Source of the DNA: an uncultured Sphingobacteriaceae bacterium
GTDB lineage: Bacteria; Bacteroidota; Bacteroidia; Sphingobacteriales; Sphingobacteriaceae
Assembly: GCA_946887045.1 (NCBI GenBank)
Contig: CAMPKC010000027.1
Location: 1 to 53,458, forward strand
Reading direction: 5' to 3'
Length of the DNA stretch: 53,458 nt
Shown: positions 1-53,458 of the stretch, piece by piece
Layout of the letters: each line of letters begins with the position of its first letter
Position numbering within the stretch: position 1 is the first letter of the stretch
The notes under the pieces: generated by a model
Told to the model about the DNA's origin: nothing
The model's database searches: none
Seen by the model: only the letters and a program-made list of their open reading frames with translations
Program-made: the position numbers and the translations under genes

Positions 1-11
1 GGTCGATGCCG

Positions 12-19
12 TATTTTTG
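12..19 (+). promoter_or_regulatory. Stranded native ahcY promoter (-7 box)
   Basis: TATTTTTG matches the Bacteroidota -7 consensus TAnnTTTG and lies 24 bp before the ATG of the displaced ahcY 5' fragment at 43. The -33 region would fall outside the window. I infer this is the original ahcY promoter, now separated from ahcY by the integrated element. Confidence 0.45.
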
Positions 20-37
20 TAGTTCATTTTAAAAAAC

Positions 38-61
38 AAACTATGTCATCAGTAGGGACAA
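38..61 (+). repeat. attL direct repeat
   Basis: This is the left copy of the attachment-site repeat: 18 identical bases (38-55, AAACTATGTCATCAGTAG), one mismatch (G here, A at 11125), then GACAA. It contains the ATG and first codons of ahcY. Confidence 0.85.
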
Positions 62-78
62 ATCACATAGTTTTCTAA
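43..78 (+). pseudogene. Displaced 5' fragment of ahcY (11 codons)
   Basis: The ATG is followed by codons for SSVGTNHIVF and then TAA. The first codons match those of intact ahcY ([10 protein letters not shown]) and then diverge where element sequence begins. It is the chromosomal 5' end of ahcY cut off by the insertion; it can only yield an 11-residue peptide. Confidence 0.6.
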
Positions 79-160
79 TATTTGCCTCTGTAAAAATCCT
101 TTCTTGTGCTCTGATTATCCAGCTTTTAATATTTACCACGATTAATAAATATTTATCAAT

Positions 161-191
161 GTGTGCAAGTTGTTTGCAAATGTGTGTGCAA
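161..191 (+). repeat. Left-end arm-type repeats of the element
   Basis: GTGTGCAAGT (161-170) is followed by TGTTTGCAA-N4-GTGTGCAA (171-191). The second unit recurs at 11034-11054 near the right end with 18 of 21 bases identical. They are probably integrase or excisionase arm-binding sites; they could also control the integrase gene that starts at 208. Confidence 0.5.
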
Positions 192-207
192 GTAGGTATA
201 TTTAAGC

Positions 208-1440
208 ATGGCAAATGCAAGCATCTTTCTGGACAAGCGATTTAAGTTAATTGATGAAACTTTTCGCATTCGTCTCCGGGTAAGCCACGAAAGAAAGTCT
301 ATTTACATCAAGTTGCCTTATTCTTTGAATGAGAAGGACTATCGGAAGGTAGTTACCGGCTTAAATATGAACAATAACGCTGACCTGCAGAAGATAAGAA
401 AAGAGGTTAAGGCGGCTGAAGCGAAGGCCAATAGCATTATAAAAGATTTAAATCCTTTCAATTTTTCAGTATTCCAAAATTTCTATAATCAAACAGCGGG
501 CCGAAATGATATTATTACGTTGCTTAGCGAAAGGTCTGCTCAACTTGAAAAGGAAAATAAGTTTGCAAATAGTAATCTTTATAAGCAGGCATCGAAGCTA
601 TTTGCCAAGTATACGTTAGAAGCAAAGAAGCAATCGATATTTAAAATTGAGGAGCTAACTCCTGAAGGGTTAAAGGCATTTGAATCATGGGCCGTTAAAA
701 ACGATTATAGCCTCACTACGGTAGGGATGTATCTTATTCGGACTAAAGCTATTTTAAATACTTTAATGCGTACTGGTGAGCTTAATAAAGCAAATTATCC
801 GTTTGGAAAAAAAGAACATGGCTTATATCCGATCCCTAAAGCGGCTAATGCAAAGCGGCCTTTAACACTGGTTGAAATTATGGAGCTTTATAACTATGAT
901 GCTAAATCTGATTTGCATTTGTTCGCAAAAGACATGTTTATGTTTTCCTATCTAGCAAGCGGCATGAACCTCTACGATGTATTCAGATTAAAACATTCAG
1001 ATTTTGACAAAGATCGTTTTACATTTATCCGTAAAAAGACTGAAAGCAAAAAGACTGATAAGATAACCGTTCTATTAAATGATGACCTACGAAGTATTAT
1101 AGAGCGTCATAGCATCCGCAAAATAGGCAACGACTATGTATTTAATGTACTTGGTCCCGGAATGAGCTTACAGGAAGAGAATCAGGCTGTCAGACGGATG
1201 ATTACTAATATTAATCAGGCGTTGAAAGTCATTGCTAAGAAGATTGGAATACCAGAAACCATCTCTACTTATTATGCTAGACATTCGTTTGCTAATATTC
1301 TTATGGAAAGTGAAGCGCCACTGGCCTTTATATCCAAGAAGCTTGGACATAGCGACTTAGCCACAACGCAAAGCTATTTATCACAGTTCAGCAAGGAGAG
1401 CGAAGTGTTGTATACAGCTAAACTCCTAAAGAAGGCTTAG
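208..1440 (+). CDS. Tyrosine integrase of the ahcY-inserted element (IntDOT-like)
   Basis: This site-specific recombinase would integrate and excise the element at the ahcY start. The 410 residues are the usual length of Bacteroidota CTn/phage integrases: an N-terminal arm-binding part (about 1-80), a SAM-like core-binding domain (about 100-210) and a C-terminal catalytic domain. Visible catalytic motifs are Y-A-R358-H-S, L-G-H-S and the nucleophile Tyr390 in QSYL. The box I position usually read as G-x-R is GMN here (Asn254). Loss of the box I arginine is known for IntDOT-type enzymes, so this probably is not inactivation. The gene lies 150 bp inside attL and reads inward, the standard position for the element's own integrase. 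Start ATG 208 follows an AT-rich leader. Confidence 0.93.
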   Translation: MANASIFLDKRFKLIDETFRIRLRVSHERKSIYIKLPYSLNEKDYRKVVTGLNMNNNADLQKIRKEVKAAEAKANSIIKDLNPFNFSVFQNFYNQTAGRNDIITLLSERSAQLEKENKFANSNLYKQASKLFAKYTLEAKKQSIFKIEELTPEGLKAFESWAVKNDYSLTTVGMYLIRTKAILNTLMRTGELNKANYPFGKKEHGLYPIPKAANAKRPLTLVEIMELYNYDAKSDLHLFAKDMFMFSYLASGMNLYDVFRLKHSDFDKDRFTFIRKKTESKKTDKITVLLNDDLRSIIERHSIRKIGNDYVFNVLGPGMSLQEENQAVRRMITNINQALKVIAKKIGIPETISTYYARHSFANILMESEAPLAFISKKLGHSDLATTQSYLSQFSKESEVLYTAKLLKKA

Positions 1441-1471
1441 CTATTATCCTAAATATTATTGAATTAAGAAT

Positions 1472-2383
1472 ATGCCATTAAATTTTATTAAGCCGATTGA
1501 TGAAGAGAAATACTACTACGTTTATTCTCGAGACGAAGAATTAATGGTTTATTATGAATCTTTACTAAAAAGCGTACATCTAAAGCTCTCGCTTCAAACA
1601 AAATTGGATGAATTAGCAAAATTACTATCAGTTACAAAGGAGTGGGATAGAGTACTGGCACATAGATTGAATAATGCTCCGTCAATGCAAATAGCGATGG
1701 ATATATTTAAGGCTGAATTGCTAACTCTTGTTGATTGTAGTGATGTAGAAGGAGAGGAGAATGACAACTATTTGGCCAAACTAAGATATGTAGGCTATAA
1801 TAGATCCCTGTCTGGCGAGAATCCCCCACTTATTGCTTTAGGTCATTTAGTTCTTAAAGAGGTATATCAACACGTAGATGGTGAAGACAACTTAATTAAA
1901 GTCTCTGCGCCCTTTGATGTGGAAGTGATTGTTCGGACTGTCGCACAGGGGGCTGCTTTAGCCTATTACTTAAATGATCCACAGCGATTTATCGCTTCCG
2001 TTTCAAATGAAGTCGAAAGCACAAATACATCTACTATCCGTGAGCGGCTAAGGAGATATAATTTTTTTGAATTAGAAAAGGTGGCAAAGCTCAAGAACTC
2101 AGATGGGCTTATTAATTTATTAGTGAATAGCAAAACACCTTATCAGGTGGCGATGCTTGAATATCTAGGCTTTAATGACTATCTCAGGAAAAATCATTCC
2201 AATAATTCAAATACAAAGCGTAACGAAATATTGGCTAAAATTCTAGGTGTTAGTTTTGACACCGCAAAAAACTTAGTAAACACTTTAACTCCTAACGCAG
2301 GGACCAGTGAAGATCGTAAGGCCAGGTACACGTCATGGATGCATGTAAAAACAGTTATAAACGATTATAATAAACTTCATTAA
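1472..2383 (+). CDS. Unknown 303-aa element protein
   Basis: I do not recognise a family. The protein is soluble, with no signal peptide or membrane segments, and has an acidic stretch (VEGEEND) near residue 95. Its C-terminal 55 residues (KRNEILAKILGVSFDTAKNLVN, then NDYNKL) look like a helix-turn-helix-like helical unit. It starts 31 bp after the integrase stop in the same direction, so it is probably co-transcribed with the integrase. The position suggests a role in regulation or recombination, but nothing in the sequence proves that. Confidence 0.7.
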   Translation: MPLNFIKPIDEEKYYYVYSRDEELMVYYESLLKSVHLKLSLQTKLDELAKLLSVTKEWDRVLAHRLNNAPSMQIAMDIFKAELLTLVDCSDVEGEENDNYLAKLRYVGYNRSLSGENPPLIALGHLVLKEVYQHVDGEDNLIKVSAPFDVEVIVRTVAQGAALAYYLNDPQRFIASVSNEVESTNTSTIRERLRRYNFFELEKVAKLKNSDGLINLLVNSKTPYQVAMLEYLGFNDYLRKNHSNNSNTKRNEILAKILGVSFDTAKNLVNTLTPNAGTSEDRKARYTSWMHVKTVINDYNKLH

Positions 2384-2435
2384 AGAAAGGTAGTACTACC
2401 ATATTTCTGCCCCAAAATGCCCCTCGTACCATTGC

Positions 2436-2747
2436 ATGTACTTAAAATACAATGTAATGGAAGTAATAACCCACAGTAATTTTCCTGAGTATATCGGACA
2501 ACTGTTAGCGAAAATTGATCGGATTGAAACAATTATTGCGAGCTATCCGATAAGCCATGAACAGCCACAGACTAAATACGTGGCAATGAAAGAAGCTGAA
2601 AGAATAACCAGTAAGTCAGCAAACGCTTTAAGAGTTCAGATCTCCCTGGGTAATTTAAGATCTATCAAAAAAGGTTCTCGTCATTATTTTGAAAGGGAAT
2701 ACTTGGAGAAATGGATAGTAGGGGATATCAAAGAAGAAAGGAGTTAA
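2436..2747 (+). CDS. Excisionase-like helix-turn-helix protein
   Basis: This small DNA-binding protein has a short N-terminal coiled region (residues 15-40) and a C-terminal excisionase/MerR-like helix-turn-helix. The segment KYVAMKEAERI is followed by NALRVQISLGNLRSIKKG and YFEREYLEKWI, the usual pattern for Bacteroidota DNA-binding domain-17/excisionase proteins. Met8 (ATG 2457) is an equally plausible start, because the first seven residues are not typical. It lies after the integrase and unknown protein and 3 bp before the next gene, so it is probably one operon. A role as the recombination directionality factor is an inference from position. Confidence 0.7.
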   Translation: MYLKYNVMEVITHSNFPEYIGQLLAKIDRIETIIASYPISHEQPQTKYVAMKEAERITSKSANALRVQISLGNLRSIKKGSRHYFEREYLEKWIVGDIKEERS

Positions 2748-2750
2748 GCC

Positions 2751-3056
2751 ATGACAGCAATAACTCCTTCAAATCCTTTAAACTCAGAGCCTAAAGGTAA
2801 CTATTTTCACAGGCAATTACTACAGGCCAAAGAAGCCTTTTTTGAGCAGCCTTGCACAATGCGAATGGTAGAGGTCTATACTGGGATACTCCGCCCCAAT
2901 ATCTGCCGCTACGTTGCGACACTAAAGGACTCAGGACTTATTCAGCTCTACAAGGTAGGGCGATGCCCTTATACAAATCACAGGGCAGGTTTTTACACAA
3001 CTAATCCGGCTCTGTTTTCTAAGCCTCAGCAATTAAGCCTATTTGAACAAAACTAA
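2751..3056 (+). CDS. Small winged-helix-like protein
   Basis: The 101-residue soluble protein has a central segment (FEQPCTMRMVEVYTG, then RPNICRYVATLKDSGLIQ) that reads like a winged helix: recognition helix, then a wing containing LYKVGRCPYTNHRAGFYTTNP. The family is common on Bacteroidota mobile elements and has no established function. It starts 3 bp after the stop of the upstream helix-turn-helix gene, preceded by a purine-rich GAAAGGAG, and its stop overlaps the ATG of the next small ORF, so tight translational coupling is likely. Confidence 0.65.
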   Translation: MTAITPSNPLNSEPKGNYFHRQLLQAKEAFFEQPCTMRMVEVYTGILRPNICRYVATLKDSGLIQLYKVGRCPYTNHRAGFYTTNPALFSKPQQLSLFEQN

Positions 3057-3184
3057 TGGAAGGGCCAATAATTCTTCCAAAACCAAAGGCAAAGGTGGTT
3101 AGAATCAAAGCCAAGATCAATAGGCGGTTTTGTAAGGAAGTGTTAAGGCTTGCCTGTGAACTGGGGCCTAATCAAAAAGGATAA
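3056..3184 (+). CDS. Small basic 42-aa ORF coupled to its neighbours
   Basis: The ATG overlaps the last base of the upstream stop (TAATG), and the stop TAA (3182-3184) is 4 bp before the ATG of the replication gene. The peptide begins MEGPIILPKPKAKVVRIKAK, continues INRRFCKEVLRLACELGPNQKG and is strongly basic. Its gapless position between two genes argues that it is translated. No family is recognised. Confidence 0.5.
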   Translation: MEGPIILPKPKAKVVRIKAKINRRFCKEVLRLACELGPNQKG

Positions 3185-3188
3185 GCTT

Positions 3189-4142
3189 ATGTATGACTTC
3201 ATCAGGCTTGAAACCAAATCATTGAGTTTTTTACATGATTTGTTAAAGGCGCCATTGTTGAAAAATAAGGTTTCCGGCTATAATCATGACACTGCTGAAG
3301 TATTAGGCACTATCAAGGTAAAATACCAGGGATTGACCTTTGAGCTCTTTGTAACGGGTCGTATAGTCATATTTGGTAGTCTACATAAGTACTTCAACAA
3401 TGGGGATCATAATTACAATGATTTCGGATACAATCAGCTAATTGGCGTGATAAATGACTTGAAAGATAAGTTTGGTCCCGATATTTTAAATATGACCGTT
3501 ACAGGGCTCGAATTTGGAATTAATATCAATACTCCATTTACTCCTCAGAGGTTTACTGAGAGGTGTATAAGCCACTTTAACAAAGAACGTACACCGATAA
3601 TTAGAGATGATCTTAAAGGCTACGATAAAGGAATATCTTTTAACAGTACAGACTATAGAATTAAGATTTATAATAAGTCGAAGCAGTATAAACAACCTGT
3701 AAATATCCTTAGACTGGAGGTTAAGTACTTACGCAGTAGAGTATTTGAAAGCGCAGACATTAAATCCTTTAAAGATGTGCTAAACAGTCATTCAATTGAT
3801 GCTCTAGCGAATGATTTATTTAAAAGGGTGGAGGAGGTGGTGTACAATGAGGATTTAAACAGAAGTAAGTTAACCAGAAACGAAGAGAGGATTTATTTAG
3901 AGTGTATTAATTCTCAATACTGGAAGCAATGGACTAAAGAAAAAAGAAGTAAAAAGAAGATTCAATTCACGCAACTAATTAAAAAGTACTCAATATCCCA
4001 CGATAAGGCCCTTGTTCTTGATCTCATGAAACGGAAATACTTACAGCTTATGAATCATAATAAAAGTGGTCACGATTTCCAAGACTATAAAACAGGTTAC
4101 TATTCACGATTTCCACATTTAAGTATTGTTGGAAATGGTTAA
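3189..4142 (+). CDS. Putative phage/plasmid replication initiator (gpII/CRI-like)
   Basis: The protein probably nicks the origin to start rolling-circle replication. The order of landmarks matches the filamentous-phage gpII class: MYDFIRL start, a GSLHKYFN segment, the hydrophobic strand LEFGININ, a YRIKIYNKSKQY segment, then ILRLEVKYLRSR and a basic helical C-terminus. The catalytic tyrosine cannot be assigned by eye. I use ATG 3189 (317 aa); the frame is open from a TTG at 3150, but that start would lie inside the upstream small ORF. The palindrome-rich region at 8129-8399 in the same element would suit an origin. An alternative is an unrelated element protein with the same fold pattern. 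Confidence 0.5.
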   Translation: MYDFIRLETKSLSFLHDLLKAPLLKNKVSGYNHDTAEVLGTIKVKYQGLTFELFVTGRIVIFGSLHKYFNNGDHNYNDFGYNQLIGVINDLKDKFGPDILNMTVTGLEFGININTPFTPQRFTERCISHFNKERTPIIRDDLKGYDKGISFNSTDYRIKIYNKSKQYKQPVNILRLEVKYLRSRVFESADIKSFKDVLNSHSIDALANDLFKRVEEVVYNEDLNRSKLTRNEERIYLECINSQYWKQWTKEKRSKKKIQFTQLIKKYSISHDKALVLDLMKRKYLQLMNHNKSGHDFQDYKTGYYSRFPHLSIVGNG

Positions 4143-4204
4143 CAGCTATAAGCTTTACTATACTTTACTTTTTTCTAAAAACAAGCAATTAAATCAAAGA
4201 CAAA

Positions 4205-4501
4205 ATGATAAACACTAAATGCAATTTAAAGTACATTTTAACCATTGAAGGGACTGACTATAATTTAATAGAGCAGCCGTCAGGATGGGAGCAACTCGAT
4301 AAAGTAAGAGAAACACAGCTACAGTTTAAAAATGAAGGTGCGAAGCTCCTACGAGGCGCCTTTTACCGCCAGGGGATTGAAGCGGATGTATGTCTAACTG
4401 TAAAGCATCAAGGGGATAATATCTACTCCGGAGGGTTAGACTTCTCCAAGTTTAAGGATATCGATAGCGGCGTTCTAATACACTTAATTAAAGCCATTTA
4501 A
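4205..4501 (+). CDS. 98-aa stand-alone copy of the N-terminal domain of the 672-aa protein
   Basis: Residues 8-90 align with residues 13-120 of the next gene. Shared blocks are Y-x-L-x-I-x-GTDY-x-L, GWD/E, the segment EGAKLLRGAFYRQGIEADV against DGADLLRAEFYQFGIEAKV, and GLDFSKFKD against ALDFSRFKD. The copy lacks the RSDLYFGMARTF segment between them. It lies 14 bp upstream of the full-length gene in the same direction. It could be a degenerate duplicate or a small protein competing for the same assembly partner; the second is speculation. Confidence 0.6.
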   Translation: MINTKCNLKYILTIEGTDYNLIEQPSGWEQLDKVRETQLQFKNEGAKLLRGAFYRQGIEADVCLTVKHQGDNIYSGGLDFSKFKDIDSGVLIHLIKAI

Positions 4502-4514
4502 TCAATAGATAATT

Positions 4515-6533
4515 ATGTCAACAACAAACCGGATTCAGCCTCAAGATTTTCGCTATACGCTTAAGATAAGAGGGACAGACTACGTTCTTGCTTTCTCTCC
4601 GGGTGGATGGGATGAATCATTGATAACCTGGAAAAGAAGCGATCTGTATTTTGGTATGGCCAGAACATTCACAGTGTCACTTGATTTTGTCAAAGATGGT
4701 GCAGATTTACTGAGAGCCGAGTTCTATCAATTCGGGATCGAAGCGAAGGTTGATTTGCTTATCGAAGAGCTAAACTCTGACACATGGCAGTATGAAACTC
4801 TATTATTAGGGGCTTTAGATTTTTCAAGGTTTAAAGATTCGGACCATATCGTTACCATTACAGTAATGGAAGGGGGCATTACACAGCAAATAAAGGCGTA
4901 TGAGAACATCGCCTATGAAATTGATATAGATGTGCCGGAAGCGATAGAGGTGGAGTTTCCGGGGCTCCCATTGCAGCAAACGTTTACTGACGTTCAAATC
5001 CCGTTTACTGGAAGTTTAGGATTTAATGCTTATATCCCTGGGTTATCGAATATCCTTCACGATTTAACTACCAGCTCAATAGAAATTCAAGAGGTAGAGA
5101 ATCAGCATTTTTCAGGCATTGGGGCGAGCCCTGATTACACAAGCTCCAGTAAATGGTTTTTAAAGAATATTTCCGCATCGGCAATTACAATAAACCTATA
5201 CTTTGAAATTAAAGGTGCATTCAATGGGCTTAACTTAATCGTTGGGATCTATAATAACTCCAACGTAAAGATTGGTGATATCTTTAATGGATTAACCGGG
5301 ATAAAATCTGAAATAGTAAATACTGTTTCTTTTTCCGTGGCGCCAGGAGAACGGATCTTTTATGATGTCAGGTACGGGACAGGTAGTGTTGCTATTTTCA
5401 AAATAGACGAAGGCTTAATTAAATGCTCTTTTGGTTCAGCTTTTGCCGCTACTACATGTAAAGTCTTACGACCTAAATACGTATTTGATAAGCTAATGGA
5501 GAAAATGAACGGATCTCCTATTGAAACACAAAGCTTTTTACTGGAGGAATGGGAGCAATTAACAATCACCTCGGGAGATGCTATAAGGGGGATTGTTGGC
5601 GCCAAGCTCAAAACTTCTTTCCGCGATTTCTTCCAGTCAATAAACAGTACGTTAAATATTGGGTTCAGCGTTGAGAACGGGAAACCAACCTTAGAGGCAA
5701 AATCCTATTACTATAAATCAAACCTCCCGGCGGCCAATGTCGGAACAATAAAGAACTTCTCTTTAGAGCCTGCAGACGAGTACATGTATAACTCTGTCAA
5801 AATAGGCTATCAGAACCAGAACTACGACGAGCTGAACGGAAGAGATGAATTTAACGCGACTCAGGTTTACAGCCTGCCTGTTACCAGGATACAAAAAGAA
5901 CTAAATCTAGTTTCTCCGTATCGGGCAGATTGCTTTGGTATTGAGTATACGCGGATTAATTTAAGCGGAAAGGATAGCACCGATTCAAAAGGGGATAATG
6001 ATACGTTCTTTATTTACATCAAGCCGGATCTTGAACCAGCAAGAACAGTATACAGGCCTGAGCGATCAGAATCTTATACAAGCGTTACGGGCGTTTTATC
6101 GCCTACTAATGTGTTTAACTTAAAACTAAGCCCTAAGCAGTGCCTAAAGCGTCACGGAGATTATTTGCGGAGTATCTTACATAGATTAGAAGCTAAGCAA
6201 GTAACTTTTGAGTCTGCAGACAAGAATACGGACCTGGTTACCGTAGACTTAAACGGAGTGCGAACAGCGGAAAAAGATAGTATTACCGTAACCAAATTAA
6301 GGGAAAGCATATTTTTGCCTTACATGGCTTCCATCACCGCCGCATTTCCAAAAAACATCTTGAGTTTATTAGATAAATTCCCGACCGGATTTATTAAATT
6401 CACATACAAGGGTAGTGATTTTCAGTTGTTTATATTAGAAGCATCGGTTGATGTAGCCAAAAATAAGGAACAAGAGTTTAGGGGGCTTTTAGCGCCTAAT
6501 AATGATTTATTTAAGTTTTTGAGAAAGAAATAG
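4515..6533 (+). CDS. Putative phage structural (tail/baseplate-like) protein, 672 aa
   Basis: This large soluble protein without signal peptide is beta-rich by composition. The N-terminal domain (about 10-125: RGTDYVLAFSPGGWDESL, FVKDGADLLRAEFY, GALDFSRFKD) is of a type I associate with uncharacterised Bacteroidota phage and prophage proteins. The middle carries hub-like segments (TSFRDFFQSINSTLNIGF, EPADEYMYNSVKIGY). The C-terminus ends in a basic helix. No catalytic motif is visible. A virion or tail role is inferred, and it is the only structural-looking gene in the element. Confidence in a protein-coding gene is very high; confidence in the role is low. Confidence 0.55.
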   Translation: MSTTNRIQPQDFRYTLKIRGTDYVLAFSPGGWDESLITWKRSDLYFGMARTFTVSLDFVKDGADLLRAEFYQFGIEAKVDLLIEELNSDTWQYETLLLGALDFSRFKDSDHIVTITVMEGGITQQIKAYENIAYEIDIDVPEAIEVEFPGLPLQQTFTDVQIPFTGSLGFNAYIPGLSNILHDLTTSSIEIQEVENQHFSGIGASPDYTSSSKWFLKNISASAITINLYFEIKGAFNGLNLIVGIYNNSNVKIGDIFNGLTGIKSEIVNTVSFSVAPGERIFYDVRYGTGSVAIFKIDEGLIKCSFGSAFAATTCKVLRPKYVFDKLMEKMNGSPIETQSFLLEEWEQLTITSGDAIRGIVGAKLKTSFRDFFQSINSTLNIGFSVENGKPTLEAKSYYYKSNLPAANVGTIKNFSLEPADEYMYNSVKIGYQNQNYDELNGRDEFNATQVYSLPVTRIQKELNLVSPYRADCFGIEYTRINLSGKDSTDSKGDNDTFFIYIKPDLEPARTVYRPERSESYTSVTGVLSPTNVFNLKLSPKQCLKRHGDYLRSILHRLEAKQVTFESADKNTDLVTVDLNGVRTAEKDSITVTKLRESIFLPYMASITAAFPKNILSLLDKFPTGFIKFTYKGSDFQLFILEASVDVAKNKEQEFRGLLAPNNDLFKFLRKK

Positions 6534-6547
6534 AGTGTATTAAAATT

Positions 6548-6853
6548 ATGGAAATTACAATGGATTTTGATCAGCTTCAGAAACTTATGGTCGATTGCGT
6601 GGAGTTAGGAACAATGAAGACTTTAGTTGAAATGAATATTTTGAAACCTTTTCTTTCTAAAAGGGAAGCTTACAAAAAATATGGGCGGGGAACTGTAGAT
6701 AGGTGGATAAGAGAAGGCAATTTAAAGGCAGTTAAAGACGGGAGCACCTCATCAAGTATCCGATTAGATCGGATGAAATTAGAGGTCCTTTCTAAAGCAT
6801 CTACCAGGCATACTTATTTAACGCTCGAGGAAAGAAGGCAGAGTAAACAATAG
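6548..6853 (+). CDS. Helix-turn-helix protein, paralogue of the 8766-9053 gene
   Basis: The helix-turn-helix lies in the middle: SKREAYKKYG, TVDRWIREGNLKAVKDG, then a charged C-terminus ending HTYLTLEERRQ. The minus-strand gene at 8766-9053 has the same plan (SEAYRRYTQRKVDSWIRTGELLAVKRG, HSYLT). The gene follows the 672-aa gene by 14 bp, so it ends the rightward operon. Its stop codon is embedded in a GTAAACA-ATA-GTAAACA repeat, which may be a binding site for this or a related regulator. Confidence 0.65.
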   Translation: MEITMDFDQLQKLMVDCVELGTMKTLVEMNILKPFLSKREAYKKYGRGTVDRWIREGNLKAVKDGSTSSSIRLDRMKLEVLSKASTRHTYLTLEERRQSKQ

Positions 6854-6859
6854 TAAACA
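6843..6859 (+). repeat. Iteron-like pair GTAAACA-ATA-GTAAACA
   Basis: Two 7-bp units spaced by ATA (10-bp period, one helical turn) overlap the stop codon of the helix-turn-helix gene. The same pair recurs, in degenerate or inverted form, at 7912-7930, 8143-8159, 8573-8589 and 8666-8684. Confidence 0.6.
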
Positions 6860-6990
6860 TTTGGAGAGCCTTTGCTGTTCATTCAGTAAGCTTTATTCGC
6901 TCCGATTTTATTATATTTATTCTATTTAGAATAATTGAAAATCAGTTAGTTAGCTATTGTTTTTCTATTGTTTAATCATATCTTAGCAGT

Positions 6991-7129
6991 GCGAAACACG
7001 TTGGCGTAAGTCAGCAATTATTTTTATTTACATACCCCAAGCGAGCAGGTTAGCCCTGTAATTCTTCCGTTAAGTCGGCGTGTTTCGCAGCGCTTGGGAT
7101 TTTTACTATAACATTAAATGCGAAACACG
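6991..7129 (+). other. Interlocked inverted repeats before the 211-aa gene (possible pseudoknot/switch)
   Basis: GCGAAACACG (6991-7000) can pair with CGTGTTTCGC (7079-7088). CCCAAGCG (7036-7043), in the loop of that stem, can pair with CGCTTGGG (7091-7098), outside it. That order is the topology of a pseudoknot. A third copy of GCGAAACACG at 7120-7129 overlaps the start codon (ATG 7118) of the next gene and could compete for 7079-7088, hiding the start. Whether it acts as RNA, as operator DNA or as a replication site cannot be told from sequence. Confidence 0.5.
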
Positions 7130-7753
7130 AAAAAAAAGCATTCCGAATTCATGCAATCAATTGAAGATCCCACAGAACAGCAGTTTAAGCTTGTGTGGGG
7201 CTTAAGTTACGAAGAGTCCTATAAATCTGTTTTAGACATATTTCAGACGTTTGGAGGGGATTTAGTATGGTTTAATGAGAGGTTTCACAAAATGGTTGAG
7301 ACGATTCTTTATGGGCGCAACGATTTTATATTAGATGCACAAGATATAAAGGAATGTTCCGAAGTTATGAGAGCTGTTTCTAAGCTTTTATCTCTTGCGT
7401 ATGACCGTCGCAATCGTGGAATTTCTTTTGGATATAAGATAGATGGACTTACTGATGGAACGCCTCATTTTATTATTGACGAGGTTTTAGATGAAATAAT
7501 CTCACATGCTGGAGAGGAGAGTACTAGACTGGAATTCGCAACCATGTTCGCATTTTTCATTTGTCCCCAGGCATGTAGGCCATTAACTGCTACGGATCAT
7601 GGCGATATTTTATTCACATGGAGGATACTGATTGAGCTTCTTAATAAACTAGAAAAGGCAACGCCGGGAATTAAAGACTATTTTGAAAATAAGGCTCAAA
7701 CCGAATTAGTTAATACAGCGATTGATACTTTAAATGGAGGTGTAAGAGTGTAG
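7118..7753 (+). CDS. Unknown 211-aa element protein
   Basis: I recognise no family. The protein is soluble, acidic to neutral and largely helical, without signal peptide. It has cysteines at 'DIKEC' and 'FFICPQACRP', and an HGDILFTWRILIELLNKLEKA helix near the C-terminus. The start ATG lies inside the third copy of the GCGAAACACG repeat, so its translation may be structure-controlled. It stands alone between the structured leader and the 1-kb non-coding region. Its role could be anything from replication control to cargo. Confidence 0.65.
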   Translation: MRNTKKKHSEFMQSIEDPTEQQFKLVWGLSYEESYKSVLDIFQTFGGDLVWFNERFHKMVETILYGRNDFILDAQDIKECSEVMRAVSKLLSLAYDRRNRGISFGYKIDGLTDGTPHFIIDEVLDEIISHAGEESTRLEFATMFAFFICPQACRPLTATDHGDILFTWRILIELLNKLEKATPGIKDYFENKAQTELVNTAIDTLNGGVRV

Positions 7754-7911
7754 CTGCATTATTTAGACATATTAGAAGATTTTAATACGGTCATACGCGC
7801 ATATTAAAAAGACTCACACTTCTATGTTCGTATGACTTTACAATATTTCAGAGAGTCAACACATCCAATAAACCGGGCTTTTTAGGCCAGATAACGACAA
7901 AAATACTGCTT

Positions 7912-7930
7912 GTTTTACCATTGTTTTACC
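7912..7930 (-). repeat. Iteron-like pair, inverted (GTTTTACC-ATT-GTTTTACC)
   Basis: Two 8-bp units lie on an 11-bp period; the reverse complement resembles the GTAAACA-ATA-GTAAACA pairs. An identical copy lies at 8666-8684. Confidence 0.6.
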
Positions 7931-8128
7931 ACTCTTTTTTAAAATCGCTAAAAAAGTGCCTTTCCGATGCCGTTAAGGATGTTTTCTGAAAAAGAACTCC
8001 AAATTAAGTGTTTGGAGTTCTAATTATTACTGAGTTTTTAGAGTCCATAAAAAGGAACATTGAATCTTGTTGTACTTAACTACGCTTAACTAATCTAAAA
8101 ATTCCCGAGTTTTTACAGTCGGTCATGG

Positions 8129-8399
8129 GCGGGAAAGAAATAGTAAACAATAACAAACATTTTTTCCCGCTCGTTATGTGATTTCCCATAACGGGATTTC
8201 CCGCTTTGGCTTCAATAAATGCAAAACGATTTAAATCGTTATGGGCGCTCCCATAGATTTGCGGACTGGTTTCCCAAAAGGATTATAATCCTTTTGAACC
8301 CAGTAAATAGTCAAACTGCAAATCGTCAGTTTGGGATATCCAAGAGGGGATTTCCCCCCTTGACCTAAAAACTAGCCAAAGTGGGAATCTTCACTTTGG
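8129..8399. repeat. Cluster of eight hairpins/palindromes in 270 bp
   Basis: Stems seen: 8129-8136/8163-8170 (GCGGGAAA/TTTCCCGC), 8172-8178/8187-8193 (CGTTATG/CATAACG), 8225-8240 (AACGATTTAAATCGTT), 8240-8245/8250-8255 (TATGGG/CCCATA), 8275-8296 (perfect 22-base palindrome centred on ATTA/TAAT, with ACTGG/CCAGT flanking and an outer GATTTGC/GCAAATC pair at 8256-8262/8318-8324), 8312-8318/8327-8333 (CAAACTG/CAGTTTG), 8341-8349/8354-8362 (one mismatch) and 8376-8383/8392-8399 (CCAAAGTG/CACTTTGG). All were read directly from the sequence. Confidence 0.75.
8143..8159 (+). repeat. Iteron-like pair GTAAACA-ATA-ACAAACA
   Basis: The second unit is degenerate. The pair lies in the loop of the first hairpin of the cluster (8129-8170). 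Confidence 0.5.
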
Positions 8400-8572
8400 G
8401 GATATTACTGCCTAGACTTGAATGTTGCTTTCATTGAATTTGACCGATAAGACAATCGGGATTGCTTAAAGAGGCTTTACTTAACCACCTTAACTAATTT
8501 TCGAGAAGATAGAATAATTTTAAAAGAGAACATCCTGAGTTTTCGGAGTCAGTTAAGAAGGGGAAAGAAGCA

Positions 8573-8589
8573 ATAAACAATAGTAAGCA
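8573..8589 (+). repeat. Iteron-like pair ATAAACA-ATA-GTAAGCA
   Basis: Both units differ by one base from GTAAACA. Like the copy at 8143, it is preceded by GGGAAAGAA or GGAAAGAAG and, 30 bp earlier, by a CTGAGTTTT repeat, so the two are parts of a longer degenerate duplication. Confidence 0.5.
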
Positions 8590-8665
8590 TTTGTCGCCCG
8601 GCCTCAATAGTTGGAAAGATGAATTTCTGAGTTTTTTGAGTCAGTATAGCACAAAAAGACAGTGT

Positions 8666-8684
8666 GTTTTACCATTGTTTTACC
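8666..8684 (-). repeat. Iteron-like pair, inverted, second copy
   Basis: GTTTTACC-ATT-GTTTTACC is identical to 7912-7930. Confidence 0.6.
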
Positions 8685-8743
8685 TCTGGTTTTAAAAATG
8701 TCGATTTAAGGTATTGTAAAGCTGGTTTCTGAGTGTCGGTGCG

Positions 8744-8760
8744 CCACCTTACATAGGTGG
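8744..8760 (-). terminator. Hairpin after the minus-strand helix-turn-helix gene
   Basis: CCACCT (8744-8749) pairs with AGGTGG (8755-8760) around a 5-base loop, just beyond the stop at 8766 on the minus strand. No clear U-tract follows, so termination is only a suggestion. Confidence 0.3.
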
Positions 8761-8765
8761 AGCGT

Positions 8766-9053
8766 CTATAATTGCTGTGTTAAATAGCTATGTTGGCCTT
8801 CTTTATTCAGAATCTCGCACTGAATGAGACTCACTTCAACTTTTGAATTCCTGCTTTCTCCGCGCTTTACCGCAAGTAATTCTCCTGTTCGAATCCAAGA
8901 ATCAACCTTTCTTTGAGTGTATCTTCTGTAAGCTTCCGAAAGAGTTATCATGGAAGGAGTTTCGCCCTTTTCTACCTGGTATCTCTTAATCGCTATTTCC
9001 ATGCAATCGGCTATGAGATTTCTTAATTCGTATATTTCTAAGGTTATTGACAT
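8766..9053 (-). CDS. Helix-turn-helix protein, paralogue of the 6548-6853 gene
   Basis: This 95-residue DNA-binding protein has its helix-turn-helix at SEAYRRYTQRKVDSWIRTGE, followed by LLAVKRG and the C-terminal HSYLT motif shared with its plus-strand paralogue. The N-terminal acidic helix (EIYELRNLIADCMEIAIKRY) also matches (DQLQKLMVDCVELG). It is the last gene of the leftward block, 40 bp after the lipoprotein gene. The paired regulators facing each other across the repeat-rich region may act on the shared sites, by inference. Confidence 0.65.
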   Translation of the reverse strand: MSITLEIYELRNLIADCMEIAIKRYQVEKGETPSMITLSEAYRRYTQRKVDSWIRTGELLAVKRGESRNSKVEVSLIQCEILNKEGQHSYLTQQL

Positions 9054-9093
9054 AGAGCCTTCATTTAAGTGAATTTAACCGATGAGACAACTG

Positions 9094-9366
9094 TTACTTT
9101 ATACAAGTCATAAAAGTTTTTTGCTCTAAAGTAACATTGCCGGACGTTCCAGTTGTTAGTGTCTTAGTAGCTCTAATAAGTTCTTCAACTTCTTCAGGGG
9201 TTTTATCGCAAACTTCGCTTTCAGTGTTGCCGCTGCTAATAGTCTTTGTTGAGGTGCCTGTAATCTCGGTTGTTACCGCATAAGTTTTGCACTTATAACA
9301 ATATGTTTGTTTTTTGCATCCGGTAAAAAGTATTGAGAGTAATACAATGGGTAGTATTTTTTTCAT
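9094..9366 (-). CDS. Small lipoprotein
   Basis: The N-terminus MKKILPIVLLSILFTGCKK is a signal peptide ending in a lipobox, with Cys17 as the lipidation site. The mature part is 74 residues, Thr-rich and with five more cysteines (TYCYKCKTYA, SEVCDKT, FMTCIK), suggesting disulphides or metal binding outside the cytoplasm. No family is recognised. Cargo lipoproteins on mobile elements can act in surface exclusion, but nothing here proves it. The tandem repeats at 9436-9519 lie just upstream and may be its operator. Confidence 0.65.
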   Translation of the reverse strand: MKKILPIVLLSILFTGCKKQTYCYKCKTYAVTTEITGTSTKTISSGNTESEVCDKTPEEVEELIRATKTLTTGTSGNVTLEQKTFMTCIK

Positions 9367-9435
9367 TTGGTGTAAGATTTACTATTGCTAAGTTATAACA
9401 AAGTATGTAGCATTTGCTATTTCAATGATTTTCTA

Positions 9436-9519
9436 ACAGTCACTACGCGTGTATAGAAGGTTTTCTGACAGTCATTACGCGTGTATACAAGATTTTAACA
9501 CGGTCACTACGCGTGTGCG
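9436..9519 (+). repeat. Three 32-bp tandem repeats
   Basis: ACAGTCACTACGCGTGTATA (9436-9455), ACAGTCATTACGCGTGTATA (9468-9487) and ACGGTCACTACGCGTGTGCG (9500-9519) are spaced exactly 32 bp apart, about three helical turns. A related single copy lies at 7787-7799. They lie upstream of the minus-strand lipoprotein gene. Cooperative protein binding on one face of the DNA is a natural reading. Confidence 0.65.
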
Positions 9520-9619
9520 CGTATAAAGCACTCACGCTGATTTTTCCGAGTCAGTCAAGAAGAAGCCGTGTTCTAATATTCAGCGAAAAGGGAACGATAC
9601 GCGCGCACGCGAGGGGTCT

Positions 9620-9901
9620 TTAACTCTTACGTATGGGAAAGCCATTTTCATCCCGTTTTGCTCTACCTGCATACGTAGCTGAACAATAATTTGTAGGCGA
9701 GTGATTACAGGGAAACAGTTTCAATCCCAAAGCTTCATCGATCGTCATCGTCTTATTGCACAAAGTTTCACACTCAAAATATTGACCGCAGATAAGAATA
9801 ATATCTAACTCAAGTCTTGAATCAGATAATGCTTTCAGCTCTGATTCAAAACGTTTTTTTTGACTCTCTAAGTCAGGATAGGCTTTGTTATCTTTTTTCA
9901 A
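9620..9901 (-). CDS. Unknown 93-aa protein, no ATG start (possibly a displaced C-terminus)
   Basis: The only start in frame is a TTG at 9901, rare in Bacteroidota. The open frame extends further upstream without any ATG to the end of the 297-aa gene, and that stretch (ASFEYTNAQKASYG, KHLDILKK) looks coding. So this may be the remnant of a longer protein or the product of frameshifting from the upstream gene. The body has four cysteines (ILICGQYFECETLCN, LFPCNHSP) and a charged helix ESQKKRFESELKAL. Function unknown. Confidence 0.4.
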   Translation of the reverse strand: MKKDNKAYPDLESQKKRFESELKALSDSRLELDIILICGQYFECETLCNKTMTIDEALGLKLFPCNHSPTNYCSATYAGRAKRDENGFPIRKS

Positions 9902-9960
9902 TATATCTAAATGCTTGGTTCCGTAACTCGCCTTTTGTGCATTGGTGTATTCAAAAGAAG

Positions 9961-10854
9961 CTATTTTAGTTTCTTTATTGCTTCCTTAATGTCTTTTAGT
10001 GTAGACCGTTCTTCATAAATCTTCATTATTGTAAAATCCAACAACATGAGTATGCTTTTCGACCGCTCCAGGCATTCCTCTTCTGATAGCGAGTGTAATC
10101 CTTCGGATGTCTGCTGGTAAAGCATTTGAATGGGATTCTCCCCTAAGACTTTTAAAGAGTTGGGTAGTAAGTGGAAGATGTTATCATAGATTACATAATT
10201 CTTAGAGTTCTTATTGTATTCATTTATCAGCTTGGAAATTCCAATTGCATCTGAATCAGGTAGCTTTTTTATCTCTTGAATAATGTTTATTAAATCTCTT
10301 TCAATAATTCTTCTAAAATATGCGAATGCGCCAATCCCATACCCTTGAGATAGTAAGGCGCTGGCTTTGTAATACCATGTGCCGGCTTCCCGATCAAAGT
10401 GCTTTAAAACAGCTTTATTAACTGTTGTTTGTGGCTTAGGGTAACTACCTACTTTTTCAAGACAGAGTGTGATTGCTGGGAAAGTTGAGTTTTTTAAAGG
10501 GTCTTTTCCCTTCGATTGAGATGATTCTGTTGTGGTATACACCCTGAGTAGGAAATAAATATTATACGTTCTGCAGGACTTGCATTTTCCTATTGCTTTA
10601 AACGTGAAATCGACTCTGCCATTGGTATAACATTCGTCCAATATGCCGTAGGCAGGTAATGCGCTCAGATATTTTTTAATCGGTTCGTCCAAGTCTAGTT
10701 CAAACAATGTGCTTTTGTTTTCGTATTCACAATGATATTCAAACGTCTCCCCTATAAAATCGAAAGGATTAGTGTAAGTTGTTTCGTTAAAACTAAAAAC
10801 ATCGTTCAAAATGTATGCATCGTATAGATTGTAACTCGTTAGAAAATCTCTCAT
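9961..10854 (-). CDS. DUF4145/HEPN-like cargo protein, 297 aa
   Basis: The N-terminal half has paired cysteines (HCEY; GKCKSCRTY), possibly a zinc-binding or treble-clef-like fold. The C-terminal half is helical with GIGAFAYFRRIIERDLINII and TSEGLHSLSEEECLERSK, a layout I associate with DUF4145/HEPN-type proteins found among phage-defence genes. The classical R-x4-6-H of active HEPN RNases is not clearly present, so nuclease activity cannot be claimed. It is the first gene of the minus-strand block next to attR, the usual cargo position. A defence role is inference. Confidence 0.45.
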   Translation of the reverse strand: MRDFLTSYNLYDAYILNDVFSFNETTYTNPFDFIGETFEYHCEYENKSTLFELDLDEPIKKYLSALPAYGILDECYTNGRVDFTFKAIGKCKSCRTYNIYFLLRVYTTTESSQSKGKDPLKNSTFPAITLCLEKVGSYPKPQTTVNKAVLKHFDREAGTWYYKASALLSQGYGIGAFAYFRRIIERDLINIIQEIKKLPDSDAIGISKLINEYNKNSKNYVIYDNIFHLLPNSLKVLGENPIQMLYQQTSEGLHSLSEEECLERSKSILMLLDFTIMKIYEERSTLKDIKEAIKKLK

Positions 10855-11008
10855 ATTTATAATAATGGTTGTGCAATATAATAGATAGGAAAAGAATCTC
10901 TGTTATTTGGTATCGGTTTAGTGGATTAACTGCAAATGATATATTTATGTATCAATGTCAAATTGATTTTTCTTGCTTTTAATAAACACAACCATTTATA
11001 AATATTGG

Positions 11009-11016
11009 TAAATTTG
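11009..11016 (+). promoter_or_regulatory. Candidate element-borne promoter now driving ahcY (-7 box)
   Basis: TAAATTTG fits TAnnTTTG and lies 95 bp before the ahcY ATG, inside the element's right end. No good -33 TTG is seen at the right distance. It is the best candidate for the promoter replacing the stranded native one. Confidence 0.35.
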
Positions 11017-11033
11017 TAAGCACAAAATGAAAA

Positions 11034-11054
11034 TGTTTGCAATTCCGTGTGCAA
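11034..11054 (+). repeat. Right-end arm-type repeat
   Basis: TGTTTGCAA-N4-GTGTGCAA has the same orientation as 171-191 and 18 of 21 identical bases. It lies 52 bp inside attR. Confidence 0.5.
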
Positions 11055-11106
11055 TGGGCTTGTGGTAGCCTTGTTAAGGCATTGTAAATCAATTAAATAA
11101 CTTTAA

Positions 11107-11130
11107 AAACTATGTCATCAGTAGAGACAA
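11107..11130 (+). repeat. attR direct repeat
   Basis: This is the right copy of the attachment repeat, one mismatch from 38-61. It carries the functional ahcY start codon at 11112. Confidence 0.85.
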
Positions 11131-12428
11131 CTTACATTCCTTACAAAGTTAAGGACATCTCCCTAGCAGAATGGGGCCGCAAAGAAATAGGACTTGCCGA
11201 AGCAGAAATGCCTGGTCTTATGGCTCTTCGGGAGGAATTTGGCGCATCGCAGCCGTTAAAAGGTGCACGTATCGCAGGATGCTTGCACATGACCATTCAA
11301 ACAGCGGTACTTATCGAAACTCTTGTTGCTTTAGGTGCTGAAGTTACCTGGTCATCATGTAACATTTTTTCAACTCAGGATCACGCTGCTGCCGCAATTG
11401 CTGCCGCTGGTATTCAGGTGTATGCCTGGAAAGGTCTTAACGAGGAAGAGTTTGACTGGTGTATCGAGCAAACTTTATTTTTCGGCGAAGACCGCAAACC
11501 ATTAAACATGATTCTGGATGATGGTGGCGATTTGACTAATATGGTATTCGACAGGTTCCCTGAACTTATCGCCGAAATCAAAGGTTTATCTGAAGAAACT
11601 ACAACAGGTGTTCACCGTTTATACGAGCGTATGAAAAACGGAACATTGCACTTACCTGCAATCAACGTGAACGACTCGGTTACAAAATCAAAATTCGACA
11701 ATAAATATGGCTGCCGCGAGTCATTAGTAGACGCGATTCGTCGCGCTACCGATATCATGATGGCTGGAAAAGTTGCCGTTGTTTGCGGTTATGGTGATGT
11801 AGGAAAGGGTTCTGCAGAGTCGTTAAGCTCTCAAGGTGTACGTGTGATAGTTACTGAAATCGATCCTATCTGTGCTTTACAGGCAGCTATGGAAGGTTAT
11901 GAAGTGAAGAAATTCGCTACTGCAGTTTTAGAGGCAGATATTATTGTAACTACAACTGGTAACTGCGATATCGTTCGTGCAGAACACTTCAAAGTGATGA
12001 AAGATAAAGCTATCGTTTGTAATATCGGTCACTTCGATAACGAGATTGACATGGCATGGTTAAATACCAACTACGGTCATTCAAAAATTGAAATCAAACC
12101 TCAGGTAGATAAGTATACTATTGATGGGAAAGATATAATTGTGTTAGCTGAAGGTCGTTTGGTAAACCTTGGTTGCGCAACAGGTCACCCATCATTCGTA
12201 ATGTCTAATTCATTTACCAACCAAACTTTAGCCCAGTTAGAGCTTTGGACAAACCCTGGTAAATACGAAAATAAAGTATATACACTTCCTAAACATTTAG
12301 ATGAGAAGGTTGCCCGCTTACACCTTGCCAAAATTGGTGTAGAACTGGATGTACTTGATCAGCATCAGGCTGATTATATCGGTGTAAATGTTGAAGGTCC
12401 GTTTAAACCTGAAGCTTACAGATATTAA
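11112..12428 (+). CDS. ahcY: Adenosylhomocysteinase (S-adenosylhomocysteine hydrolase)
   Basis: The enzyme reversibly hydrolyses S-adenosylhomocysteine to adenosine and homocysteine in the cytoplasm, relieving product inhibition of methyltransferases. The 438 residues are normal length. Visible family features: the substrate-binding region [16 protein letters not shown], the catalytic segment [21 protein letters not shown], the NAD-binding [13 protein letters not shown] and the conserved C-terminal PFKPEAYRY. The start lies inside attR, so the coding sequence is intact but its upstream region is element DNA. A strong terminator follows. Confidence 0.97.
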
Positions 12429-12450
12429 AATTTTGCCTCAGTAATATGTT

Positions 12451-12486
12451 AGCCCTATAAGTTTTTAAAGCTTATAGGGCTTTTTG
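12451..12486 (+). terminator. ahcY terminator
   Basis: AGCCCTATAAG (12451-12461) pairs with CTTATAGGGCT (12471-12481), an 11-bp perfect stem followed by a T run. Confidence 0.9.
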
Positions 12487-12514
12487 CTTTTAGCGAGAAA
12501 TAGCTAACGGTTTT

Positions 12515-13525
12515 TTACTCGCCTGATTTAGGCTTAATATTCTTTAAATTGAATTTTGGCTTGTAAGCAGGTTTTGGCTTTTCGTTCACACTGGCATCAT
12601 CACCGCCCCTCAGATCTATGTCAGTGTCCTGAATTTCTTGTTCTGCTGTTTTGTTTTCAGTTGATGAGGATACCTTCCGTTCAATATCTGGTCCGTTAGC
12701 CTGTTCTACATGATCTTGAGTACTTGCTTGCGCCAGCTCTTCCGGGCTCGGCTCGGCGGAATGCTTTTCTTCAAGCTTTTTTGGGATGTTCTTTAATTTG
12801 AACTTAGGTTTGTAAGCTTCCTTTTTTTCGGTATCTTTTTGGTCTTCCGGATTTGAAACAGGTGTTTCTGAAATTCCTTGCTGGCCCGGGCGACTGTCGG
12901 ATGTTTGCGCATCTGCACTATTTGTATCCGGAGCTAGTTTAATATTCCTGGGCTTAAACCCAGGCTTCCGGACAACGGATTTACTTTCGTCCGATTTCTC
13001 TTCCTTGGTTTCCTCCGGAACATTAGCTTCTTCCGCCTTTATCTCAACTTGTTGTCCTGGAATATTCCGGGGTCTGAATCCGGGTCTAACCGGTGGTGTG
13101 CTTTCCGTTTTCTCTTCTTGACTGTCGGCCGACATCTCAATGTTCTTAACCGAAATATTCCTTGGTTTAAATGCAGGTTTAGCAAGAGGCTTCGATTCTG
13201 ATTGTTGTTCTTCTGCTGCTGTACTTTTGTTGATGTTTGCACTTTTAAACCTCGGAGTAAAAGCAGGTTTCTGTTCAATCGTTGGAGAGCTAAGAGGTTC
13301 CGCCTGAGAAGCAATGGCTGTTTCAACTTGTGTGATAGCTTTTTCTGGTAGCCTCAAATGATAAAGCCGACGAAGTCTATTGAACCAAAACTTCTTTGTA
13401 TGGTCGAAACTCTTTTCTCCCATGGCCGAAAAATGATTTTTGAATTCATTATAAAGCACCTGATCCGCTTTTTCAAGCTGAACCAGGTCTATTTTTTTCT
13501 TTGCAAAGAATTCTTCAAAAGTCAT
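12515..13525 (-). CDS. KPxFKPRNI-repeat protein, unknown function
   Basis: A conserved N-terminal helical domain (about 1-65, MTFEEFFAKKKIDLVQLEKA to WFNRLRRLYHL) is followed by a long disordered Glu/Lys/Ser/Thr/Pro-rich tail. The tail is studded with at least five copies of a short basic motif: KPAFTPRFK, KPAFKPRNI, RPGFRPRNI, KPGFKPRNI and KPKFKLKNI, with a last KPKFNLKNIKPK at the extreme C-terminus. No signal peptide is present, so it is cytoplasmic. The repeated motif in a linker is typical of multivalent binding peptides. It lies 43 bp upstream-to-stop of yebC on the same strand and may be co-transcribed. Confidence 0.7.
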   Translation of the reverse strand: MTFEEFFAKKKIDLVQLEKADQVLYNEFKNHFSAMGEKSFDHTKKFWFNRLRRLYHLRLPEKAITQVETAIASQAEPLSSPTIEQKPAFTPRFKSANINKSTAAEEQQSESKPLAKPAFKPRNISVKNIEMSADSQEEKTESTPPVRPGFRPRNIPGQQVEIKAEEANVPEETKEEKSDESKSVVRKPGFKPRNIKLAPDTNSADAQTSDSRPGQQGISETPVSNPEDQKDTEKKEAYKPKFKLKNIPKKLEEKHSAEPSPEELAQASTQDHVEQANGPDIERKVSSSTENKTAEQEIQDTDIDLRGGDDASVNEKPKPAYKPKFNLKNIKPKSGE

Positions 13526-13568
13526 CTTCCCTCAACTTGCCAATCGTGAATTTAATTCAATAAATCGT

Positions 13569-14297
13569 TTACTCAGCCATATTATGATAAACCGCTTGCA
13601 CATCATCGTCCTCTTCCAGTTTATCAATTAATTTGAAAACATCCGCTGCTTGTTCTTCTGAAACTGCTGTATGAGAGAGTGCTACTCTTTCCAGTTTTGC
13701 GCTCTTCATTTCGAATCCTTTTTCTTCCAGTGCCTTTTGCATTTTTCCGAAATCTTCAAAAGCAGTATGAATTACGCCGATATCATTTCCTTCTTCGTCT
13801 GCTTCGATGTATAGATCTTCCAGGCCGGCATCAATCAATTCAAATTCCAGCTCTTCCAAATCTAAATCCTCAGGTGGAACAAATCTAAAAACAGCCTTAC
13901 GGTTAAAGATAAAATCAAGTGATCCTGTTTTACCTAATGTTCCGCCGGTTTTGTTAAAGTAGCTGCGGACATTAGCAACGGTTCTGTTGGTGTTATCGGT
14001 GGCGGTTTCGATCAGGATGGCTACACCATGCTGCGCGTATCCTTCGTATACAAGTTCTTCGTAGTTAGAATCGTCTTTGTTTGATGCCCGTTTGATTGCC
14101 GCATCAACACGATCCTTAGGCATGTTAACAGCCTTGGAGTTTTGAATTGCCGTGCGTAAACGTGAGTTTGTCTCCGGATTCGGACCGCCCGACTTTACAG
14201 CCATTACAATTTCTTTTCCCAATCGGGTAAACTGAACAGCCATTTTGGCCCAGCGCTTAAATTTTCTTTCTTTACGGAATTCGAATGCTCTTCCCAT
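13569..14297 (-). CDS. yebC: YebC/PmpR-family protein
   Basis: YebC-family proteins are cytoplasmic DNA-binding regulators or translation factors that relieve ribosome stalling, depending on paralogue. The 242 residues match the family: MGRAFEFRKERKFKRWAKMA start, SGGPNPETNSRLRTAIQNSK, the NMPKDRVDAAIKRA segment and VYEGYAQHGVAILIETATDN, followed by acidic domains 2 and 3. It lies upstream of the repeat-motif gene on the same strand. The exact role in this organism cannot be told from sequence. Confidence 0.93.
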   Translation of the reverse strand: MGRAFEFRKERKFKRWAKMAVQFTRLGKEIVMAVKSGGPNPETNSRLRTAIQNSKAVNMPKDRVDAAIKRASNKDDSNYEELVYEGYAQHGVAILIETATDNTNRTVANVRSYFNKTGGTLGKTGSLDFIFNRKAVFRFVPPEDLDLEELEFELIDAGLEDLYIEADEEGNDIGVIHTAFEDFGKMQKALEEKGFEMKSAKLERVALSHTAVSEEQAADVFKLIDKLEEDDDVQAVYHNMAE

Positions 14298-14439
14298 TTA
14301 CAAAAAATAAAAAATCAAAGTGCAAAAGTAAAAATTTAAACAGAATGATTGAATGTTATTCACCCCCATTTTCAGCTAGGAAGACTGATAAACCGTTATT
14401 TAATCCTTGTATGCTAATACCCGAACAAATCCTTTCGAT

Positions 14440-17400
14440 TTACCCTTTAAATTTAGCTGCTAAAACACAGGGTTTTCTGAATTTAACAGTGTGTCCATTA
14501 AGATTAAATCCTTCAAAGTAAACTATATATACACCAATTTTTGCGCGTTGCCCTCCTTCCGCTATTCCATCCCAAATTAAAGTTCCTTCAACTGCGAGTG
14601 TAGTGTTTTTCGTTAGTCGTTTAATTAATGCGCCCTTATCATCGTAGATATTCACATTCGCAACCATTCCAGCTTCTCTAAAATGATAATTAATATGAAG
14701 CGCATCTTCAAATCCGTCATTGTCTGGTGAGAATGTTGTGGATGTCAGCACAATTTCTTCCTGACCTGGAAAGTTTGTATCTGTGAATTGCGAGTTCTTG
14801 TAGCCGGGTGTGGCATAACCAATCGAGGCTGCGGCAGAACGGAAGTTGCCGGGTTCGTTAGCAGGCCTGTCAAAAAGGGATCTTTCAAGCGAAATTCCCT
14901 TATCGTCTTTAATCAATGGAAAATGCATCTTATTTGTATAGTCAAATTGATCGATGCGGTTTTCACTGGATAAAATCACAACTGAACCTTTATCGGTATT
15001 AAAAGCAGGCAGTGAGGCAACTTTAAAAAATGCCTGAGGATTTTGGGACTGGTAATTAGCTTTAATATTGTCAGGATCTGTGCTCAATACTAAATATTGA
15101 TTAGGATGTAAAAGAACCGTACTGAGAGAAATATTCTTTCTGCTTGTAATGCTATCCGGCGCTGTAATGCTTGCTATTGTAAGCTCTTTCAGATCGAGAG
15201 TGTTTTTAGAATTATTGAAAATTTCTACAAAGTCTTTACCTCCTGTTCGCGGATTAAATAAAAGCTCAGAAATCAGGATGTCATTTTTCTTGATTCGGTG
15301 CGGATAGTAAAATTCTGTAGAACTGTGTGCCGAGGAGATTAGTAACCCCTGGCAATCGGTAACATTAGTGGCCCTGACAGCATAATTATTCCCCCTGATT
15401 ATGGGGGCTTCCCATTTGAGTTCAAACTCTGTATCTGTAATTGACATTACTTTCGCAGGTTTCCCAATCCCATTATTGACGAAATAATTATTGGGGTTAG
15501 AAGCAGTCGAGCTATCAGGAGGGCGATTGAATACTGCCAGGACGCTTACGCTGTCTATTAGCTTCACTTCCAAAAGGGTTAACGGGAGGTTTTTAAAAAT
15601 CTCAAAAACTGAATTTTGTCGCCCGGGCGTTCCTCCGCTGGTATCCTTGCTGGCGATCCAATTTTGGCTCTGGTTACAAAAAGACTGTTGATTTATTTGT
15701 TCAAGGCTCCAGCCTCCAGAGGTCTTTTTGTCGTTTTTGTGCCAAGTGTTTGAGTACGAGACGGAATCGCTTATTCGCCCTGTGTGACTTTTAAGCCTTA
15801 TCTGATCTGACGAATTGTTCAATGAGGGCCAAGGACTAAGACCGATTGTTTTTCCAAAAGGTTTATATTGTAATGTGTCTGCAGCAGCGCAAAGTATGAC
15901 ATATTGTTGAGGTTGGATGGTCGCCTTTTTTATTGTGGCTTGTGTTGTCGGATCGCTCAGGCCCCAGCCGTCCAGGTCAATTGTATCCTTTCCGGGATTA
16001 TAGATTTCTATAAATTCTGCAAGGGGTAGATGCACTTCAGGCGAAGGGTCAGCGAAGATTTCTGTGATATAAAGCGTCGCGGTATCCAGCCTTACCGCAG
16101 GCGCTCTGGGTGTTGTAAAGTTTAAATCTCTTTTTTCGATGATGTTACCGGCACAGTCTTTTAACAGCGTGATAGCTAGAGAATAGCTCGTGCCCGCTTT
16201 GAATTTTTCCTTGCAAACTAATGTTGCTTTAAGCGATTGAGAGTCAAATGTCAACGATTTTATAGTGGCGTCCTGATCTATCGAAAAGGCAGCGATGCTG
16301 GTGGAAATATCGACATGTTTATTGAAAAAAACATTTATGCTTGTGTCTGATAATCGCTTTATACTGTCGGCTTTAAAAGCTATTTTATCATATCGTTCAA
16401 GATTTACAGAATTTATCTTGCCAGGCGTTCCGCCGGATGCATCGACAGAAGATTTCCAGTTAAATAAGCCGCTACAGACTGAAGTATAATCGACCCTTTC
16501 GAGCGACCAGCCACCCTGTTTTTTTGCAGTCGAACTGTGCCAGGTATCTGCGTACGCAATAGAATCAATCAACCTGCCTTTAAAGCTTTTGATGAAAACA
16601 GTACCCGAGGCATTGGTTAACGCTGGCCATGGTGAAATGCCAATGGTTTTACCGAAGCTTTTGTACTGCGTGCTGTCGGCTGCCGGACAAAGAATAATGT
16701 ATTGATTGGGTAAAACGGCGAATTTCTTTAATGTTGTTTTCGCTGAAGATGCGTGAAGTGTCCAGCCTTCTAAGTCTATGGTGTCTTTTCCTGGATTGTA
16801 GATTTCTATAAATTCTGCTAGTGGTAAGCCAACTTCGGGCGAAGGATCTGAGAAGATCTCCGTGATAAACAACTTTGCGGTATCGGTCCGAACTGGGGGG
16901 AGTTTTGGAGTATTAAAAGTCAACGATGAATTTGGGCTGATGCTGTTTCCGGCACAGTCTTTCAAGCCGGAAATAATTAATTGGTAATCCGTGCCAGGCA
17001 GAAATGAATCCTTAAAAAGTAGTGTGATCTGGTTTGCGCTTACTGCAGCTATTGCTGATTTTACATTATTGGAAGCTGGTGTTAAAGCGAAACTATTCAT
17101 CGCTGTAGATACATCAACAGGTTTGTTTAAATAAACCATCACTGTTGAATCAGACAGTTTTTTAATACTGTCTGCTTTAAAGGTAAGTTTATCAAAGTTC
17201 TCGATATTTCCCGAATTTGTTCTTCCGGGTGTTCCGCCCGAGCTGTCTGTGGAAGATGTCCAGTTAAATTGCCCCTGGCAAAGCGAAGCGTAATCTGTTC
17301 TTTCAAGTGCCCAGCCGCCTGATTTTTTATCTGAATTATTATGCCATGAATCCTGATAAGAAACAGAATCAACAAGTCTTCCTTTAAAGCTTTTCAATGC

Positions 17401-19452
17401 AATCTGGTCAGATGCGTTGTTTAACGAAGGCCATGGCGACAGGCCAATAGTTCTTCCAAAAGGTTTGTATTGCAGAGTATCAGCTGCGGGGCAAAGAATG
17501 AGGTATTCTTTTGGTTGTATTGATGCTTTTATCGATGCTTTGACCGTGGGATCGCTAAATGTCCAGCCATCCAGATTTATAGTATCCTGACCGGGATTGT
17601 AGATCTCAATATATTCGACTAAAGGAAGTTTGATTTCAGGCGATGGATCTGCAAATATTTCGGTGACGAAAATTCTTGCCGTATCGAGGCGAGGGGAAGG
17701 TAGTTTCGGAGTAGTAAATTGAAAGGAGTTCGTCGAAACTGTATTGCCGGCACAATCGAGCAGTCGTGTTACATGTAGTTGATAAGTGGTATTCCCGGTA
17801 AATCTATTAGTGAAAAGGAGTGTCGCCTGTTTCGCATTCGTGTCAAAACTTACAGACTGGATGGAGCCCGGGCTGGGGGATATAATAAAGGAATTATTTA
17901 AGCTGGTAAGATCAGCAGGCTTATTGAAAAACACGATTATAGTGCTGTCCGATGGTCTTTTGATGCTGTCTGCTATGAAATTCTGCTGGTCGTAGTTTTC
18001 TATAAAGACAGCGTTTTGTTTCCCTGGAGTTCCCCCTGATAGATCCATTGAGGCGTTCCAGTTAAATAACCCGGAACACTTCGATTGGTAGTTAATTCTT
18101 TCGAGCGACCAGCCACCTTGCTTTTTTACGGATGTCGGATACCATGTATCGGAATATGCGACAGAGTCGATCGTCAGATTGCCTGGACTAGAGAGTTTTA
18201 TAATATCCGATGAATTGTTCAACGAGGGCCAGGGGGATATTCCGATAAATTTGCCAAAGCGCTTAAACTCGTTGGTGTCCGCTTTAGCGCAAAGAACCAA
18301 ATATTCTCCGGCGGCAATGCTGTCGGCTGGCAAAACACCAGTTGATACCGGATCAGAATATTTCCACTCTTTTAATGAGATGCTTTGTGTGGTGGTGTTA
18401 TATAGTTCTATAAACTCTACCGATGGCATGTCGATCTGCGGAGCGGGATCGGCGAAGATCTCATTAATTACAATGTCGCCCTTTTTTGGTATATAAGGTT
18501 TCGTGTAAGAGAATGTGGCCGTATTATTTGATGATATTGCATTGCCTGTCTTGTCTGTTACGTTTGAGGCGCTTATCTGATAAGATGCTGTATTCAGTGC
18601 TTTCGATAATATTAAAATATATTTTGCAGCATCTGAGGTAGTTTTGATAGAAACAGGATTTCCATAGCCGCCATTTATTAAATAATTAGCAGCTGTTTTA
18701 GCAGAGATGCTATCTAATGCTTCATCAAATACGATTTCAAGTGTTGCCGAATCTAAAGCTGTTGCTGAGACAAGTTGCGGCGGAGCCGTGTCTGTAACGA
18801 TTGGGCTAACACTAAAGTCATCAAAAAAATGCTTTTGAAAAAAGCTGGAAGTTGACTGCTTAACATAGATCGCGAAAAAGGCCGAGCTGGTAAAAGTTCC
18901 ATCTACAACGGTGCCTTCAGTGACGAATGATGTTCCTAAACCTGTAATATCCCGTTCGAGGGTAAACGTGTTATTTGTTCGGCTAACCCGGATTTTTACT
19001 TTGTTATTTGAGGTATTTAAGATGCCATCTACGCCATCAATTATTTTAACGCTTGATGCGGCTGTGCCGCTTCTTTTGTACAGACAAATATCATCGCTGG
19101 TGTTACCAATGCGAATGAAGTATCCGTTGATGTTTGTAGCCTGAAGATTTTCCTGGCTAGATGTTAAGTATACATCAACAAAATTGGCGCTTGAAGGATT
19201 AAATTGCAGGTTAACCCAAAACTCCCATTGACAGCTTACAGCCAGAGTATTAGGTGTACTTAAATAAAAGTCGGTACTCGCTGTGGTTGAGTTTGACCTA
19301 AGCTGTTTATTGAAAATAGTAAAATCATTTGTCGAGTTGCTTCCTGTCCATGCTGGCGAACTGGTAAGATTATCGTCATTAAAAGTCTCATTTAATTGCG
19401 CAAAAGCGAGGTTTCCACATAAAATGAGTGGAAGCAATAAATAATTTTTCAT
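14440..19452 (-). CDS. Large secreted LTD-repeat protein with T9SS type B-like C-terminus
   Basis: A signal peptide (MKNYLLLPLILCGNLAFAQ) is followed by a laminin-G/concanavalin-like region (about 20-215), then SbsA/Ig-like segments alternating with lamin-tail (LTD) domains. LTD-type starts occur near residues 320, 587, 857, 1122 and 1385 (ITEIFADPSPE and similar), giving a repeat of about 265 residues for the central units, which are highly alike. The C-terminal 100 residues (FSPDNDGFEDALHI ... YDDKGALIKRL ... WDG) match the CHU_C/gliding-motility C-terminal type used by the type IX secretion system. It is probably a surface or secreted protein; lamin-tail domains often accompany extracellular nucleases, but no catalytic domain is seen. 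Confidence 0.85.
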   Translation of the reverse strand: MKNYLLLPLILCGNLAFAQLNETFNDDNLTSSPAWTGSNSTNDFTIFNKQLRSNSTTASTDFYLSTPNTLAVSCQWEFWVNLQFNPSSANFVDVYLTSSQENLQATNINGYFIRIGNTSDDICLYKRSGTAASSVKIIDGVDGILNTSNNKVKIRVSRTNNTFTLERDITGLGTSFVTEGTVVDGTFTSSAFFAIYVKQSTSSFFQKHFFDDFSVSPIVTDTAPPQLVSATALDSATLEIVFDEALDSISAKTAANYLINGGYGNPVSIKTTSDAAKYILILSKALNTASYQISASNVTDKTGNAISSNNTATFSYTKPYIPKKGDIVINEIFADPAPQIDMPSVEFIELYNTTTQSISLKEWKYSDPVSTGVLPADSIAAGEYLVLCAKADTNEFKRFGKFIGISPWPSLNNSSDIIKLSSPGNLTIDSVAYSDTWYPTSVKKQGGWSLERINYQSKCSGLFNWNASMDLSGGTPGKQNAVFIENYDQQNFIADSIKRPSDSTIIVFFNKPADLTSLNNSFIISPSPGSIQSVSFDTNAKQATLLFTNRFTGNTTYQLHVTRLLDCAGNTVSTNSFQFTTPKLPSPRLDTARIFVTEIFADPSPEIKLPLVEYIEIYNPGQDTINLDGWTFSDPTVKASIKASIQPKEYLILCPAADTLQYKPFGRTIGLSPWPSLNNASDQIALKSFKGRLVDSVSYQDSWHNNSDKKSGGWALERTDYASLCQGQFNWTSSTDSSGGTPGRTNSGNIENFDKLTFKADSIKKLSDSTVMVYLNKPVDVSTAMNSFALTPASNNVKSAIAAVSANQITLLFKDSFLPGTDYQLIISGLKDCAGNSISPNSSLTFNTPKLPPVRTDTAKLFITEIFSDPSPEVGLPLAEFIEIYNPGKDTIDLEGWTLHASSAKTTLKKFAVLPNQYIILCPAADSTQYKSFGKTIGISPWPALTNASGTVFIKSFKGRLIDSIAYADTWHSSTAKKQGGWSLERVDYTSVCSGLFNWKSSVDASGGTPGKINSVNLERYDKIAFKADSIKRLSDTSINVFFNKHVDISTSIAAFSIDQDATIKSLTFDSQSLKATLVCKEKFKAGTSYSLAITLLKDCAGNIIEKRDLNFTTPRAPAVRLDTATLYITEIFADPSPEVHLPLAEFIEIYNPGKDTIDLDGWGLSDPTTQATIKKATIQPQQYVILCAAADTLQYKPFGKTIGLSPWPSLNNSSDQIRLKSHTGRISDSVSYSNTWHKNDKKTSGGWSLEQINQQSFCNQSQNWIASKDTSGGTPGRQNSVFEIFKNLPLTLLEVKLIDSVSVLAVFNRPPDSSTASNPNNYFVNNGIGKPAKVMSITDTEFELKWEAPIIRGNNYAVRATNVTDCQGLLISSAHSSTEFYYPHRIKKNDILISELLFNPRTGGKDFVEIFNNSKNTLDLKELTIASITAPDSITSRKNISLSTVLLHPNQYLVLSTDPDNIKANYQSQNPQAFFKVASLPAFNTDKGSVVILSSENRIDQFDYTNKMHFPLIKDDKGISLERSLFDRPANEPGNFRSAAASIGYATPGYKNSQFTDTNFPGQEEIVLTSTTFSPDNDGFEDALHINYHFREAGMVANVNIYDDKGALIKRLTKNTTLAVEGTLIWDGIAEGGQRAKIGVYIVYFEGFNLNGHTVKFRKPCVLAAKFKG

Positions 19453-19666
19453 ATTGGTAGATATTCAAACTCGAAAGTAATAAAGTTTGGATAATTTGTG
19501 AAAATTACTTTACTTAAAGGTAAATAATAGCTGATTGGCAGATGGACGAATCGTGTTGATCTCACAAACATCCAAAAAACTCTTTATCGATACCGCGAAA
19601 TAGAATCTTACCTCAGTAATCCGGAAGTGGTATCGCTTTGCGAAAGAAATATTATAATGTTAGTAT

Positions 19667-19742
19667 TAATGGGTTAGCACCGAAGAAGCTGCAATGACTG
19701 TGAAGTTGTAAAATTACCGTCATTAAATTGACTAACCCATTA
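19667..19742. repeat. Nested inverted repeat in the 390-bp gap before asd
   Basis: TAATGGGTTAG (19667-19677) pairs with CTAACCCATTA (19732-19742), and AATGAC (19693-19698) with GTCATT (19719-19724) inside. The structure is a 76-bp two-stem unit. It could be a small RNA, an attenuator-like element for asd or a small MITE. Nothing else is seen in 19453-19842. Confidence 0.5.
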
Positions 19743-19842
19743 TTGTCAGGCAAAATATCTATGATATATAGCGGAGAAAAGTAGATATTTTTCCATCTTT
19801 GGCGGATATTTAAAAAACAAACAAATAAATAAAGCAAAACAG

Positions 19843-20838
19843 ATGAAAGTCGCAGTTGTAGGCGCTACCGGCCTTGTAGGTTCGGTGATGTTAAAAGTTT
19901 TAGCAGAGCGCAATTTCCCGGTTACTGAATTGATTCCCGTAGCATCAGCAAAAAGTGCTGGTAAGCAAGTGGATTTCAAGGGTAAGAAATACACAGTAGT
20001 AACAGTGGAAGATGCAATTAAGATGAAGCCTGAAGTTGCCTTATTTTCCGCCGGTGGTAGTACTTCGTTAGAGCAGGCTCCATTATTTGCGGCTGCTGGT
20101 ATCACCGTTATCGATAATTCATCAGCTTGGAGAATGGACCCTAGCAAAAAGCTTGTTGTTCCTGAGGTGAATGCTCATGTTTTGACGGCAGATGATAAGA
20201 TCATCGCTAACCCAAATTGTTCGACTATACAAATGGTGGTGGTTTTACAGCCGCTTCACGCAAAATACAAAATAAAAAGGGTGGTAGTTTCGACCTATCA
20301 ATCGGTTACAGGCACAGGGGTTAAAGCTGTAGAGCAGTTAATGAATGAACGTAAAGGTATTGAAGGACCGATGGCTTACGCATATCCGATCGATTTAAAT
20401 GTCATTCCTCAAATTGATGTTTTCCAGGATAATGGGTATACGAAAGAGGAGATGAAAATGATCCTTGAGACTAAGAAGATCATGGGAGATGATTCTATTC
20501 GTGTGACAGCTACTACAGTGCGTATTCCGGTTATGGGTGGTCATTCGGAGTCTGTAAATATCGAGTTTGAGAATGACTTTGATTTGACTGAGGTACGAAG
20601 CTTGTTAGAGCAGCAGGAAGGTGTGATTGTAGTTGATGATCCGGCAAACCTGAAGTACCCGATGCCAAAAGATGCCCATGAAAAAGATGAGGTTTTAGTA
20701 GGTCGTATCCGTCGTGATGAGTCGCAGGATAAAACTTTGAATCTTTGGGTTGTTGCAGATAATCTTCGCAAAGGAGCTGCTACAAACGCTGTACAGATTG
20801 CTGAATATTTAGTTAAGCAAGGTATTCTGAACGGATAA
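19843..20838 (+). CDS. asd: Aspartate-semialdehyde dehydrogenase
   Basis: The enzyme reduces aspartyl phosphate to aspartate semialdehyde with NADPH, the branch point to lysine/diaminopimelate, threonine and methionine. The 331 residues are standard. Visible motifs: NADP-binding VVGATGLVGSVMLKVL at the N-terminus, SAGGSTSLE, the catalytic cysteine in NPNCSTIQMV, and RIPVMGGHSESVNIEF with the catalytic histidine region. It is a single gene between a structured gap and its own terminator. Confidence 0.97.
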   Translation: MKVAVVGATGLVGSVMLKVLAERNFPVTELIPVASAKSAGKQVDFKGKKYTVVTVEDAIKMKPEVALFSAGGSTSLEQAPLFAAAGITVIDNSSAWRMDPSKKLVVPEVNAHVLTADDKIIANPNCSTIQMVVVLQPLHAKYKIKRVVVSTYQSVTGTGVKAVEQLMNERKGIEGPMAYAYPIDLNVIPQIDVFQDNGYTKEEMKMILETKKIMGDDSIRVTATTVRIPVMGGHSESVNIEFENDFDLTEVRSLLEQQEGVIVVDDPANLKYPMPKDAHEKDEVLVGRIRRDESQDKTLNLWVVADNLRKGAATNAVQIAEYLVKQGILNG

Positions 20839-20859
20839 TTAGTACATTTAAATAATACA

Positions 20860-20893
20860 GGGCGGCAAATGATAAGATTTAGCCGCCTTTTTT
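20860..20893 (+). terminator. asd terminator
   Basis: GGCGGC (20861-20866) pairs with GCCGCC (20882-20887), followed by seven Ts. Confidence 0.85.
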
Positions 20894-20970
20894 GTTATAA
20901 TAGGTAAAAGTCATTGACCGAATCGGTGCAAATTGCCCTTCATCTGTTGGCTTACAAATAATAATGTTCT

Positions 20971-22380
20971 ATGAAGCGATACCATTTTCTTATACTTTTT
21001 ATTTTAACCCAGATATCGTGTGCGCAAACCCGAATCCCGGATGTTGAAAGTGCTTACGCTAAATTTGAAAAGGATCCCCAACTTAAGTACGGATTAAGCT
21101 CACTAACAGTACAGAATGCGCAAACCGGAGAAGTGGTGTTTTCAAAGAACGGTAATATTGGTTTAGCTCCAGCTTCGACCCTGAAGACAGTAACAGCTAT
21201 TTCATCATTTCATTTATTAGGTGCTAATTTTAGGTGGGAAACTACGCTAGGGTATAGCGGTTCAATTGTGAATGGTACGCTCAACGGAGATATTATTATT
21301 ACGGGTGGTGGTGATCCTACGCTTGGTAGTGATCGTTTCGGTCAGTCTAAGCCGGAGCAAATATTTGCCAGTTGGCTTTCGGCGATAAAAAAGGCTGGTA
21401 TAAAAAACATAAAGGGCCGGATTATAGGGGATGACCGCTTGTTCGGTACACAAATTACCCCTTTAGGATGGATCTGGCAGGATATAGGAAATTACTATGG
21501 CGCCGGAGCAACTTCGCTTTCCTGGAAAGAGAATGAAATGGGTGTTAAGTTTCGGGCGGGAGCAAAGCCTGGCGATATGACGGAACTGGCAAGCCCGTCG
21601 AGTACAGAGCTTGGGGTAAAACTCGTAAATGAAGTCAAAACCGGGTCTCAGGGGAGCGGAGATAATGTATACGCATATTCTGCGCCTTATACAGATATCG
21701 TTTATCTAAGAGGCACGTATGGGATAGATCTTAAAAAAACAATTATGATCTCAATGCCCGACCCTGCCTTGTCCCTCAGTAATGAATTTCGGGAAAGTCT
21801 TCGTGAGAATGGTATCCCGGTTTCGGGATTGGCCACAACTGCACGCCGACTTGATTTAGCAAAAGAGAAATATTCGCAGGTAGCCACTATTTTGGACCGA
21901 AACGGCTCTCCGGCATTAAGCCAGATTGTTTACTGGCTAAATCAGAAAAGTATAAACCTATATGCTGAGAATCTATTGAAAACGATCGCATTGAGACATG
22001 CGAAGACTGCGAGTACAGAAAATGGTATCTCAGAAATTCAGAACTTTTGGTTGAAGAAATTAAATATAGATATTAATGCCCTGTCGATTCTCGACGGTAG
22101 TGGCTTATCTCCCGAAACCCGGATCACCAGTAATTCAATGGCTTCAATTCTTCGATCTGCGGTAAAAGAGCCATGGTATAATGCATTATATGAAAGTTTG
22201 CCTCTTTATAACGGGATGAAAATGAAAAGCGGAAGTATACGGAATGTTTTGGCTTATGCAGGCTATCATAAAAGCGGTTCGGGAACACCGCTGGTTTTTA
22301 CATTTATCACCAATAATTATAATGGCAGTACTTCCGCTATAAAGCAAAAAATGTTCAAGGTGCTTGATGAGTTGAAGTAG
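20971..22380 (+). CDS. dacB: D-Ala-D-Ala carboxypeptidase/endopeptidase (PBP4, DacB family)
   Basis: This periplasmic peptidoglycan hydrolase of peptidase family S13 trims the terminal D-Ala or cuts cross-links. The signal peptide (MKRYHFLILFILTQISCA) has a Cys18 that could be a lipobox. Active-site motifs in order: PASTLKTV (SxxK, about residue 69), SINLYAEN (SxN) and MKSGSI (KSG in place of KTG). Between the first two lies the large insertion typical of PBP4. The 469 residues fit the family. The gene appears to be a single transcription unit. Confidence 0.93.
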   Translation: MKRYHFLILFILTQISCAQTRIPDVESAYAKFEKDPQLKYGLSSLTVQNAQTGEVVFSKNGNIGLAPASTLKTVTAISSFHLLGANFRWETTLGYSGSIVNGTLNGDIIITGGGDPTLGSDRFGQSKPEQIFASWLSAIKKAGIKNIKGRIIGDDRLFGTQITPLGWIWQDIGNYYGAGATSLSWKENEMGVKFRAGAKPGDMTELASPSSTELGVKLVNEVKTGSQGSGDNVYAYSAPYTDIVYLRGTYGIDLKKTIMISMPDPALSLSNEFRESLRENGIPVSGLATTARRLDLAKEKYSQVATILDRNGSPALSQIVYWLNQKSINLYAENLLKTIALRHAKTASTENGISEIQNFWLKKLNIDINALSILDGSGLSPETRITSNSMASILRSAVKEPWYNALYESLPLYNGMKMKSGSIRNVLAYAGYHKSGSGTPLVFTFITNNYNGSTSAIKQKMFKVLDELK

Positions 22381-22629
22381 GGATTTGGTAACGCCGGTAA
22401 TTTGCTAAATTTATATTTTAAAATATTAATTTAGAGTGAACGAATTTTGGCGCCCCTCGCTTATGAATAGTAATAATCTGTTATTGAATGGAAATAAGGT
22501 CACAGTCTCCACAGAAAATATATTGCTTTAACCGGGCACTTCACAAAATTCTATCAAGGCCAAGAAAGTTGAAACTTAGTCCAAAATAATATTGTTTCCA
22601 ATTTACCTTTATACCTGAGCGCACCTTCA

Positions 22630-25506
22630 ATGGCAAAATACTTCATCTTTATTTTTTTAATGCTGCAAATCCTGGCTTCGCAGGCGCAGAATACGGTTAT
22701 TAAGAAAAAGATACCTTTTAAATTTTCGCGGGATATTTCCTCAAAAGATTATATTCCGGGTCTTATCATTCTCAAATTTAAAGCCGGTGCAGCACCATCT
22801 TCCCAAACTCTTTCGACGAAACAACTTCCGACAGTTAAAGCAAGTTCAGTTATACAGATAAAAAGGAAATTTCCCGAAGTTGATTCTGAGTACAAACTTA
22901 ATGCAAGAGGTCGGAAGGATGGGGGACTTAACCGCATTTACGAGCTTAACTTTTCAAAATCGGCTAAAATCGAGGAGGTAATCAGCGAACTTTTAGCTGA
23001 TCCAGCTATTGAATACGCCGAACCTGCTTATATACATCACACGTATTATTCACCTAACGATCCACGGTATACATCTGGCGAGCAGAATTATTTAGACGTT
23101 GTCAGGGCGCCGCAGGCTTGGGATTTAATCCGCAATTCGTCCGGAATAATCATCGGAATTGTTGATAGTGGTTCGGAGTTAGCTCACCAGGACCTTGCAG
23201 CAAATATCTTTTATAATACCGCTGATCCCGTTAACGGCTCGGACGACGACGGAGATGGTTTTACAGATAATTATGCAGGCTGGGACTTTGTCGGACCTAC
23301 CGGAAATAGTATAAAAGCAGATAACAATCCAAATGTTGTCGGCCCGGCAAATGACCATGGTGTGCATGTAAGCGGAATTGCGTCGGCTGTTAGTAATAAT
23401 GGTATTGGAGTGGCAAGTATCGCATTTAATGCAAAACTGCTCATTGTTAAAGCGGGACCTGACGATAGCGGCTCGGATATTTATCGCGGATATGAGGGGA
23501 TTAAATATGCAGCAGATAAAGGAGCCCACATTATAAACTGTTCCTGGGGCAGCAAAAGTGCAAGTAGCTTTGGTCGTGATATCGTCAACTATGCATTGAA
23601 TAAGGGCTGTCTTATTGTTGCAGCGGCGGGAAATAGCGGAACCAACCAGCCTGAGTATCCTGCGGCGTTTCAGGGGGTGCTGGCGGTAGCCAATACGAGT
23701 AATGCCGATATAAAATCCTCCAGTTCCAATTTTGGCGATTATGTTAGCCTTTCGGCGCCAGGAAATTCCATTCTCAGTACCACCTTTAATAATACCTATG
23801 GCTATAGTACGGGTACGTCAATGTCTACACCTGTGGTGGCAAGCGCAGCGGCTCTTGTAAAATCTTATTTGCCATCTTTAAGTATGCAACAAGTGGGCGA
23901 ACAGTTGCGGGTGACAGCAGATAATGTTGATGTCAAGAATCCAGCTTACAGGGGTTTGCTGGGTAAAGGGCGATTAAATGTTTTAAGAGCATTAACTGAA
24001 AGCTCTCCCTCTGTCAGGATTCAAAACATTAAAGAGGAAGACCGAACGGCTGCAAATGTGCAATTTCCCGACACGCTATACCTTTTCCTGGACGTCAAGA
24101 ACTTCTTATTTACTGCCAATGGCCTTACTCTTAATTTAAGCACAGAAAATCCAAACGCTGTCGTTCTAACCCCCCAGATTAATTTGGGAACATTAGCAAC
24201 TTTGGAAACAAGATCACAAGTTGGTCCCTTTAAGGTGGCCATTCAACCGGGAACAGCTACAAATACACTAGTTTCTTTCCGGCTTGATTATCTGGCAAAC
24301 AATACGTCTTATCAAGACTTTGAGAAATTTTCTGTAGTTGTGGCGAAAGATTATCTGAACATTACTACTAATTCTATTGCTACCACTATTTCCAGTAACG
24401 GTAGAATCGGGTTCAGTGTTCCTGACGCCGAAGGTGGGGCCGGATTTGCTTATAAAGGCAATCAGTTATTATTCGAAGCCTCTTTAATGATTGGTAATTC
24501 ATCTACAAAGGTTTCAAATAATGCCCGGTCTGTTAATGATGAAAGTGATGAGCACTTTGTAAAAGTTGTGCGGGCGCATGAGTTAGCAAACAATGCGGAT
24601 TCGGTGAAAGCCGAAGCCCGGTTTGACGATAGCGGAAATCCCAATCGCTTATTTATTGCGGTAAAGCAGCAGATGATTGGCTATAAACCTGAACCAAACG
24701 ATAAATATGTTATTTCTGAGTACGAGATTTTTAATACAACTAATTTCGCATTAAGTAATGTGTATGTTGGCTTGTTCACAGATTTTGACGTATTTGGCGG
24801 ATCTACAAATGTTACACAATTCGATCCATCGGCGCGTTTAGCGTATGTTTATGATAAGCAACAAACAGCTCCATATGCTGCGGTGAAGTTATTAAACCAG
24901 AATAGTCCGCCAATTTATTACCCATTATCATATAATATTTCGGGCAACCCATTAAGTGACAGTGATTTTACTATCGCAGAAAAATGGGAGACTTTATCAA
25001 GCGGTGTAAAGGCGTTGAGCTTAGGAACAAGTACGGCAGGTGTGGATGTTTCTTTTGTTTCAGGAAATGGTCCGTTTACTATTCCGGCTAATAGCTCCAT
25101 TAAGGTCGCATTTGCTTTGATTGGAGGCGATAATTTACAGGATATTCAAACTTCTGCCGGTCTTGCCCAGGTGAAATACAACCTGATAAGTGCTATGCCC
25201 CCACCCGAGCCTATCACGAGGGTTGACTTAAAAGTTTATCCCAATCCTATTTTGGCGTCTTCCAATGGTTTAAGCATTTTGCGTTTCGCCCTTCCGGAAG
25301 AGGGTTTAGTTACTCTTGAGCTTTGCAATGTGATGGGTCAAACAGTACGGACACTTGTTTCAGGACAGCCCTATTCGAGGGGGATTCATTATCTTAATTA
25401 CGATTTTTCGGGCGGCTACTTCTCCGATGTTGTAAGTGGAGTTTACTTTTACCGATTAATTTATAACAATCAGCTTACAACAAGTAAAATTAGTATTTTA
25501 AGATAA
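22630..25506 (+). CDS. Secreted subtilisin-like serine protease (S8) with T9SS type A C-terminal domain
   Basis: A signal peptide (about 1-20) and pro-region with an inhibitor I9-like fold ([23 protein letters not shown]) precede the S8 catalytic domain. The triad is visible: Asp in [11 protein letters not shown], His in [12 protein letters not shown] and Ser in [14 protein letters not shown] beta-rich region follows, then a C-terminal sorting domain (VYPNPI ... GVYFYRL ... KISILR) marking type IX secretion and surface anchoring or release. The 958 residues are typical of Bacteroidota exported subtilases. Its 3' end overlaps that of tdk by 9 bp on the opposite strand. Confidence 0.95.
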
Positions 25507-26088
25507 CTCTTCGTGTGCTGAGTTAAAGCAGATTCTGCAGCGGGGTTCATAACTTTCTTTTGCGCCCAGCAGAATTTGGGTGACCAGAGCAATTTTCCGA
25601 TACGAATAAGTAGCCGGAGATCCGCATATGGCACAAATGGCATGCACTTTCGTTACGTCTTCGGCAATTGCCATCAGAGCAGGCATGGGGCCAAATGGTT
25701 TGCCCTTGAAATCCATATCTAATCCGGCAACGATTACGCGAATTCCTTTCGATGCAAGCTTGATACAAACATCCGGTAATTCTTCGTCGAAGAACTGAGC
25801 CTCGTCTATCCCGACTACCTCGGTATTTGATCCTAATAATAAGATCGATGAAGCATTTCCAACCGGAGTTGAATGAATGGAATTTAGATCGTGCGAAACG
25901 ACAGCCGTTTCATCATATCGGACATCTATTTTGGGCTTGAAAATCTCAATGTTGAGTTTAGCTATCTGGGCACGGCGTAAGCGGCGGATAAGTTCTTCGG
26001 TTTTTCCGGAAAACATAGATCCGCAAATTACTTCTATGCTGCCTCGTGGCCTGGCTGCAGACCTGTAATGTAATTCGCTAAATAGCAT
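25498..26088 (-). CDS. tdk: Thymidine kinase (type II)
   Basis: The enzyme phosphorylates thymidine to dTMP in the salvage pathway. The 196 residues match type II thymidine kinases: P-loop [15 protein letters not shown], the catalytic/Mg-binding EAQFFD segment, the lasso region and zinc-binding cysteines ([16 protein letters not shown]). The gene converges with the S8 protease, overlapping it by 9 bp with no room for a terminator. Confidence 0.96.
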
Positions 26089-26183
26089 GTAAAAGCCCCT
26101 ATCCGGCGACTAATATCAGAATTTAATACTATTTTTGGCAGCCGAGTTACCAACATATACACGCTCTAAACGTTACCCTTAGA

Positions 26184-27152
26184 ATGAAAACACACAATAT
26201 ATTTAGTAAAGTAGGAGGCATATTATCCGAGATTAATGAGCAATATCAATATCTGTCAGAATCTCCCGAAAATCTAAATGACCTTGAGCTCGAACTTCTT
26301 TCTGCAAATGCTGACTTTCTTGCAGAGCATATAAAGGTGCTTAAGAAATTAAACTTAGCACAGAGCAATACCCCAAATACCTCTATCAAAACATCCAACG
26401 AAAATTTGTCGGAAACCCAGGAATATCAGCAAAATGTTCATGAAGAGGTTGAAGATTTTTCCCCGACCGATGATTTAATTAAACAGGAGTTTCCGGAAGA
26501 TTACGCATCCTTCAGTAAGCCGGTAATCAACGAAATGCCAAGCGGAAATTTCGATACAGTGATTGAAGATAAAACTCTTGATGAATTGAACCAGGAGGCA
26601 AATGAAAGAGACGCCGAGGAAGAAGCTGTGCGGACGCCTGAACCAGAAGTTGCAGAGGAAAAACCTGTTTTTAATTCCTTTTTTACTCCCGAGCCCAGTC
26701 CGGTAAAAGCTGAGGAATCTCCGGAACCCAAGCAGGTGACTCCGGATGTTGCTGAACCTATCGTAAATGAGGTAGTAATTGAGGAGAAAGTAGTGACTGT
26801 TGAAGTTCCTGATATAGCGGAGGTGCCGGAAAAAGTCCCCACTTTAAATGAAATGATGTCTGCACAGCGGTCTCAAAGTGCTCCGCTTGCTCAATTAAAA
26901 AGGCAGCCGGTTTCAGACTTAAAGTCCATCATCAATCTGAATGACAAGTTATTGTTTATAAAAGACTTATTTAACGGATATAGTCTTGCTTACAGCGAGG
27001 CAATAGAAATTATTAATCGCTTTGATTCATTCGATGCTGCGGATAACTTTCTGAAGACAAATTACGCACAGAAAAATAATTGGACATCTAAACAGGCCAC
27101 AGCAGATAAGCTTTATGAATTGTTGAACCGGCGCTTTGCTGATAAGGACTAG
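26184..27152 (+). CDS. Acidic protein with conserved C-terminal helical domain
   Basis: The N-terminus (1-55) is a helical segment (LSEINEQYQYLSESPENL). It is followed by a long Glu/Pro/Val-rich disordered middle (about 70-235) and a conserved C-terminal domain of about 85 residues (LKSIINLNDKLLFIKDLFNG to LYELLNRRF) that recurs in Bacteroidota proteins of unknown function. There is no signal peptide. It is divergent from tdk and convergent with rodA. No function is recognised. Confidence 0.75.
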   Translation: MKTHNIFSKVGGILSEINEQYQYLSESPENLNDLELELLSANADFLAEHIKVLKKLNLAQSNTPNTSIKTSNENLSETQEYQQNVHEEVEDFSPTDDLIKQEFPEDYASFSKPVINEMPSGNFDTVIEDKTLDELNQEANERDAEEEAVRTPEPEVAEEKPVFNSFFTPEPSPVKAEESPEPKQVTPDVAEPIVNEVVIEEKVVTVEVPDIAEVPEKVPTLNEMMSAQRSQSAPLAQLKRQPVSDLKSIINLNDKLLFIKDLFNGYSLAYSEAIEIINRFDSFDAADNFLKTNYAQKNNWTSKQATADKLYELLNRRFADKD

Positions 27153-27171
27153 CGCTCGATTTTAAGCTTGT

Positions 27172-28431
27172 TTAAATAATTCCCATTCGGTTTGAATCCT
27201 GCTTCAGAAGAATAAATAGCAGGGTTGTAAAACTTATCAGTGAAGATCCCCCATAACTTATAAAAGGGAGGGGGATACCGATTACCGGAACCAGCCCAAT
27301 GGTCATTCCAATGTTGATAAAAAAGTGGAAGAAGAGAATAGAGGCCACGCCGTAGCCGTAAATTCGTGTAAATGAAGACCTCTGCCGTTCGGCCAGGTTA
27401 ATTATTCTGATGAGCAGGGTGACATAGAGGGCTATCACAACAAAGCTTCCCATAAAGCCCCATTCTTCGCCGATGGTACAGAAAATAAAGTCGGTGCTTT
27501 GTTCGGGTACAAAATCATACTTGGTTTGCGTACCCTGTAAATAGCCTTTACCCCACAGCCCGCCCGAGCCTATGGCGATTTTCGATTGATTTAGATTATA
27601 CCCCTGCCCCCTCGGATCATCAATTTTACCTAAAATTACATCAATTCGGTTCCGTTGATGCGACTGCAATATGTTGTTATATGCGAAATCTACAGTGAAG
27701 ATGAAGGCAATTGATAAAGCCGTGCCTACCGCAATTGTTGTTATAAACGACCTGTTCTTTTTATTTGAATAAATTAAAAGACCTGCAATAGCAACTAAAA
27801 CTCCTATAACCAGAAATTTGCTGAAAATAAGTGACAGGACAAACAGGGCGATAAACAGAGCTCCTATAACAAGCGTATATCCCGGCAATCCTTCGCGGTA
27901 TAAAACAAATATCAAAGAAGTGAAAGTCATGGCCGAGCCTGTATCCGGCTGCAGCATAATCAGCGCCATGGGAATGATCAGGATCAGTCCGGTAAAAAAT
28001 AATGTTTGAAATGACGTTAATTTCAGATTGGTTGAACTGAGATATTTTGCGAGTAACAGACAGGTAGAAAACTTTGCAAACTCCGAAGGCTGAAGCCGGA
28101 AGCTGCCGATTGGTATCCATGCCTGATTTCCTCCGACATTCCGGCCGACAAATAACACCACCACAAGAAGGATAAGGGTTACCCCATAGAAAACAGGTGA
28201 GAACGCATTGAAAAACTTATTGTCTAATAAAAGTATGGCGGCTCCCAGAATAAGCGCCACAATGATGAAAAGTAATTGCTTGCCGTAATTGGTGTCCAGA
28301 TCTACAATACTCGGGTTTAACGGATCGTATACCGCAGCGTGGATATTAAACCAGCCAATAATGCAAAGCGCCAGGTAGATAAAAATTATTACCCAGTCGA
28401 TATTAAAGAAAAGGCTTCGCTGATTAATCAT
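27172..28431 (-). CDS. rodA: Peptidoglycan polymerase RodA (SEDS family)
   Basis: RodA is the glycosyltransferase of the elongasome, polymerising lipid II at the cytoplasmic membrane with its partner PBP2. The protein is polytopic (about 10 helices) with SEDS hallmarks RLQPSEFAKFS, GSGGLWGKGYLQGTQTKYDFVPEQSTDFIF (the first part is 27-30 residues into loop 4) and GIPLPFISYGGSSLI. The gene is last in the mreB-mreC-mreD-PBP2-rodA series and overlaps the PBP2 gene by 8 bp, indicating translational coupling. Confidence 0.96.
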   Translation of the reverse strand: MINQRSLFFNIDWVIIFIYLALCIIGWFNIHAAVYDPLNPSIVDLDTNYGKQLLFIIVALILGAAILLLDNKFFNAFSPVFYGVTLILLVVVLFVGRNVGGNQAWIPIGSFRLQPSEFAKFSTCLLLAKYLSSTNLKLTSFQTLFFTGLILIIPMALIMLQPDTGSAMTFTSLIFVLYREGLPGYTLVIGALFIALFVLSLIFSKFLVIGVLVAIAGLLIYSNKKNRSFITTIAVGTALSIAFIFTVDFAYNNILQSHQRNRIDVILGKIDDPRGQGYNLNQSKIAIGSGGLWGKGYLQGTQTKYDFVPEQSTDFIFCTIGEEWGFMGSFVVIALYVTLLIRIINLAERQRSSFTRIYGYGVASILFFHFFINIGMTIGLVPVIGIPLPFISYGGSSLISFTTLLFILLKQDSNRMGII

Positions 28432-30355
28432 TTCTCAAAATGGCATTAGTGTTAGCCGTAACCGGCGCTGGTTTGGGTTTGTTTGAAGTACTATCAGGCT
28501 TTTTAATCGCCGCAGGTTTTGCCTTTACTTTTGCCCCCGGCAGTAAGTTTTCATTTAAAATTCTGTCAACAAAATATTTTGGTCTTGATATGCTGTCGGT
28601 GATATATTTCTCAATCATCAGACTTGCAATCGGCGCCGCCCATGTAGAGCCATGCCCGCCGTTTTCAACGATTACGGCTATTGCGATTTTAGGATTATTT
28701 CTTGGAGCGAAAGCGAAGAATACAGAATGATCATCACCATGAGGATTTTCTACCGTTCCTGTTTTGCCGCATATTTCAATATTGGGGATTGCGGAGTATG
28801 TGGCCGTTCCTCCGGGATGATTGACTACCATACTCATGCCCTGAATAACCGTTTCAAAGTATTTGGCATCAATGCCTACGTTGTTCTTTTTTGTATATTC
28901 TTCCTTGATGATATTTTTCTCGCCTATGGCTTTTACCAAATGTGGTTTATAATAAAAGCCGCGATTAGCCACGGCTGCTACCACATTTGCCATTTGTAGC
29001 GGTGTTATTCCTAGTTCGCCCTGACCTATAGAAAGCGAGATATTAAATCCTGATCGCCATTTATCACTTCCCCATCGTTTCGTATACAGTTCATCAGTTG
29101 GCAGATGACCCTTTCTTTCATTTGGTAGGTCAATGTCTAATTTTGAGCCGATCCCGAATTTAGCGACTCCCTCGCGCCAACGCTTAAATCCATTTACCGG
29201 GCGCATTCCCGACCGATCCACAATCGTAGCATACACATTACCGTAATAGGTATTACATGATACCTGGATAGAGCGGGCTAGATTAACCGTTCCATGAATA
29301 TGCGTACATTTCATGGGGCGGCGGGCCCCGTACCAATAGCCGCCAGTACAATTAACGCTGGTTTCGGGTCTGATTAGGCCAAACTGTTGCCCCAGAAGCG
29401 CATTGATTACCTTAAACGTAGATCCCGGAGGGTATTCGGCCTGTATGGGCCGTATAAACATCGGTTTATGCGGATCTTTATCCAGTATTTCGTAGTTCTT
29501 TCCTCTTTGACGGCCCACCATTAAATTAGGGTTATAGGTAGGACTACTAACAAAAGCAAGAATTTCTCCGGTGGAAGGTTCTATAGCTACAATGCTACCG
29601 ATTTTGTTGTTCATCAACTGTTCGCCGTATTTTTGCAGAGCCTTATCAAGCGAGCTAATCAGCTGATCACCCGAAACGGCGGTGGTATCATAGCGTCCAT
29701 CCGCAAAGTGCCCTTTAGGACGGTTAAATGCATCAACCATTAAATTGTGGACTCCGCGCTGACCTCTCAACAGGTCTTCATATGATTTTTCTACTCCTGT
29801 ACGACCGATATAGTCACCTCTTCGATAAAATCCACCGGAGCGTTCAATATCTCTCTCGTTTACTTCTCCAATATAACCCAAAAATTGTGCGGCAATGCTA
29901 TCGGGATACCTTCTGACCGATCTGTTTTGTACATAGAAGCCCGGAAAGTCGGATAGTTTTTCCTGGAACGTAGCAAAGGTTACGGCCGAGAGTTGTTTCT
30001 CGAAAATGGATGATGTATACCTGGAGTATTTGATTGCTTTGGTGAATCGCTTGTCGAAGCCGGGTTTGTCGATCCCAATCAGTCGACAAAATTCGAGTGT
30101 ATCAAACGGTTTCACTTCTTTCGGGATGACCATTAAGTCGTACACGGGTTCGTTTTGAACTAATATTTCTCCCTTGCGGTCTAGAATAACTCCACGGGCC
30201 GGGTATATTATAACCTTGCGCAACACGTTGTTGTTGGCAGAAAGGAAATAACTTTTATCAATCACCTGGATATAAAACAGCCTGAGCAATAATACTAAAG
30301 CGATGGCTAAAAATATTCCCTGGATAACATATCTGCGTGGGAAAAAACTATTCAT
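28424..30355 (-). CDS. mrdA: Penicillin-binding protein 2 (elongation transpeptidase)
   Basis: This class B PBP cross-links peptidoglycan during cell elongation. It has one N-terminal membrane helix (VIQGIFLAIALVLLLRLFYI), a dimerisation/pedestal region (GYIGEVNERDIE) and the transpeptidase domain with PPGSTFKVINALL (SxxK), SCNTY (SxN) and CGKTGTVENP (KTG). The C-terminal tail is Pro/Lys-rich. At 643 residues it is normal length. It sits between mreD and rodA and overlaps rodA by 8 bp. Confidence 0.96.
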   Translation of the reverse strand: MNSFFPRRYVIQGIFLAIALVLLLRLFYIQVIDKSYFLSANNNVLRKVIIYPARGVILDRKGEILVQNEPVYDLMVIPKEVKPFDTLEFCRLIGIDKPGFDKRFTKAIKYSRYTSSIFEKQLSAVTFATFQEKLSDFPGFYVQNRSVRRYPDSIAAQFLGYIGEVNERDIERSGGFYRRGDYIGRTGVEKSYEDLLRGQRGVHNLMVDAFNRPKGHFADGRYDTTAVSGDQLISSLDKALQKYGEQLMNNKIGSIVAIEPSTGEILAFVSSPTYNPNLMVGRQRGKNYEILDKDPHKPMFIRPIQAEYPPGSTFKVINALLGQQFGLIRPETSVNCTGGYWYGARRPMKCTHIHGTVNLARSIQVSCNTYYGNVYATIVDRSGMRPVNGFKRWREGVAKFGIGSKLDIDLPNERKGHLPTDELYTKRWGSDKWRSGFNISLSIGQGELGITPLQMANVVAAVANRGFYYKPHLVKAIGEKNIIKEEYTKKNNVGIDAKYFETVIQGMSMVVNHPGGTATYSAIPNIEICGKTGTVENPHGDDHSVFFAFAPRNNPKIAIAVIVENGGHGSTWAAPIASLMIEKYITDSISRPKYFVDRILNENLLPGAKVKAKPAAIKKPDSTSNKPKPAPVTANTNAILRND

Positions 30356-30361
30356 TTTGTG

Positions 30362-30877
30362 TTAACGCTCCTTCTTGCGATAGAAGATAAACTCTGCTAC
30401 TAACATTAAGAACACTGTAAAAAGAGAACTCAAAATTATGCGAATTAGTGTGTATTTAAGATCATTAAAGCTAAAATCTTCAATCAAAAATAAGGTGCTA
30501 TGATGTACGAGCGTCAGTATACTGGCGTAAAAGAAAAACCACCTGAATCCCATGATCCCCAGCTTGGGTTCGGGCTCTATTTCGAAGCTTAAGCGTTGCA
30601 CTGTGAGGTTGATAAATATGATTCGTACAAAGGCGAGAGCTGAACAGGCAGCGGCATTGACACCCAGCGTATCGTAAAAAGTGTCAATTGTTAGTCCCAT
30701 TAAAAATGCAAGCAGAAATAACAGCCAATTGGGGGTTTCGAAAGGTAGCAAAAGAATAAACAAGATATATAGAAAAGGTACAGACAGATTGTAGTACCCA
30801 ATATTCTTGAGCAGAAATACCTGGATAAAAACCAGTAAGGCAAAACGTATAAGGTTGCTGGTAATTATTCTGATCAT
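30362..30877 (-). CDS. mreD: Rod shape-determining protein MreD
   Basis: A small polytopic membrane protein (five or six helices, 171 aa) of the elongasome. It is recognised by position between mreC and PBP2 and by hydrophobic pattern (LAFLMGLTIDTFYDTLGVNAAAC is typical of Bacteroidota MreD). Its start overlaps the mreC stop by 4 bp (ATGA), a sign of translational coupling. Confidence 0.9.
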   Translation of the reverse strand: MIRIITSNLIRFALLVFIQVFLLKNIGYYNLSVPFLYILFILLLPFETPNWLLFLLAFLMGLTIDTFYDTLGVNAAACSALAFVRIIFINLTVQRLSFEIEPEPKLGIMGFRWFFFYASILTLVHHSTLFLIEDFSFNDLKYTLIRIILSSLFTVFLMLVAEFIFYRKKER

Positions 30878-31713
30878 TTATTTTCCTGCGTTTGAGATTC
30901 TAAAGCCTGACGTTCGGATGCAAATTTACTCTTAATGATATATACATAGGAGAGGGTGGAGAAATCGGTGCTCAGCTTAACTTTTATGTCTGAAGAAATT
31001 TCTCCTGTCTTTTTCCTGGTTTGAAGAACCCTGCCGATAGCGATATCTGCCGGAAAAAGGGAAGAATATCCCGAGGTAACAATATGAAAACCTTTTTTAA
31101 CCTCTACGTGATTGGGGATGTCTTTCAGTGTTGCTATTTGCGGGTCGTAATTTTCCTGGCCCCATACCAATGATCCGAAAGCCTGGTTCTCCGAAATTCT
31201 GGCGCTGATTCGGGTGTCCTGATGTAATAAAGATTTTATTGTGGCATAATGGTTGGAAACATTGTTGACTATGCCTACAACACCGGAAGATGAAATTACA
31301 CCCATTCCTTTTGCAACTCCATGGAGCTTCCCTTTATTAATTGTAATTGTATTGTTTTTTTGATGGATAGAATTGTTGACAATCTTAGCCACCAGATAGG
31401 TGTATTCCTGAAGATGGGTAGTGTCTTTCACGGTTACCTGCTGAATGCTGTCTACATAAAACGAATTTTTTAGCGAGGCCCTTAATCGTGCATTTTCTGC
31501 TGCCAGACTATCATTTACCTGCGCCAGGCGTAAGTATTCCTGCAAAGAGTTTACTTTCTGATATGACTGACCAACAATGAGGTTGGAAGAATTAAGGATA
31601 CTGGCCCTTTGAAATGAATTATTTCTGATGACAAGTATAAGAGAGGTAACAAAGAAAATTATGAAGAAAAAAAATGCGTTGTACTTGCTGATAAATATCA
31701 ATAGGTTACGCAT
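30874..31713 (-). CDS. mreC: Rod shape-determining protein MreC
   Basis: This bitopic membrane protein scaffolds the elongasome in the periplasm. It has an N-terminal cytoplasmic tail, a membrane helix (AFFFFIIFFVTSLILV), a coiled coil (about 55-90) and two beta domains with the family motifs INKGKLHGVAKGMGVISSSG and SGYSSLFPADIAIGRVL. The 279 residues are normal. It lies 91 bp downstream of mreB, separated by a hairpin-rich spacer. Confidence 0.94.
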   Translation of the reverse strand: MRNLLIFISKYNAFFFFIIFFVTSLILVIRNNSFQRASILNSSNLIVGQSYQKVNSLQEYLRLAQVNDSLAAENARLRASLKNSFYVDSIQQVTVKDTTHLQEYTYLVAKIVNNSIHQKNNTITINKGKLHGVAKGMGVISSSGVVGIVNNVSNHYATIKSLLHQDTRISARISENQAFGSLVWGQENYDPQIATLKDIPNHVEVKKGFHIVTSGYSSLFPADIAIGRVLQTRKKTGEISSDIKVKLSTDFSTLSYVYIIKSKFASERQALESQTQENK

Positions 31714-31750
31714 GGACTTTGGTGTTGTGGGTTATGGGTTGAATGTTGCA

Positions 31751-31799
31751 GGTTGAAGGCAGGACTTTATCTTACAACCTTCAACCTCGAACCTTCAAC
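31751..31799. repeat. Hairpin repeat between mreB and mreC
   Basis: GGTTGAAGG (31751-31759) can pair with CCTTCAACC (31778-31786) or with CCTTCAAC (31792-31799). The spacer also has two degenerate GGTTGAA direct copies on its left. It may stabilise or partly terminate mRNA between mreB and mreC, keeping MreB in excess; that is inference. Confidence 0.5.
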
Positions 31800-31804
31800 T
31801 CAAA

Positions 31805-32827
31805 TTATTGCATTAAGAATTTGAAGTTATTGATATTTTTTAGTGAGATACCTGTTCCACGAACAACGGCACGTAGCGGATCTTCGGCAACGTGGACCGG
31901 TAATTTAGTTTTAGCGGCAACACGTTTATCCAAGCCTCTTAATAGTGCGCCTCCGCCGGTTAAATAGATACCCGTCTGATAGATATCGGCAGAAAGTTCG
32001 GGAGGGGTTATCTCTAATGCTTTCAGAATTGCTTCTTCTATTTTAGAGATCGATTTATCAAGGCAATGTGCAATTTCTGTATATGATACGGTGATTTGCT
32101 TCGGAACGCCGGTCATCAAGTCACGGCCCTGTACGGCGAAATCCGCAGGCGGATCGCTTAACTCGGGTAAGGCTGCACCTACTTCGATTTTTATCTTTTC
32201 GGCAGTACGCTCGCCAATCATGATATTATGCTGACGGCGGATGTATTGAACGATATCGCTATCGAAATTATCTCCGGCAACGCGGATTGACTGGTCGCAA
32301 ACGATCCCTGACAAGGCTATAACCGCAATTTCTGTTGTACCACCACCGATATCGATGATCATATTTCCCATGGGTTCTTCCACATCGATGCCTATACCTA
32401 CCGCGGCGGCCATTGGCTCGTGTATAAGATATACCTCTTTTGCACCTGCAATTTCGGCCGAATCTCTTACGGCACGTTTTTCAACTTCGGTAATGCCCGA
32501 AGGGATACAGATAACCATACGTAAAGAAGGGAAAAACCAGCCTTTACCATTGTTAATCATTTTAATCATCCCTCTTATCATGTGTTCGGCGGCGTTAAAA
32601 TCTGCGATCACACCATCTTTAAGGGGGCGTACAGTACGTATGTTATCATGGGTTTTACCCTCCATTTGCATCGCCTGACGGCCAATAGCTATAACTTTAT
32701 TGGTTGTGCGATCGAAGGCCACGATTGATGGCTCGTCGACTACTACTTTGTCATTGTGTATGATAAGGGTATTTGCAGTGCCTAGGTCGATTGCAATTTC
32801 CTGTGTAAACCAGTTAAATAAACCCAT
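31805..32827 (-). CDS. mreB: Rod shape-determining protein MreB (bacterial actin)
   Basis: This cytoplasmic actin-like ATPase guides cell-wall synthesis along membrane filaments. The 340 residues carry the actin-fold nucleotide motifs: IDLGTANTLI (phosphate 1), DIGGGTTEIAVI (phosphate 2) and LTGGGALLRGLDK (adenosine). The N-terminal GLFNWF amphipathic stretch is the usual membrane-binding element. It is the first gene of the elongation operon on the minus strand. Confidence 0.97.
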   Translation of the reverse strand: MGLFNWFTQEIAIDLGTANTLIIHNDKVVVDEPSIVAFDRTTNKVIAIGRQAMQMEGKTHDNIRTVRPLKDGVIADFNAAEHMIRGMIKMINNGKGWFFPSLRMVICIPSGITEVEKRAVRDSAEIAGAKEVYLIHEPMAAAVGIGIDVEEPMGNMIIDIGGGTTEIAVIALSGIVCDQSIRVAGDNFDSDIVQYIRRQHNIMIGERTAEKIKIEVGAALPELSDPPADFAVQGRDLMTGVPKQITVSYTEIAHCLDKSISKIEEAILKALEITPPELSADIYQTGIYLTGGGALLRGLDKRVAAKTKLPVHVAEDPLRAVVRGTGISLKNINNFKFLMQ

Positions 32828-32892
32828 TAAAAAATATTGTTAGATGATTAAAATTAAGCTAAGTTAACGTCTTTTTTCAAAAAGTGTTGTTA

Positions 32893-32900
32893 CAAACATA
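32893..32900 (-). promoter_or_regulatory. Candidate mreB operon promoter (-7 box)
   Basis: On the minus strand the sequence reads TATGTTTG, matching TAnnTTTG, 65 bp before the mreB ATG. No clear -33 TTG. Confidence 0.35.
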
Positions 32901-32958
32901 ACAATCGAAATACGTTAAAACTCGTTAAATGTTGCAAATATCAAAAAGTTTATCTGTT

Positions 32959-34485
32959 TTAGTGTTTAAAATGTCTAACTCCGGTTACAACCATTGCAAT
33001 TCCTTTTGCGTTTGCCATGTCTACAGAAAGCTGATCTTTAATTGAGCCACCCGGCTGAACAACAACAGCAATTCCTGCATCGGCGGCGATTTCAACACAG
33101 TCAGGAAACGGGAAAAATGCATCAGAAGCCATTGCAGATCCTTTTACGTCGAATCCGAACGATTTCGCTTTTTCTAAAGCCTGTCTTAAAGCATCAACTC
33201 TGGAAGTCTGGCCGACACCGCTAGCCAATAACTGCCCATTTTTAGCCAGAACTATGGTGTTGGATTTTGTGTGTTTTACCAATTTTATCGCGAAATAAAG
33301 GTCTTTAAGCTCTTGTGCCGTTGGTTGTTTGTCGGTAACCGGCTTCATTAGTTCCGGGCCTTCAATTGCCGCATCTTTATCTTGCTCTATAACCCCGTTC
33401 AATAGAGTTTTAAATAACTTAGACGGAAGTTGTACTTCCTTTCTTTGCAGAATGATACGGTTTTTCTTTTCGGTAAGAATCGTCAGGGCAGCTTCACTAA
33501 AGGAAGGCGCGATAAGAACCTCAAAAAACAATTTATTGATTTCGGAAGCTGTTTTCTCGTCAAGTTCGCCGTTGCAGATCAGCACACCGCCAAAAGCCGA
33601 AACCGGATCGCAGGCCAGTGCTACCTGCCATGCTTCTGCAAGATTACTTCTTGAAGCCACTCCACAGGCGTTGGTATGTTTTAAAATGGCGAAAGTTGGT
33701 TCGTCAAACTCATCGATCAATGCAACTGCTGCGTCAACATCTACCAAATTGTTATAAGAAAGTTCTTTTCCGTTTAATTTGGTGAACATCTCATCTAAAT
33801 TGCCATAGAAGAAACCCTTTTGATGCGGGTTTTCGCCATAACGTAAAGGAGTTACATGCTGCTCGCTTTGTTTAAACACGTTCAGTCCATTATCCTGATT
33901 GAAGTAATTGAAGATTGCAGTGTCGTAATGAGAAGAGGTGTTGAATGCCTTTCTCGCAAAATCGCGACGGTGAGAAAGCAATGTGCTTCCATTGTTTTCG
34001 CTAAGTATTGTATGAAGGTTGCTGTAGTCATCCTTAGAAGCCAGGATAACGACATCATTAAAGTTTTTAGCAGCGGCACGGATTAATGAAATTCCTCCGA
34101 TATCAATTTTCTCAATAATTTCGTCCTCGCCCAAACCTGCTTTAACGGTTTCTTCAAAAGGATACAGGTCAACAATCACTAAATCAATTTCCGGGATTTC
34201 GTATTGTTCTGCCTGCGTTTTATCTTCAGGCAAATCTCTGCGAGATAAAATTCCACCGAAAACCTTAGGATGTAAGGTTTTTACCCGTCCGCCTAAAATA
34301 GACGGGTAGCCCGTTAAATCTTCGACCCTAACTACATCAATACCCAGATCTTTTATGAACTTTTCTGTTCCTCCGGTAGAATAAAGCGTTACTCCGAAAT
34401 CATTCAGCTGCCTGATCAGAGGTTCTAAATTATCCTTGTAATAGACTGAAATTAAAGCGTTTTTAATTTTAACGGGATGACTCAT
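32959..34485 (-). CDS. purH: Bifunctional AICAR transformylase/IMP cyclohydrolase
   Basis: This cytoplasmic enzyme does the last two steps of de novo purine synthesis: formylation of AICAR with 10-formyl-THF, then ring closure to IMP. An N-terminal MGS-like cyclohydrolase domain (about 1-195: LYSTGGTEKFIKDLGI, GRVKTLHPKVFGGIL) is followed by the AICARFT domain with LRYGENPHQ, ILKHTNACGVA and VKHTKSNTIVLAKNGQ. At 508 residues it is standard. Confidence 0.97.
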   Translation of the reverse strand: MSHPVKIKNALISVYYKDNLEPLIRQLNDFGVTLYSTGGTEKFIKDLGIDVVRVEDLTGYPSILGGRVKTLHPKVFGGILSRRDLPEDKTQAEQYEIPEIDLVIVDLYPFEETVKAGLGEDEIIEKIDIGGISLIRAAAKNFNDVVILASKDDYSNLHTILSENNGSTLLSHRRDFARKAFNTSSHYDTAIFNYFNQDNGLNVFKQSEQHVTPLRYGENPHQKGFFYGNLDEMFTKLNGKELSYNNLVDVDAAVALIDEFDEPTFAILKHTNACGVASRSNLAEAWQVALACDPVSAFGGVLICNGELDEKTASEINKLFFEVLIAPSFSEAALTILTEKKNRIILQRKEVQLPSKLFKTLLNGVIEQDKDAAIEGPELMKPVTDKQPTAQELKDLYFAIKLVKHTKSNTIVLAKNGQLLASGVGQTSRVDALRQALEKAKSFGFDVKGSAMASDAFFPFPDCVEIAADAGIAVVVQPGGSIKDQLSVDMANAKGIAMVVTGVRHFKH

Positions 34486-34508
34486 TGCGGGGGTTTTATT
34501 TGAAGGCG

Positions 34509-34516
34509 CAAAGATA
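34509..34516 (-). promoter_or_regulatory. Candidate purH promoter (-7 box)
   Basis: On the minus strand the sequence reads TATCTTTG (TAnnTTTG) 24 bp before the purH ATG. Confidence 0.4.
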
Positions 34517-34552
34517 GGTTTTTTGAAATAATTTGAAGAGGGTTATGGGTAG

Positions 34553-34657
34553 AAATTAAAAAGGCAAAATTAAAAAGGCAAAATTAAAAAAACGGCTAGT
34601 GATGAGTTGAATTGAAAAGTCAAAATTAAAAAGTCAAAATTAAAAAGGTAAAATTGA
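34553..34657 (+). repeat. 14-bp AAATTAAAAAGGCA-type tandem repeats
   Basis: About seven A-rich units in two runs (34553-34590 and 34610-34657), variants of AAATTAAAAAGGCA, with one GGCTAGTGATGAG interruption. They form the left part of the 416-bp gap between purH and the cassette recombinase. They could bend DNA or be slippage products. Confidence 0.6.
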
Positions 34658-34682
34658 AAATCATTTACATCTTTTGGTTTAG

Positions 34683-34781
34683 TACACTGTTAGTACAGTA
34701 TGTGTACAGTATCTATACGGTATCCATACAGTATCCATACAGTATCTATGCTTTATCTATACAGTATCTATACAGATGCCC
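34683..34781 (+). repeat. Nine 11-bp TACAGTATCTA tandem repeats
   Basis: Nine consecutive 11-bp units (34683 to 34781) are variants of TACAGTATCTA, including TACGGTATCCA and TGCTTTATCTA. The period is one helical turn, so repeated sites would sit on one DNA face. They end 120 bp before the recombinase ATG and may be a regulator array for it. Confidence 0.75.
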
Positions 34782-34874
34782 TAAGTTTGTCACATCCTTT
34801 GTCTCTTCCGCTCGTCTCGTAAGGACTAAATTTTAACGGCAAATAAAGTTTATGCGCAAAGTCGCTGTATCTGA

Positions 34875-34882
34875 TATATTTG
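34875..34882 (+). promoter_or_regulatory. Candidate cassette-recombinase promoter (-7 box)
   Basis: TATATTTG (TAnnTTTG) lies 19 bp before the ATG at 34902. It is part of a longer block (34868-34888) resembled by 36592-36610 near the candidate attI. Confidence 0.5.
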
Positions 34883-34901
34883 TGCATACCTAACCTGACC
34901 T

Positions 34902-36509
34902 ATGAATGCGGAAAAAATTATCCATAATGGGATAGAACGAATCAAAATAGATTTTCCCTATAATACCGAAATTGCTGCTCAGCTAAAGGAAATAGCTGAT
35001 TGCCGCTGGAGCAGAACCCATAACGCCTGGCATATTCCATATACAAAAGCTGCATTTGTTGAATTGAAAGCGATTTTTCCGGAGGTAGGCTATAAACAGA
35101 AGGAACCCGAAGTGACTGCAGAGCCGAGAGATATGGAGCAGGCAACAACGCCAATTTGGCGAAAAGATAGTATTTGTATTTATGTATCGGGAAGGAAGAT
35201 AATACTGAAGATGCCTAAAAAGGATGTGGACGTAAAATTTTTACTGAGCCTGCGCTATTCAAAATGGGATGCTCAAAATAAATGCTGGAACATCCCCTCG
35301 TATCCTGGGAACCTTGAACAGATAAAAGAGCATTTTGCCGGCAGGATAAGCGTACTTGAAGAAGGTGGATCTGATTTAAGTGCCGCAAATGACGGTCGTT
35401 CGGTGCGTAAAGCCGAAGTTTTGGTTATAAAAACCATTGCGGGGAGATTGAAAATTATTTTTGGTTTTCATAAACGGTTAAGTTCGCTGATTCGCACGAT
35501 TCCCTATCATAGCTGGAATGCGCAAAATAAATGGTGGACGGTTCCGTATACCGATAAGTTTCTGCAACTAATAAAAAGTCAGTGTGCAGAAGATAATTTG
35601 ATTTTTAACTATGAGGAAGAAGAAAGGGCAAATGATAAGCTGGCACGCCTGACGCCTTTTGATATACCAAATTACAGAACCTGTCCCCAAGAGCTTATAG
35701 ATAAGCTTACAGAGCTAAGGTATAGCGAGAAAACCATAAAAACGTATAGTAATTCGTTTGAAGAGTTTATTAATTACTTCCACAAGCATGATATAAATAG
35801 TATTAATGAGAGTATGATTGTTTCGTTTTTGCGCCATTTGGTAACCGAACGGAAGGTATCATCGTCATACCAAAACCAAGCTATAAATGCGATAAAGTTT
35901 TATTACGAGCGGGTTTTGGGAGGACAGCGCAAGTTTTATTTCATTGAGCGACCGATTACAGAAAAGGTATTGCCGGTAGTTTTGAATAAGGAAGAGGTTA
36001 TAAGTATTTTAAATGCTACGGAAAACCAGAAGCACAAGGCGATGCTGATGCTCGCCTATTCTTCAGGGTTGCGGGTGAGTGAGCTGTTAAGTTTGAAGAT
36101 TAAGGATGTCGACTCGGAGCGGATGCAATTGCGGGTAAGTCAGGCCAAGGGAAAGAAAGATCGTTACACGATACTTAGCACGAAGGCTCTGGACATGCTG
36201 AGGGTATATTTTAAAAACTACCAACCAAGGGAATGGTTATTTGAAGGTGTAGACGGTGGTCAGTACAGTACGCGCAGCATTCAGGCTGTGATGCAGTACA
36301 CATGCAAGAGGGCTGGTATATTGAAGAAGGTGAGTATGCATACTTTAAGACATTCGTTTGCTACTCATTTATTGGAAAGTGGCACGGATTTGCGATATAT
36401 ACAAAGTTTATTAGGCCATTCGTCGAGCAAAACCACCGAGATTTACACACATGTTACTACAAAGGGATTTAATCAGATTGTTAGTCCGCTAGATAATTTG
36501 GATATATGA
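34902..36509 (+). CDS. Cassette-array tyrosine recombinase with three N-terminal HARP-like repeats
   Basis: This recombinase probably inserts and excises the downstream cassettes. Residues 11-60, 91-146 and 172-229 are three divergent copies of a unit reading W-S/D-x-x-x-x-x-W-x-I/V-P followed by a helix, like the HARP domain of SMARCAL1-type helicases; such units bind structured DNA there. A SAM-like core-binding domain follows (262-340: LRYSEKTIKTYSNSFEEFI), then the catalytic domain with R391 (SSGLRVSEL), K in QAKGKKDR, H480-x-x-R483 (HTLRHSFATHLL), H506 (LLGHSSSKTTEIYTHV) and Tyr515. Between boxes I and II it lacks the extra segment that marks canonical IntI. It is therefore XerC/D-like in catalysis with an unusual front end. 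ATG 34902 follows a good -7 box. Confidence 0.9.
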   Translation: MNAEKIIHNGIERIKIDFPYNTEIAAQLKEIADCRWSRTHNAWHIPYTKAAFVELKAIFPEVGYKQKEPEVTAEPRDMEQATTPIWRKDSICIYVSGRKIILKMPKKDVDVKFLLSLRYSKWDAQNKCWNIPSYPGNLEQIKEHFAGRISVLEEGGSDLSAANDGRSVRKAEVLVIKTIAGRLKIIFGFHKRLSSLIRTIPYHSWNAQNKWWTVPYTDKFLQLIKSQCAEDNLIFNYEEEERANDKLARLTPFDIPNYRTCPQELIDKLTELRYSEKTIKTYSNSFEEFINYFHKHDINSINESMIVSFLRHLVTERKVSSSYQNQAINAIKFYYERVLGGQRKFYFIERPITEKVLPVVLNKEEVISILNATENQKHKAMLMLAYSSGLRVSELLSLKIKDVDSERMQLRVSQAKGKKDRYTILSTKALDMLRVYFKNYQPREWLFEGVDGGQYSTRSIQAVMQYTCKRAGILKKVSMHTLRHSFATHLLESGTDLRYIQSLLGHSSSKTTEIYTHVTTKGFNQIVSPLDNLDI

Positions 36510-36634
36510 TTTTATATGATTAATTATGTGTATGAGATGGCTGAAACTGTTAAAAAAAGAAAAATTCGGATCGGAATCAGAAGCTCAGCTATATCGGATA
36601 TTTGCGCATATGCGTAAACATACTCGTTGGCGGC
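36510..36634 (+). other. Candidate attI / cassette leader region
   Basis: This is the gap between the recombinase stop and the first core GTTGGCGGC (36626-36634), which is complementary to the inverse core GCCGCCAAC (37160-37168) at the 3' end of the first cassette. By integron rules recombination would fall after G36626, so attI lies just upstream. The block at 36592-36610 (TATCGGATATTTGCGCATA) resembles 34868-34888 before the recombinase. A cassette promoter is expected here but no clean -33/-7 pair is seen. Confidence 0.55.
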
Positions 36635-36652
36635 AAGCATAAGAAAGACGAC

Positions 36653-37150
36653 ATGGTGGACACTAAGACAGCAAAAAAAATTGGGCAGCGACTTGCAATA
36701 AAGTCTGCACTCATAGGAATTGTCGTCGCTTACATCATTTTCGGCGGACTAATTTTCAGTTGGGACCTGAAGATATTCAAAGCAATCTTTTGGATTTTCG
36801 ACGTCCACTTCTGGTACCACTTATTAATTGGAGCTTTCGGATTATTAATAATGGCTTACCTTTTTGGACAACAAGCAGGAGTTGAAATAATTCTGAAAAA
36901 CAGAAATGAACTTTTAACCGGAATAAAGTATGGATTTTTCACTTTATTACTTGGAACTTTAATAGGAAGCACAGTCGGGTTTATTGAAGAAGGAATCGAT
37001 AATATAGGGGACTTTGGTAATCCGTTTTTCGATTACTATTTCAAACCAATGTATTGGGTGACAATCTTTGGAATAGTGCCAGTGGTCATTGTGGGGATAT
37101 GGTTCGGGCGACAGATTAAGAAGCAAGGACTTAATATACAGGGGGACTAA
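36653..37150 (+). CDS. Cassette 1: polytopic membrane protein, unknown
   Basis: The 165-aa protein (MVDTKTAKKIGQRLAIKSAL start) has about four membrane helices (GIVVAYIIFGGLIF; LLIGAFGLLIMAYLF; YGFFTLLLGTLIGSTVGFI; WVTIFGIVPVVIVGIWF). I use ATG 36653; the open frame extends to a TTG at 36602, but that lies outside the cassette, upstream of the core at 36626. It is the first and presumably best-expressed cassette. No function recognised. Confidence 0.75.
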   Translation: MVDTKTAKKIGQRLAIKSALIGIVVAYIIFGGLIFSWDLKIFKAIFWIFDVHFWYHLLIGAFGLLIMAYLFGQQAGVEIILKNRNELLTGIKYGFFTLLLGTLIGSTVGFIEEGIDNIGDFGNPFFDYYFKPMYWVTIFGIVPVVIVGIWFGRQIKKQGLNIQGD

Positions 37151-37159
37151 AAAATGCCA

Positions 37160-37295
37160 GCCGCCAACATGGGTTTTGCGAAAATGGCGGGTGACGTTGT
37201 TCTCGAAAATTTTCTACATTTAACTAAGCTTTGTGCTGGGCGACAATAAAGTGCTTTCTATCCGCCATCTTCGCAAAGCCTTAACCGTTAGGTGC
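37160..37295 (+). repeat. attC-like site 1 (family A)
   Basis: Inverse core GCCGCCAAC (37160-37168); core GTTAGGTGC (37287-37295). Arms GGGTTTTGCGAAAATGGCGG (from 37171) and CCGCCATCTTCGCAAAGCC (from 37262) pair almost throughout, with a few extra bases on one side. The 65-70-base loop contains GACGTT and GTGCTGGGCGAC (37233-37244). Confidence 0.85.
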
Positions 37296-37337
37296 AAACT
37301 TAACAAACCGACATAATAACAAAACCCTTCGAGCTTG

Positions 37338-37904
37338 ATGAAGAAAAGCAGGACTCAAAAGATGCTACAAACAAAACGATTGGCATTATCTAGATGGCAA
37401 ATGTTTTGGCATTTTTCAGTCGTGCCTTTCATACTCATTACACCAATAATGAGTGCAATAGCAATTTTTCAAATAGAGGTAAGTGGGGCTTACAGCGGAG
37501 TACGGACTACTAATGAACACTTCAATATGGGATGGCCCTGGTTAATCCCCGCTGCCCTATTCGCGGTGATTCAATATCGACGATTAAGTCTTAAAAAAGT
37601 TGAAGTTTCTTTAACAGCAGAAGAATTTAAAAAATCAGTTAAAGAAGTGGGAAGGAAATTAGGCTGGCAGGTGGAATGTTTGACCAATGATTTAATGATT
37701 GCTAAAACCGGGTTCACTTGGGCAAGTTGGGGCGAAAGAATAACAGTCATCCGTGAAAGAGACTTTCTCTTAATAAATAGCATATGCGACCCTGATAGTC
37801 GTCCGTCAATCTCCTCGTGGGGTAGGAATCGTAAAAATATCAATGCTTTAGTGACAGCAATAAAGCCAGCACCTAACACAGGCTCTTGCAAAAATGGCGG
37901 GTAA
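37338..37904 (+). CDS. Cassette 2: two-helix membrane protein with cytoplasmic domain
   Basis: The 188-aa protein starts at ATG 37338, overlapping a TTG at 37335. A basic N-terminus precedes two membrane helices (about 25-45, WHFSVVPFILITPIMSAIAI; and 65-80). They are followed by a soluble domain of about 100 residues (EEFKKSVKEVGRKLGWQVEC, SWGERITVIRERDFLLINSI). The last residues (NTGSCKNGG) are encoded by the attC arm, and the stop lies inside site 2. The plan resembles cassette 6. Function unknown. Confidence 0.75.
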   Translation: MKKSRTQKMLQTKRLALSRWQMFWHFSVVPFILITPIMSAIAIFQIEVSGAYSGVRTTNEHFNMGWPWLIPAALFAVIQYRRLSLKKVEVSLTAEEFKKSVKEVGRKLGWQVECLTNDLMIAKTGFTWASWGERITVIRERDFLLINSICDPDSRPSISSWGRNRKNINALVTAIKPAPNTGSCKNGG

Positions 37905-38004
37905 CGTTATTCTTAAATTTTTCTACATTTAACCAAGCTTTGTGCCGGGTGACAATTGATTGCTTTCTATCCGCCATCTTCGCAAAGCCCTAAACGTTAG
38001 CGGT
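37869..38004 (+). repeat. attC-like site 2 (family A)
   Basis: Inverse core GCACCTAAC (37869-37877), the exact complement of the GTTAGGTGC core at the start of cassette 2; core GTTAGCGGT (37996-38004). Arms GGCTCTTGCAAAAATGGCGG and CCGCCATCTTCGCAAAGCC. Confidence 0.9.
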
Positions 38005-38040
38005 AATTACCCAAACCCACCAAATAGTCTAAAGACTGAC

Positions 38041-38424
38041 ATGAATGAAAGAATAAAAACCTATTTAAAGCTTGGATTTTCATTCTACGTCCTTAATGCA
38101 ATTTTTCTTTTAGTAATTCAACCAAAACTAGAACATCTGCATGATGGAGGCTTTAGCCTACTTCTGTTGTTTATTATCATTCTTCAAATCCCGTTTTTCA
38201 AGAGACTTTTGAATCGAAATACATTTGTAGCAATAATTGCCTCTGTCTTTCTTACGTTGATTGCGACAATTTCAGCGTTAGCAATTGTTCAGAATAGCTC
38301 ACTTTACAATGTTGACCCCTTACCAAGACAATTTATAATAGCAACATTCTTCTTTTCGATTGAGATTTTAATACTGGAATTCACGAACAGACAATTGGAC
38401 CAGAAGAAAAGTAACTACCGCTAA
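38041..38424 (+). CDS. Cassette 3: small polytopic membrane protein
   Basis: The 127-aa protein (MNERIKTYLKLGFSFYVLNA) has four predicted membrane helices (FYVLNAIFLLVI; FSLLLLFIIILQIPFF; FVAIIASVFLTLIATISAL; FIIATFFFSIEILIL). The start is ATG 38041; the frame is open upstream only because it reads through the attC site. The stop TAA lies within the inverse core of site 3 (38422-38424), so gene and site are fused end to end. No family recognised. Confidence 0.75.
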   Translation: MNERIKTYLKLGFSFYVLNAIFLLVIQPKLEHLHDGGFSLLLLFIIILQIPFFKRLLNRNTFVAIIASVFLTLIATISALAIVQNSSLYNVDPLPRQFIIATFFFSIEILILEFTNRQLDQKKSNYR

Positions 38425-38551
38425 CACAGCCTTTACAAAAATGGCGGGCGACGTTATTCTCGAAAATTTCTACATTTAACTAAGTTTTGTGCCGAGCAAT
38501 AATGAAGTGCTTTCTATCCGCCATCTTCGCAAAGCCTTAACCGTTATGGGC
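38417..38551 (+). repeat. attC-like site 3 (family A)
   Basis: Inverse core ACCGCTAAC (38417-38425), the complement of the cassette 3 start core GTTAGCGGT; core GTTATGGGC (38543-38551). Same arms and loop as sites 1, 2 and 7 with a few substitutions (GCCTTTACAAAAATGGCGG). Confidence 0.9.
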
Positions 38552-38556
38552 AAGCT

Positions 38557-39093
38557 ATGAAGACCACTTCACTCCTGTTGCTGCTAATTAACCTACTGTC
38601 TTCATGTAACAACATGGGCGACAACCATAAATCTTATTTCGTCTTAACCGACACAGTTGTAAGTGAGATAAAAAAAGGAATACAAAGTCACAGGTTCTCA
38701 AAACAGGAATTATCTCATAAATCAAAATTTGGAGGGTATGTGTATGAGCTCCTTAAGGAGGATAAATCACGGGTGTACCTATGTTCCGAAAACGGTGGCG
38801 AGGCTGGTTCGACTATATTGGAATGTTACTACAAAGAAGGACAACCGATATTTGCAGTTTATAGAAAGTATGTATTTGAATCAAAAGGCCATGAATATGA
38901 CTCCGAAAAGCCCATTTTAACATTTGAACAAGCGAACTACATTGTCGAGAACCGGACTCTAAAAAAGGCAATTACAAAAAATGTTAAGAATGAACTCTGG
39001 AGCGACGAAGACATTCCTTCTGATGTCGAATTGATGAATATCATCAAAAGCATACAACTCGAGCTTGCGGAAGAAAAAATAGCCAGCCCATAA
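38557..39093 (+). CDS. Cassette 4: lipoprotein, unknown
   Basis: The 178-aa protein has a signal peptide ending in a lipobox (MKTTSLLLLLINLLSSCNN, Cys17). The mature part is polar with mixed alpha/beta character and one disulphide-capable pair (VYLCSENGGEAGSTILECYYKE spans it; the cysteines are 14 apart). The ATG is only 6 bp after the core, so its ribosome-binding site must lie within the attC arm. The stop TAA lies in the inverse core of site 4. Function unknown. Confidence 0.75.
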   Translation: MKTTSLLLLLINLLSSCNNMGDNHKSYFVLTDTVVSEIKKGIQSHRFSKQELSHKSKFGGYVYELLKEDKSRVYLCSENGGEAGSTILECYYKEGQPIFAVYRKYVFESKGHEYDSEKPILTFEQANYIVENRTLKKAITKNVKNELWSDEDIPSDVELMNIIKSIQLELAEEKIASP

Positions 39094-39222
39094 CATAGGG
39101 TTTAAGTTATGCCCGCGCGACGTGAATCTCGTTCCTTTTCTTCTTTTTAATTACTTTAGTGCTGGGCGACCGGTGACTGCCTTTTAATCGGGCACAACCT
39201 AAACCCTTAACCGTTATGTGGC
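39086..39222 (+). repeat. attC-like site 4 (family B)
   Basis: Inverse core GCCCATAAC (39086-39094), the complement of the cassette 4 start core GTTATGGGC; core GTTATGTGGC (39213-39222). Arms GGGTTTAAGTTATGCCCG and CGGGCACAACCTAAACCC differ entirely from family A, but the loop keeps GCGACGTGAATCTCG and AGTGCTGGGCGAC. Confidence 0.88.
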
Positions 39223-39241
39223 ATTTTAAAAAACCGACCAA

Positions 39242-39802
39242 TTGACAAGACTACTCCTTATAATAACTGTTCTGTTCTCCATATCTTGTAGGTGTAGCAC
39301 CGACTTTAAAACCTTACAAACTGGCCAAGTCGACAATATTGACACGACCATCAGTGCATCAGCCAGAATGTGGCAAGGACAATATGAATATCTTGGAATA
39401 GACATCAAAATAAAAAGGAAAGACTCCCTTTTTGTAAAAAACATAATTGTAAAGCCTTTCAGAAAGGATGGAGAGTTTTATCCTTGGTTTTCTGACTTTG
39501 CTATGAATTCTTATTATACGGGAAACGGACAATCTCTAGGAAATAGAGGCGATAAAGGAATTTATTGGGAAGATTATTTTGCCGACAAATTTCAAGAGCT
39601 TCCCAAAGAAAATAGAAGGACTAACAAAAATGATTTTTTTGTAACGTATACGGCGCATTATAATAGCGAAAAGTCAATAGACTTCGAAAACTTTTCAGCG
39701 GACATTCAAGTGGAACTTATAGACAGAGAAGGCAAAGAAATAAAGATTGAACGTCACTTCGACTTCCATGGGAAACGATATTGTAGATTCAGTCCGCATT
39801 GA
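39242..39802 (+). CDS. Cassette 5: secreted or lipid-anchored protein, TTG start
   Basis: The 186-aa protein starts at TTG 39242 (MTRLLLIITVLFSISCRCST), giving a signal peptide with a weak lipobox at Cys16. The mature part is soluble and basic-aromatic (IDIKIKRKDSLFVKNIIVKP, FADKFQELPKENRR). A 9-codon ORF (39216-39245) begins at the ATG inside the core GTTATGTGG and ends in TGA overlapping the TTG, suggesting termination-reinitiation. No family recognised. Confidence 0.65.
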   Translation: MTRLLLIITVLFSISCRCSTDFKTLQTGQVDNIDTTISASARMWQGQYEYLGIDIKIKRKDSLFVKNIIVKPFRKDGEFYPWFSDFAMNSYYTGNGQSLGNRGDKGIYWEDYFADKFQELPKENRRTNKNDFFVTYTAHYNSEKSIDFENFSADIQVELIDREGKEIKIERHFDFHGKRYCRFSPH

Positions 39803-39809
39803 AGAAAAC

Positions 39810-39946
39810 GCCACATAACACAGGCTCTGTTGCAATTGAGGCTGACGTGGTTTATGTAATTTCAGTGCTTTCTACTACATTAGTGCAGGTTTGAAAGTGA
39901 CGTGCAATTAATGCCGCAACAGCAACAAGCCTTAACCGTTAGTGGC
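39810..39946 (+). repeat. attC-like site 5 (family C)
   Basis: Inverse core GCCACATAAC (39810-39819), the complement of the cassette 5 start core GTTATGTGGC; core GTTAGTGGC (39938-39946). Arms GGCTCTGTTGCAATTG and its partner CAATTAATGCCGC with GCAACAGCAACAAGCC form a third stem type. The loop retains GACGTGG and TAGTGCAGG remnants. Confidence 0.8.
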
Positions 39947-39987
39947 AACAATCGGACCCGACCAAAGACATATCCGACCTGAACCAA

Positions 39988-40536
39988 ATGATTACCGACA
40001 TTGATATTCAACTAAGTAAAGCCGAGAACAAGCTAGTCTTCAGAATGAATTTATTTGAGCGAATTTTCGCTTTCGTTGTCGATACAGCAATGATATTTAC
40101 CTTTCCTATAATAACACTTTCTTACACTTTACAGCATTTAGACACTTTTAAGGAAGACTACTTCGGCGAACTTATGGGAAACCTGGTAGCATTTGGCTTT
40201 GCATATTTTCTTTATGAATGGCTTAAGAAACCGACCAGATTGCATAAGATTAGCGGGCAAAGTATAGAACAAAATAAACTTATCGCCAAAGAAGTACTGA
40301 AGGAAATGAGCTGGTTAATTCAGGTTGAAAAAGCAGACCATTTAATTGCTGGCCCCCAAAGCACCTTTCAAAAACAATTGACAGTTATATTTGACAGAAA
40401 AGACATTCTCTTGAGTTCACTTAGGTTTGGACGAAGTGACGCAATGATGAACTATCATTCAGATGGCGCAGAGACGTTTAAGGAAAAGTTTGAAGCTTAC
40501 ATCAATGCCAGAACGATAATTGGACATCTGGAATGA
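39988..40536 (+). CDS. Cassette 6: two-helix membrane protein with cytoplasmic domain
   Basis: The 182-aa protein has membrane helices near residues 28-48 (RIFAFVVDTAMIFTFPIITL) and 62-78 (LMGNLVAFGFAYFLYEW). A soluble domain follows (NKLIAKEVLKEMSWLIQVEKA, KQLTVIFDRKDILLSSLRFG). The overall plan, domain sizes and a W-x-x-x-V-E/C-x-x...D-x-L/M-I-A pattern resemble cassette 2, so they may be distant homologues. Function unknown. Confidence 0.75.
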   Translation: MITDIDIQLSKAENKLVFRMNLFERIFAFVVDTAMIFTFPIITLSYTLQHLDTFKEDYFGELMGNLVAFGFAYFLYEWLKKPTRLHKISGQSIEQNKLIAKEVLKEMSWLIQVEKADHLIAGPQSTFQKQLTVIFDRKDILLSSLRFGRSDAMMNYHSDGAETFKEKFEAYINARTIIGHLE

Positions 40537-40545
40537 AGAATTGCT

Positions 40546-40681
40546 GCTGCTAACACAGGGTTCAAATTATGCCCGGGCGACGTGAATCTCGTTCCTGTTC
40601 TACTTTTTAATTACTTTAGTGCTGGGTGACAGGTGACTGACTTTTAACCGGGCACAACTTAAACCCTTAACCGTTAGCAGC
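40546..40681 (+). repeat. attC-like site 6 (family B)
   Basis: Inverse core GCTGCTAAC (40546-40554); core GTTAGCAGC (40673-40681). The inverse core does not complement the cassette 6 start core (GTTAGTGGC), the only exception in the array. Its bases instead complement the core of its own site. Arms as in site 4. Confidence 0.88.
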
Positions 40682-40699
40682 AAAGCAAAAACAAATCGC

Positions 40700-41401
40700 A
40701 TGAAAAACGCAGCTATACTTTTGTGGTCTATCATTCTAGTTAGTAGTTGCGACAGTTCGAAATGGGAAACTATAAAGGGTAGTGGCATCAACGATGAACC
40801 GAAGTCGATTGGAAATGTAATTTATTTCGAAAATGAGAACGAAGGTGTCGTTGGAGGCTATTACACAGTTAGGGACGCAAATGCAGAAAACGATTTTGAT
40901 TTAACACTGAAACCGATTCTGTTTTTAACTCAAGATGGAGGGAGGAATTGGACTGAAGTGCTATTTAGCCCTACGATGCAGGGCGCCATCGAGAACGCGA
41001 TTTTCAGCGGTGATACTTTAATCTGTCAAATTGATTCTTCTATATTTCTCTTGTCGGACGGAGGCAAACGCATACTAGCAGCGCCAGATTCAAATGAGCA
41101 AAAAGAAATTATTAGAAAACACTTCAGTGCCAATAGACATGACATCAAAACACATGATTTTTTTCATCAGGACAAAAAGTATTATATAAAAGAAATCTAC
41201 CGGAACGAGCACTCCGTTGTAAATGTGTGCTACGGCGAAGAGACAATGACTGATTACTATTTTGTTTCATTTGACAAAGGTGCCACGTGGACTTTTTTAC
41301 AAAAAACATTTGGTGATAACAGAGCCAGATTTTTGTTACGAGATAAATATCTATTGTGTTATGACTTTCCATTTGGACTGCGACGATTGAAACTGAAATA
41401 A
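40700..41401 (+). CDS. Cassette 7: lipoprotein with BNR/YCF48-like repeats
   Basis: The 233-aa protein has a lipoprotein signal (MKNAAILLWSIILVSSCDSS, Cys17). The mature part has two Asp-box-like turns (LTQDGGRNWTEVLF near residue 75; VSFDKGATWTFLQ near residue 195) typical of beta-propeller families such as YCF48/BNR proteins, though the protein is too short for a full propeller unless it oligomerises. It is the longest cassette gene. Function unknown; an outer-surface location is likely. Confidence 0.75.
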   Translation: MKNAAILLWSIILVSSCDSSKWETIKGSGINDEPKSIGNVIYFENENEGVVGGYYTVRDANAENDFDLTLKPILFLTQDGGRNWTEVLFSPTMQGAIENAIFSGDTLICQIDSSIFLLSDGGKRILAAPDSNEQKEIIRKHFSANRHDIKTHDFFHQDKKYYIKEIYRNEHSVVNVCYGEETMTDYYFVSFDKGATWTFLQKTFGDNRARFLLRDKYLLCYDFPFGLRRLKLK

Positions 41402-41407
41402 TGCTCT

Positions 41408-41543
41408 GCTGCTAACACAGGCTCTTGCAAAAATGGCGGGTGACGTTATTCTCGAAATTTTCTACATTTAACTAAGTTTTGTGCTGGATGACAATGAAGT
41501 GCTTTCTATCCGCCATCTTCGCAAAGCCCTATACGTTAACTGC
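41408..41543 (+). repeat. attC-like site 7 (family A)
   Basis: Inverse core GCTGCTAAC (41408-41416), the complement of the cassette 7 start core GTTAGCAGC; core GTTAACTGC (41535-41543). Arms GGCTCTTGCAAAAATGGCGG and CCGCCATCTTCGCAAAGCCC as in site 2. Confidence 0.9.
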
Positions 41544-41558
41544 AATACTTTAGAACTG

Positions 41559-41888
41559 ATGCTGTTCATCATATTTTTTTCAGTTTGGGTGCCGACTTGT
41601 ATTTTCCCGCCTGCCCATAAATTTCTGCGAGACATTAGAGCGTACATTTTTTGCATAGTATTAGCGATTCTAGTTTTTGGACTTTCAGTAATGGATTACA
41701 CGCAGAGTTTTTCAAAAGATGAAAAAATTCAAACTTTAATGTCTTTAAGCCCTCTCACTTTTCTAATACTTTACAAGTTTTTTGACCAAATGATCCTCAA
41801 TAGGTTAGATAGACATATATTTTTCTATATGAAGTATGGTGTAGACTGGGAATCTGATGACCAAACAAAACTAGAATGGATACTGTAG
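41559..41888 (+). CDS. Cassette 8 (last): small membrane protein
   Basis: The 109-aa protein starts at ATG 41559 (MLFIIFFSVWVPTCIFPPAH); the longer open frame from 41481 reads through the attC site. It has three or four hydrophobic segments (LFIIFFSVWVPTCIF; AYIFCIVLAILVFGLSV; LMSLSPLTFLILYKFF). No inverse core complementary to its GTTAACTGC start is found downstream, so this is either the anchored end of the array or a cassette with a lost site. Confidence 0.65.
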   Translation: MLFIIFFSVWVPTCIFPPAHKFLRDIRAYIFCIVLAILVFGLSVMDYTQSFSKDEKIQTLMSLSPLTFLILYKFFDQMILNRLDRHIFFYMKYGVDWESDDQTKLEWIL

Positions 41889-41991
41889 ACAATTCTCATC
41901 TTTGTTCCTCTTTATTGGGGAGCATTGGGGCTGTTGATTTTTTAATTGTAGACGAAGCGGTATAGACTACTCCCTACATAGTTAGAGCAGC

Positions 41992-42014
41992 AACCGCATA
42001 GAGCGGTTTTTTTT
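41992..42014 (+). terminator. Terminator at the end of the cassette array
   Basis: AACCGC (41992-41997) pairs with GCGGTT (42003-42008), followed by eight Ts. It lies just after a GTTAGAGCAGC stretch (41980-41990) that could be a decayed core. A TTTCTGCGTTTTAA unit repeats right after it. Confidence 0.75.
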
Positions 42015-42133
42015 CTGCGTTTTAATTTTTTTCTGCGTTTTAATTACTTTAGCAATTAGAGGGAAGTGAATCCATAACCTGCATAGTGGAAATCCCTTCC
42101 GTACAATATACAACCGACATAACCCAAAACAAT

Positions 42134-42439
42134 ATGAATCATACATCTTCTCTTTTCAAACCGACCTTTTTACTTAGCTTGTTAGCAATGTTAACCGCAG
42201 CTTTCCTAAAAATCATGCATCTTCCCGGAGGAAAAATATTCATCGTTATTAGTGTACTTTTAACTGCGGTGTGGGTAGTCAGTGCTCTTTACGAAATTTA
42301 TGGATCTAAAAGAATAACCATGCAGGAGAAGATAATGTGGACCATTGGTTTCCTTTTATTAAGTATCCTAACCGGACTTCTTTATTTTTTTATTGGTAGA
42401 CCAAGAGTACTACGTGACTATAAGATTCTTAAACGATAA
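42134..42439 (+). CDS. Small membrane protein (GldL-like N-terminal segment)
   Basis: The 101-aa protein starts at ATG 42134; a GTG at 42086 extends the frame but adds an atypical N-terminus. It has two to three membrane helices (FLLSLLAMLTAAFLKIMHLPGG; FIVISVLLTAVWVVSALYEI; IMWTIGFLLLSILTGLLYFF). The LKIMHLPGG turn resembles the start of gliding-motility GldL and related small inner-membrane proteins. It lies outside the cassette array, after the terminator, and is probably chromosomal. Confidence 0.6.
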   Translation: MNHTSSLFKPTFLLSLLAMLTAAFLKIMHLPGGKIFIVISVLLTAVWVVSALYEIYGSKRITMQEKIMWTIGFLLLSILTGLLYFFIGRPRVLRDYKILKR

Positions 42440-42625
42440 GATGAGAGCAGAGTCATGACCTGACATCGATTTGCAAAAAACTGTTTCTTGCAGCAAGATC
42501 AATTATGCAGATAGCGATTTTGCGCCTTGCTGGGTAATGGCTTCGGTTATCTATAATTATTTTTTTTGCGCTTATGATGGCATTAAGGCATAAAATCCAG
42601 CTGTAATAACATATACTCTATTAAA

Positions 42626-42656
42626 TTTGTAGACTAAATAGATTTTGTTAAATTTG
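42626..42656 (+). promoter_or_regulatory. Promoter of the DUF2490-TauE pair
   Basis: TTTG (42626-42629), a 19-bp spacer, then TAAATTTG (42649-42656) match the Bacteroidota -33/-7 consensus with correct spacing. The ATG follows 20 bp later at 42677. Confidence 0.65.
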
Positions 42657-42676
42657 GCAATTCAAATTGTCATCAT

Positions 42677-43420
42677 ATGCTTAAAAAAGAACCCTACCTG
42701 GTAATAATGTTATTAATTTTTAGTCTGGGGGCTAAATCCCAGAAGAGTATAACCGATCAGCAACTTGTATGGTACGGTTATTTTCTATCATTGCAGTTTA
42801 ACGATAAATGGTATTTGCAAACTGAAGTACAGGAGAGACATTTTATCAATCCTGTGGCACAGCACCAGTTTCTTATTCGTAGCGATATACACCGTACTTT
42901 GGGGACAAATGGTTGGGAGACATCTGCTGGTTTGTGTGCCTTTTTCCAAAACGCCAACGATCCTGATGCTGCGGTTAATTTAACTGTTCCGGAGCTTCGG
43001 CCTCATATTGAGTTTGCTTATCGGCAAAAGGCTAAGTTCCTGGCATTCGATCATCGATACCGAGCCGAGGCCAGGTTTTTTCATCAGACGAATATCGCAC
43101 GCACCAGCCTTGAAGATGGATTTGAGTTCGGTCATGTCAGGCTCAGATACCGACTGCAGGCAACAGTTCCGGTTTGGAAGTTAGATGATAAAAGGGCTTT
43201 GAAAGTTAAGGTAAATGATGAGGTATTACTCAACGCCGGTTCCAAAATCACTAAAAACGTGTTCGATCAAAACCGGCTCTACACCGGCCTAAGCTTCGAT
43301 GCATTGCCTAAGCTCACTTTTGACCTTGGATATTTGAATTGGTTTCAGCAACGACCTACCGGCGACTTTTATAACCGAAATATCTTACGTTTTTCAGTAT
43401 CCCAAAAAATAACGCTTTAG
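42677..43420 (+). CDS. DUF2490 outer-membrane-type protein
   Basis: The 247-aa exported protein has an N-terminal signal (about 1-21, ending GAKSQ). The mature part alternates short amphipathic strands (WYLQTEVQERHF, FGHVRLRYRLQATVPV, LTFDLGYLNWFQQRP) and ends in an aromatic strand (LRFSVSQKITL), as in DUF2490 beta-barrel-like proteins. The next gene starts 3 bp after its stop, so the two form an operon, with the promoter recognised upstream. Confidence 0.85.
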   Translation: MLKKEPYLVIMLLIFSLGAKSQKSITDQQLVWYGYFLSLQFNDKWYLQTEVQERHFINPVAQHQFLIRSDIHRTLGTNGWETSAGLCAFFQNANDPDAAVNLTVPELRPHIEFAYRQKAKFLAFDHRYRAEARFFHQTNIARTSLEDGFEFGHVRLRYRLQATVPVWKLDDKRALKVKVNDEVLLNAGSKITKNVFDQNRLYTGLSFDALPKLTFDLGYLNWFQQRPTGDFYNRNILRFSVSQKITL

Positions 43421-43422
43421 CC

Positions 43423-44325
43423 ATGAGTACAGAACATTTAGAACGGGTCGAAGCTATAAAAGTCCAAGGGAGACTGACTCAAAATCTTTGGTATATTATT
43501 CCTATAGTATTATTAATCGGGTTATTATTGATTTTATTATATAATTATCACGACAGTATTTCTATTGAAAACATCAAAAGCGGTTTAACTTTCGATTTTT
43601 TAATATTTTTATTGATAGGCATTTTTGCTCAGTTGGTCGACAGTACACTCGGCATGGGGTATGGTGCCACCTCTACAACTTTTTTACTTTCATTTGGAGT
43701 GCATCCGGCTACAAGCAGCATGGGGGTACATGTTGCTGAAATGTTTACAACGGGAGCATCTGCTATTTCTCACTACCGGTTTAAGAATATCAACAAAAAA
43801 CTGGTTTTAAACCTGGTTATACCTGGGGTAGCCGGGTCAATTACAGGCGCTTATTTGCTGGCAGATGTAATAGATGGAGATCTGATAAAGCCTTATATCG
43901 CTATATACATGATCATTTTGGCGGTCATAATCATCATTAAAGGCCTGCGAAAAACTATTCAGAAGAAGAAGACTAAACGGCTTGGTGGTTTAGCGGTATT
44001 CGGCGGTTTTATGGACTCGATCGGAGGTGGGGGATGGGGACCCATTGTTACATCAACGCTAATGGGAAGAGGCAGAGACCCGCGTTATACAATTGGCTCG
44101 GTAAATACGGCAGAGTTTGCCATTGCCTTTGCCAGCGGAATAACCTTTGTGCTTTTTGAGGGCATTAACGGATGGCAGGTTATAGCCGGGTTGATAATAG
44201 GGGGAGTAATTGCCGCGCCGATCGGAGCATATTTAGTGAATAAGATTCCAAGAAAACCCATAACCGTCTTGATCGGGTTGCTGTTGATCTTTCTTAGTTT
44301 AAGGACACTTGTGAAATTGCTTTAG
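43423..44325 (+). CDS. TauE/SafE-family sulfite/organo-anion exporter-like permease
   Basis: This inner-membrane permease has about eight helices and a two-half repeat typical of the TauE/SafE family (IGIFAQLVDSTLGMGYGATS in the first half; FGGFMDSIGGGGWGPIVTS in the second). Family members move sulfite, sulfoacetate and related anions or sulfur compounds; the substrate cannot be deduced here. The 300 residues are normal. It is operonic with the DUF2490 gene. Confidence 0.92.
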   Translation: MSTEHLERVEAIKVQGRLTQNLWYIIPIVLLIGLLLILLYNYHDSISIENIKSGLTFDFLIFLLIGIFAQLVDSTLGMGYGATSTTFLLSFGVHPATSSMGVHVAEMFTTGASAISHYRFKNINKKLVLNLVIPGVAGSITGAYLLADVIDGDLIKPYIAIYMIILAVIIIIKGLRKTIQKKKTKRLGGLAVFGGFMDSIGGGGWGPIVTSTLMGRGRDPRYTIGSVNTAEFAIAFASGITFVLFEGINGWQVIAGLIIGGVIAAPIGAYLVNKIPRKPITVLIGLLLIFLSLRTLVKLL

Positions 44326-44426
44326 TGCGAAAGAAATCCATTTCGAATACAGAAAAATTTACCCGACTGTAACTTTTAAGGAAATGTTATCGTCAGAAGG
44401 ATATTAAATCGTATTAAATTTAACAG

Positions 44427-44963
44427 ATGAAGAAAACCTTACTTATCACGCTGACTTTATTTAGTCTTGCATCATTTACAAGTTCAGCACAAGACGCTAA
44501 AAGTGCTTTTAAAATTAACCCCCTAAGTGCTCTATTAAGAACGGGGTCGGTTTTTTATGAGCATAAACTTTCAAAAAAGGAATCATTTCAGTTGGGAGCG
44601 GCATATTTAGGATTAAAAATAGAGGATGTGAAATTTTCCGGCTTTTCAGTTACGCCAGAATATCGGTACTATCCTAAAGAAAACGCTTTAAGTGGTTTGT
44701 ATATCGGACCTTATTTAAGATATCAAAACCTTACAGTGAAAGATGAGACAAGCAAGGGCTCTTATTCGTCTGTGGGCGGCGGTGTAGTTTTAGGCAGACA
44801 GTGGGCATATAAAAGCGGCTTTGTTTTGGATCTTTTCTTCGGACCAAGTTACAATTCCGGGAAGGTGAAAGCAGATGATGGGAGTGAGGAACCGGACGTA
44901 AGCGTTTCTGCTATTGATGGTTTTGGCATCCGCACAGGAATATTGATCGGATTTAGCCTTTAG
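44427..44963 (+). CDS. DUF3575-like outer-membrane beta-barrel protein
   Basis: The 178-aa protein has a signal peptide (MKKTLLITLTLFSLASFTSSA). The mature part contains the pattern FKINPLSALLRTGSVFYEHK, YRYYPKENALSGLYIGPYL and YKSGFVLDLFFGPSYNSG, alternating strands of a small barrel, ending in GILIGFSL. Similar proteins are annotated DUF3575 in Bacteroidota. It is convergent with purN and shares a bidirectional terminator. Confidence 0.8.
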   Translation: MKKTLLITLTLFSLASFTSSAQDAKSAFKINPLSALLRTGSVFYEHKLSKKESFQLGAAYLGLKIEDVKFSGFSVTPEYRYYPKENALSGLYIGPYLRYQNLTVKDETSKGSYSSVGGGVVLGRQWAYKSGFVLDLFFGPSYNSGKVKADDGSEEPDVSVSAIDGFGIRTGILIGFSL

Positions 44964-44975
44964 AACTCTTTATAA

Positions 44976-45012
44976 AACAGAAAAGCTCCGTAAAAAGGAG
45001 CTTTTCTGTTTA
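44976..45012. terminator. Bidirectional terminator
   Basis: A 15-bp perfect stem (44976-44990 with 44998-45012, loop GTAAAAA) has A- and T-runs at both ends. It serves the DUF3575-like gene and purN, whose stop lies in it. Confidence 0.9.
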
Positions 45013-45597
45013 CACTGATTTCATTCTTTTTATCAGTTGTTCAATTATTTTAGGGTAGTGGAGATGTTCCAGTTGCTGCCCTTTAAATTTTATCATTTCT
45101 AAATCATCACCCTTCTCAATTCGGAAGCGTGATTGATGAATGATTTCTCCTTCATCAAAGCATTCGTTCACGAAATGAATGGTTATACCCGATTCTTCTT
45201 CGGCATTCTCTAAAATGCTTTTATGAACTTTATCTCCATACATGCCTTTACCCCCATATTTAGGTAATAGGGCAGGATGAATATTTATAATTTTATTCGG
45301 AAAAGCTCTAAGCAAATTTTCAGGAATCAGCCATAGAAATCCAGCCAGTACAATGAGGTCAACCTCCAGACTTTTAAGCAGAGTAACAACCGCTTCGCTT
45401 TGATAAAATTCATGCTTGTTAAAAATATGCGTAGGAATTTCAAAATTGTCGGCACGCTGCAGCACAAAGGCATCCGGATTATTACTAAGCACAATGGCCA
45501 CTTCAGCATCGTTATGCTTTTTAAAGTGTTCCATTATTTTTTGAGCGTTTGAGCCCGAACCAGAAGCGAAAATAGCGATACGTTTTTTAAGATACAT
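45010..45597 (-). CDS. purN: Phosphoribosylglycinamide formyltransferase
   Basis: The enzyme transfers a formyl group from 10-formyl-THF to GAR in purine synthesis. The 195 residues show IAIFASGSGSNAQKIMEHF at the N-terminus, the catalytic N-x-H segment NIHPALLPKYGGKGMYGDKVH and SGITIHFVNECFDEGEII with the catalytic Asp. Its stop is inside the bidirectional terminator. Confidence 0.96.
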   Translation of the reverse strand: MYLKKRIAIFASGSGSNAQKIMEHFKKHNDAEVAIVLSNNPDAFVLQRADNFEIPTHIFNKHEFYQSEAVVTLLKSLEVDLIVLAGFLWLIPENLLRAFPNKIINIHPALLPKYGGKGMYGDKVHKSILENAEEESGITIHFVNECFDEGEIIHQSRFRIEKGDDLEMIKFKGQQLEHLHYPKIIEQLIKRMKSV

Positions 45598-45725
45598 AGC
45601 TTAACCTGAAACCAAATATATCATTTACAATAATCAAATGATAATGTTGCAAAAGTATCTTAAAAAAAGGAATGGGTGGTATTATTCTTGAGGCTTCTCA
45701 TATACCTATCTAAAATTTAATTGTT

Positions 45726-46274
45726 ATGGCTAATTTGAGTAATCGAAACATCGCTATTCTTACCGAGAATGGCTTTGAAGAAGTGGAGCTTACGAGTCCG
45801 AAAAAAGCATTGGAAGAAGCTGGAGCTAAAGTGCATATCATTTCTCCGCAACGTGATAAAGTTAAAGCAATGAAAGATCACCAATGGTCAATTGAGCTGC
45901 CGGTTGACAGACATATATCTGAGGCTAATGCCGACGATTATGACGCTTTGCTTTTACCCGGGGGTGTGTTCAATCCGGATAAGTTAAGAATGGATGAGCA
46001 GGCAATACATTTTATAAAATCTTTCTTTAATGATCGTAAGCCTGTAGCTGCTATTTGCCATGGTCCGCAGTCATTAATTACCGCAGGAGTGGCCGAAGGA
46101 CGAACGCTTACTTCCTACCCGTCTATTAAAATTGATTTAATTAATGCAGGCGCTAATTGGGTTGATGGAGAGGTAATAGTTGACCATGGTTTGATAACCA
46201 GTCGCAGTCCGAAGGATTTACCCGCATTTAACGCAAAAATATGCGAGGAATTTGCAGAGGGAGTGCATGCTTAA
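45726..46274 (+). CDS. PfpI/DJ-1-family amidotransferase-like protein
   Basis: The 182-aa soluble protein has the DJ-1/PfpI fold: ILTENGFEEVELTSPKKAL, the nucleophile-elbow Cys111 in AAICHGPQSLI and SYPSIKIDLINAGANWVD. The family includes deglycase-like stress proteins and proteases; activity cannot be settled by sequence. It is convergent with the SRPBCC gene, sharing a terminator. Confidence 0.93.
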   Translation: MANLSNRNIAILTENGFEEVELTSPKKALEEAGAKVHIISPQRDKVKAMKDHQWSIELPVDRHISEANADDYDALLLPGGVFNPDKLRMDEQAIHFIKSFFNDRKPVAAICHGPQSLITAGVAEGRTLTSYPSIKIDLINAGANWVDGEVIVDHGLITSRSPKDLPAFNAKICEEFAEGVHA

Positions 46275-46278
46275 TTAC

Positions 46279-46306
46279 AAGGGCCAAAAGCTTTATTTTG
46301 GCCCTT
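46279..46306. terminator. Bidirectional terminator
   Basis: AAGGGCCAAAA (46279-46289) pairs with TTTTGGCCCTT (46296-46306) around a 6-base loop, between two converging genes. Confidence 0.85.
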
Positions 46307-46311
46307 ATAAT

Positions 46312-47058
46312 TTATATTGCTGCTGATTCCGGCACCTCTTTGGTTTCTATAAAGTGCTTGAAATTTAAGATATCTTCTTTTATAATTTCTTCCAAAGCCG
46401 GACTAAATTGCCGGGCAATTCCAGTTCCTAATTCACCAATAGGCGACTGGTAGCTAAAAACAACTTCAACTTCGGTTCCGCCCCCCGGAGCGTCGTTAAA
46501 CTCTACCTTCCCTCCATGATCTATGGCCGAGCCTTTCACAGAGTGCCATCCAATAAAATGATTCTCTATTTCTTTCACTATTTCAGCATTCCAGCTTATT
46601 GGGGGAGTGTTTTTGGAATATTTAGCTTTCCAGTGAGAGTGAATGGGGTCTTTCTCTACTACAGATTCTATATGCTTCATAAACAAAGGCAAGTTCTCCA
46701 ATCTTCTCCAAAACTGGTAAACTTCTTCTTTGGGCCTGTTTACTGTAAATTGCTGTTTGATGTTAATAACCTCGGGCTTGGTGCTATTTAATCCCATCGC
46801 TTCGTAAGCATAGCAGTGGCCGCTGACACCCCGTACAAACAAAAAGCCGCCTGCTATCAATTTCGAAAGACTGGCGTAAGGATGTTTGGGTATTGATTTA
46901 AGTCCGGAGTAGAGAAGAAAAGCTCCGCCGAGTACGGATACCACCCTTTCAGGCATATTAATATTGATAGACTCTTCTCTCAGGTTGAAATGATTATCTG
47001 TATTCCCGGTGTTATACTTTTCGGGATGCTTATACATGTCTGGATAGATAATAGCCAT
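46312..47058 (-). CDS. Membrane-anchored SRPBCC (cyclase/dehydrase-like) protein
   Basis: The 248-aa protein has two N-terminal membrane segments (MPERVVSVLGGAFLLYSGL; LSKLIAGGFLFVRGVSG) of YgaP/DUF2892 type. A START/SRPBCC-type domain follows (KQQFTVNRPKEEVYQFWRRL, ENLPLFMKHIESV, WNAEIVKEIENHFIGWHSV). SRPBCC domains bind lipids or hydrophobic ligands; substrate unknown. It is close to the TonB receptor gene but divergent from it. Confidence 0.88.
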   Translation of the reverse strand: MAIIYPDMYKHPEKYNTGNTDNHFNLREESININMPERVVSVLGGAFLLYSGLKSIPKHPYASLSKLIAGGFLFVRGVSGHCYAYEAMGLNSTKPEVINIKQQFTVNRPKEEVYQFWRRLENLPLFMKHIESVVEKDPIHSHWKAKYSKNTPPISWNAEIVKEIENHFIGWHSVKGSAIDHGGKVEFNDAPGGGTEVEVVFSYQSPIGELGTGIARQFSPALEEIIKEDILNFKHFIETKEVPESAAI

Positions 47059-47137
47059 GAATTTTAGGTTTAATTATAGAAACGCCAAATATGCCCGAGT
47101 GTTTGCCCGGTTGCAATTATTCTATTGATTTATAATG

Positions 47138-47145
47138 TATTTTTG
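47138..47145 (+). promoter_or_regulatory. Candidate -7 box of the TonB-dependent receptor gene
   Basis: TATTTTTG (TAnnTTTG) lies 47 bp before ATG 47192. It falls inside the longer open frame from 47135, supporting the later start. Confidence 0.5.
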
Positions 47146-47191
47146 GACCTCACCGTTTTGCCCGTTTTTTCACAGCCAGTATTGTTCATTT

Positions 47192-49249
47192 ATGAGATTT
47201 CTTTTATTTATTCTGTTTTTAAGCTCTTTGCAACTAATCGTAAAAGCTCAAACAGTTATTGATACTTCTGAACTTAAAGAAGTTGTCGTAAGTTCCTATT
47301 TTAAAGATCAGCCATTATTAAGTGCTCCAGTTTCAGTCAGTATAATTAGTTCCGAGGTTTTTCGTAATCAGCCCGGATATTCATTATTGCCTGCGATAAA
47401 TACAGCTCCGGGTGTCCGAATGGAGGAACGATCGCCCGGAAGTTATCGATTATCCATCCGCGGAAGCTTATTACGGTCTCCTTTCGGGATAAGGAATGTA
47501 AAAATGTATCTCGACGATTTTTTGTTAAGCGATGCTGGAGGAAATACCTATCTCAATATTCTTGATGCTTCGGGCGTCGGACGAATAGAAATTCTTAAGG
47601 GTCCGGAGGGAAGCGTTTTTGGAGCAAATTCAGGCGGAGTAGTTTTAATTACGTCCAAAAGCCCGGACCGCGATAGTTCTTTATTCTCCGCAGAAATATC
47701 TGGCGGTTCCTTTGGCCTGATGCAGCAAAATGCAGTAATCAACACCAAATTAAACAATTTTGAGATAGGTTTAAGTCAGGCTTTTCAGCGGTCAGACGGT
47801 TACCGTGATAACAGTGCAATGAATAGGAAGAGCATTCAATTACTCCCTAAATGGAAATATTCACCATCTGCTGAAGTAAGTACTTTAATTCTGTATTCAG
47901 ACCTGAAATATGAAACACCGGGAGGCTTGACTCTGGCGCAGGCCAACGAGAATTCGCGGTCTGCAAGACCAGGAACACCGACGGTACCCGGAGCAGAGGA
48001 ACAGCAAGCTTCTATTTTTAATAAAACCTTTTTAGCTGGCGTAAAACATTCAAAATCTTTTAATAACAGATTGAGACATGTGATTTCCTTAACCGGTTCG
48101 TTTACCGATTTTGTAAATCCGTTTATAACCACTTATGAAACCCGAAAGGAAGAAAGTTCAGGATTAAGAACTTATATTGAATTAAACAGTAAAAGCAATA
48201 CTTCAGGGATCTGGAGCTGGCAAACTGGGGCGGAAGCGCAGCAAACCAGGTCTCAAAAAAGAAATTATACAAACATAAAAGGTGAGATTGGAGAAAGACA
48301 GGATTTTGTAGATTTTGACGCAAGGCAGGGTTTTATTTTTTCTCATTTATCTTATAAGCCTTTTGATCGGTTAACAACAGAGGCTGCGGTAAGTCTGAAT
48401 TTTTACAACTATAGCTTTAAGAGTATATTTCCGGCTGTTTCCGAAAAACAGAAAAGAGATTTCAATCCTCAACTAATGCCCCGACTGGCTTTGTCGTATT
48501 TTCTGACGGATTTTTTAGTAATAAGAGGATCGGCCAGCCGGGGATACTCTCCGCCCACAATTGAAGAGGTGAGGCCTTCAAGCCGTGAAATTAACACCTC
48601 ACTTGAGCCCGAGAATGGCTGGAATTATGAATCTGGCTTGAGATTGTCTTTGCTCAATAACAGGATTTACTTTGACGGTGTTGTTTTTCATTATAATCTT
48701 AGCGATGCCATCGCGAGACGGGTTAACGCATCTGATAGCGAATTTTTCGTAAATGCAGGCGGTACTAAACAAACTGGCCTGGAATCCCAGTTGGATGCAT
48801 GGGTGATTCCATTAAAGTTAAACGGATTTATAAGAGGTGTCAAAATCAGCGAAAGCTACACTTTGAGCAAATTTAAGTTCGATTCTTATAGCATTAACTC
48901 GTCAGATTTTTCAGGAAATAAACTTACAGGTGTGCCCCAACATAATCTGGTTAGCTCTTTTAATCTTCACTTCCCATTTAATTTAAACCTTTATCTGCAA
49001 CATACGTATGTTTCTTCAATCCCTTTAAATGATGCAAATACAGTTTTCGCCGATGAATATCATTTACTGCAAGCGAAATGTAATCTGTATAAAAAGCTTA
49101 AAGGAGCCACTATGAGGGTTTTTGCAGGAGCTGATAACATGTTAAACTCTGATTATAGTTTAGGCAATGATTTAAATGCATTTGGATCACGATATTTTAA
49201 TCCTGCCGCATCCAGGAGCTTTTACGGCGGATTTGCAGTAGAATTTTGA
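47192..49249 (+). CDS. TonB-dependent receptor
   Basis: This outer-membrane active transporter has 685 aa from ATG 47192; a longer frame from 47135 would place the signal peptide internally. Signal peptide MRFLLFILFLSSLQLIVKAQ, TonB-box-like region, plug domain (about 30-165: EVVVSSYF, LRSPFGIRNVKMYLDDFL, VGRIEILKGPEGSVFGANSG), then a 22-strand barrel ending GGFAVEF with a terminal aromatic. There is no carboxypeptidase-like domain, so it is a classical (siderophore-, vitamin- or metal-type) receptor, not SusC. The ligand is unknown. Confidence 0.93.
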   Translation: MRFLLFILFLSSLQLIVKAQTVIDTSELKEVVVSSYFKDQPLLSAPVSVSIISSEVFRNQPGYSLLPAINTAPGVRMEERSPGSYRLSIRGSLLRSPFGIRNVKMYLDDFLLSDAGGNTYLNILDASGVGRIEILKGPEGSVFGANSGGVVLITSKSPDRDSSLFSAEISGGSFGLMQQNAVINTKLNNFEIGLSQAFQRSDGYRDNSAMNRKSIQLLPKWKYSPSAEVSTLILYSDLKYETPGGLTLAQANENSRSARPGTPTVPGAEEQQASIFNKTFLAGVKHSKSFNNRLRHVISLTGSFTDFVNPFITTYETRKEESSGLRTYIELNSKSNTSGIWSWQTGAEAQQTRSQKRNYTNIKGEIGERQDFVDFDARQGFIFSHLSYKPFDRLTTEAAVSLNFYNYSFKSIFPAVSEKQKRDFNPQLMPRLALSYFLTDFLVIRGSASRGYSPPTIEEVRPSSREINTSLEPENGWNYESGLRLSLLNNRIYFDGVVFHYNLSDAIARRVNASDSEFFVNAGGTKQTGLESQLDAWVIPLKLNGFIRGVKISESYTLSKFKFDSYSINSSDFSGNKLTGVPQHNLVSSFNLHFPFNLNLYLQHTYVSSIPLNDANTVFADEYHLLQAKCNLYKKLKGATMRVFAGADNMLNSDYSLGNDLNAFGSRYFNPAASRSFYGGFAVEF

Positions 49250-49343
49250 AGATTTAATTCGGCCGAATATTCGAATTAACGATCTTAAGCCCCTGTTTTT
49301 TTGAAAAATTAATATATATTTAGATTTCCTTGAATAAGCAGCC

Positions 49344-51968
49344 ATGCAGCAAAGTACTTTACCTACATCCCTTTCGCAAAATTTACTAAAGAATTTGCCA
49401 GGAATGCTTTATAAGGCACAATTTAGCCCGAATTGGACTATGACTTTTGTAAGTAACGGCTGTCATGATTTAACAGGATATTATCCTGAAGAGATAGTAA
49501 GTGATTCATTCATAGCTTATACCGCGCTTATTCACCCGGAGGATAAAGTATGGGTATGGGAGTATTTTTCAGAGAGTCTTCAGGGCAAAAAAGAATGTAA
49601 TTGCGAGTACAGGATTATAAACAAAGGTGGAAAAGTTAAGTGGGTGCGCGAGATTGCCAACGGGGTATATGATGATTCCGGTCAGCTGCTTCATATTGAA
49701 GGATATATAGCAGATATTTCAGAAAAGAAAGAGTACAGACAAATAATATCAAAACTCGAGGCACATGTAAATGAAAAGGTTTTAAACGAACAGCGTTTAA
49801 AAGCACTTATAGATGGTATTCCGGATATTTTACTACGCATTGATAAAAATGGCGATTGTCTATCATACAAAAACGAAAATGAAGAGCTGGTAATTGAAAC
49901 GGACGCTGTCAGAAAACCAAATTTAAAAGACCTTTTTCCTTCTGCCGTAGCAGAGAATTTTCTTGCTCATACTAAAAATGCATTAAAGTACAGCAAAAGC
50001 CTTACATATAAATATCATTTAGTCGATGCCAATAATAAGCAGCTGTATTACGAAGCTCGCTTTGTAAAGAGTGACGATAAGGAAATTGTGTGCATCATCA
50101 GAGATATCAGTGATATCACAAAAGCTGAGGAGGAAATAAAAACAGCTAAAGAGTTTTACGAGAACATTATCAATAATGTGAATATTGATATTGCGGTTAT
50201 CGATCATCAGAACAAGTATTTGTTAATCAGTAAGTCCGCAGTTAAAGATCCGGATATCAGGGAGTGGTTGATTGGGAAAAATGATTTTGAGTATTGCGCA
50301 TTCCGTGATAAAAGTATTACAATAGCGGAATCACGGACCGAGATGTATAACCTGGTGGATGAGCTCAAAAAGCCAATTGAATGGATTGAAGAGTTAACTG
50401 ACGGATCAGGCAAGAAGAGATATTTTGCCCGAACATTAAAGCCACTCAAAGGTCCCAATAACGAAAATTATAAAGTGGGATATGGGGTTGATATCACAGC
50501 CTTGAAGCTTATTCAAAATGAATTATTGCGCCGGGAACATCTTCTGTCGTTCAGCCATAAATTAGCAAAAGTAGGTTATTGGGTATGGTACGGCAGTTAT
50601 CGGAAGCATGAATGGAGCGATGGGATTTTTGACATCCTCGAGGAAGATAAAAAACACGTTACCCCCTCATTAACATCTTATTTAAAATATATCCATCCCG
50701 AAGACAGGGCGTATTTTAAAAAAATAATAACTGAATCAAGGAAGCAGAATTCATCCTATTCATTGGAATACCGGATTGTTACAAAAAATGGGAATGTTAA
50801 ATATATAAAAGAGCAGTCATCAAATCGCAGGTCCGATTCCAATTCCAATTCATATCTGTTCGGCATGGTGCAGGATATTACAGAAATGAAGATATCGCAA
50901 GACGCTCTGACTCACAGTGAAGAACACTTCAGGGCAATTGCCGAAAGCTCACCTATTTTCATTATTGAAATTTGCTCAGATTACACAGTTACGTACATAA
51001 ATAATTTGGGTCGTAAAAAGAGAGAGGATGTAATTGGGGTTTCTGTTTTCGACGACATATTACCCGAATATCGTCAGACACTGAAAGAAAGTATAGATAG
51101 AGTTACAGCATGTGGGATCATTGAGAATCTCAATTTGCAGGCAAATGGTCTGGACGAAGAAATCGGCTGGTACGAAGTAAGTATTGGTCCGGTTAAAAAT
51201 GATGCTGGTAAGGTGCTGTCTGTTATTCTCCTGGCTCAAAATATTACCGATAAAAAACAGAATGAGCAGGAACGCGAGCGTTTAATAAAGGAAATTAATA
51301 ACCGCTACAACGAGCTGATGCAGTTTAATTATATTGTATCGCACAATCTCCGATCTCCCATCGCGAACATTTTAGGAATGTCGTATATCGTAAATCCGGG
51401 CACTTTGCCCGAGGATGCGAAGAAAATTTTTGATTACATCATGCAGTCTGCCGAATCAATAGATACACTCATAAAAGACTTAAATGATGTATTAACGGCG
51501 CGGTCTCCGTTAAATGAAAAGAGAGAAGGTTTTAGATTAACTGAGCTAATAAAGGGGGTTTGCGATAATCTGGAGCAGCAAATTTCTTATTCAAAAGCTA
51601 TTATTTGTATTGATATAAGCGATGAAGCAGATCAGGTGATCAGCATAAAAAGTTATGTTCAAAGTATACTCTATAATTTAATCTCGAATGCTATCAAGTA
51701 TAAAGCATCTGAAAGGAATCCCGAGATCTCTATAAAAGCCTGGAAAGAATCGGAACTTACCCACGTTGAAGTAACAGACAATGGAATCGGCATTGATCTG
51801 GAGCAATATGGACAGCAGATATTTGGTTTATATAAGCGTTTTACATCTCAAAATGAAGGTAAAGGATTGGGTTTGCATATGACAAAGGCCCAGGTAGAAT
51901 CTTTAGGAGGTTCTATAACTGTAAAAAGTGAACCAGATAAGGGCTGTGCCTTTAAAATTGTGTTCTAG
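49344..51968 (+). CDS. Multi-PAS sensor histidine kinase
   Basis: This cytoplasmic sensor kinase has 874 aa and no membrane segments. About five PAS/PAC units can be read: roughly 10-135 (LTGYYPEEIV, ADISEKKEY), 150-265 (IRDISDITKAEEE), 268-395 (GVDITALKLIQ), 400-525 (MVQDITEMKISQ) and 530-650 (LLAQNITDKKQN). Then the H-box IVSHNLRSPIANILG with His667, N-box ILYNLISNAIKYKA, G1 DNGIGID and G2 GKGLGLHMTKAQVE. No receiver domain is attached and no response regulator is adjacent, so its partner is elsewhere. The ligand cannot be deduced. Confidence 0.95.
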   Translation: MQQSTLPTSLSQNLLKNLPGMLYKAQFSPNWTMTFVSNGCHDLTGYYPEEIVSDSFIAYTALIHPEDKVWVWEYFSESLQGKKECNCEYRIINKGGKVKWVREIANGVYDDSGQLLHIEGYIADISEKKEYRQIISKLEAHVNEKVLNEQRLKALIDGIPDILLRIDKNGDCLSYKNENEELVIETDAVRKPNLKDLFPSAVAENFLAHTKNALKYSKSLTYKYHLVDANNKQLYYEARFVKSDDKEIVCIIRDISDITKAEEEIKTAKEFYENIINNVNIDIAVIDHQNKYLLISKSAVKDPDIREWLIGKNDFEYCAFRDKSITIAESRTEMYNLVDELKKPIEWIEELTDGSGKKRYFARTLKPLKGPNNENYKVGYGVDITALKLIQNELLRREHLLSFSHKLAKVGYWVWYGSYRKHEWSDGIFDILEEDKKHVTPSLTSYLKYIHPEDRAYFKKIITESRKQNSSYSLEYRIVTKNGNVKYIKEQSSNRRSDSNSNSYLFGMVQDITEMKISQDALTHSEEHFRAIAESSPIFIIEICSDYTVTYINNLGRKKREDVIGVSVFDDILPEYRQTLKESIDRVTACGIIENLNLQANGLDEEIGWYEVSIGPVKNDAGKVLSVILLAQNITDKKQNEQERERLIKEINNRYNELMQFNYIVSHNLRSPIANILGMSYIVNPGTLPEDAKKIFDYIMQSAESIDTLIKDLNDVLTARSPLNEKREGFRLTELIKGVCDNLEQQISYSKAIICIDISDEADQVISIKSYVQSILYNLISNAIKYKASERNPEISIKAWKESELTHVEVTDNGIGIDLEQYGQQIFGLYKRFTSQNEGKGLGLHMTKAQVESLGGSITVKSEPDKGCAFKIVF

Positions 51969-51996
51969 GTTTACAATCTTAAAAATAAACCTTTTA

Positions 51997-52004
51997 TATC
52001 TTTG
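51997..52004 (+). promoter_or_regulatory. Possible -7 box of the glycosyltransferase gene
   Basis: TATCTTTG (TAnnTTTG) ends 7 bp before ATG 52012, so a transcript from it would be nearly leaderless. This weakens the call. Confidence 0.3.
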
Positions 52005-52011
52005 CTGTCGG

Positions 52012-53458
52012 ATGCAAAAGATCGAAAGTTTTATCTCGAAATTTCCCGGCAAAACTTTTGCTTTTTTACTTCTTTTGGCCGTACCAGCCTTTTTTTCTAA
52101 CCTAGGCTTGCTTCCTCTTTTCGCCGACGAACCCACACGGGCGAATGTAGCCTTAGAAATGATTCTCACAGGCAATTACTCTGTGCCCACGATTGGTGGC
52201 GAGTATTATTATAATAAGCCACCATTATACAATTGGATACTGGCATTGATTTACCAGGTAAGTGGCAGTTTTTCCGAATTTGTAACCAGATTACCGGCGT
52301 TGATTCCACTCTTCCTGTTTGCTGTCACGATTTATTTCTCTGTAATATATTTTTTGAGGAACAAGTTTGTGGCACTGCTTAGCGCGATGTTTTCTATGGT
52401 GAATGGGCGGATGCTGATATACGACTCAATGCTGGGGCATATCGATATCTTCTATTCCTGGCTTACCTTTATTTCTTTTATGTGCATCTTTTATTTTTAT
52501 CAAAAGAAGCAATGGTTTCTACTGTTTTTTTCTTCATATGTATTAACCGCGGTAACATTTCTTGCTAAGGGAATACCTTCAATTATTTTTCAGGGTTTAA
52601 CAATCATCACCTTGTTGATCTATACAAAAAATTTCAAACGCTTATTCAGTTGGCAGCATATCCTCAATGGCTTATTTTGTATTTTATTAATTTCAGCGTA
52701 TTTCTACAATTATTCATTGTACAATTCGGACCTGCGTGGGTATTTTTCTACTATTTGGGACCAAAGTAGCCAGCGTACAGCGGCGAGCGTTGGGATCTGG
52801 AAAAGTATAAAACATGTGTTCTTGTTTCCCATTGAATACCTTGGACATTTATTCCCAGCAAGTTTATTAGTTGTATTTTGCTTCCATAAGGGATTTATCA
52901 CGCAAGTGTTCAAAAATGATTTCCTTAAATTTTGCAGCCTGACATTCATTGTCAATGTGTTGGTATATTGGCTTTCGCCTGAAACGCGACCGCGGTATTT
53001 GCTGATGTTATTTCCATTATTATTTATTATCTGGAGCTATGCTTATTATTCCTTCCGGGATAGCCTACCGAAGATAAACAAGGTGTTCGAAGCTATTTTG
53101 ATTGGATTAAGCCTTCTGGTAACATTGGTAATCCCTACAGCTTTTCTGTTTGATCTTAATACTTACGTAGACTTTTTTGCTGCTAAAGTTGCCCTTGTTT
53201 TTTTATTGGTTGGCCTCTTTACAGTTTTGGTCATCAGGTTCAAAAATCATAAAGTGGTAGCATTTTTAGGGTTTCTGTTAGTTGTAAGACTCGGCTTTAG
53301 CTGGTTTGTATTGCCTTATCGGTTCGAAAGAGGTGAAGGTAGATATTTTAAAACTGCGTCTACGGAAATGGCTGAAATAAGCGGTAGAGAGCCTTTTTAC
53401 TTTTATCAATATCATCCGCATGTTGCAAGTATTCCCTTTCACGATAAATTAATATTTT
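52012..53458 (+). CDS. GT39/ArnT-like membrane glycosyltransferase (3' end outside window)
   Basis: The reading frame is open to the window edge (482 codons seen, no stop), so the gene is partial. The protein is polytopic. The first periplasmic loop carries FADEPTRANVALEMILTGNY followed by the YNKPPLYNW segment, the hallmark of GT-C glycosyltransferases of the GT39/ArnT (PMT) group, where the Asp-Glu pair is catalytic. A second hallmark, KGIPSIIFQG, follows near residue 185. Members move sugars from polyprenyl phosphate to lipid A or protein at the outer face of the inner membrane. The start ATG follows a near-consensus -7 box by 7 bp. Confidence 0.85.
   Translation, partial: MQKIESFISKFPGKTFAFLLLLAVPAFFSNLGLLPLFADEPTRANVALEMILTGNYSVPTIGGEYYYNKPPLYNWILALIYQVSGSFSEFVTRLPALIPLFLFAVTIYFSVIYFLRNKFVALLSAMFSMVNGRMLIYDSMLGHIDIFYSWLTFISFMCIFYFYQKKQWFLLFFSSYVLTAVTFLAKGIPSIIFQGLTIITLLIYTKNFKRLFSWQHILNGLFCILLISAYFYNYSLYNSDLRGYFSTIWDQSSQRTAASVGIWKSIKHVFLFPIEYLGHLFPASLLVVFCFHKGFITQVFKNDFLKFCSLTFIVNVLVYWLSPETRPRYLLMLFPLLFIIWSYAYYSFRDSLPKINKVFEAILIGLSLLVTLVIPTAFLFDLNTYVDFFAAKVALVFLLVGLFTVLVIRFKNHKVVAFLGFLLVVRLGFSWFVLPYRFERGEGRYFKTASTEMAEISGREPFYFYQYHPHVASIPFHDKLIF

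What the first reader, a model, noticed from the sequence alone, without database searches (positions are those of the whole stretch)
34902..42014. Integron-like cassette system in a Bacteroidota chromosome, with an unusual recombinase
A tyrosine recombinase is followed by eight same-strand single-gene cassettes and seven homologous 135-137-bp sites that behave like attC: YAAC inverse core at the left, GTTR core at the right, foldable arms, and cassette ends whose core-flanking bases match in complement. The recombinase has no IntI-specific insertion, carries three HARP-like repeats, and points toward the array. The combination fits no integron class I know.
Basis: partly seen in the sequence, partly recalled or inferred. 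Interest (0 to 1): 0.95.

Follow-up and report, generated by a model that had tools for sequence, protein, structure and literature searches.

The report
Bacteroidota gene cassettes with non-IntI recombinase
A recombinase unlike the integrase of known integrons sits at the head of a row of single-gene cassettes and is predicted to capture and release them at folded DNA sites; the same kind of site turned up in 150 of 296 sampled Bacteroidota genomes.

Summary
The window has a tyrosine recombinase (34902-36509), an attI-like core 117 bp downstream, and eight same-strand cassettes with seven attC-like sites. Cassettes begin with the reverse complement of their own ends (6 of 7 exactly over 9 nt). 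A covariance model from these seven sites alone finds such sites behind relatives of the recombinase in 32 of 63 loci. A 66-site model shows compensatory change in 18 of 22 pairs and finds sites in 150 of 296 Bacteroidota genomes, against 3 of 119 in another group. Sites follow this recombinase family (47 of 51 genomes, against 36 of 97 without it), not canonical IntI (21 of 46, against 62 of 102). Three Flavobacterium loci are alike up to the attI core and differ after it; one cassette is shared as a unit. The recombinase lacks the IntI-specific domain (spacing 65 against 107 residues) and carries HARP-like N-terminal repeats. It works like an integron but fails the IntI membership test: a new integron-like class, as far as my nine literature searches show. 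Recombination itself and the role of the repeats are inferred.

The parts
34902..36509 (+). Tyrosine recombinase, 535 aa: N-terminal HARP-like repeats, then core-binding and catalytic domains
   Evidence: PF00589 2.6e-43, PF13495 1.4e-16; TIGR02249 221.3 bits, under its cut-off of 265, in two stretches; best solved-structure match IntI4 2a3v 1.1e-39
34908..35081 (+). HARP-like repeat 1 (residues 3-60)
   Evidence: repeat profile; predicted b-b-a-b-b-a unit
35169..35342 (+). HARP-like repeat 2 (residues 90-147)
   Evidence: repeat profile; predicted unit
35409..35597 (+). HARP-like repeat 3 (residues 170-232)
   Evidence: repeat profile; predicted unit
35691..36461 (+). Core-binding (residues 264-340) and catalytic (360-520) domains, without the IntI additional domain
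   Evidence: K-motif to HxxR spacing 65 against 107 in IntI
36595..36628 (+). attI-like site: partly palindromic stretch ending in the core GTT (G at 36626)
   Evidence: core complements the end of cassette 1; similar layout behind relatives; inverted repeat weak in the window itself (arm 5)
36627..37287 (+). Cassette 1 (gene probably 36653-37150)
   Evidence: start complements own end, 9 of 9
37160..37295 (+). attC-like site 1 (bottom strand predicted to fold)
37288..37996 (+). Cassette 2 (gene 37338-37904)
   Evidence: start complements own end, 9 of 9
37869..38004 (+). attC-like site 2
37997..38543 (+). Cassette 3 (gene probably 38041-38424)
   Evidence: start complements own end, 9 of 9
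38417..38551 (+). attC-like site 3
38544..39213 (+). Cassette 4 (gene 38557-39093; its stop codon lies in the inverse core)
   Evidence: start complements own end, 9 of 9
39086..39221 (+). attC-like site 4
39214..39938 (+). Cassette 5 (gene 39242-39802)
   Evidence: start complements own end, 10 nt
39811..39946 (+). attC-like site 5 (most diverged arms)
39939..40673 (+). Cassette 6 (gene 39988-40536)
   Evidence: start against own end 7 of 9
40546..40681 (+). attC-like site 6
   Evidence: fold z-score -3.31
40674..41535 (+). Cassette 7 (gene 40700-41401)
   Evidence: start complements own end, 10 nt; homologues
41408..41543 (+). attC-like site 7
   Evidence: 92% identical over 122 nt to a site in L195
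41536..42014 (+). Cassette 8, end of array (gene probably 41559-41888); no site of its own recognised; end taken from the finding
   Evidence: no matching end within the array

Best explanation
This is an integron-like cassette array: eight same-strand gene cassettes lie behind a tyrosine recombinase, which is predicted to insert each new cassette at the attI-like core next to its own gene and to excise cassettes at the hairpin-forming sites between them. Shown by sequence: one orientation, a fixed core (inverse core YAAC, core GTTR), complementarity of each cassette's start to its own end, compensatory change in the hairpin arms, a bias towards folding of the bottom strand, recurrence of the layout behind relatives of the recombinase, a break of similarity at the attI core between related species, and a cassette shared as a unit. 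Inferred: the recombinase would bind attI as double strand and the bottom strand of the attC-like site as a folded hairpin, cut within the GTT core (at G/TT if it is like integrons) and exchange one strand, with replication likely resolving the product. It lacks the helix (I2) by which IntI handles hairpins; I infer that the N-terminal HARP-like repeats, found in this array-associated family and not in the IntI, Xer or short relatives examined, do that job, because HARP domains of SMARCAL1 are linked to DNA strand annealing (recalled; a cited title in PMC9371921 says so).
For: Own-end complementarity in the window. In R1 matches (R1 = window-only model): 65 of 79 sites have their own 9-nt complement 0.2-4 kb upstream, control 207 of 5860. 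In R2 matches: 31 of 38 first sites complement a core within 420 bp after the recombinase (control 104 of 1406), and 85 of 100 consecutive sites agree at 8 of 9 or better (control 1273 of 19516). Hairpin: 91.7% of cells paired, 18 of 22 pairs with double changes, covariation 0.593 against 0.179, 0 of 500 shuffles as high. Strand bias: 65 G.T against 8 A.C in the arms read on the bottom strand; 46 sites lean that way, 3 the other, 17 tie. Orientation: 149 of 149 R2 matches in 81 sources on one strand, 148 downstream of the recombinase; in the 296 genomes, of the listed rows, 45 of 50 site-recombinase pairs within 80 kb have the window's layout, 41 of 41 where the recombinase frame is at least 340 aa. 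Genome scale: 150 of 296 against 3 of 119. Sites with this family 47 of 51, without 36 of 97 (odds ratio 20, p 2e-11); with IntI 21 of 46, without 62 of 102. Held out from R2: five further genomes with a full-length relative all have matches behind it in the right orientation (15 of 16 matches; two in L191 are weak, E 0.002). Exchange: L072, L073, L078 are 98-99% identical over the last 900 nt of the recombinase gene and 94-100% up to the core, then 26-33%, and the similarity ends within 7 nt of the core; one cassette is 96% identical inside, 30% and 29% outside. Contigs end nearer on the array side in 54 loci against 8. No IntI domain; outside IntI in the tree.
Against: No recombination product or circle was seen. 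69 of 150 site-bearing genomes gave no family match at E <= 1e-60; of 20 such site-rich genomes searched again, none had a full-length match, some had C-terminal or broken pieces. 12 of 93 recombinase genomes gave no site. Five of 50 pairs have the wrong layout; all involve frames under 340 aa, and the two of these that I fetched have no repeats. Six of 41 repeat-bearing recombinase ORFs with at least 1.5 kb behind them have no R2 match; L048, L062 and L068 have sites but their ORFs (304, 159, 196 aa) show no repeat and look truncated. MFE z-scores of single sites are modest (-0.62 to -3.31 bottom, 0.15 to -2.15 top). R2 was built from sites of these loci, so its numbers there are partly circular; R1, L191-L195 and the 296 genomes (bar G001 and G015) are not. 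The window's protein itself has no PF07443 match. The structure model has pTM 0.38. Cassette 7's protein was found in 0 of 395 genomes.
Confidence: 0.9

Rival explanations
1. The array is a CALIN-like row of ordinary integron cassettes, moved by a canonical IntI acting in trans, and the recombinase next to it is a bystander.
For: Canonical IntI occurs in 46 of 148 Bacteroidota genomes. The cores (YAAC, GTTR) are those of integron sites. 69 of 150 site-bearing genomes have no recombinase of this family at E <= 1e-60.
Against: Sites do not follow IntI (21 of 46 with, 62 of 102 without) but follow this family (47 of 51); 33 of 34 genomes with the family and without IntI have sites. R2 gives no match better than E 0.048 in 20 short IntI loci or 0.02 in 10 longer ones. 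The first cassette starts at a core just behind this recombinase in 31 of 38 loci.
Confidence: 0.05
2. The recombinase inserts cassettes, but it uses the sites as double-stranded DNA, so the hairpin serves something else such as transcription termination or mRNA stability.
For: The recombinase lacks I2, which is held to be needed for single-strand recombination (PMC7790495, passages). The attI-like sites often carry exact inverted repeats, as double-strand binding sites do (arms of 8 or more in 16 of 31, shuffled 1.7%).
Against: The arms prefer G.T on the bottom strand, which is not the coding strand (65 against 8); an RNA function of the transcript would favour G.U on the top strand. The own-end complement extends the same hairpin outward.
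Confidence: 0.07
3. The sites are inert interspersed repeats or ends of non-autonomous transposons, and the neighbourhood of the recombinase is chance.
For: Each cassette has inverted ends of 9-15 nt, as a transposon would; the site family is numerous in some genomes.
Against: Head-to-tail, single orientation, tied to the recombinase; neighbours share one site, with no target duplication visible between them (sequence); the covarying hairpin and the fixed core within it; similarity between species breaks at the core.
Confidence: 0.02

Closest known systems
Integrons (IntI, attI, attC; sedentary chromosomal integrons)
   Same: Cassette arrays behind a tyrosine recombinase, attI-like core at the head, sites with YAAC inverse core and GTTR core, bottom-strand hairpin, mostly one gene per cassette; best solved-structure match is IntI4.
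   Different: The recombinase is outside the IntI clade, under the IntI cut-off, lacks the additional domain, has extra N-terminal repeats and points toward the array. The site model R2 gave nothing better than E 0.02 in the IntI loci tried.
Integrons with an inverted integrase, as in Treponema (recalled, not from a call)
   Same: Integrase gene points toward the array.
   Different: Those integrases are IntI with the additional domain (recalled).
CALIN elements (passage in PMC8618304)
   Same: Arrays without an intact neighbouring recombinase also occur for this site type.
   Different: In the window and many loci a recombinase and an attI-like core head the array.
Integron-like subgroup of simple tyrosine recombinases (PMC8138268, passages)
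   Same: The paper says the specific insertion is not fully conserved in that subgroup, so relatives of this family may lie there; not tested.
   Different: The passages describe no arrays or HARP-like repeats ('HARP' does not occur in the text).
XerC/XerD, XerA
   Same: Catalytic core and motif spacing; NF040815 at 220.9 bits, cut-off 220.
   Different: XerC/D form a separate clade, without repeats, and R2 sites follow the present family.

Membership tests
Integron (IntI-based) | Integrase over the curated IntI cut-off (TIGR02249, 265 bits) | tested here: not met
   221.3 bits; four array-associated relatives 198-221 bits; a canonical IntI from Bacteroidota gives 496.8
Integron (IntI-based) | IntI additional domain (I2) near patch III | tested here: not met
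   Spacing 65 (51 of 85 ORFs measurable) against 107 in IntI (19 of 20) and 73 in XerC/D (10 of 10); gap against 2a3v
Integron (IntI-based) | Recombinase within the IntI clade | tested here: not met
   20 IntI rows monophyletic, 100/100, without this family (86 rows used, root at midpoint, bootstrap not quite settled)
Integron (as a way of working) | attI-like site at the head of the array | tested here: met
   31 of 38 first sites complement a core within 420 bp behind the recombinase, control 104 of 1406
Integron (as a way of working) | attC-like sites: RYYYAAC/GTTRRRY-type cores and a conserved bottom-strand hairpin | tested here: met
   the R box is only YAAC/GTTR here, with cassette-specific flanks
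Integron (as a way of working) | Head-to-tail cassettes that vary between relatives | tested here: met
   (three Flavobacterium loci)
[quoted passage not shown]
   needs bench work or raw reads
Integron (as a way of working) | Promoter Pc driving the cassettes | not tested
   -
CALIN | No integrase beside the array | tested here: not met
   recombinase and attI-like core head the window's array
Xer/dif | Over the XerC or XerD cut-offs | tested here: not met
   XerD 187.4 (329.6), XerC 182.2 (335.15); XerA_Arch 220.9 is just over 220

The most novel reading that the evidence does not exclude
Bacteroidota hold a second lineage of single-strand cassette recombination: a recombinase family that handles folded attC sites without the I2 helix, with HARP-like repeats taking over hairpin recognition. 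It is as widespread in its phylum as the classical kind, and had been overlooked because surveys ask for the IntI domain.
Probability: 0.65. Interest if true: 0.96.

Novelty: new variant of a known kind. Interest (0 to 1): 0.93.

Why it matters
The I2 helix is held to be what gave integron integrases single-strand recombination, is said to occur in no other protein, and its causal role has no direct proof (PMC7790495, passages). A family that seems to work on folded attC-like sites without it makes that question directly testable. It also points to a reservoir of gene cassettes in Bacteroidota: 150 of 296 sampled genomes have the sites, while IntegronFinder 2.0 reports for Bacteroidetes earlier In0 elements and one complete integron, in Salinibacter ruber (PMC9024848, passage).

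Tried and rejected
Own-genome search: no genome is held. Rfam: no family matches the region. Plasmids: only the catalytic region matched, in 52 records, 49 of them Acinetobacter. Viral contigs: 51 loci matched a profile of the recombinase; the best 40 or so cover mainly the core-binding and catalytic part, and R2 found nothing in the two whole records searched; not followed further. Cassette 7 cargo: 50 homologous proteins in the large database, 0 of 395 genomes, so exchange of that gene was not shown. Classical attC in ten longer IntI loci: a rough finder gave two 60-nt sites in L176, longer candidates in L178, L183 and L185, none in six; I draw no conclusion on which sites those IntI use. 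Chromosomal context: blastn found only the recombinase and sites in common with the five family relatives, no flanking gene. First pass of attI finding by inverted repeats picked wrong cores in some loci and was replaced by the complement test. The first pair table used rows chosen by eye; one search repeats it with 150 site rows and 109 recombinase rows as listed, with the same 45 of 50. R1 was run on 63 of 80 loci, leaving out 17 by eye, mostly with little downstream DNA; R2 was run on all 80. The 66 training sites of R2 were chosen by eye for regular length from the R1 matches. The tree used 86 of 111 core regions: 25 of the 70 HARP-group rows were thinned by number, and regions under 230 aa were left out before.
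Full report
THE WINDOW. A 535-aa tyrosine recombinase (34902-36509, +) is followed by eight + strand genes and seven homologous sites of 135-136 nt. The sites start with YAAC and end with GTTR. Taking a cassette as the DNA from one GTT core to the next, the first 9 nt of a cassette are the exact reverse complement of its own last 9 nt in six of seven cassettes, and 7 of 9 in cassette 6. Off-diagonal comparisons reach mostly 3-6 nt; the exception is the end of site 6, which equals that of site 7. In an excised circle, own start and own end would lie together and extend the hairpin.

SITES ARE FOLDED AND UNDER SELECTION. A covariance model of the seven sites, R1, was searched in 63 loci (of 80 fetched) with relatives of the recombinase: 93 matches at E <= 1, 92 on one strand, and 32 of 63 loci with a match at E <= 0.001. 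From 66 sites of regular length a model R2 was made. Of 22 pairs, 18 show double changes that keep the pair; 91.7% of cells pair; no shuffle of 500 comes near, nor do slid partners. In the arms, wobble pairs are G.T on the bottom strand 65 times and on the top strand 8 times; leaving out the one pair richest in G.T (27 cells) it is 38 against 8. The structure was derived on the bottom strand, which may favour this somewhat. Single-site folding energies are only modestly better than shuffles, but more so on the bottom than on the top strand in 7 of 7 sites.

THE RECOMBINASE AND ITS FAMILY. Nearest curated families are the integron integrase (221.3 bits, cut-off 265, matched in two pieces) and XerA (220.9, cut-off 220); nearest solved structures IntI4 then XerA by sequence and by fold. 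The distance from the K motif to HxxR is 65-70 residues in this family (51 of 85 ORFs measurable), 65-69 in short relatives (8 of 9), 73-76 in XerC/D (10 of 10) and 107 in IntI (19 of 20), so the IntI additional domain is absent. The N-terminal 235 residues hold three repeats with a predicted b-b-a-b-b-a fold (pTM 0.38). PF07443 (HARP) matches 14 of 23 homologues at E <= 1, best 5.7e-6, though not the window's own protein. Counting with a repeat profile, relatives have 1 to 4 repeats; 0 of 20 IntI, 0 of 10 XerC/D and 0 of 9 short relatives have any. In a tree of 86 rows IntI and XerC/D are each one clade at 100/100; the repeat-bearing recombinases form more than one group on the IntI side of XerC/D, and their order relative to IntI is not resolved.

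ARRAYS BEHIND RELATIVES. R2 finds 149 sites in the window and 80 loci, all on the same strand relative to the recombinase, 148 of them downstream. In 31 of 38 loci the first site's end complements a core within 420 bp behind the recombinase (control 104 of 1406), and 85 of 100 consecutive sites fit at 8 of 9 or better (control 6.5%). With R1 matches the own 9-nt complement occurs upstream for 65 of 79 sites (control 3.5%; three of 82 sites were dropped for lack of a core at the expected place). At the attI-like cores, exact inverted repeats with arms of 8 or more occur in 16 of 31, against 1.7% of shuffles; the window's own is weak (arm 5). Contigs end nearer on the array side in 54 loci against 8, and within 1.5 kb in 34 against 5, as expected if long repetitive arrays break assemblies.

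GENOME SCALE. R2 at E <= 1e-5 (at most 11 candidates scored per genome) finds sites in 150 of 296 Bacteroidota genomes, and in 3 of 119 genomes of the group of L079, a record titled Firmicutes (the group is not named by the tool). 93 of the 296 have a recombinase of this family at E <= 1e-60 (only up to four candidates scored per genome): 81 with both, 69 with sites only, 12 with recombinase only, 134 with neither, odds ratio 13, p 3e-18. In the 148 genomes also searched for canonical IntI (46 have it over the cut-off), sites occur in 47 of 51 with this family and 36 of 97 without, but in 21 of 46 with IntI and 62 of 102 without; with the family and no IntI, 33 of 34. Among the listed rows, 45 of 50 site-recombinase pairs on one contig within 80 kb have the window's layout, out to 73 kb; for recombinase frames of at least 340 aa it is 41 of 41, for shorter frames 4 of 9. 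Of 20 site-rich genomes without the family, searched again, none had a full-length recombinase; several had fragments. These are CALIN-like. Among 301 genomes of the family of G001 (Pedobacter aquatilis locus L077), five have a full-length relative of the window's protein at E <= 1e-90. They were not used for R2, and all five have matches in the right place and orientation (15 of 16 matches; those in L191 are weak); a site in L195 is 92% identical to site 7 of the window.

CASSETTES MOVE. Three Flavobacterium loci (L072, L073, L078) share 98-99% of the last 900 nt of the recombinase gene and 94-100% of the next 106 nt up to the core; the next 200 nt are 26-33% identical. Their wider alignments (up to 6.2 kb at 91% in one piece) end within 7 nt of the core. 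One cassette of about 613 nt is 96% identical between L073 and L078 while 300 nt on either side are 30% and 29%. This is the pattern of insertion at attI and of transfer by whole cassettes.

HOW IT WORKS (inference). The recombinase would capture circular cassettes at its attI, next to its own gene, so that new cassettes come first; the cassette enters through the folded bottom strand of its attC-like site; attC x attC events release circles. What IntI does with I2 must be done otherwise. The repeats are the candidate, as array association and repeats go together and HARP domains belong to strand-annealing enzymes. Against this: 69 of 150 site-bearing genomes have no such recombinase, and nothing here shows catalysis.

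LITERATURE. Nine searches of an open-access library without preprints or most subscription papers listed no paper on such a system, judged by titles and abstract starts. Passages were read in PMC9024848, PMC8618304, PMC9668308, PMC2426708, PMC8138268, PMC8352920 and PMC9371921, and abstract, outline and passages in PMC7790495; none was read whole. Two of these (PMC8618304, PMC9668308) list Bacteroidota among phyla with integrons, and canonical IntI is common in the genomes searched here, so integrons as such are not new to the phylum; the recombinase type is.

VERDICT. It works like an integron; it is not a member of the IntI integrons by three tests that were run and not met. I file it as a new variant, an integron-like class of the Bacteroidota.

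Noticed in passing
window 34683-34781: Tandem 11-bp repeats (TACAGTATCTA type, about eight units) 120-220 bp upstream of the recombinase start; not evident by eye upstream of five relatives printed. Possibly regulatory.
   Followed up: partly
window 34553-34660: 14-bp A-rich repeats (AAAATTAAAAAGGC type) upstream of the 11-bp repeats.
   Followed up: no
window 42029-42052: 24 nt, 92% like the middle of sites 4 and 6, just behind cassette 8: perhaps the remnant of a decayed last site, or chance in A+T-rich DNA.
   Followed up: no
Bacteroidota genomes (L136-L155, L176-L185): Canonical IntI over the curated cut-off in 46 of 148 genomes, more than the survey passage read suggests; a rough finder saw clear 60-nt sites in only one of ten longer loci (L176).
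   Followed up: partly
L166-L171, L173-L175: Short relatives (about 200-306 aa) without repeats, some near sites but often in the wrong orientation; function unknown.
   Followed up: partly
L018 10625-10947 and L034 13875-14203: Similar cassette genes (75.5% over 335 nt) that seem to end in different site types, one about 119 nt and one about 80 nt.
   Followed up: no
L052 and L056: The recombinase is split into two ORFs in these loci, so the array heads there may be inactive or mis-assembled.
   Followed up: no
G098, G106, G125, G131, G242 and others: Site-rich genomes without a full-length family recombinase, some with C-terminal or broken pieces.
   Followed up: partly
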